Of a DNA stretch of 64,000 bases, positions 1 to 64,000 are shown piece after piece. The stretch is from assembly GCA_022579005.1 (NCBI GenBank), contig MU401564.1:1-64000 (forward strand). Direction: 5' to 3'. Positions within the stretch are counted from its first letter, which is position 1. Every line of letters begins with the position of its first letter. Source of the stretch: Poronia punctata. Its lineage: Eukaryota; Ascomycota; Sordariomycetes; Xylariales; Xylariaceae. Below the pieces are notes generated by a model. The model had not been told where the DNA came from and ran no database searches. It saw nothing but the letters and a program-made list of their open reading frames with translations. Made by a program: the position numbers and the translations under genes.

Positions 1-1
1 C

Positions 2-93
<92 letters not shown>
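1..93. repeat. (CAA)n trinucleotide microsatellite at the window edge
   Basis: About 31 uninterrupted CAA units begin at the first base, so the array probably extends beyond the window. No open frame links it to a recognisable protein downstream, so it looks intergenic rather than a polyglutamine or polyasparagine tract. Confidence 0.95.
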
Positions 94-1967
94 CCAAGTA
101 TGCCTACGTGATGTTGTACGCCTGTGTAAAAAGCAAGGTGTAACCACGGAGAAGTGTGCCGCGTTCTATGAAAGCAACAGGTTAAAAACAACTTGGTTGT
201 AGGTATCCTTCTTATACTTGGTAGCGATTTATTTGGTCCTTGTGTCTTTGCTTGTGCTACCCTGCGTATATACCAAGTTATTAAGAATAGAAGTCAAGAG
301 GGCAGGATGAAAACTGATGAGCAGGTTTGTACTCTAGATATTGGTGTTCTAATCTTGTTACTTTAAACAAAAAGATGGAGGCATAGCTACAGCGATAAGC
401 TGAGACCTAGAATAAAAGATAATCATCAACTCTATCTTGACCTCTTGTCATAATACCTAATACTTGTACATTTATGTACTGCGTAGATCGACTACTCGTA
501 TTAGGTAGATATTGTAGTGCTTATGAGAAACTTGAATTAAGAAAGTATTAACCGTGATCGAGTACAAATCTACCCACATATATAAACCCACAATTCAAGT
601 CAAAATATTGGAAATCTTCAGCTGGCCTCTTGTCAAAAGACTTTGCCAGATCTGGACATCTCCATTCTTCTGGTTGACTTTCCTTCTTTCTCCATTATGC
701 TAAAGATGTGGTGCGTCAATGTCAGTGGTCGAGAGGAATGATGCCAAGATGTCTCGGGACGGTAAGAAGCTTGGAGAGATCAGAAACCACCTAGACCAGA
801 CCCTGTACGTAGGTAGGTACCGTATCTACGTACACGTACGTATACCTATTTGTGGATTTCTGTAACGATACAGCGTGTCGTACCGTCCTTGAATAAATAA
901 CATTACCTGGTGGAGAAGGATTTGTTCTTGGCTTTTCTAACAAAGTGCAGAATTTATCCGAGATAGATTTCGACGTCGTCCGCTGGCCGGGCTCTCTTTT
1001 TGATATACGTATATTGACGACATCAACACCTACTCGCGGCGACAACATCTGTCATTTACAGCGATTATTATTAAACTTGACAGTTTTTCTACCTCATCTT
1101 CAGGTGACCTTGGGTTTTCCTGCTTCTGGGTTTTAAAGATGGAAGATGTTAGGATTCCGTTGTTCGCGCACTTCTAGAATGAAAATTGGCAAGGTGTAAA
1201 AGTCAAAGTTCAAGCCCCCATCGTCTCCCTCCCCTCCGCTTAAGCATTCACAGCCTAAACCTAGACTACTTGTAGACAAGAAAGCTTTGTGAGGTCCACA
1301 CACATCTTGTAACGTAATATTACTAGAGATCTCCCGTCACAAGACCGGCATTCGCTTCCCGGAAACGTCTTTGCATGTTTAAAAAAAACCTTTAAAAGCA
1401 CTTACACTTACTTACAGACTTACACTGTGTAAAAGGAACGACATCTTTTGCGCGGCCTACTCTCAAAGTAGTCCTGAAAACTGCTTTGTTTAGGTACGAG
1501 TAAAGGATTAGTCTAGATATTCTAGACGTTGCCTATCTAGATTGGAATTATGTAAGAAGGCAAATTGTACGAGTATGTATATACTTTTGATCCGACTGAT
1601 ACGATCTAGATAAAACGTAGATCTACAATATGGTTTGATCTTCTTACAATCAACGATTTAGATACCTACTAACCTAGTTGTAGACGTACATGTGCATCCT
1701 TTACTGCGTATATATTTGCTTTTTTTTTTTTTTTTTTTCGTCTACTGTTTCCCTTTCTAGGACGCATTCTCGCCTTTCATTGGCCACACAAGGTTCGGAA
1801 GGCCGCTGAGACTTGAAAATATTGCTTTCCAGTTAACCTAGATAATGGGATTTGCTTACAAAAGTAAGCACGTGGTTAATAAACTGTCCTGGAGGACCAT
1901 CTCAAGCAGTATTTTTTGAGGTTTGGTTTGCTACGGTAGTTTTATCTAGACTTAGTAAAAGTGAGTT

Positions 1968-1986
1968 GGGGGGGGGGGGGGGGGGG
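1968..1986. repeat. Poly-G tract (19 G)
   Basis: An uninterrupted run of 19 G in an otherwise AT-leaning intergenic stretch. It is one of several long G or C homopolymers in the window; the exact length in the organism is uncertain because such runs sequence poorly. Confidence 0.85.
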
Positions 1987-3566
1987 AAAGAGCGGGACGT
2001 TCAAGGCACTTCACCCTATAGTGCTCATGAACCCCCGCGTTCTACTTCTGTTCTAGAAGCCGTTTGGAACGTATTTTGCATCGTTGGATAAGAATTCGAC
2101 CCTGTCGCGTCATGATAATGATTTTGATCGGCTTACCCACGTACACAAGTAATTAGATGGACACATTATTTCTCCATTATTCCTATTTGCATCATCATCA
2201 TTGTCACCATCATGATCATCTGTGGATCCAATCACTTGATTAGATTTACCCGCTAACTAAACTCCCCAGATCTTATTGGATTTCAGATGAAATGAGCGAG
2301 TTGCGTATCGGGTAAGTGACGCGTTAGTATGTATGTATGTATGTAAAAAATAAAAAAAAGGAGATCGCGTTTATAATCTCCAAAAAAGATTTTGTTTTTG
2401 GCTGTGCCTTGCGGCGAGGCCGAATATGGAAACGATAGACCATGCGGGTTGTGGCTAGCGCTATCACATACAGTAATTACTTACCTAGTGGTAACCTTAC
2501 CAACTTGCATAAATACGTTAGGTACTTGGGTAAAATCCAAGTCCTACAGGGAGGGTCCTGTTAGGGGGTAGTAGGTAGGTATTACTGATTTTAGGTTGTT
2601 ATTACCTATCCTGCAACGTAATTACGTTAGTGACATTGGTTAGTTTAGACTCCCTTGGAATGTATCTTGGACATTGGCAAACATCCCCGGACAGGGCCGG
2701 GCCGGGTGGGTAGGTAAGTAAGGGAAATGTCAGTACTGTACCTACCTCTGGGCAGTGGGCGCAAAGGCAAGCGAAAATCCCCACCTTGTCGAAACTGACC
2801 ATTCTTGTCAACACCGGTCGACCGGATAATGGATGGTTGGCAGGTTTGCTCACGCGCGCAAAAAGAAACTGTGGGGTTACCAGGGATTATCAGAGTGGGT
2901 AGGAAGGCCCGCTAACGCAACGGAAGTTTTCTAGAAGGCTAAATCGAAGGAGTGGAGCTTTCATCCTTTGAGCGGTAATCCCTGGTGGCGCGCCTGTCTC
3001 CAGTTTTTGGGAAGGGGGGCAGTGGGTAATTAAGTACCTTATCTTTATTTGTACCGGACAGTGCAGGTGGTGCGTGCTCTGGGCATCACTACGAGTAGAA
3101 CACAGATAATATTTCAACCACATATATCCCTAAACAGGGTCATCGAACACCTACCTAACGGTTGCACTGCACCTGATACGCCAAGCAATCCTTCGAACCA
3201 AGTGAAGAGGGCATGAAAAGATACCCATCACACTGAAGTGACCTGCGACAGCCAGAGGTGTAGGTACTAGGTAGGGGTGACAGGTATGTGTCCTTGGTTG
3301 TAACCGTTGAATAGCCTATCTACGAGTACTGCCCAAGATACATATCCCCACCCAGATGATGATGATTCATTACAAGGATTATGTACCTTGTCGAATTTGG
3401 GGGCCAAGCGTGTACGTGTAGGAGAAAGAACTTTTGACATGATGCGTAGCCCTATCTAACCCTCCAACCCTAGGTGATAGGTACATACCTGACCTAATGA
3501 TGACAGGAGTGACGGGGTAACAAACAATATGTAGAGTAAGTAAGTATCTCGTGGACGGACGGTACT

Positions 3567-3594
3567 CAGACAGACAGACAGACAGACAGACAGA
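3567..3594. repeat. (CAGA)n tetranucleotide microsatellite
   Basis: Seven tandem CAGA units within an intergenic stretch, with no coding association. Confidence 0.9.
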
Positions 3595-6581
3595 CCAAAA
3601 GACAGCCAACAGCATACATCCTGTCTAGCTTACGTTAGGTATTTACCTAATAAGCACAGCCAGAAAAACCAGGGGTGGGTTCTGCCGGAAACGCATGGCA
3701 GACAGGGATATGGGGACTACCTTGACCTAACCTTAGTGCTTATTTCTTAGACCCTTGTACCGGAGAGATAGAAAGCCGATCGACTGGGCGTTTACTTTTT
3801 CCAAGTGTGAAGACAGCAAAAGTAAGACAGCAACACAAAGTACCTATTCCAGGTACCTAACCTACCTTTGTAATAGGTTAGGTACATTGGCTTTTTTATC
3901 CACCACACACTTCGGTGTCCTACTAGGTACACGTATATGTAAAAGTGTACATAGGCTGTGCAGTCTTGGCATTAAAACAGCAGCAATCATGAGGCTCTGT
4001 CTGTCTTATGTTTCTCCAAAAAAGCCGATTCCTACCCCTATCTCCTACAGCAGGTCGTCTAAAGCAGCGATCGGGGGGGGGGTTTGCTCGAGAACTGACC
4101 AGGTAACATTAGCAAAGGATACCTACCTTACCCCTGTGGTATAACAACCGACGTGACAGCTTCGATCGGGGCTTCGAAAAAAGCTTCTGTCGTAATGGGA
4201 GGCGCTGCCATGGCCCGGCCCAGTCTCAGAACACATGGAAGATGGGGTTGCATTGGTAGGTTGACCCTTTCGTAATCCTTAGCCACCTACCTACCCTTGG
4301 CCAATATGTCCAAAACATTTCCTTACCAAAAACCTTGCTTCTGGGCTCACACAGATCACCTATGACTTGAGCCGAAGAAATTGTCAGGGGTATTTTTTGC
4401 CGTCGATGGCTTAAAAGGGAGAGATTTCACGACGTTTGCTAATTATTCGCATAGGGCTGACTGGCTAGAGGACTTTTGCTTTGAAACACCGGCTCATATG
4501 GCAAGGCAAGGCAAGTCGAACCGACTTTTGCTTGTAAGCACTTATTAGTCTAACTCGGGTAATTAAATGTCAAGACCAAGTTGACAACTTGCCAAGACAT
4601 AAATACATGTACAGTAGAATTGATTATCCACATAATATGCCCGTTTCTCTGTTTGTCCTGATATCTTGTCAGAGAATGTTTGGCGAGTATATACATTACG
4701 TGTACATACCTAGAAGTAAGACGATATATTTACTAGTGCGACGACTTTACAAAGCGGGACCCTAAAAATATAGGTACGTAACGCGTAAACGTTGGACCCC
4801 GGATGATTTCCCCATGTAAGCAGATATCACCCTAGCAGAGCCCTAGGACTTCCTAGGTTGTTTGGATGGTATTATCAACTGTAAATTATCGGTTAAGTTG
4901 GCAATGGACGGGTGAGGAATAAGTACGTGTAGGTAATAAGTGTGAGTGGGTATTTGCACAGAAGCAAGCCTGTGGCACAGACAGCGCCAACCACGTGTCT
5001 TTTATACCTCGAGAATAATCAAGGGATCAAGTTTTTACTTGCGTGGAAAGCAGTAACTACAAAGTACGTAAAACGGCTTGGCGACGGTGACGATGTCGAC
5101 GACCACTTTCTTATTATAGTGGCAGCCTTATGACCAAGGGCAACTAGAATAGAATAGAATAGACCAGTACCACTCTTGAGAAATTACCCGAATCGCCTAA
5201 CACTTCCCCCTTTGCTGATGATGAATGAATGAGAGTCAAGACCGCATCCTTTTTCCGAACAGGGTCGTCTGCAAAATGGGAGTACGTAGTGCTTCCCCCT
5301 TATGATTTGCTCTGTGATTCGTCGTACCAAGTTGCAAGTGCAGCCTATCGCAGTACAGAATGGCGTCAGGAGATGGAAATTACATGGTAGGAGTTTCTAA
5401 ACTTAGAAATGAAAAGGGCCCTGATAGTGCGGGTGTGTGCGAGAAAAGCCACATGCGACGAATACGTACCTACCCCACACCTACAACCAACTCCCCACCC
5501 ACATTCTTTTCCCGATATTACACGGTACAACCAATCAAAGCCATATGTACCTCGTGTAAGTACCATGTAATTATAGGTATTGCAAGGTGCTGTGGCATTC
5601 CTTGCGATATGATTGGTCATTATACGCCTTACAAAGGACTAACCAATATGCAATAGAAGGTCTCTGCATAAGGAAATCAGTCAATATTATGTATGAACCG
5701 CTCAATCAATCAATTAATTAATTTCATTCACCGAGGTGGTTTTCATAGTATGTAAGATCTAAGGATTGAAGGAATCATGATTGCCGGTTTTGAATTCATG
5801 TCTATATGTTTACCGAGGATCTTTTGTTCCTTGGAGATGAGAGAAGCCCTTGGCGGCATGAGATGAGATGATACCTACCTTACCTTACCTTACCTCGAAA
5901 TGGTCTTTCGTCATGCTTTGTCAAATGAATTATGGTAGGACATTTTGTGCAACTGAGATGTTGTTTCGCCTTGAAAAAAATACGAAGCAATATTTCGGAT
6001 ACCTAACAGGACATCTGTGTAAGCCCGGGGATTCACACCCCTTTTATCTTGTCTCCGAATTTGTAACCCGAAACACTCATCTCAATCTATAAAAGAAAAA
6101 TAAGGCTCTTTTTGCCGCACTCTAGTATGTACGTACGCGTACCTTGCACGCAGTAGGTAGATAGAAGCCATGAGCCTCTCCCTAGTCATGTTAAGTTTAA
6201 GTAATGACAGTGTTTTCCGATTAGTCATGGCAAGAAGGGAAGGCGTGAAGGACCATGCATATCTAGTAAATACTAAGTAGAGTGACGGGGAGAGCGTGTG
6301 TGAGATGAAAAAGTGGATGCCGTATATAGTAGGAGAAAACAGAAGATAAGACGGCATATCGTCCGCCGCCAACCTTTGCTAAACACACCAAGGTTTAGGC
6401 GACGGAGACAACGACGACGACAGGGTGGGGTAAATGCGTAAGGGAGAGCGCGCATCTTCGTTCCACCTTTGCAGGCTTAGCCTTGACTAGCTCGCGATGG
6501 CTTCAATAGCTTCGGCAACCGCAAACAGACAAGCCCCAACGTCTGGCAACACCCCATGACTGTCACTGGTGCGCCCCAGTC

Positions 6582-6604
6582 TCGGCGGCGGCGGCGGCGG
6601 CGGC
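6582..6604. repeat. (CGG)n trinucleotide microsatellite
   Basis: About seven CGG units followed by a CGCG run. The arginine-rich frame across it has no other coding features. Confidence 0.85.
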
Positions 6605-9600
6605 GCGCGCCCACCCAAGAACTTTCTGCAACCCGCATCTATCTAATAATTACCTACCTCCATCTAGACCCACTGGTAGGCGTTTCCCCCCCCCCCCCCC
6701 CTCCATCCCTCGTCTCCCTTTACTGCATTCAGAAACGTGGCTTGAGCATTAGCGTCGTGGGAGTGGACGAAGGGGGATCTCTAGATAGACGATAGACAAG
6801 CTAACTTGAGTAAGAAGAATCAAACAAACAGTACGTAAAACGAAACACCATGTCCCGTTAAACCGGTGACCACATTCTTTGGGTCGAACCGTTGCTTCGT
6901 TTCTAAAGGGTTCAGACATGTTAGTTTCGTTGTAGATGACGAGTAAGGAATCTGCGTGGCGCATATGTCAAAAAGCCATTCATGCTCGCTTGTTCGCTCT
7001 CTGTTTTTAACTTTTTTTTACTCTAATATTTTGCTTATTCTCAAACTGTACGAGTACGTATCATGCCATTTTGGCGCGACCCGAGGCCATGGAAACTTGT
7101 AAACAAGCATGCCTGCCTGCTAAGTTGCATGATGACATGGCGCCATTATAAAGAAGAAGAAAAAAAGAAGGCTCAACGGTTTAAAATACTACTATATGCA
7201 GTAGACGGGCTTATACGCATTCTTTTTAGACTTTTGAGTAAGCTGCGCCTACAAGGCACGGAGAAACAAACAAACCTGACCTGCAGAGATAAACAAACTA
7301 CTACCGATTAATTCCCTACAACCGAATATCTTGTTTATGTAACACAATGGTACTATGGCATCTCCTAAAAGCAAAATGTGAAAAAAGTACGACTCATACG
7401 CTTTAGGATTCCTATCGTCTGTTTAATTAATAGGTCAGATGTTGATGTTGACATCCTAGACTCTTTTTATAAACTCTCCGAAACAACAGGGCCCTAATAT
7501 GGTTTTTTGGTTCTCCGTTACTTTACCGGCAAAGACTTTTATACTTTATTATAGGTAGGACGAAATAGATCGGTCTCAGTTATCGGAAGGAATATATTAT
7601 TAGAGAGAGTTATGAACCTACTTACGTTATGAAACATGGAAGATGAACCAAGCATAAAAACTGGACTTTGAACAATACCTACAAGCATAAGCATGAGCGT
7701 GGCAGACTAGGATAAAAAAACTTGTCTCACGTGTTTTGCTGGGAATTGGGAAATGCAGGGGCCAGCAACAGCAGATCAAAAGGTGTATTTTAAGTACCAT
7801 GCAGGACTTTTAGGGAGACACTCGAAGCTACATATAGTAGTACATACGCTACCCGAAGGTGATTACCTGTGCAACAAATGAATATTCCGTATGAGTACAT
7901 GCTTGGTACGTGTGTAAAGATATTGTCTACAAGGGCATAATGTAGATTGTGCACCCGACAGACATGCGCAAAGTGGTTTAGTAATATATAATGGCCGGTA
8001 TATAGGCAAGTATAAAATATTGACAATACTACATACAGCGCTTATGTGTATTGTGTCTCTGGCGACTTTGTAGTATTGTAAGTACATATAAGTAGCTTAA
8101 AGCATCCGCGAGGGGACAACTTGTAAAAGATGGAGACCTACACGTACAGAGCTATTCCAGGAAGAGCCTATACTACGGGATCCCGGACTTTAGCATGTTG
8201 TACTATACCTATATCGTCTTATCCTTGTACCGTAGGGCATTGGTAGGTAGAGAGGGCCGTCCTAGGGGCCAGGCTGCAAGGGGGGTGCGGAATGCTCGCG
8301 CTCTCTTGTCATAACTTTGCTGGACAGTTGAGGTAACCAAGATGGTCTGTGGTCGTCACAGTATTGGCCCCCATTTTCTACGGGAATACTTGAATAATAC
8401 ATGATAAAATGGGGTATCGGACAGTGCAAGAATATTTGAGACGGTGGTACACACACCCACTGGCAGGGGGAAACACGGTCATCTCTTTGTGCTCTCCAGA
8501 GTCCAAGGTGACGCAGACAGGTACTTGTGTAGGTATCTAGAGAGAGAGATGTGATGGACTTTGTCATGCCAGGGGGGTTGCGGGGAGGGGGCAGTTTGTC
8601 AGTCTCCGGCTCAGAACCCCACATCCCATCACCACTGCAGTTGAATTACTGGTTGTGCTGGGTACATACTATCTTCATTGCTTACATGCCTAGGTTACTC
8701 ACACGTACTTTTCTGGCTGCCTCTAGCAGTATGCTGTGTGAGGATGTATTATTTTATGTCAGCACAAATATCTATTAATTTTGTTTATATATCTGGTACA
8801 TTATGTTGGCCGCGGTAACCCCTGTTACGAAATACCTACCCGTACCTATATAAGTAAGTAGTACCTACTTCTCTTGTGTAGGTATCTAACCTTACATGTA
8901 CACGTATGACAGGAAATACCTATTTGTAGATCTTTTCCGGAACTTTCGTATCTGCCAATATTAACAAAAGTACATACCCCAAACATTCTTATCCTGATAG
9001 CCTACAACAACTATCTAAACTATCTACAATACAGCATCTTACCCACCCCCAATACAGGAAGCGTGTTTTGCAGTTTGCGAACCAGAGAAACAGAAAGCTT
9101 TTACACATAGCAAGAGGAACGTTGTTCGCACTTGCATTTCCAAGGCAAAATTCGGTAGTCCATCTACAGGTTTCTGTTTTTGGAACTGGGGTATTCTCAT
9201 CTATTCGATTGGTGGCTAGCTTTGTTGAAGATCGTTTCAACAACGTCGCCAATGGGCCGCTGCTACCTTGTTGCTTGCGTCCTGGCTCCTGGATGGTTGG
9301 AGTCACCGTTGACGCACCCTCCTGCCTGCCATACAGTGCAGAGTGCAGAGTGCAGAGTAACTCGAAGCAGATAACCCCAATAAAGCGGTCAAGTGCTTGG
9401 AAGGTTTCGCTCACACACATATCAAGAGGAATTATTAGACACCCGATACTCAATGTATGTATTACTCTCTGCAACAGTTTACGAGTATAGAACGAGCGAC
9501 CTGACGGCCTCCCCTAGTGTTATGTAAGATACAGTAAGAGATGGTCTTCTAAATACTGTACGATAGTATTCAACAATAGGCACGTACTTGTACTCACAAG

Positions 9601-10508
9601 CAGTAGCTACTCTTGCTATATACCGGTAGTCTAACCTAGACAAGTGCTTTTTGGCCTTGGAGCAAGAGTAGGATCAAGAGGAAATGTACTCCAGCTACAT
9701 ACTTAATGTAGCTAGATATCCCTAAACGAAGGGGATAAGTCTCAAGGTATCCAGTAGGGCCTACCTAATCTGCTACCAATATTCTCCGTACGTGTGTACA
9801 TCTCCGGCATCAGAGGGAGCCGGGTGTCCTCCACCGCTCCATCGTTCAGGTTCATACCGCAAGGAACGCTAGACGGTACTGCTAGTGGGACAGACAGTAG
9901 TGGTGACAGGCGCCCATGCAAAAAGTAGACAAGCGCATACGTGCTCCTTCCCCTCCCCATACAAAAATATGCAAGTGTACGTAGTACATAAAATTGGTAC
10001 AGTACATCAGTACTTCCAAGAAACTATCTCAGGCGGCCCCATTCCTCTTCTGTAACCCATGTACATCCACAAAATCCCTGTCACTTGCTTCGCTGTTCTT
10101 GCTGGGAGCCCCCCCCCCCCTGTGCTGACCCAGAATTATAAGAGAAAGAAAGGACAGGGGAGGGGGGGATACGTACCTTTCAAGGTACATTTCATTGTAT
10201 TTCTCAGAACCCCTGCTTGTTACCGTGAGCTGGCTCGCGGTATCCGCTCGATCTCCTGCCCTACGACCCACTCGTAGATGGACTAGATCCCGTTAAGAGA
10301 TGCCCACCCTACTGTTGCCAGACAGAATGCGGTTCTCGCTAGTTTACGCTTGTATAATAGGTATAAGACCTGGAGCCCCCAACATCACCACCAAAGGGAC
10401 CTCCCCTTCGTCAACAGTTCCGCAAACTCACTAATTGCAACGACCATATTCGACAGAGATTCTCCTCGTCTGACGTTCGTTCCATGTGTATATAAGTATA
10501 TACACAAC

Positions 10509-10517
10509 TATATAAAG
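10509..10517 (+). promoter_or_regulatory. Possible TATA element upstream of the zinc-finger gene
   Basis: TATATAAAG lies about 465 bp upstream of the chosen start of the zinc-finger gene, inside an alternating TA-rich segment. It could be a core promoter if the mRNA has a long leader, as regulator genes of filamentous fungi often do. It could equally be simple TA-rich sequence. Confidence 0.25.
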
Positions 10518-10981
10518 TATATATACACACGCGCGCCAACACTTGTTCACAAGGACGTCGACCCGAAGGAATATATACCCGAATTTTGCTTCCTCACTAT
10601 CGCCATCCCCTCCCGCTCGTTAGCCGTTATCAAGTGGGACTTACTCAAGTATAAGAAGACGGAAGGAACGAACGGGAAAAGAACCCACATATACAGAGGA
10701 ACTACCTACATCGCAACAACGACTGGCATCTTGCGCCTGTCTGCTTCGATAACTCTCGGAAAGCTCTTCATAATACATACACACGCACTAAACGTCACGT
10801 CGTTTCTCTAGCCTTTGGAGGGTCCGCGGCGCAAATGTGAGATTTTGTTCTCCCTCGGTCGTCGTTGTGGTGTTTGTTAATACCTTTCAGCCTTTACGTG
10901 GATGGAACTGAGTGGGTTCCAACTCCAAGCGCGCCTTCCAAAAGCTCGAATCATCGCTTCAGCGCATCCTCGTCACCGGTT

Positions 10982-13303
10982 ATGATGGCGTTGGCATCTC
11001 ACCAGTCGTACAAGATGTTCCGGCCGGGCCATGAGCAACAAGATTTCACCCTGTACCCCGATTCCGCCTCGAGAGCTGGCTATCCGTCGCCTGTAATAGA
11101 CATGAGCATGAGCCCCGGTGGTGGTGGTGGTGGTGGTGGTGGTTATGGCTTCTCCCGCAGCCCACAGGACGAATACACATCCAACCCCGCGTACGACAGC
11201 AGATCGGTACACCCCGACATGAACAGATTCATCTTGCAAGGCAGAACATCACCGGGCCTCTATCCTGACGATGGCGAGTTACGGATACCACCATCCAACC
11301 TGTCGACGACCTCGGCACCGTCGGCACCTTCTTCGACGGTTGGCTCCCCCAGCTCGAATCACGACCAGCTCACTTACATGCCCGACTATCCTCAGTCGGG
11401 TATGAGTGTCAACCCGGGCATCGTCGGCTCGGGTGAGTATTTTGCGGGAACCGAATATTCGGCGTTTACCGGCCCAGGTATGGAAGATTTCACCACCATG
11501 GCCTTTGACAGCAAATCAACATTTGTTGGTGAGTCGGCGCGAATCTCTAGTAGTGCAGCCAATTACCTTGCCTACCTATCCATGTGTAATTCCCTATACC
11601 CGATGCGCGTACCCTTCTTTTCTTTTTTTGCTGGTTTCCCTAGGTTAGGGCCTTCCCTCCCTATCATCCCGTCAAATTGCAAGTCTTGGAAAAGTTGCAT
11701 TGACAGGGGGTTTTGTTTTGTGGGGCACCAATCAAGTGATTTGGTTACAGCGGACTACTCCGGCGGTAACTCGCCTAACACCGGGACCGGGTAGTCCCAA
11801 TATGCGCTATAGCCCTGTCTGCGCCCTCTATCCGACCCGCTTTTCTTCACTGCCACTCCGATTGTGCGAGGCCTCTCTTTTCTTTATCCCTTGATGGACT
11901 CGAAGACCGCTTCACACATACAATGTAACTAATGACGTATCTGTCTAGATCCGTCACTTATCCATCCAGAGATTCGGGGTTCTATGGCGCCTCCAATGTC
12001 TGCATACGACCATCACAACGGCTACTCGCCTCAGAACCCCTATCCCCATTCCCCTGCCTTGTCCGGCCCGTCGTCCCCTGCACCTGGCATGCGTAATGGG
12101 AGCCAGAGCCCGTACATGCATACATATCACCAGCAGTACAGTCCCTACGCCATCCCCCCACCCACGGGACGGCGGCCTAGCATCTCGTACCAGTCACACA
12201 GCTCGCACGAGTTTTCGTACAACAGTGACGAGACGGAGAAGAAGCAGAGGTGTCCCCACCCAGACTGCGGCAAGACGTTTAAAGATCTGAAGGCACATAT
12301 GCTTACACATCAGACCGAGAGACCGGAGAAATGTCCGATCCAGACGTGCGAATACCACGTCAAGGGCTTCGCTCGCAAGTACGACAAGAATAGGCATACG
12401 TTGACGCACTACAAAGGGACAATGGTGTGCGGCTTTTGCCCCGGGTCCGGCTCGGCGGCCGAGAAGTCGTTTAACCGCGCCGACGTGTTCAAGCGTCACC
12501 TGACAGCCGTGCACGCGGTGGAACAGACGCCGCCCAACAGCCGCAAGAAGACGCCTCTTACGGCCAACGGCGACAAGAAGTTGACGGGCTATGCGCCGGA
12601 TGCGACAGGAAAATGTTCGACTTGCTCGGCCACCTTTTCCAGTGCACAGGACTTTTACGAGCATCTTGACGACTGTGTTCTCCGCATTGTCCAACAGGAG
12701 GATCCAGCCGAAGCCATCAACGCCCAGCGTCTGGCCGAAGTCGAAGACGACAAGGACGTGCAGCAGACACTGGAGAAGAACCAGATGCGCCTAACGTCGC
12801 AAAGTGCCTCGCATTCGGACGAAGAAGAAGAGGACGACATGGGCGAGGATGACGACCTACTGGACGAGGCGGCCCGGGCGGCTAGGAAGTTGACGGCACC
12901 GGCTAAGAGGAAGGGAAACCCGGTGAATGGTGTACAGAAATCACGGGGCATGACACATTCGCGCGGAGGGGTCCCACTCTCGACAAAGACCAAGGGTCGC
13001 AAGAATAGGCAAAACTACCCGTCATCGTGGGGATTCGACAAGGGCCAGATGACGATGAAGAAACGTGTCCTCGCCGTATTCGACGGTCCACGCCGTCTGG
13101 CCAAGGACGACATGATGCTCTCTACGGAGCATGAAGTGCGCGTCAAGCTATCGGACGGTAGATCTTACGTGACGGATCTCGACGTCGAAACGATGAAGCG
13201 TGCTCAAGGATTCCTCGACGCAACTCCTCAAGAGAAGGGTATCTGGATCTCGGACGACCCTACAGAAGAGGACATGGCACGCATGATGGAGATGAATGGA
13301 TAG
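10982..13303 (+). CDS. C2H2 zinc-finger transcription factor, two exons
   Basis: Exons 10982-11528 and 11949-13303 give a 633-aa protein. The donor is GTGAGT and the acceptor TCTAG; the split codon restores STFV-DPSLIHPE in frame. Residues 1-280 are a Pro/Ser/Tyr-rich, largely disordered region with a poly-Gly run encoded by GGT repeats. Three C2H2 fingers follow at about residues 284-371 (starting CPHPDCGKTF, CPIQTCEYH and CGFCPG). A fourth CxxC...H...C module sits at 404-424, then an acidic stretch and a conserved-looking C-terminal segment (GFDKGQMTMKKRVLAVFDGP). This is the layout of a nuclear DNA-binding regulator; the target genes are not visible. I chose the tandem ATG at 10982 because the frame upstream of it (from 10865) looks like leader. 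I do not recognise a named orthologue. The 420-bp intron is long for this window. Confidence 0.88.
11529..11948 (+). other. Unusually long intron (420 bp) of the zinc-finger gene
   Basis: GTGAGT donor and TGTCTAG acceptor bound 420 bp, whereas most introns in this window are 40-125 bp (the two long RPL17 introns are 189 and 213 bp). The exon 1 frame stays open until 11794 but loses the composition of the flanking exons, so I read it as intron. Retention would truncate the protein before all zinc fingers. Confidence 0.7.
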
Positions 13304-13685
13304 TAAAATCAGCTAAAGGGATTACAAATACATGATTCCCTCTCCCTCTTCCTCTTTTCTTGGCCACTCTCTAGCCTACTACACCCTATCCTACCCTACC
13401 TACCTTATAACAACATCTAAACAACGCATAACCGCAAACAACACCTCTCTTCATTCTCAAACTTGGAAGAAAAAAAGGGAAGAAACCACTTTTCGACGAC
13501 TGAAACGATCAAAACGGATATAGAAAGCATGACCGGTGTGGGAGAGAGAAACAGGGTCTTGGATTATATATAAATATGTATATTTGAACAAACATATTAC
13601 GGGTTCGAAAGCATGCAATGGGCGTCTGGTATTCAAATCATCATCATTTTACAACATTTTACTGGGAGCTTTTGAGGGAAACCGG

Positions 13686-13708
13686 ACACACACACACACA
13701 CACACACA
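13686..13708. repeat. (AC)n dinucleotide microsatellite
   Basis: About 11 AC units in the probable 3' region of the zinc-finger gene. Confidence 0.9.
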
Positions 13709-13859
13709 AACACAAAGGGGGCTTGTGTTTTCTTCGCATCAAGGGTTATTATTATTTATTGGGAATTTTGCGAAATCGAGGAATAATCTGGTATAGGAGG
13801 GAGTTTTTTTTAATTGGGGTGTAACAAGACAAGAGACCTGTTTCCAAAGTTGATTGAGG

Positions 13860-13869
<10 letters not shown>

Positions 13870-13890
<21 letters not shown>
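13870..13890. repeat. Poly-G tract (21 G)
   Basis: A run of 21 G directly preceded by a T run. The exact length is unreliable in short-read assemblies. Confidence 0.85.
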
Positions 13891-14203
13891 TTTGGCAGGC
13901 CGTTGCTACATATCCGGGAAACATAACAAAACTGATAGACAGTTTTTTGTATTATTCGTTTTGTTGTCTTGTTAAAGATACCCTGATTTGATGTATGTAA
14001 GAATACCATGTCTTGCGTGTTATAAACTTTACTTGAAGAAATACTAAAAACATTCCCTGAATTAACTAGAACATTGATATTTATCCCTGTATATAAAAAG
14101 GTTATTTATTACCCTACCTCCGTGTATCCCTAATCCTATTGTACTCTAAGTCTCTAACCTTATGCAACTTAATACTTCCATGTACCTATGTAATAATAAG
14201 AGA

Positions 14204-14208
<5 letters not shown>

Positions 14209-14262
<54 letters not shown>
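14209..14262. repeat. (GT)n dinucleotide microsatellite
   Basis: About 27 tandem GT units, the longest dinucleotide array in the window. The Cys/Val-alternating frame across it is a by-product of the repeat. Confidence 0.95.
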
Positions 14263-14270
<8 letters not shown>

Positions 14271-15174
14271 TGCTTAGTTACCTACTTTATCTTTAAGTTA
14301 AACAGTCTTACTAAACAACATCTCCCTTCCTACTACATACCTTACCTACTCTAGAGTGCGGATAGACTGTGACCAACTGGTCCAGTCCTGTCCAGGTCAA
14401 AATCTGAGAAACGAATTCATAAACATGAAAATAATAATACAAGTTTACTTGCGACTGGTTGCTGTAGTAGGTCGTTTTCTAAGTTTTACTACTAAACATA
14501 AACATTTAAAGACAATATAACTAGAAATATCCATGGACTTCTACACATATAAGGAAAGATACAGACAGGTAACAACTAACTAACCAAAAAATACAACATG
14601 TCAAATAGGTTATCTATCTAACTGAAAACTAAACGTCTAGAAGCATAACACTATCAGAGTGAACCAAATCAGTAGACATACAAGAGCAGCAAAGTAGGTT
14701 AACTAGGATTCTCTATTATCGCAAGCAACTCGTCCGTCATCACTACGACACAAGGCAGCGCCGTCTCTCCACTCGGGAACTGCCCCGAGCACAGAACCCA
14801 AAGAGTCGAATGTGAGCAAAGCGCCATTCCCCAACTCCACACGCCCTGCTTATAGCTTTGCTTACCGTCCATTATCATACATGATTCCGCTGGTGGTAAG
14901 ATATTATACTGGAAATAATAAATACAGATACGTGACGGGCATTACTGGTAACCTCGTACCTTGTAATCCCCTCTACATCCAAACACTTCCATCTTCCGTC
15001 TAATCATAACGTACCGTCGTCTCAAGGCATCCGCCGAACGAGACGCATGCATTATCTGGAATAGGTCCAGCAATAGGCGTAGTGTCCACTCACACCCGCC
15101 CGGATGGCTAGGCAAGTTAGTCTCATGAACAACTTGTCAAAACGCTGCACATGATGAGGACAATATCCTCTCCT

Positions 15175-17936
15175 TCAGGTCGCCGATCCAAGAGTATCCG
15201 GCCTACTCTTGATAGTAGGCTGTGATGATGACGCTTGTGCCTCGAGCTCCTTGTCAGAAACGATGCTGAGGACAGAGCTGGGAGTCGATCTGCCTTTAAT
15301 CGGTCGCGGGCTAACCAGTTTAGCTGACTGTGCCGCATATGTTGGCGACACCAGATTCTCCGACCCAAAAGGCAAAAGTCGAGATGGCAGGTCGCTGCTA
15401 TCTCGCCCTGTGCCGCCGAGCTTTTCCAACAGTTGTTCACTATGAAGCTTTGCTAGTTTCTCGAGCTGGGCCACAGGGTCCTTGTGAACACGCAGCACGT
15501 TAGTCAGATCGCAAAGGCAGTCTGCAGGCTCCCACCGCCTTCCGTGCGAACATACCCAATCGCCCTGACCTGGCACGTCGGCCGCCCCAGGCAGGGGCCG
15601 ACCACTCGCCTCAGCGCCAGAGCTACCACCCCAGAAGGTCGACCTATGGATCGGTGCCGGAGTCACGGGTAGGCTGGGCCGCTCGTCCTTGCTGGGGAAG
15701 TCGGTGACTCTGTTCCCACGACGACGCCACGGGATCTCCTTTTCGTCTTCCTCCGAGCTGGTTGCCTCTCCTTTCTGCCGCTTCTCCAATTTTAGCCGCC
15801 TCTGATACCGCTCGACGGACCGTGTGATAGCCGGGATACTGTCCCATGCGTTGGTGTGCTTGAACGAGGACCATGAATCCGCCGACGTAATCGTGATGGC
15901 CGGAGTTAAAGGCGTACTTGGCTCGCTTCTACGCACGGTAGAGGATTCTGGAGTAGATGGCTCAGCCAATGGGCCACCTTCTGGCAAAGGCCACGGCTGA
16001 CCACGGGGAGAATCCGAAGCTGTCGCTTCATGCCCGGGAGAAGGCCGAGCATAGTCGACAAAAACACGAGTCGGCTTGGGTTGGTGTCCCTCCCAAGGAA
16101 AAATGGGCGGTGGAGGCGCCGAGCGGGCAGCAGGAGCTTCCTTGGGTACCTCATACCACATATTCCGTGGAGGGCTCGGGTATCGTTCCGGAGGCACAAA
16201 CGGAGAAGAACTCTTCGACATCTCATATGTGGCGGACGGAAAGTTCATAGCCTCTGGTTTCGATTCCGCCGGAGGGGGATGTCTACTCAGCTGTTAACAC
16301 GCCGTCACCGAATATGGGAAGATGAAACCTCTAACCTCTGTGCATCCCAGCTTGACATGTCCGGTTGGAAAGGCTCGGGCTTCTTCTCCGGTCCTGGCTC
16401 GGAGGTGGTCACGGCCACCCCCTGAACGTGAAACTGCTCTTGGCGAGCCTCAGCTTGAGTTTCCTCTCTGTTGTCCGAAGACGAAATCACATCGCTAGAA
16501 ACAGAACGAGGGGGCTCGAATTGCTGGGAGTTAATTTCAGATGGAACATCTTCAAGGCCACGGGCCTCACGATTACTAGGGTGAGCTTGATGCTCTTGAC
16601 CGCTCGAAACTGGACCAAAAGCACCCGAGGTATTCGTATAATTATGACTTTCTTGGAGGTGAGCTGTGTGAGGGTGCGCTGGGCTCTGCACATGCTTTGC
16701 ATCATAGAAATCACCAGGCAACGCTTCATAGGGCTTACTGCTGATCGCCTCACGGTGTGGATAACCGGGTTTAAATTCCCCTTTGGTTAAATACTGTACG
16801 AATCCTGGCAACGGGCCGCTTGTAGTCTCGGCGGAACCAGCTGCAGTTGGTCCGCCGATAGCTGAAGACACTGAAGATGCCGGCTGATTAAAACGGTTAG
16901 CAAGCAAACCCGGCGAATAATAATCATTCACCCCCTGACGACTTACCGGCGGACGATAGTGTCGATCGTACACTGCCCACCATCTGCCAGTCATCTCGTC
17001 AAAGGGCGAGTTACCGATGCTGGCGTTCCTTCCCTTGGACCAAGGCTTGTCTGAGCCGATAAAGTGCACCATGTTGATGCTCGACTGAAAATGCCGATAT
17101 GCAGGGACGTACTGGTAATGGGCTGACGGTGTCACATTGTACGTAAAGCTTATGCGGTTGTAGTTGTTACGGAAATGTATGTTGATCAGCCCCTGGTCGG
17201 CCCCGTCAAACGAGATGCCCCTCTCAGCCATAGCCATCATGGCGTAATAGTCGCCTACGTTTGGGGTTAGAACCATGACGCCCGTGTTGAAGATATCGGG
17301 CCAGCCGATGTCTGGGGCCGCAGAGAAAGGGTGATCGATATCGAACAGCTCGTCGGGGGCTCGGTACGCAACAACATCAGCGTCTATGTAGACAATCTTC
17401 CGGAACTGAGTCTGTTTCCATAAGTTGATCTTTGTAAAGGCAGAATGTAAATCGGTTCGGTTCATCAACTGCAGATTCGCCGGTTGTGCGTTGCGGATCC
17501 GTGACACGGGGAGAATGTAGTCAAAGACGGACTTCATGTTGTATTAGCAAGTAGACCCCCGGTGATAATATCGTGCATGCTGCCAGCTTACTTGAAGCTC
17601 CGCGATAGCTTGGGTGGACAGACTGTCGAGCGTAACCAATGCAGCTAGCTTTTTCGTGGTGCCGGCGTCGCGAAGAGAGTGGGCTAACACGAGGGCACCT
17701 TTTGGACGTAGATAATGTCAGAAGTGGTCATATCAACATGTATTCATGCACCTGACCATCCCCCAATTGGGAACGTACCGGGTAAATATGTATCAGTCAA
17801 AAGTAGCTAACCAGATGACAAAGTTAGTGTTGGATGGAACCTCAAGTACGTCGCGGCAAACATGGCAAAATATAATCCCACGCACAGTAGCATATACGTC
17901 TTCCCCGCCTCTGCTTGCCTCTCGTTGACCAGCCAT
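15175..17936 (-). CDS. gnn: Glycogenin, self-glucosylating initiator of glycogen synthesis (GT8 family)
   Basis: Five exons on the minus strand: 17936-17886, 17806-17779, 17698-17592, 17531-16329 and 16290-15175, giving about 834 aa. Glycogenin primes glycogen by attaching UDP-glucose units to its own tyrosine and extending them; it then serves glycogen synthase in the cytosol. The joined N-terminus reads DVYATLLLTDTYLPGALVLAHSLRDAGT in two pieces either side of a 28-nt microexon. The GT8 DxD metal site is D112-A-D114 (YIDADVVAY). FNTGVMVL, DGADQG (about 174-178) and HFIGSDKPW (about 220-228) are family hallmarks. The C-terminal half is Pro/Ser-rich and keeps the fungal PPRNMWYEVP and IFPWEG motifs. 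The last intron is uncertain: donor 16328 with acceptor 16291, or donor 16335 with acceptor 16286; both keep frame. The third intron uses a TGCTAATAC branch and acceptor ATGAAG. Confidence 0.92.
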
Positions 17937-20206
17937 TGCGTGTGAGGAATATCCGAGTGGTACACCGGAGATCTTCGATGGACACAAGAGGTGATGGGAA
18001 TCAGGACACGTTATGCTCGTTATGCAGCGCTATAGAAACTCGATTATCGCGGGGCAAGTTTGTAGGTGGAATTAGCTAGAAAAATATACGTCCAATGACT
18101 ACGAACCCAAGCTGGGGAGAACGAAAAGAGATGAAGAGAACGAATTCAAGTGAATCAATGAAGATCACGGTCTCATGGCAGTCAATTGTGGCACGAGGGA
18201 TATTTATGACAGTTTGGACAGAAGAGACTTCGCAGAGGCAGGAGGCAGCGTAACGCTGGCTAGCGGAGGGAAGTAAAGTTGGATGTCGACATGGTGGATC
18301 GTGGTGAACTACGAGTTTAAAATCGCGTATTGATTTGAAGTTGGCAAGGTCGAGGTTGTTGAATGTTTGACCCCACTTATTACATCGGCGGGACAATGCT
18401 GTAACGCCGTTTTAATATTAATTTCCCTTTAGCGTCCCCCTCCACCGGACGCCATCCGATCTACTCAACGGACTAGACTCTTGGAAACAACGCTATACAA
18501 AATGTCTGCTGAGAAATGAGCGTCTATAAATAAGTACATTCTTTTCAACTTGTTAGGTTCTTGTCTATCGTATAACCGCGAATTCATTAACTTCTAACCT
18601 TGAGCTTAGGTCTTTAGATATCTACCGAGCAACCGCCAGACAGCACAGTAGGTACATGCTTGTTGGTCGTGCTATTCTCACATGTCCAATATCATGCACT
18701 ACAACCCACCAAACCAATTGTAAGGTTCATGGGAAACCGGTAATGAAATAATCTAGAACTCTTATCAAACACTGGGTTGGCTTAACCATACTCGTATTAC
18801 CTAACCTCCGTACGAGTACATGGCAGGTAGATTCTTTGCGACTCTCCAGCTGCATCTCTTTAGCCTGTCTAGCGCAAGACTTGCCAGATGCCCAGTCACG
18901 CCGCGATGCTTACCTGATGAACGAGTAGATAGCCGACAATTAAATCAACTTTCACTATTCCAATAGTTGTAAATGTCCTACTGCTCGATGAAGGAGTTGA
19001 AGAACCCGTTGCCAGTGTTTCTTTTGAAGCTTCTCTCAACCGCGCAATACCTGGTTTAGAACCCCCCAATGACGCCATTGACCCGTATAAACAAACATAC
19101 AACCAATAAAAGCATAAGCGCAGAAATCACCGGGCAGGCGCAAGGAGATGAAAACAGACCCGAGATCGCAGACCCGAGATCGATGCTTATCTCTTGTAAT
19201 GCGATGAAAGTCGAGACCTTCAAGTTGAACAGTCTTCTCAACCCACGTCGAATGTCCACTACTGTGCAAAGAGAAATACGAGTAGGTACATAGTGTATAT
19301 TGTTGAAATTTAATACGTTGTGCTCGGCTGCCGTACGTCATCGCATTACGACCCCTCACGATAACAAAAGCAAGGACCCCTTAAAGGATTCTCTTTGGAT
19401 CACCTCCTTGCAGCGCCGATCCGGGGTGAAGAAGGAAACAGCAAACCCTGTAACTTGCTACCCGTATATTTGTCTTGCGTAGTAAGCATAGTACACTGTC
19501 CCCTACAGCTTGGAAAGTAGTTCTAGATCGCGCAGGTAGCTAACCTGGAAAGCTGCATGACCCGCAGAAATACTCTATACGGTGCTGCAGTAGGTACCTT
19601 GCGGAGCCCCTGAAGTGCACCGGCGGACAGTGAAGTTTCGTATTTCAAGCATGCGATATTACAATCTACTAATTAGGCCCAGCCTAACCTCATTCAGGGC
19701 GCCTCTTCCATTTATATGCGTTGAAAGCCCCCGTACCCCTCAGTAGCTTTTACCTATGAGAGCATTGTCTTTCTTTGCGGAAAGGAACTCATCTTAGCGC
19801 ATTACTAAGTTATCCTGCCCTACAATCTCGGGAGGACGCGGAAAGTCTTCTACAAACACAACCCTGCTTTCCACCTGTGCGCACGTATTGAACGCAAGGG
19901 CAAGGGTGGGCATCAAATGAAGCCAGGCGTAGCTTAGCATGTGACTAACCCTAGAGGTAGCAGCAGTGATGGGAAAAGCCGCCATCGATTCAGTAATCCT
20001 GGGCGTATCGTATATGGCGGATGACACCTCTAAGAATACTGCGTAGCCACCCGTCCGCAGTGAAAAGATTCAATGCCAGAAAAGGAGAACGGCGTGATGG
20101 CCGGGCGTCAGCTTGGCAAAACACCAACCGTGAAGTTTCTGATAGTAGGGTCACACATATTACATGATGTATATGGCCCGACCGTATAAGACGTCCTAGG
20201 AGACTC
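17937..20206. other. Intergenic spacer between glycogenin start and metal-transporter end
   Basis: Contains the glycogenin promoter at its left end and the 3' region of the transporter at its right end. Short open frames on both strands (up to about 126 aa) show no recognisable motif. Nothing else is supported. Confidence 0.6.
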
Positions 20207-21622
20207 CTATAGATCCTTTTTGAAGGTATGTTCTGGCTTGTGCGTAGTTTCGTAATCAACATGGACGTAGGCTCTCTCGATGTCCGGCAGATCCTCGAGC
20301 TTGAACTGAAGCTCCTCGGCCACATCATGGGTGTCGCGGAGCGTCGCGTCCGGGTCCATGACCACATCAACCTCGGCGATGAGTCGTGGGCCCGAGTGGT
20401 AGACGCGGACAGTGTCGATGCCCTGGATGGCAGACGAGTGTGTCAAGCAGACGTATGTAATCAGCTGCTGCATCTCAACGCTAGCAGCGACGCCAACGAG
20501 GAGTTTGAACTCCTGGAATGCCGTGTGGGTCCAGATGCCGATGATGAGTGTCGACAGCACGATAGAACCCAGGGGGTCAAGCCACCAAACCAGCTTGGAT
20601 CCGCCGACCGACGTCAGAATGCCGAAACCGTTGATCATGAGGTCGTTACGGTGGTCCTGCCATAGGATGTCCACCTGGCTGTACTTGTCCTTGATGCCCC
20701 AGCAGTAGAAGAAAAGGGCAAGTTTGGTGACGAATGCCACGGCGACCGCGATCACGGACGGCAAATTGAAGCCGTTAGTTTCGGGGTCGGTACTCTTGTG
20801 CGTCGCCACCTCTTCGATCGAGAAGGCAATCAAGATGAGCGAGACAGCGCCCATGAGAAAGCAGAAGGCGATGTTGCCAACATTTTCTAGGCGGGCCTTG
20901 CCCGAGGGGAAACGGTTGGCGTCGACGCGCTTGACGGCGCGGTGAGTGAGGATTAGAGTCAGGTTGCTGAAGGGATCGAACACAGAGTCGGCCGCAGTCG
21001 TGAAGAGCGACAGCGAGCCAGAGGAGATGGCGGCGTAGAGCTGTAGGATCGATAGGACGATATTGGCGATAAATGACGCCCAGACCGCGATCTGGTGGCG
21101 CAGATGGTCTTCGCCGGCTTCTTGGCGGGCCTCCATGCGGTGCTCCTCGACGGATTTCAGGAGGCGCGCAATGGTCTCGTTCTGGTTTCGGTAGAAGTCG
21201 GTCACCTCGGTGGCGCGACTCTTGAAATTCAGTTTGCTGCGAGGAAGGCTATCGCGCTTACGGGAGGTGTTGGCCTTTATCTCGTCGAGCTGTTGATCCG
21301 TCTTAAAAGCGGAAGCCAGGTTATAAGGGTCGCTGCCTCGATAGCGCGAAGTTCCGCTCTGAGATTCGACATCGCTCTGGGCGATCGAAGCGTGTCGTGC
21401 GGTGGTATGGTCGAGTTCTATGGCCTCATTGGCTTCCACTCCAGTACTGGCCGCCTTGTCGCTGCGGGAATGAGGTCGGCGGGGCGGTGAGAGGTGCGAG
21501 AAATGTGGCATAGGTGATTGCGTCGACGAACGAGGCGTGGAAGATCTATGGTTCGTGTTCGGGTTGAAAGGAGAGGGGTGCATGGTGAGCGTATGAGATA
21601 AATTCGGATCCATGACAGGCAA
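20207..21622 (-). CDS. Cation diffusion facilitator (CDF) metal transporter, probable Mn-type
   Basis: Intronless, 471 aa. CDF proteins export divalent metals from the cytosol into organelles or out of the cell by proton antiport. Residues 1-170 are a Ser/Pro/His-containing, likely cytosolic tail. Membrane segments run from about 178 to 368, and a soluble C-terminal domain (about 375-460) has the metal-binding-fold pattern of the family. Metal-site motifs are D212-SVF-D216 (TTAADSVFDPFSN) and D323-HRN-D327 (WQDHRNDLMINGFG). DxxxD at both sites is the signature of the manganese subgroup, whereas zinc transporters have HxxxD at one or both. No His-rich loop lies between helices 4 and 5, which also fits a non-zinc member. 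The substrate is inferred from these motifs only. The glycogenin gene and the GH47 gene on either side are unrelated in function. Confidence 0.9.
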   Translation of the reverse strand: MPVMDPNLSHTLTMHPSPFNPNTNHRSSTPRSSTQSPMPHFSHLSPPRRPHSRSDKAASTGVEANEAIELDHTTARHASIAQSDVESQSGTSRYRGSDPYNLASAFKTDQQLDEIKANTSRKRDSLPRSKLNFKSRATEVTDFYRNQNETIARLLKSVEEHRMEARQEAGEDHLRHQIAVWASFIANIVLSILQLYAAISSGSLSLFTTAADSVFDPFSNLTLILTHRAVKRVDANRFPSGKARLENVGNIAFCFLMGAVSLILIAFSIEEVATHKSTDPETNGFNLPSVIAVAVAFVTKLALFFYCWGIKDKYSQVDILWQDHRNDLMINGFGILTSVGGSKLVWWLDPLGSIVLSTLIIGIWTHTAFQEFKLLVGVAASVEMQQLITYVCLTHSSAIQGIDTVRVYHSGPRLIAEVDVVMDPDATLRDTHDVAEELQFKLEDLPDIERAYVHVDYETTHKPEHTFKKDL

Positions 21623-23021
21623 CTTGCGGTGATATCCCGCTGGAGAAATAGGCCACCAAGTACGTTGTGTAGAATGTAATATTGTGTCGGAGCTTTTCGA
21701 GGATGGTACGTCAGTGCGACGTTTTATAGGTTGTACAGGTTAAGACAGAGGTTTAATGAGGTCAGGATCCTGACCTGCTATCCCATCAGGTCATGGGAAA
21801 CACACAAGACGGAGGATTCGGAGATAATCATGGTTTGTAAAACACCACCCACCACAGAAAAAAAAGGTGGATAATCCAACAAGGCTAGGCCAAGATGGTA
21901 GACCGACTGCTTTTTGTCGCCAACAATTTTGAGAAGCATGCAATGATCTTGGAGAGTTGAAATGGCCCAAGTTTCACTATAACCACTTTAACATTTGGTC
22001 TCGAGTCATACATATAGGACATCACCGGGTTGCTCTGTCCCCTTGATACTATGTCGAGTCTGAAATGCGTGTATTTGTGGCGAGGTAGGTGCGAGGCACA
22101 TAGCAGGTGGCAGGTAAGATAAGGAGGTAGGACCTAGGTCAGCACTTGACAAATAACCTTTCTCTGGCCATTGACCCTACTCGTACCAACATGAAGGTAG
22201 ATAGCTCATTTCTGCCATCGGTCTCATATTTACCGAATTCGAACCAGTTTCGTCACCACACCCCCATGAATAAACATTAGCTCCCGTGAGCTCGCGAGGC
22301 AATGTCCCCGGAGGTAGATCCGAGGATAATCATGACCTGAAACAGGACGGGGTAGAAATAGATATAGAGCTGAGCATCGACATATCAATCGATACATGAA
22401 TCACTATACTTGCGCGCCGATGGTTGTGTTTAACTTTGAAGCCTGTCGAAGGCTTTGGTAGCATTCGAGCGCCAGATGATAGCGCAATCGGTCCATGCTT
22501 TTCTGATCGAGCTGCGACGCCATGATGACTAAAATGAGAACTAAAAGAATATCTTGGGAAAAGGTGCGGGGATCCCTAGATTATAACTCTTTTTTATTTA
22601 TATATTCTCCGGGTCCCGGCACCCGGTTCTTTTACGTCGAGTCGCAAAGTTGCAACATCGCGATTCCTCGTTCCCCGGACCGTATCCGGAAATTGGATAG
22701 ACGGTGCCTGGACCGAGCTATTTGTCCAAGGTTAGTCTTATTTTAGGGGCCCCTCCATCCCACTATCGCACATATCAAGGCCCCCCTTTTTTTTCCACAC
22801 AGTAGCATCGAAAGACAAAACGACATCATTAACCAGTAGGTAACGAACAATAGATGATGTGTATGTAGGGATAGTGCAGTTTTCTAGACTCGGCTCATCT
22901 TTTACACACTGACTTGTTGCATTGTGGCATAGATCTTTATTCGTACATTCAAAACCAACGCGTAGTTCATTAAAAGTCCAGATAGGCCCACCGTGTGCAA
23001 TCCTCCAGATTACCTAAATAC
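21623..23021. other. Intergenic spacer between transporter start and GH47 end
   Basis: Holds the transporter promoter and the GH47 3' region. I see one TACGAGTA-type octamer (22178) and no open frame with recognisable content. Confidence 0.6.
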
Positions 23022-24836
23022 CTAGACCTCGGCTCTCCGAAGCGGGTGCGCTTCTGTGTTCAACACCCATTTGTCCAGATCGAAGAGTTCCCATTCACCA
23101 AATATCAAATAAAAATACTTGAGCGTCTCTGCGAGCCAAAAACTTTCCATGCTGTCCACTTGATCCGGCCTCCTCTCGGTAACATCACGAAGAGCTGCCG
23201 CCGCATACTCGGTGCGCGTGTGTTTCTCAATAGCTGTAAACATGTCCCAGGCCTTATCCATCCACTTGGCGTCTCCGGTTAAGCGATACATGTAAAACAC
23301 CGACTCGATCGCCTCTGGTCGTAACTGGTAACGTTTGTCGTACACATCAACCATGCCTAGGGGGAGTCGACGTTGCTCGATGATCTCGGCAATCTTCTTG
23401 TCCGTCATGGTATCCGCCTGCTCCCCCGATGCCCAATACTTCTTGACTTCGTCTTTCCATCGCCTGTCGCTCCATTGGCAGTCGTCGGCATCTTCCGCCG
23501 ATGAGCTGCATGGAATATAGAAGAAGATCTCGGGAGCGATGCCCGAGGGCGTGCCGCTATAAGACCAGACGCAGCCATCGGTCAGCTCAGCCGCTACTTC
23601 GAGATCCGCCGGCCGGTCAAAGAGCTTGGCCCCCAGGCCGACCATGCCGCCAGCAAAGCAGGTGAGGTGCTGTGTACGTGGCGCCGTAACAGCAAGCGAC
23701 TCGCCGCCGTCAGGTGGGCTCCACATCTGGACGTCTCCGAAGAAACGGATGGGCAGATTGCCCGGGTGCAGAGCACGCTGTAGGAGATATTTCTTTGCAG
23801 TCCCGATAAACCTTTCATACATCCTACGCGGCTGCTCGAGTGCACCCCCAAGGAGCAAGTACTGCTTTGGCAGGTACTCATAAGTGCTGTCACTCATGCC
23901 GCCAAGCGTGAAGCTGTCGCCCCTGAAGCCCATGGGCGATTTGGAGGCATCAACAAACACGGGCCACATGCCCGGAAGTGCAGTCTGAGCCTGGGAAGCT
24001 TCCAGCTCATCGTAGATACGTTTTATAGCATCGTAATACTGCATATCGCCTGTAAGTTGAGACATCTTGGTCATCTCGAGACTAAGAGAGCCGATCTCGG
24101 CCAATAGAACTGTGGTGGGCGCCTTCTGCGGTTTGCGCTTCATGTAGTCCCTCCAGTTGAAACGAGAAATGGGCATGTGATTAGGCGTATCAAAGGCCGT
24201 CATCAACAGGTTAGCTAACTCGGTTGATTTGTTTAATAAGCTGGGGTATTGCGCCTCGCTCAGCTCATACGCGGCCAAGAATCCTCCAAGATAGCGGATG
24301 GTGGTTTCAAATACATTGATATCTCGAGACGTGGTGGTAGAGAAGTCAATCTTGTCGCACGCCTTCACGGCGTTGTCAAACTCGTCCTTGAGGCCCATAA
24401 GCCACAAGGTATCGAGCGAATCGACAAGAGTAGCAGACCATCCACCAAATGGATCTTTGTACTCGGCGGTAAGGGGTTTGATCTCGTCATGGCCCCAGGC
24501 ATACTTTTTATAACCCTCCCAACTATGTAGAAAGCTATTCTTGACGGCTGCTAACCGCGTGAGTCGCTCGTCTCGGGAGACTTTGTCCTCTTCTGGGCGG
24601 GCCGCTTGGATTCGTGGGACGGGCCGTACGGGTTTGTTCGTAGGTAAAGTGGCAAGGGTATCAACATTATGTCGGTTTGGTAGTCGCTCCCACCGGTCCA
24701 GTCGAGTAATCGTAGTCGAGCCGGAAACGGAGGTAAAGAGACCACCGCCATCTCGCCGGGAGGACTTGTAGTACCAGGTAGCCAGCACCCAGAATAGAAC
24801 GACGGCGAGTATAATTCGTACACGGCGCACGGCCAT
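23022..24836 (-). CDS. Class I alpha-1,2-mannosidase (glycoside hydrolase family 47)
   Basis: Intronless, 604 aa, type II membrane protein: a short basic N-terminus, one anchor at about residues 7-23 (RIILAVVLFWVLATWYY), a stem to about 90, then a luminal catalytic domain. It trims alpha-1,2-linked mannose from Man9GlcNAc2 N-glycans in the ER or Golgi. Visible GH47 hallmarks are WGHDEIKPL (114-122), FETTIRYLGG (176-185, acidic active-site residue), SDSTYEYLPKQY (315-326, catalytic Asp), the Cys of HLTCFAGGM and DGCVWSY (family disulfide region), RPEAIES (506-512, catalytic Glu), DSMESFWLAETLKY and NTEAHP (593-598, calcium-coordinating Thr). Length fits fungal enzymes. Sequence alone does not tell an ER Mns1-like enzyme from a Golgi one. 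It is divergent from HRD1, whose ERAD pathway reads mannose-trimmed glycans. Confidence 0.95.
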   Translation of the reverse strand: MAVRRVRIILAVVLFWVLATWYYKSSRRDGGGLFTSVSGSTTITRLDRWERLPNRHNVDTLATLPTNKPVRPVPRIQAARPEEDKVSRDERLTRLAAVKNSFLHSWEGYKKYAWGHDEIKPLTAEYKDPFGGWSATLVDSLDTLWLMGLKDEFDNAVKACDKIDFSTTTSRDINVFETTIRYLGGFLAAYELSEAQYPSLLNKSTELANLLMTAFDTPNHMPISRFNWRDYMKRKPQKAPTTVLLAEIGSLSLEMTKMSQLTGDMQYYDAIKRIYDELEASQAQTALPGMWPVFVDASKSPMGFRGDSFTLGGMSDSTYEYLPKQYLLLGGALEQPRRMYERFIGTAKKYLLQRALHPGNLPIRFFGDVQMWSPPDGGESLAVTAPRTQHLTCFAGGMVGLGAKLFDRPADLEVAAELTDGCVWSYSGTPSGIAPEIFFYIPCSSSAEDADDCQWSDRRWKDEVKKYWASGEQADTMTDKKIAEIIEQRRLPLGMVDVYDKRYQLRPEAIESVFYMYRLTGDAKWMDKAWDMFTAIEKHTRTEYAAAALRDVTERRPDQVDSMESFWLAETLKYFYLIFGEWELFDLDKWVLNTEAHPLRRAEV

Positions 24837-26298
24837 ATTGAAAGAATAGACTAGAGAAGCTCAAAGGTTGAGACAAATCAGTCTGCTAGTCAAAAAAAAA
24901 GTTCCCATCACTGTGCGAACCAGCGCGGCTTCGTAGTATAGCTCGGGCGCCAAATACCAAAAAGAGTATGATACAAATCCCAAAGCTCGCCAATAACCCA
25001 GTTCAAGTCTCTATAGTCCAGAAGCAAGAAGAGGAAGAGAGGAAGGAGGCTTGTAGAGAAAATGATGAAGCATAAATTGAAATATAACCGACTATGTGTA
25101 CACTGGTAAAAAGGCCTTGTTATGCTGCAAAAACATCTGTTGTTAATGTTGTTGCCGGCAGGATACAAGAAATAGCATCGTCAAACTTTCAATTGGAGCT
25201 CCGATTCTGGCAAGACTGTGTTCGTTTCTAAGAGACGGCATATATACACTGTGCATTACGTATCTGTCGCAGGTACTCGTAGCTCAACCTAAGACTACCT
25301 ATCTCAGTGTATGTTTCTCTTTAGAACTAACTAGTCAGGGCACGCATCATTTTGTATATTAGAGTTACTTTTCTTAGAATACACCTACTTGTCTCTCTAT
25401 AAAGATTTGACAGCAGCAAAATGTGATATATCTCGCTGTATATGCTCACAGTTCGAGGGGTACCTACGAGTAGCTCTTTGGCTAGCCACTCAGTGGGCAA
25501 GAGCTTCGTTGCGCCGCTACCTAAAAGGTGCTTCATCTACCTAGTGTGCTCTACTCAAGCAACACTTGGAGCCAATTCAAATAACCCAAGGTCAGGGTTG
25601 TGAACTGACAAGTGTAAAAAGGAATTGGGAAGAAATCAATGTCAATGCTAAAGAAGATATATTCGTTGAAAGTAAATCGCCAAGAGGGGGTTTCAACTTT
25701 CGACCGGCCCATCTACAAGTACAGTACGTGCTCATTATCCCGGTTCGTTGGTTACGCCAAAAGTCCGAAGGTGCTAACAGTGTTGAACTGGTGCTCTGTT
25801 CCCTTTTACGGTCTAGCCTAAGAGCTATCTAAACTGGATAGTACAGATAGTACATGCAAATACCTCGGACCAATCCTGAACAGGTGCAACATATAGCAGC
25901 AAAGCATAGCCGTCCAAGTATACGGAGGTCCTTTCCAGAGCTCGATTGACGGGTACTGTATATAGCCATTTGTACTCGTACTTACCCGTCGATAGGTAAA
26001 GTTGCCGAGTGTGCGATATACAACAGGTGGCATCATTACCTAGAGCATGGATCTAAATCCGTACCTACATACCCCTTTGAACCTCACACTTCGCTTTACG
26101 TCCACTTGGCACAATACCAGACCAGCAAACATCTAAAACTTATTAACCTAGGTTCTTCGCCTCTTTACCAAACTCACCACGGTCGAAATAATGGACACCT
26201 AGCTGCCCCTCTGCGGCCTCAATTAATCCAGTCCGGATCCCACGTCTTTTGGAACCCGTTTCCCGACCCGTCCCACCCGTTTCCTTTATTTGTCCAGA
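24837..26298. promoter_or_regulatory. Divergent promoter region between GH47 mannosidase and HRD1
   Basis: 1.46 kb separates the two start codons, so both promoters must lie here. It carries three TACGAGTA-type octamers (25274, 25465, 25973) and short unrecognised frames. A candidate UPR element near the HRD1 end is listed separately. Confidence 0.5.
26240..26246 (-). promoter_or_regulatory. Candidate unfolded-protein-response element (GACGTGG)
   Basis: The minus strand reads GACGTGG about 53 bp upstream of the HRD1 start, matching seven bases of the TGACGTGG-type site bound by Hac1/XBP1-class bZIP factors. HRD1 is a known UPR target in yeast, so the position is sensible. A single 7-base match is weak evidence. 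Confidence 0.25.
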
Positions 26299-28906
26299 AT
26301 GCGCCTGTTCTGGTACGCCGGGGTAAGTGTCATCTTGATGCATCTTTGAGCCACAGTTGCAGCTTTCAGAGCTAACCGTCATGCTTTGTTGTAGGCCTCG
26401 ACGGCCCTGGCTACTGGCGTGATTGCCTATGCCTTCAATCAGCGCGCCAACTTCTATTCTGCTATGGTTTATCTCTCGCAGAACAACCTCAGCTTAATGG
26501 TTCGCGACCCCCTTTGATTCCCTCCCAGCCGATCACGACGCTAAGCGACCAACCTGATGTATAGATCCTAGTCAACCTTGTCCTACTGGTATATGCCACT
26601 CTCGTCTGGGGCCTCCAGCGGTTATGCTACGGGCCCCTCCGACCTGTCGAAATCGAGCAGCTTTACGAAAAGGCTTGGTTCGCCGTCACCGAAACATGCC
26701 TCGCCATGACGATCTTCCGCGAGGAGGTGGGCGGCTGGTTTCTCGTCATGTTTACAGCCTTGGTCACCGGCAAAGTATGGGAATGGATAGGCGAAGGTCG
26801 TGTCGAAGTCTTGGAGCAACAGCCACCCGCGAATCCGAGGCTCTTCCACAGCCGGCTCAGCATATCCCTTATTCTCAGCGTGAGCTACGACATCTGGCTG
26901 TTCACCTATGCCGTCCGCACCGTCATCCAGCAAGCACGTCCCAATATGATGGTCATGTTTCTGTTTGAGTTCGCCATCTTGACTACTTGCTCTTTCCGCA
27001 CTGCCTTCCGATATCTATTGTCCCTCGTCGAGACCAACATTGTGAAGAAGCAGACGGAAACCAGGCTTGAAGAGCGGCGTCGACTGGCCAGAGAGCAGCG
27101 TAACGACATCTTGCGCCGGCGAGAATCCGACGATGCCGCCGAGGCCGAGGCTGCCCAGCAAGAAGAGTTGCCAGATGAAAACGATATCGACGAGATGGAT
27201 ATCGAAGTTCCCGGTTGGGAGTCCAAAGGGCACTGGATCCTAACTTTGGATTTAGTGGCAGGTAAGTTGTTCCCACGAATAACACATCTGGCTACTGCCC
27301 CTCTCTCTAACACACTTCAGACTTTGTGAAACTGTGTATTTACGGGACCTTTTTCGCGGTGCTCTTGACGTTTTACGGCCTCCCAATCCATATCATACGG
27401 GACCTCTATATGACAGCTCGCTCTTTTGTTAAGCGGCTAGGTGCGTTGCTCCGGTACCGAAAAGCTCTCCAGGATATGAGCAGGTATCCGGACGCCACCG
27501 AGGAAGACTTGGGCAGGGAAGATACCTGTATAATCTGCAGAGAAGAGATGAGGCCATGGGACCCGACTGCCCATGATGCAGTAGAACGCTCCCGGCCAAA
27601 GAAACTCCCTTGTGGTCATATTCTACATTTCGGCTGCCTCAAAGGGTGGTTGGAGAGACAACAAGTCTGCCCTACGTGCCGCCGCTCAGTTGTGATAGAT
27701 GCGCAAGCACCTAATGGGGCCGCCGGTCCTGGTGCGTTGGGAGGCAATGCTGGAGTGCAGGCTCAGGGTCCCGTCCCAATCGTCCCCAATGGCGAGGCCG
27801 GTGATGGGGTCGGCGGCAGACGCAACGGCCAACAGCCGGCCCCGCCTCGGCCTAACTTTAGGGTGTTCCGGTTTGGGCCGGTTCAGTTCGGCTTTGGTCA
27901 AGGAGATGCTCAAGAACTTGCGGGTCGTCTTCGGATTCCGATGGACGCCGCAAACCAGCCTCACGCCCCGCCTACTATGCCGGTCCCAGCACCTTCTGGT
28001 CCGGCCATGAATTCTGTCGATGCGCTTGGCACCATAGAAAGCATGCAGGCTCAACTTGCCGATATTTCAGACCGCATTCAACGAGAGATGCATTCTTTAC
28101 AGACGACGCAAGCCGAACTCCAGACACTGTACGCTTTGACGACAGAGTTGAACCGGCTCCGCCAGATTCAGATACCCGCCTCGAATGATGTTGGCGCCCA
28201 AGTCAGCCAGGTCGGTCAAGGAGGTTTGAATACCGGCCACGTAGCCCAGCACCCGCCTTCCCCTTTCTCAGCCCTACATACGCATCAGCCCGCTGTTACA
28301 AGATATGGTGGAGCTCAATACGCATCCACCATCCCATCCGGCAGCCCAGACCTTCCAGAAGGTGTTAGGATACCGCCTGGCTGGTCAGTGTTGCCACTAC
28401 AACGTCTCCATGACCCTCAATCGACACAGCCGACACCGACGGTTGAACCTTTGGGGGTACACCAGCCACAGTCGACGCTGACAGAGGCGATCCAAAATCG
28501 AAATAATATGGCACGTGTTCCAACTAGCGCCACAGGCCCCCCCAGTGTTCCCCCGAATGTGCAGTTCTCTGCTCGGCCAGGGGACACGCAGAACGGGCTC
28601 GGACGTGCCAATGCCGAGACTTCTAGTTCCAGCGCACAAGGAGAACCCAGCCATGTCGCCGCCCCTATTCCGGTGGCGCCGCAATGGGCCAGTTCACAGT
28701 TGCCGTTTGGATATCGAGATGAATCTTCGGCGACTCCTGCTGCTAGCGATGACAACCAGAGGAACGAGGACCAATCCGGGGCTGAGTCTCATGCGGCCAC
28801 GGACAATGTCCACAGCAGCGACAATGACGCGCTAGGTAGAGCCAATGGTAAGGGGAAAGCCAAGGCTGTGTCAGTCGAAGATGCAGAGGACGACGAGTCT
28901 GATTAA
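26299..28906 (+). CDS. hrd1: HRD1 (synoviolin-type) ER membrane RING-H2 E3 ubiquitin ligase
   Basis: Exons 26299-26322, 26395-26499, 26565-27261 and 27321-28906 join in frame to 803 aa. Hrd1 is the membrane ligase and retrotranslocation core of ER-associated degradation. The start [22 protein letters not shown] and the following hydrophobic segments ([54 protein letters not shown], and [24 protein letters not shown]) give the polytopic N-terminal half. The RING-H2 domain is at about 345-395: CIIC, then a long loop, [17 protein letters not shown]. The rest is a Pro/Gln-rich tail with a short predicted coiled coil ([20 protein letters not shown]) and an acidic end. Exon 2 ends at an unusual donor, GTTCGC; the joined frame [12 protein letters not shown] is convincing. 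It is divergent from the GH47 mannosidase. Confidence 0.95.
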
Positions 28907-30021
28907 GCTACTACATCCCTAGAGCTTTGTACTGTATTCGTGTGGGAAAATTGCATATGGCACGGCGTTGGCGGCGTTAGAACCTGGGATCTTTAATGGG
29001 GAGGAATCATGGCCTTGGCGCTGTGGATTACACTTGACGGTGTATTTTCAGCGCGGCGTATATTACCCAGACAGTTAGAGTAAGTACTATGGAAGAAATA
29101 ACGCTCCTATTTTTTTCAAGCGCTCGATACTCTTAGAGATAGACAAACTGAACAGTCTCATATCTCATACTGCGTTCGAGCCGTGTTTACTGCCGACGTG
29201 GTTTAAGTAAGCAAGTCGGCTGGCCATTTACTAAGCTAAGCAAGTGGTACGATTAAGCCTCTATCTACCTATAATTATACCACTCATTATACATGGACGA
29301 GCGAGAGCCCTTGGTGATGCTTATTTTAGTTCATCTGGAGCCCAAACACAAAGTCTACTTACCTACATTAGCTTGTTACAGATTTCCGACTAGTATTATA
29401 GCTGGCAGATACTAGATCTCGAATTCAAAACAACTTTTACGCGTATCGTCAAGGCGTACTTTACGTAACAAGAAGGGTAGTTTGTGAAGCGTTACCGAGC
29501 TACTGGGACAATAAAAACCTAGTGTGGGAGATCCGCCCCGGGGCGATACCGTCATCATATATTACCTGACTCGGCTAGATTCTATTTTCAGGTCAACTAC
29601 TCACCCAACCCAGACGTGACAAGTACCTACGAGTAGGTGATTTTATCTATTTTGATTGGATACACTAAATAAGGGATTTACGAGGAGTCGCACGCAGTAG
29701 ACAGACTAGGTAAACCTAGTGGTCCCTTGTGATCAAGTATCAGCCACATGAGGGTCTGGTTTAGACAGGGAGGGGGAGGGGGGAACAAAAGTTCGGGGTT
29801 TGCTCCGGCCGTTAATACAAAACATTTGGGACATTGTTGGAACTTGGTTTTGTTTACGATATTAATACGCGTGTCTTTAACTTGTAGGTCTAATGTAGGA
29901 TTAATGCATACTAAATATAATTAGTAGTTTGGTGCTAGATATTTCGACTAAGGGGGGACGGACCCTAATAAAGAGATAATTACACAAGCCAACTTGATCA
30001 TCATAAACAAACAAAATAGCG

Positions 30022-30041
30022 CCCCCCCCCCCCCCCCCCCC
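30022..30041. repeat. Poly-C tract (20 C) left of the gap
   Basis: A 20-base C run about 85 bases left of the N gap, in low-complexity sequence of doubtful accuracy. Confidence 0.8.
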
Positions 30042-30126
30042 GCGGGGGTAAAATAAAAAGAGAGGGTAAAAACAACCTAAGGATAAACAAAAGTTTGTGG
30101 TTGTGTGGTTTGGGTGGTGGAGTATA

Positions 30127-30136
30127 NNNNNNNNNN
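30127..30136. other. Assembly gap (10 N)
   Basis: Ten N, a conventional placeholder, so the true distance is unknown. The flanks from about 30022 to 30260 are made of T, A, G and C homopolymers that look like low-quality read ends. Confidence 0.98.
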
Positions 30137-30239
30137 ATTTTTTTTTTTGGTTGTTTTTTTTTCTTTTTTTGGTGGTCGGACAATAATAATTTTTTTATAA
30201 AAAATCCAATTTTTATATTAATAAAAAAAAAAAATCCCG

Positions 30240-30257
30240 CCCCCCCCCCCCCCCCCC
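30240..30257. repeat. Poly-C tract (18 C) right of the gap
   Basis: A second long C run on the right side of the N gap, preceded by a long A run. Confidence 0.8.
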
Positions 30258-30360
30258 TTCGGGTAATAAAATCTACGATGGGTAAACACGGCCTAAATGT
30301 AACCACGTATTTTATGAGGATTTGTTTGCATGACGGGAAATATCCTTGAGAAGATTTGTC

Positions 30361-30398
30361 TGGTCTAGTCTACCTACCTAGGTACCTAGTCTAGACCA
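30361..30398. repeat. 38-bp imperfect palindrome with CCTAGG core words
   Basis: Outer arms TGGTCTAG and CTAGACCA are perfect reverse complements. The inner part contains the perfect palindrome TAGGTACCTA. It could be a protein-binding site or a hairpin, or simply a cluster of the CCTAGGT-type words common in this genome. Confidence 0.7.
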
Positions 30399-31792
30399 AG
30401 AAAGAATCCAAGAAGAAAACCGGCGTAGAAAAAAGATTAGGTATTGGTTTCGCTAATTACTAATTACGCCGTAGACGCTTCACGCCACCATAGGGCTGAT
30501 GGTTGGACCTATCATTTGTTGGCCAAGTTTTAATGTGTGCATGACTAAAAAGTTGGGATTTTATATACGTTACGTACATACATACATAATGGGGTAGTTA
30601 GTCTAGTCTACATAAAACGTTCTGTGCCTTGAAACATGAAACCCCAAAGTTCGGGTATGATGTTTTCGGTAGTAGCGGCACTCTAAAAGCTCCCCTCGAT
30701 AGAGGTAGTTAGATTTACATGTACCTAGCAGGGTGAGAGGGACAAGTAGGTAGGTAATCAAGGGTTTTCAAATAGCTTGTTTTACTAATGTCACATGTCC
30801 AATATCAAAAATAAATAAAGCTTGTAAATGTAGTAGTGTGTTTTGTCTCACATCACTTTAAGTGGGTGAGTGCAGTTATATAGGTACTTTACCTTGCTTG
30901 TGCTTTTAGGAAGAGCTTTTTGCTATCGTCATATTGGCTCAAGACTTCGCAGATGACTAACTGACCATACCTCTTTATGTGTTTTTTTTTTCTTGCCTTC
31001 CTCTCTACTAGTTATTCCTGTAGATTTTGGTTCTTTTGGTAATTCATCATTCATTAACCCCCCCCCCCCCTACTTCTTAACCAAGGGAGAAAGAAGTTGG
31101 TATTAACCAAGGAAAAGTAAGATAAGGTGCCAAGGCATCCGCTACACTCGGTTTACTCGTAATCCAGCAAGTGTATGTACAAGAAATGCCAGCTACATTT
31201 ATCATCTTGGATTTTGTTCTAGAATAATAGATGGGGGGAAAAAAGACAGAGCTAGGCAAACAGGCATACGTTACGCTTTGTTGGCTTACAATAGCTTCTA
31301 GATTTATGTGTGTCTCTTCTGTATGATATGGCGTTCTGGGCTGTTTTATTAGTAATTACACCACGCAGACAAAACAACCGATCACATCATTCATTCATTC
31401 ATTCATTCATCATCATGATATAAGGGGACTTTTTACCTACCATAACAATAAGCTCGCTTTACTTTATTTTACTAAGGTGTATACAAGTACTCGTAAAAGT
31501 AGAAGATAACATCAGCTTACTTTTGTCCGGTCTAGGCCTTTTTGTCTAGGCACCTACCTCCGTGTACTTAGATGACATCCTTTTGTATTTAAAGAGTTGG
31601 TGTGTTACTATGATTCCAAAGGTCTAGAAGCAAATAGAAGTAGGTAGGTAGGTATAAAAACCAAGTTAGGTATGTCTAAAAGCTACCTACCTACCTACCG
31701 GCCGGTCGGTGTATTGCATTGCATATGCAGCAGGCAAGAACTGGCAAATGAAAAATGATATCTTATACAAGAGAGGTATATAAAAGCAGGTA

Positions 31793-31806
31793 TATATATA
31801 TATATA
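31793..31806. repeat. (TA)n dinucleotide run
   Basis: Seven TA units in the HRD1-distal spacer. Confidence 0.8.
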
Positions 31807-32540
31807 CGATTCCCAAGCGCTATTATATACCTAAGTTAGGAAACCAAACCTAGGTAGACATTATAACAACTTGGAAATGTCGGTATCACCCTCTACACCG
31901 GCAAAATCGGATATCATATATACCTCCCTTACCTACCTCCCTACATAAACAACAACGTAAGCCCAATAACATGTGAGCATTTTATTCGACCCACCTAGGT
32001 TAGATTAATTGCTTACCTTACTTACTTGTACCTCCTATCACCTATATCACATTTGTAACCGGTCATGTGATGAGCGGAGGGATGGGAGGGATGGGCAAAA
32101 AGTATCGGAGTTGGCCGACGAGGACCTAGGTTAGGTACCTACACCTGAGGATGGAAATGGTAATCCGAAAAAGAAGGGGGGTATAGATTTCAGCTTGAAT
32201 AAGATTAATAGGTACCTAGTATTACCATATGACTACAAGTGATTACGATAGCATGGGAATTTGGGTTTATGATGTGATATTCTACCTAGACTAAGTAGGC
32301 TGCTCTATTTCCAGTATTGTCGTGCCGTGCATACGAGTATGAGAAAATCGCTTGACATATACGGTCAGTTAGATGGACTGTGAAAGAGTGGGAGGCAACA
32401 TCAAGGATATCACAACTTAAGCAAGGCGAGAAAATCAAAGGATAAACTTGTTTGGTGAAATTTGCAAAGTGATTAGAGATTCTGGTGTGATATGCTACTT
32501 AGGTATCAAACTAGGTAAAATGATAAAAATGGTATCCCAA

Positions 32541-32558
32541 ACCCCCCCCCCCCCCCCC
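32541..32558. repeat. Poly-C tract (about 18 C)
   Basis: A C run followed by A-rich sequence, about 250 bp past the 3' end of the minus-strand gene at 32805. Confidence 0.8.
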
Positions 32559-32804
32559 AAAAACAAACAAACCCATCCAACCCCGCCCAAACACCAATGT
32601 ATGCAATCCAGACCCGATGCTGCCTTACTATAGGAAAATGATGATCGAAAGGTGATAAAAAAACGAACAAATTTGTGACGAGAAGTTGTAGTGCCACCAG
32701 TAAAGGATATCGAGTATGCCTCAACTCCGTCCCATGCAATGATTAAGGCCTCCCCCCCGGGTAGACCCGGAAGGGAGAATGTAGTATAAAGAAATACAGA
32801 TAAA

Positions 32805-33593
32805 TCAATGCTCCCTGATCGGCAAAACGAACCGAACCCTCTTCTTAGGCTTGGAAGCCGGTATGTCGATGGGCTGTGTCCTGTGGTCCAGATCCTCAGT
32901 GCTGAGTCCCATCTCGCTCATGCATTCCTTGTCTGGCTCTTCCTCGATGTACCAGATATCAGGGCTGGGCTCGCGCCAAGAGTGACGTCGTTGAAGTGTC
33001 GCAGTCGTAGGCCTGCCTCGGACCGGGCGACGAGGGGGAGGGGTGAAGGGCTTAGCTGGTCGCCCTCTGGGAGAACCCACATGGAAGGCGGTAGGCGAGA
33101 GGGAAGCGTCTGCGTTACGCGATCTGGCCGAGCTCGAAGGGCTATGGCGGGGATGATCGAAATAGTCCTCGAGGCCGAAGGGGAGAGACTTCTGTGGAGT
33201 GAAGCGGATATAGTCCTCTTCATCGTCCTCGTCATCGTCTATGATGGCACAGTCCCTCGACTTGCTCTTGGACTTGTAACGTTTGAGACCGTCGAGGGTG
33301 GAAGGGCTGACGCTGCGGACGATGCGACGGGGGCTGTTGGAGTCCTCGATGCCGGCATCGAAGTCAAAGTCAAACTCTAGTTCCTCTTCCGCGGGCGTTG
33401 CAGGTGTCAAGAAATATTTCAAAGGCTCCTCGTGTCTCGAGGCGTGGTCGAAGTCTTCATCGTCTGTGGATAAGCCGTCCCTGTCCTCATCCAGGCCCGG
33501 TGGAATCCGGCTCGGACTTGCAGGCCAGAACCCGCTAGGTGGCCATGATTGTCCGTGCACTTGACGTAGTGCATCAGAGGGTAGAAGAGGCAT
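32805..33593 (-). CDS. Acidic disordered protein with C-terminal PP1-docking motif
   Basis: Intronless, 262 aa, no recognised domain. Acidic clusters (DEDRDGLSTDDEDFD at 35-49, DDDEDDEED at 119-127) alternate with Ser/Pro/Arg-rich segments. SPDIWYIEEEPDKE lies at 210-223, and the extreme C-terminus reads KKRVRFVLPIREH, where KKRVRF (250-255) fits the RVxF consensus for docking on protein phosphatase 1. Codon use and composition look like a real gene, and the acidic and basic blocks are typical of conserved fungal regulators. A PP1-interacting or nuclear role is inference. The start is the first ATG of the frame (MPLLPSDALRQ); no signal peptide or membrane segment is present. The neighbours on both sides are intergenic deserts. 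Confidence 0.75.
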   Translation of the reverse strand: MPLLPSDALRQVHGQSWPPSGFWPASPSRIPPGLDEDRDGLSTDDEDFDHASRHEEPLKYFLTPATPAEEELEFDFDFDAGIEDSNSPRRIVRSVSPSTLDGLKRYKSKSKSRDCAIIDDDEDDEEDYIRFTPQKSLPFGLEDYFDHPRHSPSSSARSRNADASLSPTAFHVGSPRGRPAKPFTPPPRRPVRGRPTTATLQRRHSWREPSPDIWYIEEEPDKECMSEMGLSTEDLDHRTQPIDIPASKPKKRVRFVLPIREH

Positions 33594-36152
33594 ATTGTTT
33601 AGTGTTATGTAAGGTTTCCGCTGGAATAAGATCCTTGATATTTATGCCTCCCGAGATAGTCTTTCCTAGCTAGACGAGGAAAGTCCGCTCATGCTTGGAC
33701 TATGGCCGAGATGAACGAAAAAAAAAAAAAGCAATCACTTGTTGAGATTGTTAACGACCAGGAGGATGCCGGGCCTAGGCCGGCTCAACGGATAAGAAAT
33801 CTGTATTCCTAGTAGTGACAGTATAGAAAGCGTTGGATGTTTGGAACCCGAGCGGAAATAAAACGGATCCAAGTGTCGAGTAGGTAGTAAATAAAAGGTA
33901 ATATTTCGAAACCAGTCATGGCGATATGGCCAGACTTATATATAATATGCACACATGTCTACATGTATACACATATACATCTCCTAGTCGATGTATCTTC
34001 AGAGCTGGGATACCAAAAGGCGTATGTCAGAGAAGTGGCTGGGTATCAGGTATTAGTCACCTGTTTCGCCGAAGAGGTTGCCTTGAGGGTTATTTAGTGG
34101 GTACAAGAGATATGGGTGGTGGTCATCCCCGTCACTCAGCTGTCGAGAAGTACTCCAAAAAGGCCCCACGAACGCGACAAGCACCCGTGAGGGGGTCGCG
34201 CCCGTCTATTACTCAACCGTATATTTGCCCATTACCTTGAATCACAGGGCGTGCCGGGGGCGAGGATTTACGATTTTCTTTCGCAATTTGGGAGCTGGTG
34301 GAAAGACTGGGGATAGGCCAGGCGGCAGCGTAAGGTGGTGGTTAGTGGAGGCGTGGAGGCGTGGAGGCAGAAACAACTTGGACAATTCCCCAAAGTAGGA
34401 CCACGCATAGCTGATGGTGTGTGTAAAACCAATGGTACGAAAGCCGTGCAGTGTCGGCGCGCGCGCAGTGGTGCACAGTTGTGTAAAATCCCGTCCAAAT
34501 CATAATATAGAAACTCGGGTTGAAGATAGGACTCATACGAGCAGCGGAATGCGCACTTCCACCGAATTAACTGCAAGACAAAAAATAATTAGCCACCCCG
34601 ACCACTTACCGAGCAAAGTTAGCCTCCCGATCTTCGTCATCCTTGTCCGTTTTACCATGTTCATGTCTAGATACCTTGTCCTGTCAGGTAGACATCTGAC
34701 ATGGTTGCACACCCTCTTCGATGGCGGGTTTCCACCTTTTCTGACTATCCGCGGGGCCTCAAGTGCAATTGCATGCGTCCCTTCCAAGACTCGTGAGCTC
34801 TCGTATCGTTTGCAGTTGACTTATTAGTCGATCGCCCTGCACGGTAGGGATCGGGAAGCCGCGTTGTACCTTGCATGATATTTCTGCACTCGAGCATGCC
34901 AAACCAGACCAGCAAAACTTCGAAACGCGCTTGATAAGTCCACTTGAGGCGTCGACGCTTGGATGGATGGGCGGTGCTGTGGCGCCGTCGCAATGACATG
35001 ATCTGCCTACTATTAAAGTGCTATCTGACTTCCCACATACAATATAGGTATACGTGTATGTAGGTAGCATCTTTGTGGACATGTCTGGTACCTTTTGTCT
35101 CCTGCGGAAAGTAATATTTGTCAGATAGGCGTCACTTTTATCGACAAGAATACCGCCAAGGTTGTTCTAGATTACCTTCCTACCTCGCTAACCTAGTATG
35201 TAGGCACCTATAATTTTAGTTGATCATGTCGTACAGTTTCCGAGAACAATCTGTGCTTGGCATACGATAAAAGTTGAGAAATGTTTGGGATAGGAGAAAC
35301 ATGATAGATGGATGACTGCCAATGCTACCTACATGTACATACCTACCTGCCTACATAACGCCGATGACCAATAATTCGCCCGTCGACGGATATTTCGGCC
35401 TTTTCTCTACAAAGAATGTAGCAGGCAGAACAGAAAGTTGAGCAGACACGATGCCCGTGCGGAGAGGCTGCTCCGCTGATTGGGCCAGTGACTATAAACC
35501 GGGGCACTTGCCGTCCAAGTATGTCGGGTCTACCAGTCTTCCAGTAACTTCACCACACCCTCTTACTTCGGTGTGACTGGGGAAGCTGCTTAAATGCAGC
35601 TAGACATTCTCCAAGCCTGGCGAAACACTTGAATTTTCCCATTCTTTGGTGTTTCGGCCCAGATCAGATGATGGGTCTTATCAGCACTCTTCTTGGGCAA
35701 ACATGGGCAACCGGTTGCAACCATGGAATTCGTCTTGCGCATGCCTTTCTATATCCACCACAAAATTTCGGGATCTGGTTTGAAACCCAAGACTAATTGA
35801 TCCCGTTGACTCAATGCCGTCATAATGACCTAAGGCAGTTCGTCCAGCTATTGACAAAAGCCGGTCCTGGACCCGGGGACCTTTCTAGACTAACGTATTG
35901 TTATTATTCAGCAATAACAGGTAAATAGGTAGGTGGAAGTCTTCAGGAGGCGTCGTGGTCCTTGGTGGCTAATGCTCTATCCACACACACATACGAGTAC
36001 ACTCACTCATACACACAACCTAATACTCGTACTCGTACTTGCTCAACACGCGCGCTTGCCCGCGCATTTCCCCAGAAATATCTCTCTTATCTTTGATCAT
36101 ACGCTTGGCATGGGATCCTCTTTTCTTTTCTTTTCCTTTCCCCGCTCCCTCC

Positions 36153-36172
36153 CTCTCTCTCTCTCTCTCTCG
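36153..36172. repeat. (CT)n pyrimidine microsatellite
   Basis: A run of CT units within a pyrimidine-rich stretch; no coding association. Confidence 0.8.
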
Positions 36173-39100
36173 CTCCGTGTCTCTCTTTCTCCCCTCCCTT
36201 TGTGTGCGTGGTGAAATTGGCTTATAAGAATGCGATTGCATCGGACCGTTCCTCGGCCTCTTATTAGCTGGCGGTTGCCCCAAGAATGCATGATACCTTC
36301 CACATTGTCATTCTTGGCTGCCCACCTTGGGGAGTATTCTCGAATAGAATGCAATAGTCTACGAGTATTTTGGAGAAACATGGGGTGATATTCTGGGGAC
36401 ACAACAGAATCCACTGACTGGGTAAGGAGCTTGCAGTATGGCTGACATTTGGCATGCCATCATGTTGTGTTCCAACATCCACGTTGAGGCAAGAAAGGTT
36501 ACGTATGTTCATCTGTCTAGGAACTACCTTAGGTAAGGTAGGGTAAGGTAAGATGTCATGTCCGAAATAGATGAACTTACCGACAGCACAACATTTATCC
36601 ATCCTTGCAGACTCCATATATTAAGGTTGACCTTTTAATAGCCCGATATAGTACCTACATCATTGGTTTTGGTCACCATCTCGCAATCTGTAGATTGTCG
36701 TGCCGGGGCTCGGTTCAACCCGATGATAAGATAGACCTCTAGATGCCAACATCGTGGAGGTCCATACCTACTGACAGTTAGATAAAGTCTAACCTGAGTA
36801 GGTATCTCGATAGACAGACTCCTTTGGTTGCGAGGGGTCGGTCAACATCAAGTATCCGTAGGAGGGACGTCACGTGCAGTACACCACCACATGAGAATTA
36901 GACTGCGGGTATATCCAATCAACGTCTGCTCTGCTACCGCTTGATCAAAGTTGGTCAAGTCTATCGTGGAGTCAACCACAGCTTAGGTTTCAGAGAAGTC
37001 AGGCGTAAGTTTGGCGTTCTATCAGAAGTGTAACGTTATCCCAACGTCGGTTTCTTCTGGGTAAAAGACAATACCTCGCAAACGACATATTTCTGTCGAA
37101 GTCGACGTCGACTAAGACCTTTCGATGTCGAGCAAGCACCCCGGTCACCGATCGTCGATCTTGCCGTAGTCAAGTGCTCAAGTCTCGCTTGCATATTAAT
37201 AAGGGCCATGCATCCGCTATTCAGAATAACGTCGCGGTGCCCCTGATTTACAGTGGTCACGAGCCGCCCACATCAAGATAGTCAGATCGGCACCCGTCTT
37301 CAAAGTTGAAAAGTAAGTTCTGATGAGCCCACCAGTTCGAGTTGATCAGCACAGCTCTGGTTGACCTCCTTGGTTATCGATACGTATAGTTAGGGTAACA
37401 CTTTGCTAATGGTTCTGGAACTGACAACTGCACATAACCGGGGCCCGTAATGACTTGACATTGATTTTCTTCGAAACCGAGGGCTATTATGCTTAAAGTT
37501 GCGATCGCAAAGCAGATACTCAGTGGGTATTGCTTGTAATAGACCCATGAGTAATGTAAGTTGTACGAATTTGAATTTATTCGTTCTTTTCTGAAGATGG
37601 AAGTTCGGGTTACTGAAGTCAACAGCCAGAATACATAAGTCCACCAGGGCGAGAAGTGGCCTGGCCGGAGCTGGACATTATAGGCGACTTTGAGCCAAAA
37701 GGTTCGCAGAGTAATACCAGATACTCTTTCTCGGCTTTGCAATGGATTTGTTCATCTGCGATATGCGTCCTTGGCCGCTTCCGTCACTTCTTCTGGGACT
37801 TCGACATACCTATTTGTCCAGCCCGACTTTTCCGGCCCGTTCCTATGACATGGAGGAAAGTAAAATTAACAATACTACTAACAACACTCACCACATTTTC
37901 CATATCACATTACCATACTCGGCCCCGCGGTACGAGGCCTAGACTTCGGAGATGCAAAATAAGACACCTACGAAATGTCGGGGGAATTAAACCCGGTCGA
38001 AATGAAGTTTGACGTGGCCAGCAGCTGCATCAGTAGCAGCAGTAGCCACAGAGGTTGCCAGGATGAGGCTTGTTAGAAATGCACTAACATGTCCCTAGCA
38101 ATAGTTTGTCAACAATCGAAGTCGTGGCCGACTCTCGACAGTCCTCTTGTATGCACAGCCTCTAATCCCTGCCATTCCAAGAGAATTATGTGGCTCTGAG
38201 AAACCGGCCCAGCACAGTATCAACTCGCCCACAATCTAGGATCAAAACAAGGAATATCGTTCCTCTTAAGGAATGATCTCGATTCTTGGTGTCCCGTAGG
38301 CCGGCGTGAGTGATGAAAATCACCCGTTTGGATGATCTGGCAGCTTCCGAGTTGCAGCCTCTTTATGGACTATCCGTGAACTGTCAATACGACTTGGAGG
38401 GGGGGAATATGTGCAGAAGTCGCCGGCTCGCTCGGAAAGTAGCCTGTTTTCTGTTATCGATTCATTTATTGGCAGGACCATGAAAGCAATCAGAGAGCAC
38501 GCGCATATTCAACCCCGGCCTTGGAATCAATACATCTGCCACAGTTCGTCTGGCGGGCTTCCAAGAATGGAGAGGAAGGGCATTGCCAGGTGTCAATGCT
38601 CTCCTAGCCTTTGGTTCTTAGGGCAAGACACCCCAACGGTATGATCGGCTTCCCCTTCTAGAAACCTCACGAGGAGCGGTGTTGAATGATCGGCTCGAGT
38701 AAATACGCGAGACAGAAAGGTCGTTGAGAAATTGCCACCGCCGGTCTCACGAGACTTTAGCGATATTGGTATACAGGCAAAGTCACGCACCAAGACATCA
38801 TAGCGATGTTTGGCCAGTCCGTCATTTTAAAGACGTTTTTTTCCCACGCGGTTTCGCAGGGAGAGAATTCTTCTCGTTTCGAAATGGCGGTGAAGTCGAA
38901 GGATAGGTAATAGACATGTGCTCTGGTTTGTACAAGGCGAAGTACGGGACGAGGACAACTTCTAAAGCACCCCCAGTAACCGAGTCTAGACTATCCACGT
39001 TGGCAACAATTCGTCCCTCGGTAACGCCAAGAATACCCACCAGAGGTCCAGAGGAGCTTGTTGTATCCACGATTGCACTTGTTGAGCTCCGCCCAACAAG

Positions 39101-39975
39101 GTTGGTGGTGCGCCCATCAAGAGCCACCACAAAGATGGTTCCTGGATCGGCTACTTTGTGGAACAACGAGGTTGATCTGGTACTAGCCGATCTATTGAAA
39201 AAGTTGTCTGCCAGATCATTTCCCAAATTTACTGTCGAGTGTTTAACGACCGATGACGAAAATGGTCTTTTCGGTGGTTTGCGATGGTTCGGATGGATAA
39301 CTTGTTCAAAGCTTCGATTCGACGGTGATTCGGTAGTCTAAGCGCACGCTCTATCCGGCGCCGACAGACTCACTTCACATTTATCTCGCCTACCTATATT
39401 TTTGCGGCAACTACCTACATAAGGTTGTACGTGTACTAGGTAGTCTGCTTACTGGACACGACCTTGGCTTCGGGACGGCTGAGCTAACCTAGTGCTTCAT
39501 TGCCGACCATAAAATATGTGCACAAGGAAATACCGGTAATACCTAGGTTAGGTTAGTTGGTTGATTTATCCGTCCTTGTTCTTACCAAAATGCCGATGCG
39601 GAGTGAGGTTATGAGCGACTGACTCAAAGTGGCATAACTGATGACCATAGGTACGAGTATTACATCAGCTCCCGTTTCTTTCTCTTGCCCACTCCGACCT
39701 CTTTCTTTTTTTCCCTTTTTTTCCTTCCACCCATAAAATGTACGTAGGATTGCATGCAGGACTACGTACCGTAGCCATGCATAATACCTAGGATAGGGTA
39801 AGGCCAATGGACGTGCATGAACTAGTCAATGTTTGAAATCCTTCCTAGGAAAAGTGAGTTGGTGGTTCACCGCACTCACTTCACTCACTGCAGAAAGAGA
39901 GACTCCAGTGAAGCTTTTCCTTTCGACAGCCTACATACCTAGCGAAGAAATCATGATGGAGGAGCGGACGATACA

Positions 39976-40000
39976 CATACACATACACATACACATACGC
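39976..40000. repeat. (ACACAT)n hexanucleotide array
   Basis: About four hexanucleotide units in intergenic sequence. Confidence 0.8.
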
Positions 40001-43000
40001 ATAGCATATCTTGATTTTTGAAAACCCACCTTTACGCGTGGGCAGATGCCTAGTCCGTAAACCTGTGCATTTCTGTTATGGATCCCCCCCCCCCCTTGGT
40101 CAAAACGTTGTTACTCAAAATACCTATCTCGAAGCGCACCGCACCGCATAGGTACTCCCCACGAGGGCACCAATAATAAGGGTCCCGGACCCACGATGCT
40201 GATTAAAATGGGTGGTACCTTATTATTCTCGTGGAAAGAAGCGGCGCTAGGTTATTAGGCGGTAGTTTTAAAGCACGAGGCATGAAGCCTTTAAGCCAAG
40301 CACGTTTAAGCAATTACCAAGGGACCTGATAGTCTGGTTCCTGATTTTTTTTAGAATTGTATTACCTAAGTAAGTACTCTGTACCCACATGAGTTCCAGC
40401 AGACTCTTAATGGAAAGGGGGGGGGGAAATGCATCGTTTTTATGGGAGGCTGGTTTGCTGCGGTAAGTAACTGTATGAACAAGTGTTCAGCAACCAAAGG
40501 GGAGGAGAGAGAGAGAGAGTGTGTGTGAGGGGGGACCTTGAGGCTTGGGGCATTGGGGCTTGCTTGCAGACCGCCTACCTATGCCACGTCCTCTCTCCCT
40601 ACAGTACAGTTTTTTTTTTTTTGCGGAAAGTGTAGGTACCTACCTCGCCTTTCCGCTTGGCCCCCGTTTGAGCCCGTGACCTTGGCAATAAACACGCACG
40701 ATGACTCTTTCATCAATCAATTTGTCTAACCTTGAAGCAAAAGGTGGACAGGTGGGAACGACATGTTCGAGGTGTGGCTGATGCTACCTACGATAATGAT
40801 GAATGCGCCTTTTGATTATTCGTACTGTATATATCTGCAAAAAGCTCAATAGAGGAACTGGAATACTGAGAGTAGGAACCATAGCCGGCGGAGAACACTT
40901 TACTGGCCATCGTGTTAAAGAGGGGAGTTGTTGCGAGGATAGCTTTGTGGAAACACTTGGACGTTTTGAGTCGAGTTGGTCCTGTAAGATATTTGCTAGG
41001 TTAGATACTACGAGTACAGGTGCTTCGTGTACGTACTCGGAGGTTAGGTACAACACATTCCGCTGCAATTGCCCGCACAGTGGTGTATACAGAGGTACAT
41101 GGTTTGTGGTCGAACCCCTCGTACCTGGGCAAGCTAGACGTTGGCGAGGGGGGCCACATGTTGTCGAAAAAAGCTTAGAAAGCTTTAGTACAAGGTTAAA
41201 CAGACCGTTGCTAAAACCCGATTAGCTAACCACAAGCTTAACTGCCGGTGTAAGTGGTTTGCTTCTTGGAGAATACTCGTAGGTATTATGTGCAAGGTCT
41301 GCTGTTATAATATACACGTACGTAATCAGCCTTGAAGGGTCTACCGCTCCGACTTGGGTAATACATCTACGGACTACGAGTAGACTACGGGACAGTATGC
41401 GGTCATACACCTTACAGGCTTCAATTACGATGCAAAAGGCACGAATGAACGGTCGCTGGTTTAGAAACTGGTTGTCAGAGCACCGCTTTCACCAGTTTAA
41501 AATCCTGTACCTACTTGAAACCGGTGCCAGCCACAGGTCTCGCTTATTCACATGGATCGGAAGAAATTGGGGTCTTTATTGATACCCAAAGGCCCCAACT
41601 TTGGGCATGAAGGGTTGTATCGCCACAGAAGGACGGACTTCGCCCTTTCCTCCGTGTCCTGTCATAGGCTTTCTATCTGGCTGTTCTGGGTCCCTTGCGC
41701 CAACCTATTTGGATTGCCGAAGTGGAAGCTGATGGATTTTTATCACCCCTCTCGAATCGAAATCTCACCATCCGCCCGTAAATCCAGTCCCAGCGACTTG
41801 TATAGCTGTAGAAGTAATTTTAGCATACCAGAACAAGTTCCCTATGATTCGAAATCATTACCCCTCCCCCACCCTCCAAGTCAGCTCCAGAACAAATCTC
41901 GTCCATCAAACTTACACCGAATAGGGCGCTCACCCTTAGTTTTGTTCTCTCCTATCCATCCATATTCACCTATGCGTTCCTGTTGACACTAGCCCAACAT
42001 TTGCCACTCAGAAGAATGCTTCGCGAACAACATTCATAACGTACAAGAGAAAGAGACATATGCTATAGGCGCAGATCGGCGGCAAGGACGAACAACCACA
42101 ACCGCCGCGGAAGATCTTTTTGATGATTTGACCACAGCCATCTTGAGGCAATTTATGAACAGAACATTGTCAAGACGAACACGCGGCAAAGGAGATATTG
42201 CTTTTGCTGACTCCAAGCCTTCTCCTTGAAACCCCAATAACTACGAGTGAGGCGATCAGTTTCAGAGTCTAGTCTCCGTACATCCGGTGTTATAGGATTG
42301 AGTGTGCAACTGTTCTGTTACACACTTGTGAGAACGCCGCGTCTGAATTGCTATCGTAAGTAGTCGATTGCTTGCCGGAGTTGGGGGCCGTATCATTTTG
42401 TCCAGGTCGAGGTCCAACCGTCGCTCACAGCAGTCATTGCCTGACAGAAGAACACGGTGCCAGGACACTGGGCAAAGCCGCCAGCCAAGCACATCGTCAT
42501 TCGACAGGGCCAGGTTGACGGGACTTGTGCTGCAAGCACTCAATACTTCCCTGATCCACATCACACCCTTTTCACCCTATCCGTATACGGCACAGACCCA
42601 ACGGAAAGGGAAAGAAGGAAGAAATATATGGGGCCCTAACGTCTCCTCTAGACCGCCCCGGTGACTTTAGCTTATTACAGCGTACCTAGAAGGATTTTCC
42701 CAGTGAAAGGACAACTCAGCATCCCCTATCGATAGGGCTTCTACAGTGGACGAACCCCCCTGTGCCGAGCCGTAGCGGGATCTATCGATAGTTGGACAGG
42801 GATTAGAACACTAAGTACCTTCCAAAAGGTACGGTAGTAGGTACTTTTGACAACACAGCGTGCAGGGGACCTTTCACAGTCTGAAAACCAGGTTCTGCCT
42901 GTCTGGGTCCCTTTTCCTTCTCCTTCTCTGTCCCCCGACAACCACCAAGTCTGTTTCTTGTACAGGCAAACAGCACCTACCACGTTGGAAACCTGCCGGT

Positions 43001-43903
43001 CCCTCGTTGCCCGAGGACACAACCTGCAATCCTCAACCTCACATTACCTTCTCAATCATCTTGCTATAGCGACGGCATTGGGTATTCCATGCCATTTTGT
43101 AGCAGCGTCGACCGCCTGCATATTTCTAACCTACCCTTTTCTTCTGGCTGCTTTGCCAACCGACTGGGCCTTTCTCCATTCCTCATCCTCCTTCTCCTTC
43201 TCCGTTTTATCTACCTACCTAGTTAAATAGGTAGCCCACCTTGCGGCAGCACCCGTCGATCCGAGTTCCCCTCACGACCAGAAACCATCAGTCATCATTG
43301 ATCAACTGCTGCCAGTCCCGCCAAGCAGTGTTGCGACAGTGTTCCTACGGCGACCCTGTGTCGTCTGTCTTATCGGCCTATAGCCGCCTCCTGCATACCC
43401 AGGCCACCTGAGCAACCCTCCCGGGCAACACTGCCTGAGCGACCCTCCCTGGACGACCCTCCTCGGGAATTCTCCCTCTTAACCGCTTCTATTGCTGCGA
43501 CCAAGTTTGAATGTTACCTACCTGCTGTATCACGCAACCCCCCAAGAAACTTCTCGCATAACATCTTTTTTATCTCCTCATGCGCACAGTTTCGATTTAA
43601 CAGGACATATTCCTCTACAAATTGTTGTCAACCATACAGCCGCAGCACGTATTTTTGGTGCCATATCCCGTCAGCAGTTTAAAAACTATCTTATTCCGGT
43701 CAATCGCAAGTCATTCGTCCTTTTTTCAATTGCGCTCGCCATAGTTGGATATCTGCGACGATTTACGATAGACCAGAACGTACTATTGGGTAGTGCCGAC
43801 GCCTACAACACCTCGATATCTGCCCTAGCGGCACCGCAGAGGCACTTTGGGCCTCTCATCTCTCGTTCAATTCGAATTGCCATTGTTCTAATCTGACTTC
43901 ACC

Positions 43904-45685
43904 ATGGGAAAGCGCTCGTCATTACCCGCGCATGTGGCGCATGTGGAAGACGCCGACGATGATGGAACGGTCCTACCAGGGACCGAAGTTAAATATGCTC
44001 GCTCGGTGGCCCCCGGCAGTCCGCGGAGGCAGCAGCCCAACACAGGCAAATCACGGAAGGAGTCTAAACGAGCAGATTCCTCCTGTAGCTCGACCGACTC
44101 TTCTGATTCCACAGCACATGTGGTAACCAAAGGAAAGGGCAAAAAGTCTAGGAGTGACAGACATGATAGGCATGATAGGCACGATAGACATGGCGCCGTA
44201 GTCATGCAGTCTAAGTCTAAGCGTCCTAGTGCGCGATCGTCCAAGACCATGCCGCCGCCATCATCCAGAGCGTCGGATGAATCCTCGTATTATACGCACC
44301 ACAAGGCCTCGAGGCCCCGGGCTCAGACTCGGCCGGAGTCGTATTACGGGCAGTCCGCATCGTCACGGCCGCCGATGCGTCCACCCATGCCAGGGTCTGG
44401 TTTTTATCATCAACCCCCACCGCCAAATATGGTACCTCCATCGTTTCCTCCACCATCCTGGATCCCTCCTTTCCCCGGGTCCGGCCCTGGACATGGGCCT
44501 GGGCCTGGACCTGGACCAGGATTCGGGCACGGGCCTCCGCCTGGCCCTGGGCCGATGCCCATGCCGCCGATGCCGATGCACCACCACCCATCGCTTCCGC
44601 CGCCGCCCCCTGCAGACCCTCACTTTTCTCGGGACTTGGCGATGCGTTTTAAACCGCCACCGCCCGTAGGTCGGCCTTCGTCGGCAATGGGTTACCGCCA
44701 TGCATCTAACCCTAACCCGTACGAGTACGAGCACCCCCAGGAGAAACCTCCGGTTCCGCGGCGTTCTTCCATGTCGAGAAAGGCAAGCAGAGAGATTAAG
44801 GAACTTGAAGACCGCAGGCGCATGCCACCCCCACCCCCACCTCGACCAAAGTCGACGCGGCCGGAGCGTATTATACTTAAAGCGACACCACCAGCCCAGA
44901 GGAAATCTGTCAATTTTGAGGACGAGGACCTAGACGATATCTTGTCGCAGTATCCATCCCTTCAGCAGCGTGAACGCGAATTGGGGGTTGAGTACGGTTC
45001 TGTTCCTTTCGACCATCGCCGTCAGAGCTTTGATGCGCCGCAACCCTTCTTTGACTACGAGGACGAGGAGGAAGAGGAAGAAGAAGAGGAGGAGGAAGAG
45101 GAGGAAGATGAACATTATTATGTCGAACCTCCGCCGCCTACTAGATCCCGAAGTCGGCGAAGATCTCAGGTCAATATCGAAGACAAGATCCGGAATGCAT
45201 CGGCCTATCAGGATAACATAGGTGGCGGTCCATCATCGGCCCTCACTGCTGATGCGCTTCGAAAGTCCAAGACAGTTCCCAGCAGCCGCTCCACTCGAAG
45301 CAGCGTGAGTCGGGATGAGAGCGATTACAGACACTCTGCAACAACACACACTACCCGGTCCAGCAGTGGAGAGGATGACATTACAATCAAGGTCTCGGAA
45401 GGATGTGTCGTCGAGGTGGCAGGCGCAAAAATCCACTGTACCCATGGTGGCAACATTAGCGTTGCTCGCACGGGGAATTCGCGCTCGGGTAGCGATCGCG
45501 GAACGTCGATCTACGGCGACGACCGCAGAAGTCGCTCAGATCGCTCTTCAACCAGTCGAACCCGGGCTACTTCTCAAGCCGCATACGCTCGAGGCCTCCC
45601 GGCTCCTTCGATGTACTCATCTTCACCGTATCAGTCTTCTCCTCTCACACATCACTACGGCTACTCGGACTACTCTGATGATTAA
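43904..45685 (+). CDS. Proline-rich, mostly disordered protein of unknown function (593 aa)
   Basis: Intronless. The start codon sits in a good context (TCACCATGGG). Order: basic Ser-rich N-terminus; RHD tripeptide repeats at 86-96; Tyr/Ser/Arg region; proline/glycine-rich tract at about 155-255 with GPGPGPGPG; a second proline block near 308-313; a glutamate run at 388-400; then an Arg/Ser-rich tail ending YSDYSDD. Within the tail, residues 490-523 (DITIKVSEGCVVEVAGAKIH onward) form the only segment that looks folded, a probable small beta unit. No catalytic or named domain is recognised. The composition suggests an RNA-binding, cytoskeletal or condensate-type scaffold, but that is speculation. 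The upstream frame at 43492-43896 is probably leader rather than an extra exon. Confidence 0.75.
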   Translation: MGKRSSLPAHVAHVEDADDDGTVLPGTEVKYARSVAPGSPRRQQPNTGKSRKESKRADSSCSSTDSSDSTAHVVTKGKGKKSRSDRHDRHDRHDRHGAVVMQSKSKRPSARSSKTMPPPSSRASDESSYYTHHKASRPRAQTRPESYYGQSASSRPPMRPPMPGSGFYHQPPPPNMVPPSFPPPSWIPPFPGSGPGHGPGPGPGPGFGHGPPPGPGPMPMPPMPMHHHPSLPPPPPADPHFSRDLAMRFKPPPPVGRPSSAMGYRHASNPNPYEYEHPQEKPPVPRRSSMSRKASREIKELEDRRRMPPPPPPRPKSTRPERIILKATPPAQRKSVNFEDEDLDDILSQYPSLQQRERELGVEYGSVPFDHRRQSFDAPQPFFDYEDEEEEEEEEEEEEEEDEHYYVEPPPPTRSRSRRRSQVNIEDKIRNASAYQDNIGGGPSSALTADALRKSKTVPSSRSTRSSVSRDESDYRHSATTHTTRSSSGEDDITIKVSEGCVVEVAGAKIHCTHGGNISVARTGNSRSGSDRGTSIYGDDRRSRSDRSSTSRTRATSQAAYARGLPAPSMYSSSPYQSSPLTHHYGYSDYSDD

Positions 45686-48469
45686 TTGGTCTTTTGGTAC
45701 TTCTACGCGATCGATCTTACTGAGCTGCATCCCAATTGGCCTCCATCTACAGGAGGGAGGGTTCTCGAGTGATTTAAGAAACGACCGCTCTCCCTCTCCT
45801 TTCCCCCCTTTTCTATTACCTATTTCCGATTTGTTATGTTGGGGGCATGTCACGTCCCTGGGCCCTGTATATGAGAAATGAGATGGTGAAATGAGATTGA
45901 CGATGTTGAGCAAAAAAAATGGAAGACAAAGTTTTTGATGGGACAATCATGTTTTTTTTTTTTCATATAATCATGTTTCTTAGCGTTTTGGTTTAATTTT
46001 TTTTCTTTTTCTTTTACGCAGTCCTGGCTGGGCCATGCTGTGTGGCGATACCCTGTGCTTTGAAGCCGAGTTGTTCCTGTGAAGACGTCAAGATGGGAAC
46101 TGGACCGATAGATCGACCTTGTACGAGGGGTGAAGCTCACGCTTCGGTTCGCATTGGGAACCATTAATTTCACGAAGGCTGATCAGTGGTGGTAATGTCG
46201 CATAGGCCAGGAGTGGCCGTTACGTTGTGTGTGGGCAGAGAAGATGTGGAGGATCAACATGGGGGAAGGCGGATGTTTCGATGATACCCCTGTCTAGTCC
46301 AGCTCGTTGGGATCAAGGGCCTAGTGTGGGGGCCAGGGGAACGACGTTTCATGTGTGGCAAGGTTCTATGATTGATGGTTTGAACGATTATGGTTCATGG
46401 GTTGGACTGGATGGTGATGAACTGACGTTGGCGCTTGTTGGGAAGGGGGGTTTCATGCATTTAAAACCTACATAGATGGGAGACATTGCTGTCGCGCTAG
46501 ATGTATTACAGGTCTGTTTTCTTTTGTCAATACCCGCCTGTATACATTTAGGTTCTCGTAATCCGACCACCTCCTGCTACCCGACCTAGATATTTCAATT
46601 TAGCGCTTGCGTTACTTTTAGATTTGGAAAGTCCCTTGCCTGGTTTATGACATGTTGTACGAGCTCTTTTGTTGATGGTAATATGTAAAAATACCATCAT
46701 CTTGGGCGTGTAAGTATTACTCTGTGTACCGTAGCCTGTTCTAATTTTGGCACCTTCCCTTTTGACCACTCGATATCCCTTTTCTGTTACCATTTTCTGT
46801 GACCAGCATCTCAATCCAGACTTTTTACTTGTATGGCACATATCATGCACTTACGGAGAACTGGCTGGCTGCCTTTAGAGCTTATTACTAGGTTACGAGT
46901 AGTAGACTACTGCAGGTGGATGTAATGGACAAGTACGTGTTACGTGTACAAGATTTGAGATTGATCTGCAAGAGCGTATGTAGGTCGTGCATGAACTGCT
47001 GAGGAAGGACTCTTCTTTTTAATCGATGGTTGATCGATTCTATGCGTTGCGTTGTGTGTACCATTCTTTTACCTACCTACCTAGGTTACATATATCTATC
47101 TCAGGAATAAAAAACATGCTTAAAAAAGTCAAGACGTGTTAATTGATTTATTGCCAATGTATTTGTTCAGGGGTTTTTTCTTTTCTGTAATGTTTTTACT
47201 TACCATTGTTAATTGTTAATTCTTGACCGGAATTATCAACTACCTATGTAATTTAAACTTTGATATCTTGATTTCTGTTGCGTATGATAAATTGGGAAGG
47301 GAAAGAAGGGGAGGAAGGAAGGTTCCGGACAGCCTTGGTGACGTGACATGCTATGATTGGGTAAGTACAGGGGGGACATTTTATATCTATATCCACATTC
47401 TACATCTACGTCCATGAGCATGTACTTGTAATTGTAGGTTAATAAATAGGTTGATAGGTAATTACTTGTAACACATTGTACATAATTAGATACGTGTAGG
47501 CAGGTTAGATTGATACGGTTTGGGTAGAGTGAGATTATATAGGTAAGCTCAGATTTGCTTTCCTTTGCTTTTTTTGTATTTGTATGTAATGAACAAGTAA
47601 TGAAAAGATAGATTATATTAGATGTCTACTTGTATTTGTAAGTGGGACTGATGTTTAAAAGGAGAGGAGAGGGGGGGAAATGGGTTGTAAATACAAGTAC
47701 CAATCTAGAGAATGCTGGTTTATTAGCCTGAACCTGAGATCTGGGTGTCTAGGATCAATACATTTCGAGCTTCTTTAGTGATAAATGGAAATATACGTGT
47801 ACAACCTCTATACTTGTATTGTGCAATCTACGAGTACTTGTAGGCATAATTATTGATATTAGTATAGACTAGGAATTGTACGTGTACTATACTAGTATAG
47901 ACTCTCATTTTTTAGAGATTGAAGGGTTTTTAGAGAAGGGTTGACAATTTAATACAGTAAAAGGTACGTACCTTGTTTAATTGACTGCTTATTTCCTAAT
48001 CAAGTTAAACTCCACTAATAACAGAGCGGTTGCCTGGCCAAATCATCTTTATCTAATTGATTATTGACTTTTCCTTGTCCATGTACGTCACTACCTCTTG
48101 GTTGGCCCAACCACCTCTACATTTACCTAAACGAATCAAATCAAGTCAGCGTTTAATCTACCTTACCTTACTTACCCTACATTGTCCGGGCAACGCAAAC
48201 GGGCATACACCTAACTACCTAAGACCCAGCCCTCTTTCAATTAATCAATCAATCAATCCATCCATCATCAACAATCACATCACATACCGTAAAGAATATT
48301 GCTGTCTCAACAAACAGCATCGTTACCCGTTCATCACAAAAAGAAGAAAAACGCCAGATAGAAAAATAATTCAGCCCTGGTCTGGGAATCCAAAAAGTCT
48401 CAATTCATCGACTTGGCTGGGTCCAGCCCAAGGTCCCCCCCAAGTCCCATTCCCATTCCACACATCACC
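45686..48469. other. Intergenic spacer, 2.8 kb
   Basis: Contains the 3' region of the 593-aa gene and the promoter of the membrane-protein gene. T-rich runs, TACCTACC words and two TACGAGTA-type octamers (46894, 47829) are present. No gene is recognisable. Confidence 0.6.
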
Positions 48470-49975
48470 ATGGCACCACTCATACCCCCAACCCTAGCCT
48501 CTCAAGCCCGCAACATCATATCCTCAGCTCACTCACACGCCATCCAAGCCGGACCACTCGCCATCCGCGCCCTTCTTTTCAATAACCGCGCCGACGACGA
48601 CGATAACAACTCCAACAATGACAATGACAACCCCAAAAACAAAAACCAAAACCCCCAACTCGACCCAACAATCGGCGTGACCGACCCCCAAAACATCAAC
48701 AACACCTTCATATTCGTCCTCTTCGGCCTCATCGGCGCCGCCTTCGTCATAGGCGGCATATGGTTCTTCTTCTGGGCCAAGAACGGCGGCTTCTACTTCA
48801 GGGAGGACGACTGGGACGACTACAAGTCGACCGTGCTGCGTCGTCGCGGCCCCAACGGCACCATCCTCTCGGGCGCCACCGAGAGCACCGATCTGGGCGG
48901 CGGGTCCGTGTATAAAGATGTCGCGGATAACGATAATAGGACCGAATACACGGCCGGTCTGACGGAGATGTCGGCGAGCGATACCGTGAGCACACTTACC
49001 GGCATCACGGCCGGGGCGTCGGATATTGCCGGACGGGAGAGGAGACGGCGGGCGAGGGAGAAGAAGGAGAGGGAACACGAAAAAAGGAGAGAGAAGCGGA
49101 GAAGCGAGAAGGAAGCCAAGAAGAAGAACTCTTCCTCTCGAAGAAAAGTCGGCGAGGACGGTGCCCTAGTCGACGAAGAAGCCGAGGAAGAGGCGCAGAG
49201 GAATCTCCGCGCATACCGTCACGAACGCCCCGCCCGCGTCGGCGGACTCAACAAGGAATTCGAGGGTTCCGAATGGGATGGGTCGACGAATCCGGAAATG
49301 TCGACCATGAGCGGGAGCGAGTACCTCCTTGCCGGTAAACAGGCCACTCCTACTTCTACACCTACCAAAGAAAAAGAAAAGGAGGAAAGAAGTTCTAGAA
49401 AGGCAGGTGGGATCCGTAAAGTCTACAGTACGGCCGATCGCACAGCCATGCGGGAAAACGAACACTTACGCCGCGAGGCTAAACGTCTAGCTGCTGAAAG
49501 GGGACGTTCCACTGCTGCTGCTGCTGCTGCCGCTTCATCAGTCACTGCGTCTTCTTCGGCCGCATCTTCTTCTTCTTCTGCTGGTGGTAATGGTGGTGGA
49601 ATTAGACGGGATTACAGTTTCCAACGCGCCGGAGGTCCTTCATCAAAGAGTCATGTCGGATCAGCCATCTACGAAGAAGAGACTGATTCCATGATCACCG
49701 CTAGCGAGCGAGAGGACAGACGTACTACAAGTCATCATGGACGTGGTTACAGTCAGGGTCGGGGCAAGTATCTCCCTGCCATCAGCTCCGTTGGCGAGAG
49801 CGATATCGGTGATGGAAGTGATCTCGGTACCAAGTCTTATCGGCATTATATCCCCGGCATCTCGTCTTCCAACGGTGCCGAGAGTGCTGATGGTGGTAGT
49901 GCGGTCGGGTCTGATTACGTCGAGGAGCAGCGCAGGAAGCGTGGTGCGCAGAGGTATTCACGACCTGCGAAATAA
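48470..49975 (+). CDS. Single-pass membrane protein of unknown function (501 aa)
   Basis: Intronless. I chose the ATG at 48470 (context CACCATGGC) rather than the in-frame ATG at 48413, which would only add a leader-like peptide. An Asn/Asp-rich stretch (about 40-62) precedes one membrane segment at about 79-103 (FIFVLFGLIGAAFVIGGIWF). The juxtamembrane motif GGFYFREDDWDDYKSTVLRRRGPNG follows in the sequence at about 106-130. The long tail holds a strongly charged Arg/Lys/Glu helix (about 195-235), Ala/Ser tracts from GCT repeats and a Tyr/Ser/Gly-rich end. There is no signal peptide, so the anchor itself probably acts as the targeting signal; the topology is unproven. The membrane segment plus following motif looks conserved among filamentous fungi from memory, but I know no function. 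Confidence 0.78.
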   Translation: MAPLIPPTLASQARNIISSAHSHAIQAGPLAIRALLFNNRADDDDNNSNNDNDNPKNKNQNPQLDPTIGVTDPQNINNTFIFVLFGLIGAAFVIGGIWFFFWAKNGGFYFREDDWDDYKSTVLRRRGPNGTILSGATESTDLGGGSVYKDVADNDNRTEYTAGLTEMSASDTVSTLTGITAGASDIAGRERRRRAREKKEREHEKRREKRRSEKEAKKKNSSSRRKVGEDGALVDEEAEEEAQRNLRAYRHERPARVGGLNKEFEGSEWDGSTNPEMSTMSGSEYLLAGKQATPTSTPTKEKEKEERSSRKAGGIRKVYSTADRTAMRENEHLRREAKRLAAERGRSTAAAAAAASSVTASSSAASSSSSAGGNGGGIRRDYSFQRAGGPSSKSHVGSAIYEEETDSMITASEREDRRTTSHHGRGYSQGRGKYLPAISSVGESDIGDGSDLGTKSYRHYIPGISSSNGAESADGGSAVGSDYVEEQRRKRGAQRYSRPAK

Positions 49976-50758
49976 TCAAGGTTCTCTCACATGTCAATTG
50001 TCAAGGTGGAACTGTGAATAGGCGTTTTGCTTTTGATGGGATGGGTGGGAAAGCTTTAGGTTGTCGACAGCATGCATGTTATGTAGATTGAGAATGGGGC
50101 CTTTCATTCAAGGACACGAGATAATGTAAACAAGTGGCAAGGAACTGATTAGTCAACGAGAATAGGACAAGATTAGCTACCATTACCGTTTCTTGCATGT
50201 CCCATGAAATACGTTGATAAGTAGAAGATGTTGATAAGTACTCGTAGAAGCTCTTGATAATAACATTAGGTTAGTCCATTGTCTAACTAAGATGACGATT
50301 GGCAATGTCAGATATCTCAATTTGGATTCCATACAGTTAGAAAGCCAGAGAGAGGTTGACATCTGGGTTTTAGAAACAAAAGTCGTGAAATCATATCGAG
50401 CAACATCAATCTGATAAGACAGAACAATTCATTTCATGGATAAAAAAGACGAAAAGAAATTGAAAAAGCATCGAGCAAAAATAAAGAAAGCCAAGTGCTG
50501 TACTTGTCATCGCACAAGATCGCCACTCTGGTCAAACATTGTAACAGCATAACACTGTTCGGTCCTCATATCTCGTCAAACATCCCTCCGGCTAGAGAAA
50601 TAATCGATAACGTGGTGCGTTGAGAAAAGGAAAAGAAGTGTCATGGCCCATTGCAACTCGAAGAGTCAACAATGGGTTATACTCGTAGGGAGGAAATATA
50701 ATATTCCTTCCTTTGTAAAACAACGTAATTGAATCGGCCTCGGGTGTCCTCGTCAGTT
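49976..50758. other. Spacer between convergent genes
   Basis: Holds the 3' ends of the membrane-protein gene and of the DUF6590-type gene. Two TACGAGTA-type octamers (50239, 50680). No gene is seen. Confidence 0.6.
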
Positions 50759-52841
50759 TTATTTTTTGTCCTTTCTTTTTCTTCTAGGCTGTTTCAAACT
50801 TTCTTCCCAGCACTTCTTGACCGCATAAGAGACGGTTTCGAAATGCTCATCGGGCACAGATCCGATAAAGAATACTTTAGTATTGTGCTCGATTGTGTCG
50901 AGTTTAGAATAGTTGACGCGCGATTCTTTGGCCAATGTCTCGCCATCGATCCATATATCGAGCGGTACAGGATCGAAACCAAGAGCGGGTTCGCCTGGCT
51001 TGAGCCAGGGGTATTCGGTCGATGAATGAATCACGCCATGCACGCCGGGGCTGACTCCAGGCTTGCAACATGCTCTCAACTCATATGTCAAGATCGGTCT
51101 TTATCCTGGTCAGCGAAGCACTAGGCCATCCAGAAGCGAGAAAGAGAGGAGAGTCCGTACACGCAAGTGCTATGATGGCTCGCGTCCGTCTTCACGATGA
51201 GGAATCTCCGGTAGCCCACGTGAAATGGGCCCAATGACGGATCAGCCAGAGTCTGGAATCCGGTTGGCGCGATACTGTGCGCATGCGACTGTCCCCTTGG
51301 CTGGGCCCAATAGACCTTGAAAACCTATAACTGACCCGTCAACAACTATACCTCTTTCCCCCCTATTCTTGCCTCTTGCTCTTGGGGTGATACTGACACG
51401 GCCGGGAACGAACTTGCTGGAATGTTCGACCTTGAAACCTGCTTCTATTAGCACCATACCTGATCCAAGGCGTCTTCCTTGACTCACGGGGGTCTGTGGG
51501 CTCGGGTCGGCGCAATCCTGTTAAGTGCGTCATCGATGTGTTCGAGTTGTTATAGTTCGGCCTTCCTCCATAGTCGAATTGGGACGTGTTTCCAAAGTAC
51601 GTTGATGAGCCGGGTGTTACTCGCGGTGTCATACCTATATCTGATCAATCACTACATACATACTGTCTGGCTTTGGAGAATATACGCTATGACTTGTGAG
51701 ACCTACTGAGACTAAAGGCATTGGCGAAACTTTGTCGCTGTCCATAGCGGGGTCCTGGATATGATGGCCCGGAATAGGGTGGTTCACCATTGCGTCTTTG
51801 GGTAAAATCCGTTGCAAGACCGTGGTTTATAGTATGCTCGACTGGAAGTGCTGTGCCATAATTTATTCCATGTCCGCCCGAGCCAACAGGGCCAAAGCCA
51901 CCACTGCCCCCTGAACTGATCGGAAACGTTCCTATTTGTCTGCTCAGCAGTGTCCGTGTATGGCGCAAAACGTCATGGGATACCAACCGCTATTCAATGA
52001 AGTAGATTGAGATGTGGAATAATACGTCCCAGGCACAGGCGTGTCATGGCCGTCTTCATCCTGACCCAACTCATCGTTTCCTACTCCTTCGCCATGGCCT
52101 CCGTCCGGACCTACAGGTGTCAGCATGGCCCTCTCTACAGAGTACGTGAGGGGCTTAATAGTTACCGGTCGGGTTATACCCACCAGGTGAGTTACCAAAC
52201 CCCGTTGCCGTTGCTGTCCCAAGTCCAGTACTATTCTCCCCCTCGCCTAGTAAGGCGTTATGAGAGACACCACTTAATGCCCCTTGCCCGTAGCCCTGGG
52301 GGTTATTATGGCCTGTATTGTGCGTATATCCTGGAGAATTGGAAAGGTTGTACGCTGAGAGAGCGGTGTATGAGCATGATAGGTAGTAGTTCGGGGCGGG
52401 AGCGGCGTCTCTTACATGTGTACCCTCCTGATAAGCCGGTCTGCGCCGAGGACGCCGTGTTGTGGCCGCCGTCATAAGTGCTAAGACCTCCGAAGCCACT
52501 TGCCAGCTGGTCCATATTGGCTTGTGGGGGATAGCTAGAACCATCTCCCCCTCATGGCGCAAGAAAAAGTCAGCTTGACATATACATTAGTCTGTACGAC
52601 TAACCAAGTCATCGGTTCCACAACACACCTCGCCACCCGTACTGTTCAGATTGGTATCCTCTATCCTGCCCGGGCCATTGGGTATTATCACCGCTCCATC
52701 CGTCCCACTGTTGGGGACTGGCATCCCTTGATGTATGTCTTCTACCGTGCATTGTACCGTTGGCGAGGCAGCATACGACGCAGAAAGGGGTCGGTTTTGG
52801 AGCTCAAAGGGACCACAGCCAGCTCGGCTCCGTGACGCCAT
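50759..52841 (-). CDS. DUF6590-type protein, ten exons (reassembled, 513 aa)
   Basis: Exons on the minus strand: 52841-52777, 52726-52629, 52550-52416, 52354-52166, 52110-51984, 51942-51707, 51634-51488, 51438-51398, 51324-51161 and 51098-50759. All junctions keep frame and most have clear donors (GTAAGA, GTAACT, GTGAGT, GTAGGT, GTACGG). The N-terminal two thirds are Gly/Ser/Tyr/Asn-rich and disordered. The last four exons encode a folded domain from about residue 333: FKVEHSSKFVPGRVFKVYW, GYRRFLIVKTDASHHSTCVP, ILTYELRACCKPGV, and SRVNYSKLDTIEHNTKVFFI. That order matches my knowledge of DUF6590, a fungal domain of unknown function. Less certain are exon 1 with its donor GTATGC, the exon 2 donor GTGTGT, and the short 41-bp intron before 51942. 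Confidence 0.72.
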
Positions 52842-55071
52842 GTCTCGTCTTAAATACACAATGCGGCTCGTTTGATTTTACTCTGGCGGCCTGGCCCCGA
52901 GTCTTCAAGAGCATAAGCTAGCTCCTGAGCTTCTGAGCGGTCGGTCTAGGAGGCCACGCCAAGTTTTTGATACTCGGCGTACGCTGCCACCTGCACTCAT
53001 ATGATTCGGCAGATCACCCCTGACTTGGACGTGGGCAGTGGGATCTGGAGGTTATGTTTGCTTTACCAGAAGAACGAGACACGACATTCGACATGCAGTT
53101 GGTAATCAGACGACTGCACACTCACACGATACTTGCTCAGGTACCTTGAGCGGAATTGAGACGTCCCTAGGGTACTGCAAGCATGGGATGACCCAGTACA
53201 CAGTAGGCAGGGGTAGACTGCACATGGGTCTCAAAAAGGCAAGTAGAACCCCAGACACCTGGGGGTCCAATAGACATGTAGTCACTGCTGTGTGTCTGGC
53301 TACGTCTCGAAAGGTAGCAGAAAAGTTGGTGTGTCCGCTGCATTTCAAGTCGGGGTTCATATCATGGTATGGATCTGTAGCAAACATCAGCACACAACAA
53401 TTATGGTATAATAGCCGTTATGTATAGCATGGCGCAAATGAATAATCCGGATGGAATCAAGAAGGAGGTGGAAGGGGAGAGGAACATGGGCAACCCTAGC
53501 CGTCCTCGAGAATTTCCGAGCAAATAGAGACAGAAGGAAAACTTGCCACCAATAAGGCTCTGCAGATTTCCCGAAGTTATGGGTACATCTAAAAGGTAGG
53601 TATCACGCAAACACTATAGATATGACCATGACACCATACCGCTGCATTGTAGGTACATACATACATGTAAGTAAACGCTGATCCTATAGCCTTTATCTCG
53701 AGAGACGCGTGTGCGACAAAGCAAACAACCGTATCGAGGAGTGCAAGTGGGCTGAAAGTCGACAACAGAGAAAGGATTCGAGAGGGAGAAACAGATAACA
53801 AATTGAGGCTCTGCGTGGGTATGGGTAGCATCAGCTCCCATTTCCCCAGGGTCTTGTTGATGTACGTGTTCACGCGGACAGTCGGGGACGAGTATAATTG
53901 GGAATGCAACATGCAAGGCATCCAACAGACCGATCAGCATGCGTCTTACCCAGCATATTACCGACCAGTAATTCGGGGTGTCACTTCCGGGGTGCAGACA
54001 TATTGTGACTATTAGGAAGAGTCTAATTGGTAGAACGGATTGCGCCTGAAATGAGGCATTCCTGCCGGGAAGAACTTAAGAAGTGGGAGCAAAATCTCAC
54101 CACTCTCACTTGATCGCACCTGCTATGTGTACTCGTAATTGATCGTTACTGACATCTGGGTAGTACGGTAGAGATGGCTTACGGTATTACCTCGACTATG
54201 GCTTGATGATGTGCAGGTGGAGACCAGTCCGTCATTTACGGTGCTTACATCCGTTTCTGTTTCTGTTACCACATACGCCTTTTACCCCGGTTGAATCTTG
54301 AGTACCTACCTAAAGTGAGTAATGTGAAGCAATATCAAACACTCAGTAACGCTAGTGTCACCTCACCCCAAGAGGTCGGGATACCATGAATCCATGATAC
54401 CCTAATGAGGCGAAGGGTAGGCCACCCACTCACCCATCGTTAGGATACCTACCATGGTCCTTTGTGAACTCTTCCTTGTCCTGCTTATGTGCTTCCTAAT
54501 CTACTTTTCTTGCTGCTTTCTCATTTTGCTCATTTCCTTCCAACTACCAGGGACCACACGTGGCCACACGTGCCGCCCTCGTTTACCCATCTGCTGTACT
54601 ACCTAGGGCTTGCCCAGCTCATTCAGCAAATTACACCTGCTTGCCCTGACTCTAGTCATTCACTAGCCAATCTCTGGTGTCTTTACTTCTCAGTTACACG
54701 AGAGGGATAACTTACCTTTTGATTACTAAAGACAGGGACCAATAAGTGCCAATCCCGAACCCTAGTCCAAGCCTTGGTTCAAGCCATCGCCTCTCCCTAC
54801 GTGCTCATCCATACCTGTGCATACATCTACGTCCCTATCTAGTATTTTCCAAAGGGACGGGCCGGAAGGTCTTTGCATTCTAGGACCGCCCAATAGCTTG
54901 TCCGTACCTTTTTGTCTTCATTATTGTTTTATCGATGGTCAACACAACTGCGTCTCTGGTCTTTGCACTCCCAATAATAAAGATATTGGCCTATGCAAGC
55001 CGCTTAGAAGCATTTCATGTCTAAGCGACGGCCAGGATGATTAGTAACTCCTTAGCAACAGCTCATCCGTC
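52842..55071. other. Intergenic spacer, 2.2 kb
   Basis: Divergent region between the DUF6590-type gene and the coiled-coil gene. Frames up to 129 aa on both strands show nothing recognisable. One TACGAGTA-type octamer at 54130. Confidence 0.6.
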
Positions 55072-56943
55072 ATGGCCTACGACGTAAACTTCTCATCCGA
55101 CTCGCCTGGGTTCTTACAAGACTCAAGCTTAACCGATCCCGACAACTACTCATCCACCTCGGGCATTTCTGAGGAACTACATATCGGACTTTCGCCACGC
55201 CCGAAGCTGCCATTCGGCCTTTTGGGCCCCTCGTATTTAAAGTCCCAGCCACTGGACTCGGCCCAGAAATCTTCGGTGCCGTCTTTTGCAGTATCCTATC
55301 CTCACCAAGCAGAGCGTCAAGTACCAGCACGAGACCGAGATAGATGGTATCATGTCGGTGATGATAAGAGTCTCGACGAAGACCAGGGCAGCTATTATAG
55401 CTCCCTGTCAGGGGGTGAGCAGGCAAAAGTCGACGCCCGCAATGCGTCAGAACGCCTTCAACATGGTACAAAACAATTCCTGGAACTTGAGAAACAACAG
55501 TCTTCGTTACTGGCCGTCCTAAGCCAGATTCGATCAAAACTGTCCCAAACTCGTACTCTGCGCCAAGCCAAAGATAAAGCCAGCCAGGAGTTCATGGCTG
55601 CTGCCGAGGCGCTGGCCTCAAGTCACCCCCAACTACAAGTACTACAGGAACTTTATGCTTCCTTGCAACATAGTCATATGCAATACCAAGAAGCTGAAGA
55701 GCAACTGGAAAGTATTGTGGATGAATATCAACATGCCCGGCAGGTACAGGGATCAGAGCCCGAGTTAAGGATTGAATCTACGTCCGAAGTAGAATCAGAA
55801 TCAGATTTGAATCTACAATCAGACAAGGGCCAGATACGTCCGAGTGTTGATGAAGAGGGCGACGGTGGTAGAAATCCCAACCGAACCGGAGACTCAGACA
55901 TGGCTCTAAAGGGCATCAGTGGCGAGCGGCCGGGGGCTATATTTCCACTGTACCAAAAACTGCAGAGGGTCTTTGGAGAGCTACAGCTTGCTCGGGAGCT
56001 ATTGGTCCACACGCAAGCGAAGCGCGAGGCACTTTGTGCTCAGAAAACTCAACCCTTGATGGGAGAGACTCTAGAATTGCTAGAAAGCTATGGCGAAGCC
56101 GGGAGAAGAAAGGCGCTCGAGATGAGAGAGATGACAATCATAACTGAAGAAGAGAGGGAACTCTTAGAGTTATATGATGGACTAGAGAAGACGGCAAGGC
56201 AGAGGATCGAGACTTATACCGATCAGTTCAAGTCGTTGCGACAGCAGTGCAAAGAAGAAGGCGTATTACCCTCCCATTCCCCTTTTCAAGACGAGAGATT
56301 TGGGTTCGACATATTTTACTTTGATGAAATTGCCCTCCCATACGGGCCGCCTGGTCCACGTGGATTTGGTCCGCAGGGTCCACCTGGCCCGCCTATTCAT
56401 TCCCGTAGCAACGGCCAATACCCCACTCTAGCACATCCCGTCTTTCCTCTCCTTCTATCAAACCCCAGCCATATCCTCTATGACTTTCCCATGACAGCGG
56501 TGCAGTTGGTCAGCGTGGCTCTGCAGTTGCCTCCAGAGGAAGGGTTCAGGGAAAGACTAATCAAGGAAGCTGCGCACGAAGCTGGCATGCAGTCCTTATT
56601 ATCAAGAATCGAGCCCAAGGATAAAAAGGACGCGGTCAATTACTGGTTAATGCACAAGCTCTACCAATCCACCATGGAGGTGCAGTTGCTCTGGACGATA
56701 TTCCACGCCAGACTGAGCGTATTAGATGTCGAGGGTTGGCAAAGGGACGTCCTTTATCATTGGTGGCGTGATGACATCCCCTCTCTTGAATCAGCAGCTG
56801 TGGTGACTAGTTATGGAACAGCCGGGGCCGAAGTCGAGTACAACGAAAGTGCCGACTCTGGCGTCGCTTTCGACACGTTTCCATATTCAGACTCGGGCCA
56901 ATTGGATCGTATCCGAGATTGGACTCTGGATGACTGGGAGTAA
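55072..56943 (+). CDS. Coiled-coil protein of unknown function (623 aa)
   Basis: Intronless, start MAYDVNFSSDSPG. Order: Ser/Asp-rich N-terminus (1-115); a long helical coiled coil (about 117-225, RLQHGTKQFLELEKQQSSLL and following); an acidic linker (230-275); a second coiled coil (about 290-395); a short collagen-like PPGPRGFGPQGPPGPP linker (427-441); and a Leu/Trp-rich folded C-terminal domain (about 450-570, including DAVNYWLMHKLYQSTMEVQL). The protein ends with DWTLDDWE. There is no signal peptide, so the collagen-like stretch is probably a flexible linker rather than secreted collagen. I do not recognise a family; a cytoskeletal, spindle or trafficking scaffold is possible but unproven. 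Confidence 0.82.
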   Translation: MAYDVNFSSDSPGFLQDSSLTDPDNYSSTSGISEELHIGLSPRPKLPFGLLGPSYLKSQPLDSAQKSSVPSFAVSYPHQAERQVPARDRDRWYHVGDDKSLDEDQGSYYSSLSGGEQAKVDARNASERLQHGTKQFLELEKQQSSLLAVLSQIRSKLSQTRTLRQAKDKASQEFMAAAEALASSHPQLQVLQELYASLQHSHMQYQEAEEQLESIVDEYQHARQVQGSEPELRIESTSEVESESDLNLQSDKGQIRPSVDEEGDGGRNPNRTGDSDMALKGISGERPGAIFPLYQKLQRVFGELQLARELLVHTQAKREALCAQKTQPLMGETLELLESYGEAGRRKALEMREMTIITEEERELLELYDGLEKTARQRIETYTDQFKSLRQQCKEEGVLPSHSPFQDERFGFDIFYFDEIALPYGPPGPRGFGPQGPPGPPIHSRSNGQYPTLAHPVFPLLLSNPSHILYDFPMTAVQLVSVALQLPPEEGFRERLIKEAAHEAGMQSLLSRIEPKDKKDAVNYWLMHKLYQSTMEVQLLWTIFHARLSVLDVEGWQRDVLYHWWRDDIPSLESAAVVTSYGTAGAEVEYNESADSGVAFDTFPYSDSGQLDRIRDWTLDDWE

Positions 56944-58889
56944 GCAGACGGTCATATTATTGTCGCCACATCGCCGAGCGCTTGTGGCGTGCTAGTTGTA
57001 TTTTGTATCAAACACCGTCTCCTGGCTTCCCCGCGCCCCCTTTTTGGTCTTTTTTTTCTTTTCTTTTTCCTCTCCCCTCTTTTCCTTGGACAGCTTATAC
57101 CCATGTCATCTTTCCTCCTATTCGGCACCGAACATGAATGTCACGTTGGTGTCTTTTCACATGTTTATGAAATATACCCAGAGCTCGAAGTTTACTACCT
57201 TGAAGGATTATTCGACTCATTGATTTCTTTTGGCCTAAACTAGCTGTACCGCTTTATGAATTGGCGAGAAAATAAGGGGAAAAGGAGGGTTCCCATGACA
57301 TATGTGTATAAAGTCAGGACCACATTTCTACGATATAGCTGGAGCGCATTGTCGCGACTCGATAGAGTGAAGGATCTATTTACCCAACTTAATGTATTGT
57401 CCCTACCTAAATCCTAAATCCTGCATATGACTCGTCTGATATGACATGTATGCGCAATCCCGCATAAGTAAGGCCGTATACTATCATCACCCCTCCAATC
57501 GCGAACACCATTTCCCTCTAAATTTAGAGGTGGCGACGTGATACAGGTCTCACCCCAGATAATGCAACGTACCTGAGGATCTATCTATCTATACGAGGCA
57601 AAGAAAGAAATAATGTCTTGTAATTAAATCAATCAACCCTCGAGAGTCGAGATTTAAAAAAAAAAAACCGGCTACTTACACTCGATATATGCAAGCTTCC
57701 CTTGACGAATGTCATGGCCCGTCTCGGCTGGACCCCTCGTTTTAAACTGGTGTAAGTATACAGGCTAAGGTAGGTTAGGTTACGAGGACGAGTAGAAGCA
57801 GTTTAGTCGAGACAAGAGACATAAGCAACAAAGACGAGGGGGAAAAAATAAAAGAAATGGGATGGGAGGTTTTTTTTTTTTTTTTTTGGCTGCGAAGACT
57901 GAAGGAGGGTGCAATAGGTAGGTAGGATCAGGGATAAGCAAGGGCTCTGGTTTTTAAGGGGGGGTGACTTAAACGGAACAGAACGGAACGGAACAGAATG
58001 GAGAGTAGGTAGGTAGGTAGGTAGATACACGTAAGCTTTTGATAGTAACAGTAACAGTAACAGTGACAGTGACATTGTGTCTACTGCGCAAGACTATACA
58101 TAGTTTATCTGCGCTTTTGTTTATTATACCTATATATATATATCCATAACTTTGACTATGACTGTGGTCACTGGTAATTATACTGTACCTACCTCGCCAT
58201 GTTACCTAGGTAGGTAACCTAGTGGAATCTACTACGTACTTAACTTACCTAACCTACCTTCTTACCTATCCTAGACGAAAACCCTTTCGGCGGAGTGATA
58301 TTCAGGCCATCCACGTACCGTAGATTAGTGAGGTAGATAGATAGGTACTTTAGATAGAGTGGGTGTGTGGTGTGGTGTGGGAAGAAGTCAGATACTCGCG
58401 GAGTAGGGAAACGGTGGTTTTCCGGGGGCGATGCGAGATACCTAGGTAGGTACTTTAAATACTTACGTATCACGCCTAGTGGAAGGGGTTTTTATCGCCT
58501 GGGTACTTAATGAATGCCGCATGCGAGATATATACCTGACCTAGATCTATGTGCTCAACTGGACAGTTATAGGGTAAGGTAGGTAAGAAGGTAAGGAAGT
58601 TGGGGTAAGGGAAAATAGAATATATCCATGTAGATCTATTTCCGAGGGTACATACATACCAGTATATAGCCAACTTTGTTGACGAAAGAAAGAAATGACT
58701 TCAAGGAGGGATAACAAGGGGTAGGGGGTAGGTAGGGGGTATGTCAAAAAAGAAGAAGAAGACATGCGGAACGACCCGTTTTCTACGAGTAAAGGGGGTA
58801 AGGTAAGCAAAAAGGGAAACGAACAAACGTCACTAGGTAGTACAAGTAAGGCTTTTCCGTATTTGAGTGGAAGTGGAAAACGGATAGAT

Positions 58890-58913
58890 GGTTGGATGGA
58901 TGGATGGATGGAT
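58890..58913. repeat. (GGAT)n tetranucleotide microsatellite
   Basis: About six GATG/GGAT units in the spacer between convergent genes. Confidence 0.85.
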
Positions 58914-59710
58914 GTAACGGTCTTCTTTTCTCAATTTATTGGAGTTTTAACGTAAACGGAACGTAAGGAATTGGGGCTGTCGGTTTAGTTCGCAGCTACC
59001 TAACCTAGTACCTACCTAGCTGCTGGGGAAGAAAGGAAGGAAGGAAGGAAGGAGGGGGAGGAGGGAAAGGGGGGGCAGGGGTGCCGTGGTGTGTATCTTA
59101 TGTAAGCCAGCCAGTCAGTCAGTCGGTAGGTTCGTTTGTTCGTATGTAGGCTGGGGGTACCTTATCGTATCGTATCTCGCTTTGAAAAGCTTGTCTATAG
59201 GATTTCAAACGTGTAGTATCGTAGGCAAGACGTGCCGATGTGAGTAAGTGTATGTTGTGTAGAGTTGAAAGCAAAATATCCATCCATCCATGCCCATCTA
59301 TCAACAGCTCCTGCAAGACATTCTAGTACATGTATGTAAGGTAGCCTGTCTTGAATGCAACCACAACAATCCCTTTTGCGAACGCGCACCATCTACCTGC
59401 TTGCCTCACGCGACATTGACAATACCACGCACGCTCTAGAAATGAATGAGATGAAATGCAATGTGACGCCATTTTCAGAATCCTGGTACACGTTCAACAT
59501 CGTATGAGGCTCTAGGCCATATACCTAGTGTTTCCTAGGTTAAAAATCCGTCTCCCTATTTCGAAGTTGAGGACAATGCGCTTGCTGGCTTGGAAGTATA
59601 CGTGACCACTCCTTCGTAATATACCTGCGACAGACAGTCATGCACGTCTGCGGTTTCCCGTCCCTCTTTCGATGCAACTAGCCGAGTGGAAAAGGAACAA
59701 GAATAAGACG

Positions 59711-59788
59711 GTGAAGTGAAGTGAAGTGAAGTGAAGTGAAGTGAAGTGAAGTGAAGTGAAGTGAAGTGAAGTGAAGTGAAGTGAAGTG
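59711..59788. repeat. (GTGAA)n pentanucleotide minisatellite, about 16 copies
   Basis: Near-perfect tandem GTGAA units, with no sequence between copies. The reverse strand gives an open frame of repeated LHFTS peptides, which I regard as a repeat artefact. Confidence 0.95.
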
Positions 59789-60133
59789 AGTGAGTGCTTC
59801 CTTCACCCACAATCAAGCGGCTTCACCCCCTTATCCTTGGCGTCTCTTCTTCCATCATCCTATCTTTAACAGGTGCTTATGCAAGGGGGCAAAGGATAGG
59901 ATCTCATAAGCAAAAATGTCGGTCAAGCCCATCCATTCCCGTCGTTACTGCCCTGCTCCTCTTTTCCTCCACCGGTAGATTTAACAGCCGGCTCCGTTTT
60001 TTCCTCCATGGTTGATAAAAGTAATGTCGAGATCTCGGTCAATTGAATCGAATCGAATCTATTTTGAGGCTCAAAATGAGGATGATGATGCGGAGGTCAT
60101 GTTACATCCATCTCCATCTCTTTCCCCTCGGGG

Positions 60134-60157
60134 TTGCGTGCGTGCGTGCGTGCGTCG
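60134..60157. repeat. (GTGC)n tetranucleotide run
   Basis: Five tandem GTGC units; no coding association. Confidence 0.85.
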
Positions 60158-61339
60158 AGGTTGGGCAGCAATGCTTCCTTTCTCTTTTCTCTTTCCATGC
60201 CGGATTGCCGACCAACCCCTCCCTGTTCTATTCCTTATGTCTGCGAAAGCAGAGGAGAATACTCGGCTGTTCTCTCTTCTTCTCGAAAGCTTTCCGTAGT
60301 TGTTCCGTCACTCCTCTCTACCCCGCCCACGTCGGTTCAGTTTTGGCTTATGTAGTTGTGTAGGTTAGTGCCTTCTTAGTGGTGTGATGATGTTTCGACC
60401 TAGTGGAGATGTGGTGGTGGTGTAGATATGATATGTCGTAAGACGGCTGGAATTCGTGGTAGGTAGACATCGTTGTTCCCGGCCTTGGAAGCCTTTTGTC
60501 TCTGCCTTTTTTAGTACAGATGGGCAAACTACTCTTCGACATGGAGTGACGGTCAGATAGGCTTCCCAATAGGCTGAGGGGGCTTTTCGTATAGCTTTCG
60601 GTCTAGAATAACCCTATTGCCGTTGTAATCTGGGTATGCTCGAGACAACACACGTCTCTGCTTCCTAGACTAAGGGTAGGTTGATACCCCCATCTAGAGT
60701 TGCCCCCTGAGGTGGTATATCCTAAATTCGTTTCCGGGCCCATTAGTAGAAGATCTCATACTGGCGAGCTGTTAATATGCATATAGCTAATCAACTGCCA
60801 TATTTCACTTCATATCATTGTCAGTAATCGTAACCAAGGGATTGCATAAACGATGCAAGGGGGAGGCAAAGGTTCCTGTCAGACTATTGGAATCGCACAT
60901 CGGCTGCAAGTGCACTCGACAGGGAGCAAAGTTCAACTGGACCGCGACGCTGGTATATTATAGTGATTCCCTATACACCTCGTCTCGTCAACACAAGAGT
61001 GTGTCTCTGTGCGCAACGGACTGGGTAGCGACTGTCCTGTTCTTCATTATCGAACCTAGTCTGCTGTATGTCTGACAACTGGGCTGCCCTATACTTATCT
61101 CGAAGACATGGACGCGCGCATGAAGCATGGTCTCGCTCGATAAGCCGCCTGGTATTGTTCAGAACCATTTTGTATTTTTGGGAATCCACGAATATTTATT
61201 TCGTTTGCGAAAGTTGCATGCCAGAAACCTAGACCCTATGCTTTGCGTACCGCCTTGACACCTGGAGTGAAAGCAACTAATCCCCAAACCGACCAACCAT
61301 CATATCGTCACATCCCTCGCCCTTCTTTATTTTAAGAAA

Positions 61340-62393
61340 TTAAGACGAGGTGATGGCCTTTCTGATACGAGCACCTCGTTGTCTCGAGGAAAGGTGGGTT
61401 CCGTCACGGACAACAGCCTCAGACTTCTGTACAACCTCCTCACCCTCGGTCAGGATGAGCTCGATGTGGCAGGGGTTCGACATGTAAGGGTTGATCTGTA
61501 GAGAAAATGTTATTAGCATGTTGCCCCCTTCTTTACCTAGATTGAATAACGGCAGCCGAGATGACTGCCAAGCCAGGGTTACATACACGACCGTGGGCAC
61601 GGTATGTGCGTCTGCGCTGCTTGGGGGCCTGGTTGACCTGGATGTGCTTGACGATGAGGTTGCTGGTGTCGAGGCCCTTAGCGTCGGCGTTGGACTCGGC
61701 GTTCTTTAGGAGACCGAGCAGGAACTCGGCGGACTTGACGGGCCAGCGAGCGCGGGTGACACCGAACTGCTTTCCTGTTGATCCAGTTTTGTCAGCATGC
61801 CTCTTATTCCATACTTGAATGCCAGCGCTCAGAACCGATTTCCAGTTTCCAATGTTGGTGCGCACAACGCGTCAAGCCCGTCCCTTCTGTCTTGTCCCGG
61901 AACTACGCGCTCCCCCCCACGAAAATGCGTCCACCAACTTTCCACGATTGGCGCACTAGTCCGATGGGCTAGAACAAAATTCCGTACCTTGAGCAGTTCG
62001 GCCGATGCTGCCAGCATATCGTCGCATGGGGACGGCCTCGGTCTTCTCCTTGACGTTCTCGAGGAACTTGACGGCACGGGTCAACTTCCAGCCATTAATG
62101 GCCTGGGCGGTCTCCCGGGTGTTCTTGAAGGAAACTCGGAGGTAGGAACCGCGGGCGCGAGCCGACTTCGCGGACTCGATCTCGGTGGCAGCGTATCGAA
62201 CCTGAAAAACACGGAAAATTCGTCGTCAGCCCATCGTTTCAACGACCCCTCCCAGATATCCCAATTGTGTAGTTTTTACGGGGCATCCGAGAACACATAG
62301 AATTGTCGGAACATGACGGAAAATGGTGACTCAAGGATTTCGAATGCGATATGTACGGATTTTCGCGATCGAGGAGCAGTCTGAACGTACCAT
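61340..62393 (-). CDS. rpl17: 60S ribosomal protein L17 (uL22)
   Basis: Exons on the minus strand: 62393-62391 (the ATG alone), 62201-61988, 61774-61587 and 61495-61340, giving 186 aa, the usual eukaryotic length. L17/uL22 lines the peptide exit tunnel of the large subunit. The joined protein starts [20 protein letters not shown] and contains [67 protein letters not shown] and ends [13 protein letters not shown], matching the family throughout. The first intron begins immediately after the start codon (donor GTACGT), a common layout in ribosomal protein genes. Introns 1 and 2 (189 and 213 bp) are long, but I see no C/D-box snoRNA in them. The gene is divergent from fibrillarin, with 569 bp between the two starts. 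Confidence 0.97.
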
Positions 62394-62962
62394 CTTGGCT
62401 GCTGTGCTGTGTGTGGTTAGTTGAGACGGAGTCGGTGTCGATGGTGGTGGAAGTGTTTGGCGAGGTTCATAGATGTAAAATTGGTTTTGAGCAAAAATTG
62501 TGCCCTCACTAAGCCCTCGGTACGTACCTTATCTTCACCTACCGTCACAGATAAAGGGTCTTATTGGATCACTGGCCTCTGTAATGTGGGCCGACTACGC
62601 AGCCCCGCCAAAGTCAGTGCAGCATCTCCCCAGGCTTTCAGCAAAGCGGGCCTGGAAGGGGGTACCTAGATACATCAAGCTCCACCGGCAGATCCTCGGC
62701 GGTCGCCTCTGATACATTGGCAGGTACAAGGCCGAGAAAAGCTCGGATCACTTGGAGACTGAAACAGGTATTGTGGCTTACCTACTGAAGTTAGACTACG
62801 TCCCATGTCTAATCGATAGCTTGGTCCTTAGAAAATTTATTTCGACGAATAGCTTTAGCTGCAGCTTTGCATTTTCGTCGCAAGCTCTCTCGTATCGTGA
62901 CGACCGCCCATATCCCGGTGTACGAACTGTATCAATTACCCCACCAACAAACCAATTCGAAC
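62394..62962. promoter_or_regulatory. Bidirectional promoter between RPL17 and NOP1
   Basis: 569 bp lie between the start codons of two ribosome-biogenesis genes transcribed in opposite directions, so the promoters are adjacent or shared. I did not find a convincing TATA box or a named ribosomal-gene element in it. Confidence 0.6.
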
Positions 62963-64000
62963 ATGGCTTTCCAACGAGGAGGTGGTAGAGGTGCGCCGAG
63001 AGGCGGTGGTGGTCGCGGTGGTTTTGGCGGAGGCCGCGGAGGTGGAGGTCGCGGTGGATTTGGTGACCGTGGTGGCCGAGGAGGTATAACCGCTCTTTCC
63101 AAGAGATTTCGCACAATTTGCTCGACGGAACTGACGACCCATAGGTGGCCGCGGTGGATTTGGTGACCGTGGTGGCCGTGGCGGCGGTGGACGAGGCGCC
63201 CCTCGAGGTTAGCTAATCCCGATCTTTGATATGGCAAATTCGACCAATTCAACTAACAAACCGCGACTAGGCCGTGGTGGTCCCAGAGGTGGCGGTGGCC
63301 GTGGTGGTGGTGCCCCGAGAGGTGGTGCAGGAGCCAAGGTAGTCGTTGAACCGGTATGTATACGAGATCCGTTACAATTCGCGGCATGATCTTGAACTGA
63401 CAGTTTCGAAATAGCATCGCCAGTGAGTTGCCGGCCCGGCGCTAGTAACGCCTACCACATCGAAACTTGGATTGCTAACATTTATATCAAGCGGTGGCAT
63501 CTTCGTATCTCGCGGTAAGTGGACCAATGCAACCCAATGGGCATACGACGCGTCTTAGGATAGAGACCAACTACTAGCCCAAGCGCGCAACTTTCTTGCT
63601 AACTTTTTAACTTAACAGGCAAGGAAGATCGTACGTGAAACCCCGAGGCTCTTGTTATTCCTCGAGAAGGCTTGTGACGAACAGTCTCTTATCATGAGCT
63701 GATGTCGACTTGTCTATCGGCATGCTTAAGAGAATGTCCTAACACTATTATCTAGATCTCCTCACCCGCTCTATAGCCCCTGGTGTTGAAGTTGGTATGT
63801 GCAAATCACCCCCTTTCTTTTCTTTCTTCCCTGGTTGCTAACATTGTCATAGTAAGTTGAATACATGCTCTCGAAGCGAAGCTCTTCGCCGTCGACATGG
63901 AGAATATCCTCGAGACGAACCGAATGTTAACGTATCATGCAAAAAGTACGGCGAGAAGCGAATCTCTGTGGAGGAACAAACAAAGGATGCCGAGGGTGCT
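62963..64000 (+). CDS. nop1: Fibrillarin (NOP1), 5' part, truncated by the window end
   Basis: Fibrillarin is the nucleolar 2'-O-methyltransferase of C/D-box snoRNPs. Exons: 62963-63083, 63145-63207, 63271-63353, 63415-63422 (8 nt), 63492-63514, 63619-63630 (12 nt), 63756-63793 and 63947 to the window end; this gives the first 134 residues of an expected 310-320. Residues 1 to about 90 are the Gly/Arg-rich GAR domain. Then come AKVVVEPHRHGGIFVSRGKE, DHLLTRSIAPGVEV and YGEKRISVEE, with exactly the residue spacing of yeast and human fibrillarin. The methyltransferase core lies beyond the window. Small exons and many introns are visible directly. The intron before 63947 is best explained as a stwintron (listed separately). 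Confidence 0.93.
63794..63946 (+). other. Probable stwintron (nested introns) in fibrillarin
   Basis: The inner intron 63795-63852 (GTATGT donor, GCTAAC branch, CATAG acceptor) splits the donor of an outer intron: G at 63794 plus TAAGT at 63853 form GTAAGT once the inner intron is removed. The outer intron then ends at AAAAAG, 63946. The result joins GTT to TAC and gives PGVEV-YGEKRI, the conserved spacing. A single intron from 63795 would shift the frame and destroy YGEKRISVE. The one in-frame single-intron alternative uses the weak donor GTTGGT at 63791 and loses the conserved Val. Confidence 0.75.

Follow-up and report, generated by a model that had tools for sequence, protein, structure and literature searches.

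Spliceosomal twin introns (stwintrons) are excised by two consecutive splicing reactions; their definition, the two-step scheme, the alternative [A2,3] route and conserved stwintrons are presented in PMC5639578. For the [D1,2] type, in which an internal intron is located between the first and the second base of the donor of an external intron, PMC9024468 provides a search model (hereafter model A), more than 1500 cases in Hypoxylaceae and validation by splicing intermediates, and PMC12403724 describes sister stwintrons and their missplicing in Xylariaceae and Hypoxylaceae. In this work, we analyzed intron 7 of the fibrillarin gene of Poronia punctata, and we hold with high confidence that it represents a [D1,2] stwintron belonging to the non-repeated ("uniquely occurring") class, which the ancestor of the core Xylariaceae probably already carried. 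It would thus be a new, non-repeated example of the known [D1,2] stwintrons, apparently conserved in position.

The uniquely occurring [D1,2] stwintrons of Hypoxylaceae (PMC9024468) share with the fibrillarin intron an inner intron placed directly after the first base of the outer donor. The fibrillarin intron also matches model A, likewise had no similar copy found in its genome and appears to occupy a position conserved across a clade. It differs from those cases in residing in a Xylaria-type fungus and in the fibrillarin gene, whereas the eight Hypoxylaceae fibrillarin models among the matches listed are undamaged at the corresponding junction. The [D2,3] stwintron of bioDA and the [D1,2] stwintron of lipS (PMC5639578) are also position-conserved and found in single conserved genes, although the genes are different and the bioDA intron is additionally of another split type. 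The [A2,3] route is closed for fibrillarin, because exon 8 starts with T, while a G is needed there according to PMC5639578.

The sister (propagating) [D1,2] stwintrons, as presented in PMC12403724, have the same architecture as the fibrillarin one and occur in the same taxonomic order. A sister or propagating origin was nevertheless rejected, since neither a similar copy nor NTIRE-10 elements were found. A DNA search of the genome, in which very common words were skipped, returned at E ≤ 10 only the fibrillarin stwintron itself, and none of the three published NTIRE-10 sequences checked (one 5' and two 3' elements) lies within positions 63794-63946. For the donor-linked 5' element GGTATGTATAAAAAC, the genome contains no exact site and nine one-mismatch sites (versus three for the backward pattern), none of them on a match of model A. 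It should be added that neither PMC9024468 nor PMC12403724 uses the word "fibrillarin" in its main text. No paper containing both "stwintron" and "fibrillarin" was found in a search of mainly open-access papers; when stwintrons were searched for together with misannotation, no further stwintron paper appeared among the 10 matches listed out of 233.

The analyzed window comprises the first 64000 bases of contig C111 (123672 bases), and the genome searches covered the 45-Mb assembly of 573 contigs. The whole fibrillarin gene spans positions 62963-65158 of the contig on the forward strand, and its 5' part (window positions 62963-64000), recognized by the spliced coding sequence (CDS), Pfam and a Nop1 match, is cut by the window end within exon 8. 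Splicing by eye gave a CDS of 978 nt (325 aa) in 16 exons separated by 15 introns. The product belongs to the Pfam Fibrillarin family (PF01269; E-value 1.2e-100, profile positions 1-226 of 227) and matches the Nop1 chain 5wlc_SC (3.7e-132). Fourteen of the 15 introns are of the plain GT-AG kind and intron 7 begins with GG; its AAG acceptor is seen, among the other 14, in intron 4 only. The gene also contains tiny exons of 8 nt (window positions 63415-63422), 12 nt (window positions 63619-63630) and 8 nt (C111 positions 64983-64990). The tRNA and Rfam scans across the window found nothing.

Exon 7 (63756-63793), delimited by the spliced CDS and the homolog alignment, ends in phase 0 with APGVEV, and its last codon is GTT for Val (63791-63793). 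Next comes G63794, assigned by sequence and by enumeration of splice models as the first base of the split outer donor, and then the internal U2-type intron of 58 nt (63795-63852; sequence and motif match), with its GTATGT donor, a GCTAAC branch-point element identified by motif match (63837-63842) and a TAG acceptor (63850-63852), in the layout GTATGT-36 nt-GCTAAC-7 nt-TAG. Directly behind it stands TAAGT (63853-63857), which supplies bases 2-6 of the outer donor (sequence and splice models). The outer intron of 95 nt (63794 plus 63853-63946; spliced CDS and splice models) includes a GTTAAC branch-point element, also found by motif match (63926-63931), and terminates with the AAG acceptor (63944-63946); the whole stwintron (63794-63946), delimited by the same evidence, is 153 nt long. 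Exon 8 (63947-64000 in the window, extending to 64033), supported by the spliced CDS and homologs, starts with the codon TAC at 63947 and encodes YGEKRISVEE. All of these features are on the forward strand. The external donor is therefore split after its first base by the internal U2 intron, and the donors, branch points and acceptors of both introns lie within the published distances, as the regular expression of model A matches at 63794.

Cutting out 63795-63852 brings G63794 to TAAGT and creates the outer donor GTAAGT, and once the other 95 nt are gone as well, GTT (Val) is followed in frame by TAC (Tyr), giving APGVEV-YGEKR. The initial annotation had proposed just this, i.e., that removal of the inner 58 bp produces a GTAAGT donor and that removal of the outer intron restores a conserved V-Y junction; the former was reproduced to the base, the latter gave APGVEVYGEKR, and each element that it had named (GTT, G, GTATGT, GCTAAC, TAAGT, GTTAAC, AAG, and TAC) was recovered where it had been placed. 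In the cell, the U2 spliceosome would remove the internal intron 63795-63852, G63794 and TAAGT would then form the outer donor GTAAGT, and a second reaction would remove the outer intron up to the AAG at 63946, joining GTT to TAC in frame. We infer this order of splicing in vivo; what was observed directly are the sequence elements, the frame, the conserved peptide and the way in which relatives' models are broken.

Splice models between exons 7 and 8 were enumerated with GT/GC-AG borders, allowing single introns of 40-250 nt and pairs of introns of 40-200 nt each with an exon between them. None of the 255 single-intron models (44 with an open frame) contained APGVEVYGEKR, and the peptide was intact in none of the 3632 two-intron models (724 open). 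Among 8991 nested models, four restored it; all four are of the [D1,2] type with the inner donor at 63795 and the outer G at 63794, and of their outer donors (GTAAGT, GTTGAA, GCGAAG, and GCTCTT) only GTAAGT is consensus. Removal of both introns thus restores the frame and the conserved protein, and the other tried models with consensus sites fail. The [D1,2] reading of the initial annotation is supported in that it is the only tried model with consensus sites that restores V-Y and in that many models of relatives fail at this very place.

Incomplete or alternative processing would be disruptive, as removal of the inner intron alone leads to a stop at codon 119 (..EVVS*), and one-step use of the distal sites 63795-63946 keeps the G and leads to a stop at codon 137. 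It could be proposed that the distal sites are the main splice pair and that the stwintron serves as an off-switch producing this frameshifted mRNA. For other [D1,2] stwintrons, such missplicing is described as happening occasionally or infrequently (PMC12403724 and PMC9024468), and the predicted RNA fold contains a pairing of the 5' GGUAUGU with an ACGUAUC close to the 3' end of intron 7. As the main route, however, the distal pair would abolish most of the fibrillarin, and the predicted fold of the whole intron 7 is no better than that of shuffled sequences (z 0.68; 150 of 200 shuffles fold at least as well); the probability of this explanation is in our opinion negligible.

Chance occurrence of the signals was also assessed. 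In the window, model A has two matches (63353 and 63794), compared with a mean of 0.27 and a maximum of 2 in 60 shuffled windows, and with a stricter version of the model the two window matches stand against none in the 60 shuffles. When the interior of intron 7 was dinucleotide-shuffled with both ends fixed, the strict inner branch point followed by YAG|TRAGT was recreated in one of 20000 shuffles and a loose version of the inner elements in 109 of the same 20000. These numbers bear on the view that 63794-63946 is a single non-canonical GG-AG intron, excised in one step with the inner signals unused. It would yield the same mature mRNA as the [D1,2] stwintron, but it leaves both the inner branch point with TAG|TAAGT (1/20000 shuffles) and the VVS-type models described below unexplained, and to our knowledge GG donors are not a standard class, which makes it hardly credible. 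Just as hard to credit is an assembly error, i.e., one extra G at 63794-63795 in what would truly be a plain GTATGT..AAG intron. If one G were missing, the frame would indeed be restored by a single intron; the inner acceptor/donor hybrid would then be a coincidence, though, and models of relatives, which were built on other assemblies, fail at this very junction (five of them, among the matches listed, encoding VVS). Moreover, eight other loci in the genome exhibit the same GGTRNGT..YAG|TRAG architecture and join recognizable domains in frame.

The other match of model A (window positions 63353-63491) covers introns 3 and 4 together with the 8-nt exon that they flank (CATCGCCA). Its parse as a [D1,2] stwintron stays in frame but drops HRH, partly encoded by the 8-nt exon, and because HRH is kept in most of the 120 aligned homologs (among the matches listed), this match was judged a decoy. 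Since model A also matches a decoy in the fibrillarin gene, the motif alone is no proof, and it is the coding evidence that separates the two.

For the comparison with relatives, 194 distinct homologous proteins were collected (the best 120 of 7324 and the best 120 of 729 matches, so that lower-ranked damaged models may be missed); the best homologs among the matches listed were Xylaria proteins, with 95-96% identity for the first seven. The matches listed comprised 23 proteins bearing the names Xylaria, Nemania, Ustulina or "Xylariaceae sp.", a further 22 belonging to other Xylariomycetidae, and the remaining 149. The 22 were eight Hypoxylaceae (five Hypoxylon, Daldinia, Jackrogersella, and Parahypoxylon), seven Amphisphaeriales, three Monosporascus, Microdochium, one unnamed Xylariales, Camillea, and Biscogniauxia. 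Affiliations were looked up in the NCBI taxonomy, which files Camillea and Biscogniauxia in Xylariaceae; Hypoxylon, Daldinia, Jackrogersella, and Xylaria were placed by their names.

The presence of a stwintron at the same position in orthologs was gauged by damage to these protein models (13 of the 23 among the matches listed), from which the relatives' introns were deduced. The V-Y junction was broken in 13/23 of the Xylaria/Nemania/Ustulina/"Xylariaceae sp." models and in 0/22 of the other Xylariomycetidae (Fisher test, 2e-5; matches listed); with Camillea and Biscogniauxia moved to Xylariaceae the listed matches gave 13/25 versus 0/20 (1e-4), and when they were counted by tree clade, 13/21 versus 0/24 (3e-6). 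Among the listed matches, the 23 consisted of ten intact models, four without Val (FL1777, Ustulina deusta, Nemania FL0916, and FL0043), five with VVS-type inserts, one with another insert, one that had lost YGEKR, and two truncated or skipped. The ten intact ones, eight of which (among the matches listed) fall inside the clade described below, could be correct models or could signify that the stwintron is absent there. As a control, the 12 other scored junctions (introns 3-15 without 7) were damaged in 0, 0, 0, 0, 2, 3, 3, 3, 4, 5, 5, and 6 of the 23 models, and in the 22 others intron 7 was damaged in none and the other junctions in 0-2 (matches listed in both cases). The damage elsewhere in the 23 listed models included the junctions of introns 3-6 (3-5/23) and of intron 9 (6/23).

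The character of the damage is informative. The EVVS found in the five broken models is what GTN-GTA-AGY would encode, i.e., an exposed outer donor with the inner intron gone, as read from proteins rather than codons. The insert of P0029 ends with INVSCEK-YGEK, at the place where the 3' end of the outer intron of the window gene reads VNVSCKK, and P0039 begins with MLTCICEK-YGEK. Two models of X. grammica, the intact P0002 and the VVS-type P0035, are identical except for a 24-residue insert and a 13-residue gap at exon 10, and their difference at intron 7 looks like one of annotation. The damage in relatives' models was probably caused by gene callers allowing plain GT-AG introns only.

The four Val-less models bear on a further explanation, named as an alternative in the initial annotation, according to which 63791-63946 is one ordinary intron with the donor GTTGGT and the mature protein lacks Val. 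Such an intron is in frame, and the four models of relatives (among the matches listed) display exactly this deletion. Nevertheless, Val is kept in all 22 other Xylariomycetidae and in all 149 remaining homologs, the latter reading V-[YF]-x-E-K (matches listed), and therefore its deletion in the four models is most likely a gene-caller artefact. Val is also present in the three best matches among distinct full-length sequences of known structure, which we take to be those of yeast, Chaetomium and human, as well as in FL0064 and FL0933, which form a supported clade of three (100/92) with the Val-less FL0043. The pattern GTRNGY fits 11 of the other 14 fibrillarin donors and not GTTGGT, a weak point given that three others also misfit. 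Finally, GTTGGT is absent from the 24 donors of the published model. The ordinary intron is accordingly disfavoured, and we regard it as very unlikely.

A tree was constructed for the protein part from NPF onward, with 46 rows. Besides the 23 named models, it included P0010 and the window gene as well as all of the 22 others except one Monosporascus row, which was too short. All 13 damaged rows and the window gene were placed in one clade of 23 rows with a support of 100/100, the rest of which was made up of P0010 and eight named rows with an intact junction. Just outside it branched FL0804 and FL0016, which are likewise intact. The row nearest to the window gene in this tree was AK1471, a VVS model. 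A first, quicker tree gave the same clade. In the tree from NPF onward, most forks inside this clade are weak, and the bootstrap did not settle.

The above-mentioned P0010 is a 240-aa open reading frame on a 1944-bp JGI contig. Its first residues, LLTSFLSAGIF, resemble the tail of an unspliced intron 4 (the corresponding intron end of the window gene reads LLTFISSGGI); from GIF on, its 232 residues align gap-free to the window fibrillarin (219 identical), V-Y included. P0010 could therefore be a transcript, a point to which we give little weight, as the contig is also long enough for genomic exons 5-16 (1667 bp in the window gene) with a spliced model.

The clade and the broken models together suggest that the ancestor of the core Xylariaceae probably already had the fibrillarin stwintron, with one origin. 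It is probably old and clade-wide and not recent and spreading. Both its presence in the relatives' DNA and the single ancestral origin are what we infer from protein models. This goes beyond the initial annotation, as the stwintron is probably shared by the core Xylariaceae and not an isolated case. A bolder version, in which it arose once at the base of this group and has been kept because obligate two-step splicing with a frameshifting missplice sets the fibrillarin dose, seems to us unlikely; if true, the stwintron would slow ribosome production by way of splicing. As two-step splicing in a universal nucleolar gene, extending over seemingly the whole clade, it may be a handy marker of stwintron age and loss rate. 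It also exemplifies a practical problem, with 13 of the 23 public fibrillarin models of Xylaria and close kin (matches listed) damaged at one junction, and stwintrons might be spotted without genomes by looking in protein databases for "VVS"-type inserts and deletions of one residue.

The search for relatives' genomic DNA covered viral contigs, where eight stretches matched a pattern and none came from a relative, and prokaryote genomes, where ten loci (eight titled as archaeal, two from bacterial MAGs) were found and none was useful for the intron position. Two loci, L054 and L055, are fibrillarin genes (75% and 59% identity in the best segment) on contigs titled as Verrucomicrobiaceae and Rickettsiales MAGs, and are probably eukaryote contamination.

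Other stwintron candidates were sought in the same genome. The pattern GGTRNGT-N{25,55}-RYTAAC-N{4,20}-YAGTRAGT had nine matches, versus one for the backward pattern. The eight non-fibrillarin ones (L009, L010, L011, L012, L013, L015, L016, and L017) can all be spliced as [D1,2] stwintrons joining recognizable coding sequence, namely that of a GH18 chitinase-like protein, PARP, NMD3, a short-chain dehydrogenase, saccharopine dehydrogenase, a class I tRNA synthetase (valyl-type by eye), an ALO-type oxidoreductase, and a WD40 protein. Pfam matches run across all eight junctions, six above and two (GH18 and WD40) below the gathering score; their outer acceptors were picked by eye to keep the frame, so that this constitutes support and not a blind test. 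For L009 and L012, the scan found no consensus outer branch point. The eight loci are probable further [D1,2] stwintrons, judging from their sequences, and together with the fibrillarin intron they bring the number of probable stwintrons in this genome to at least nine. A stricter pattern, with RCTAAC in both introns, gave no excess in the genome (two matches versus two in the backward control). A looser one gave 76 matches versus 13 backward and was not used as a stwintron count, many of its matches lying in GGTAGGT-rich repeats; some of them may be further stwintrons, e.g., those at C114:107675 and C21:29490.
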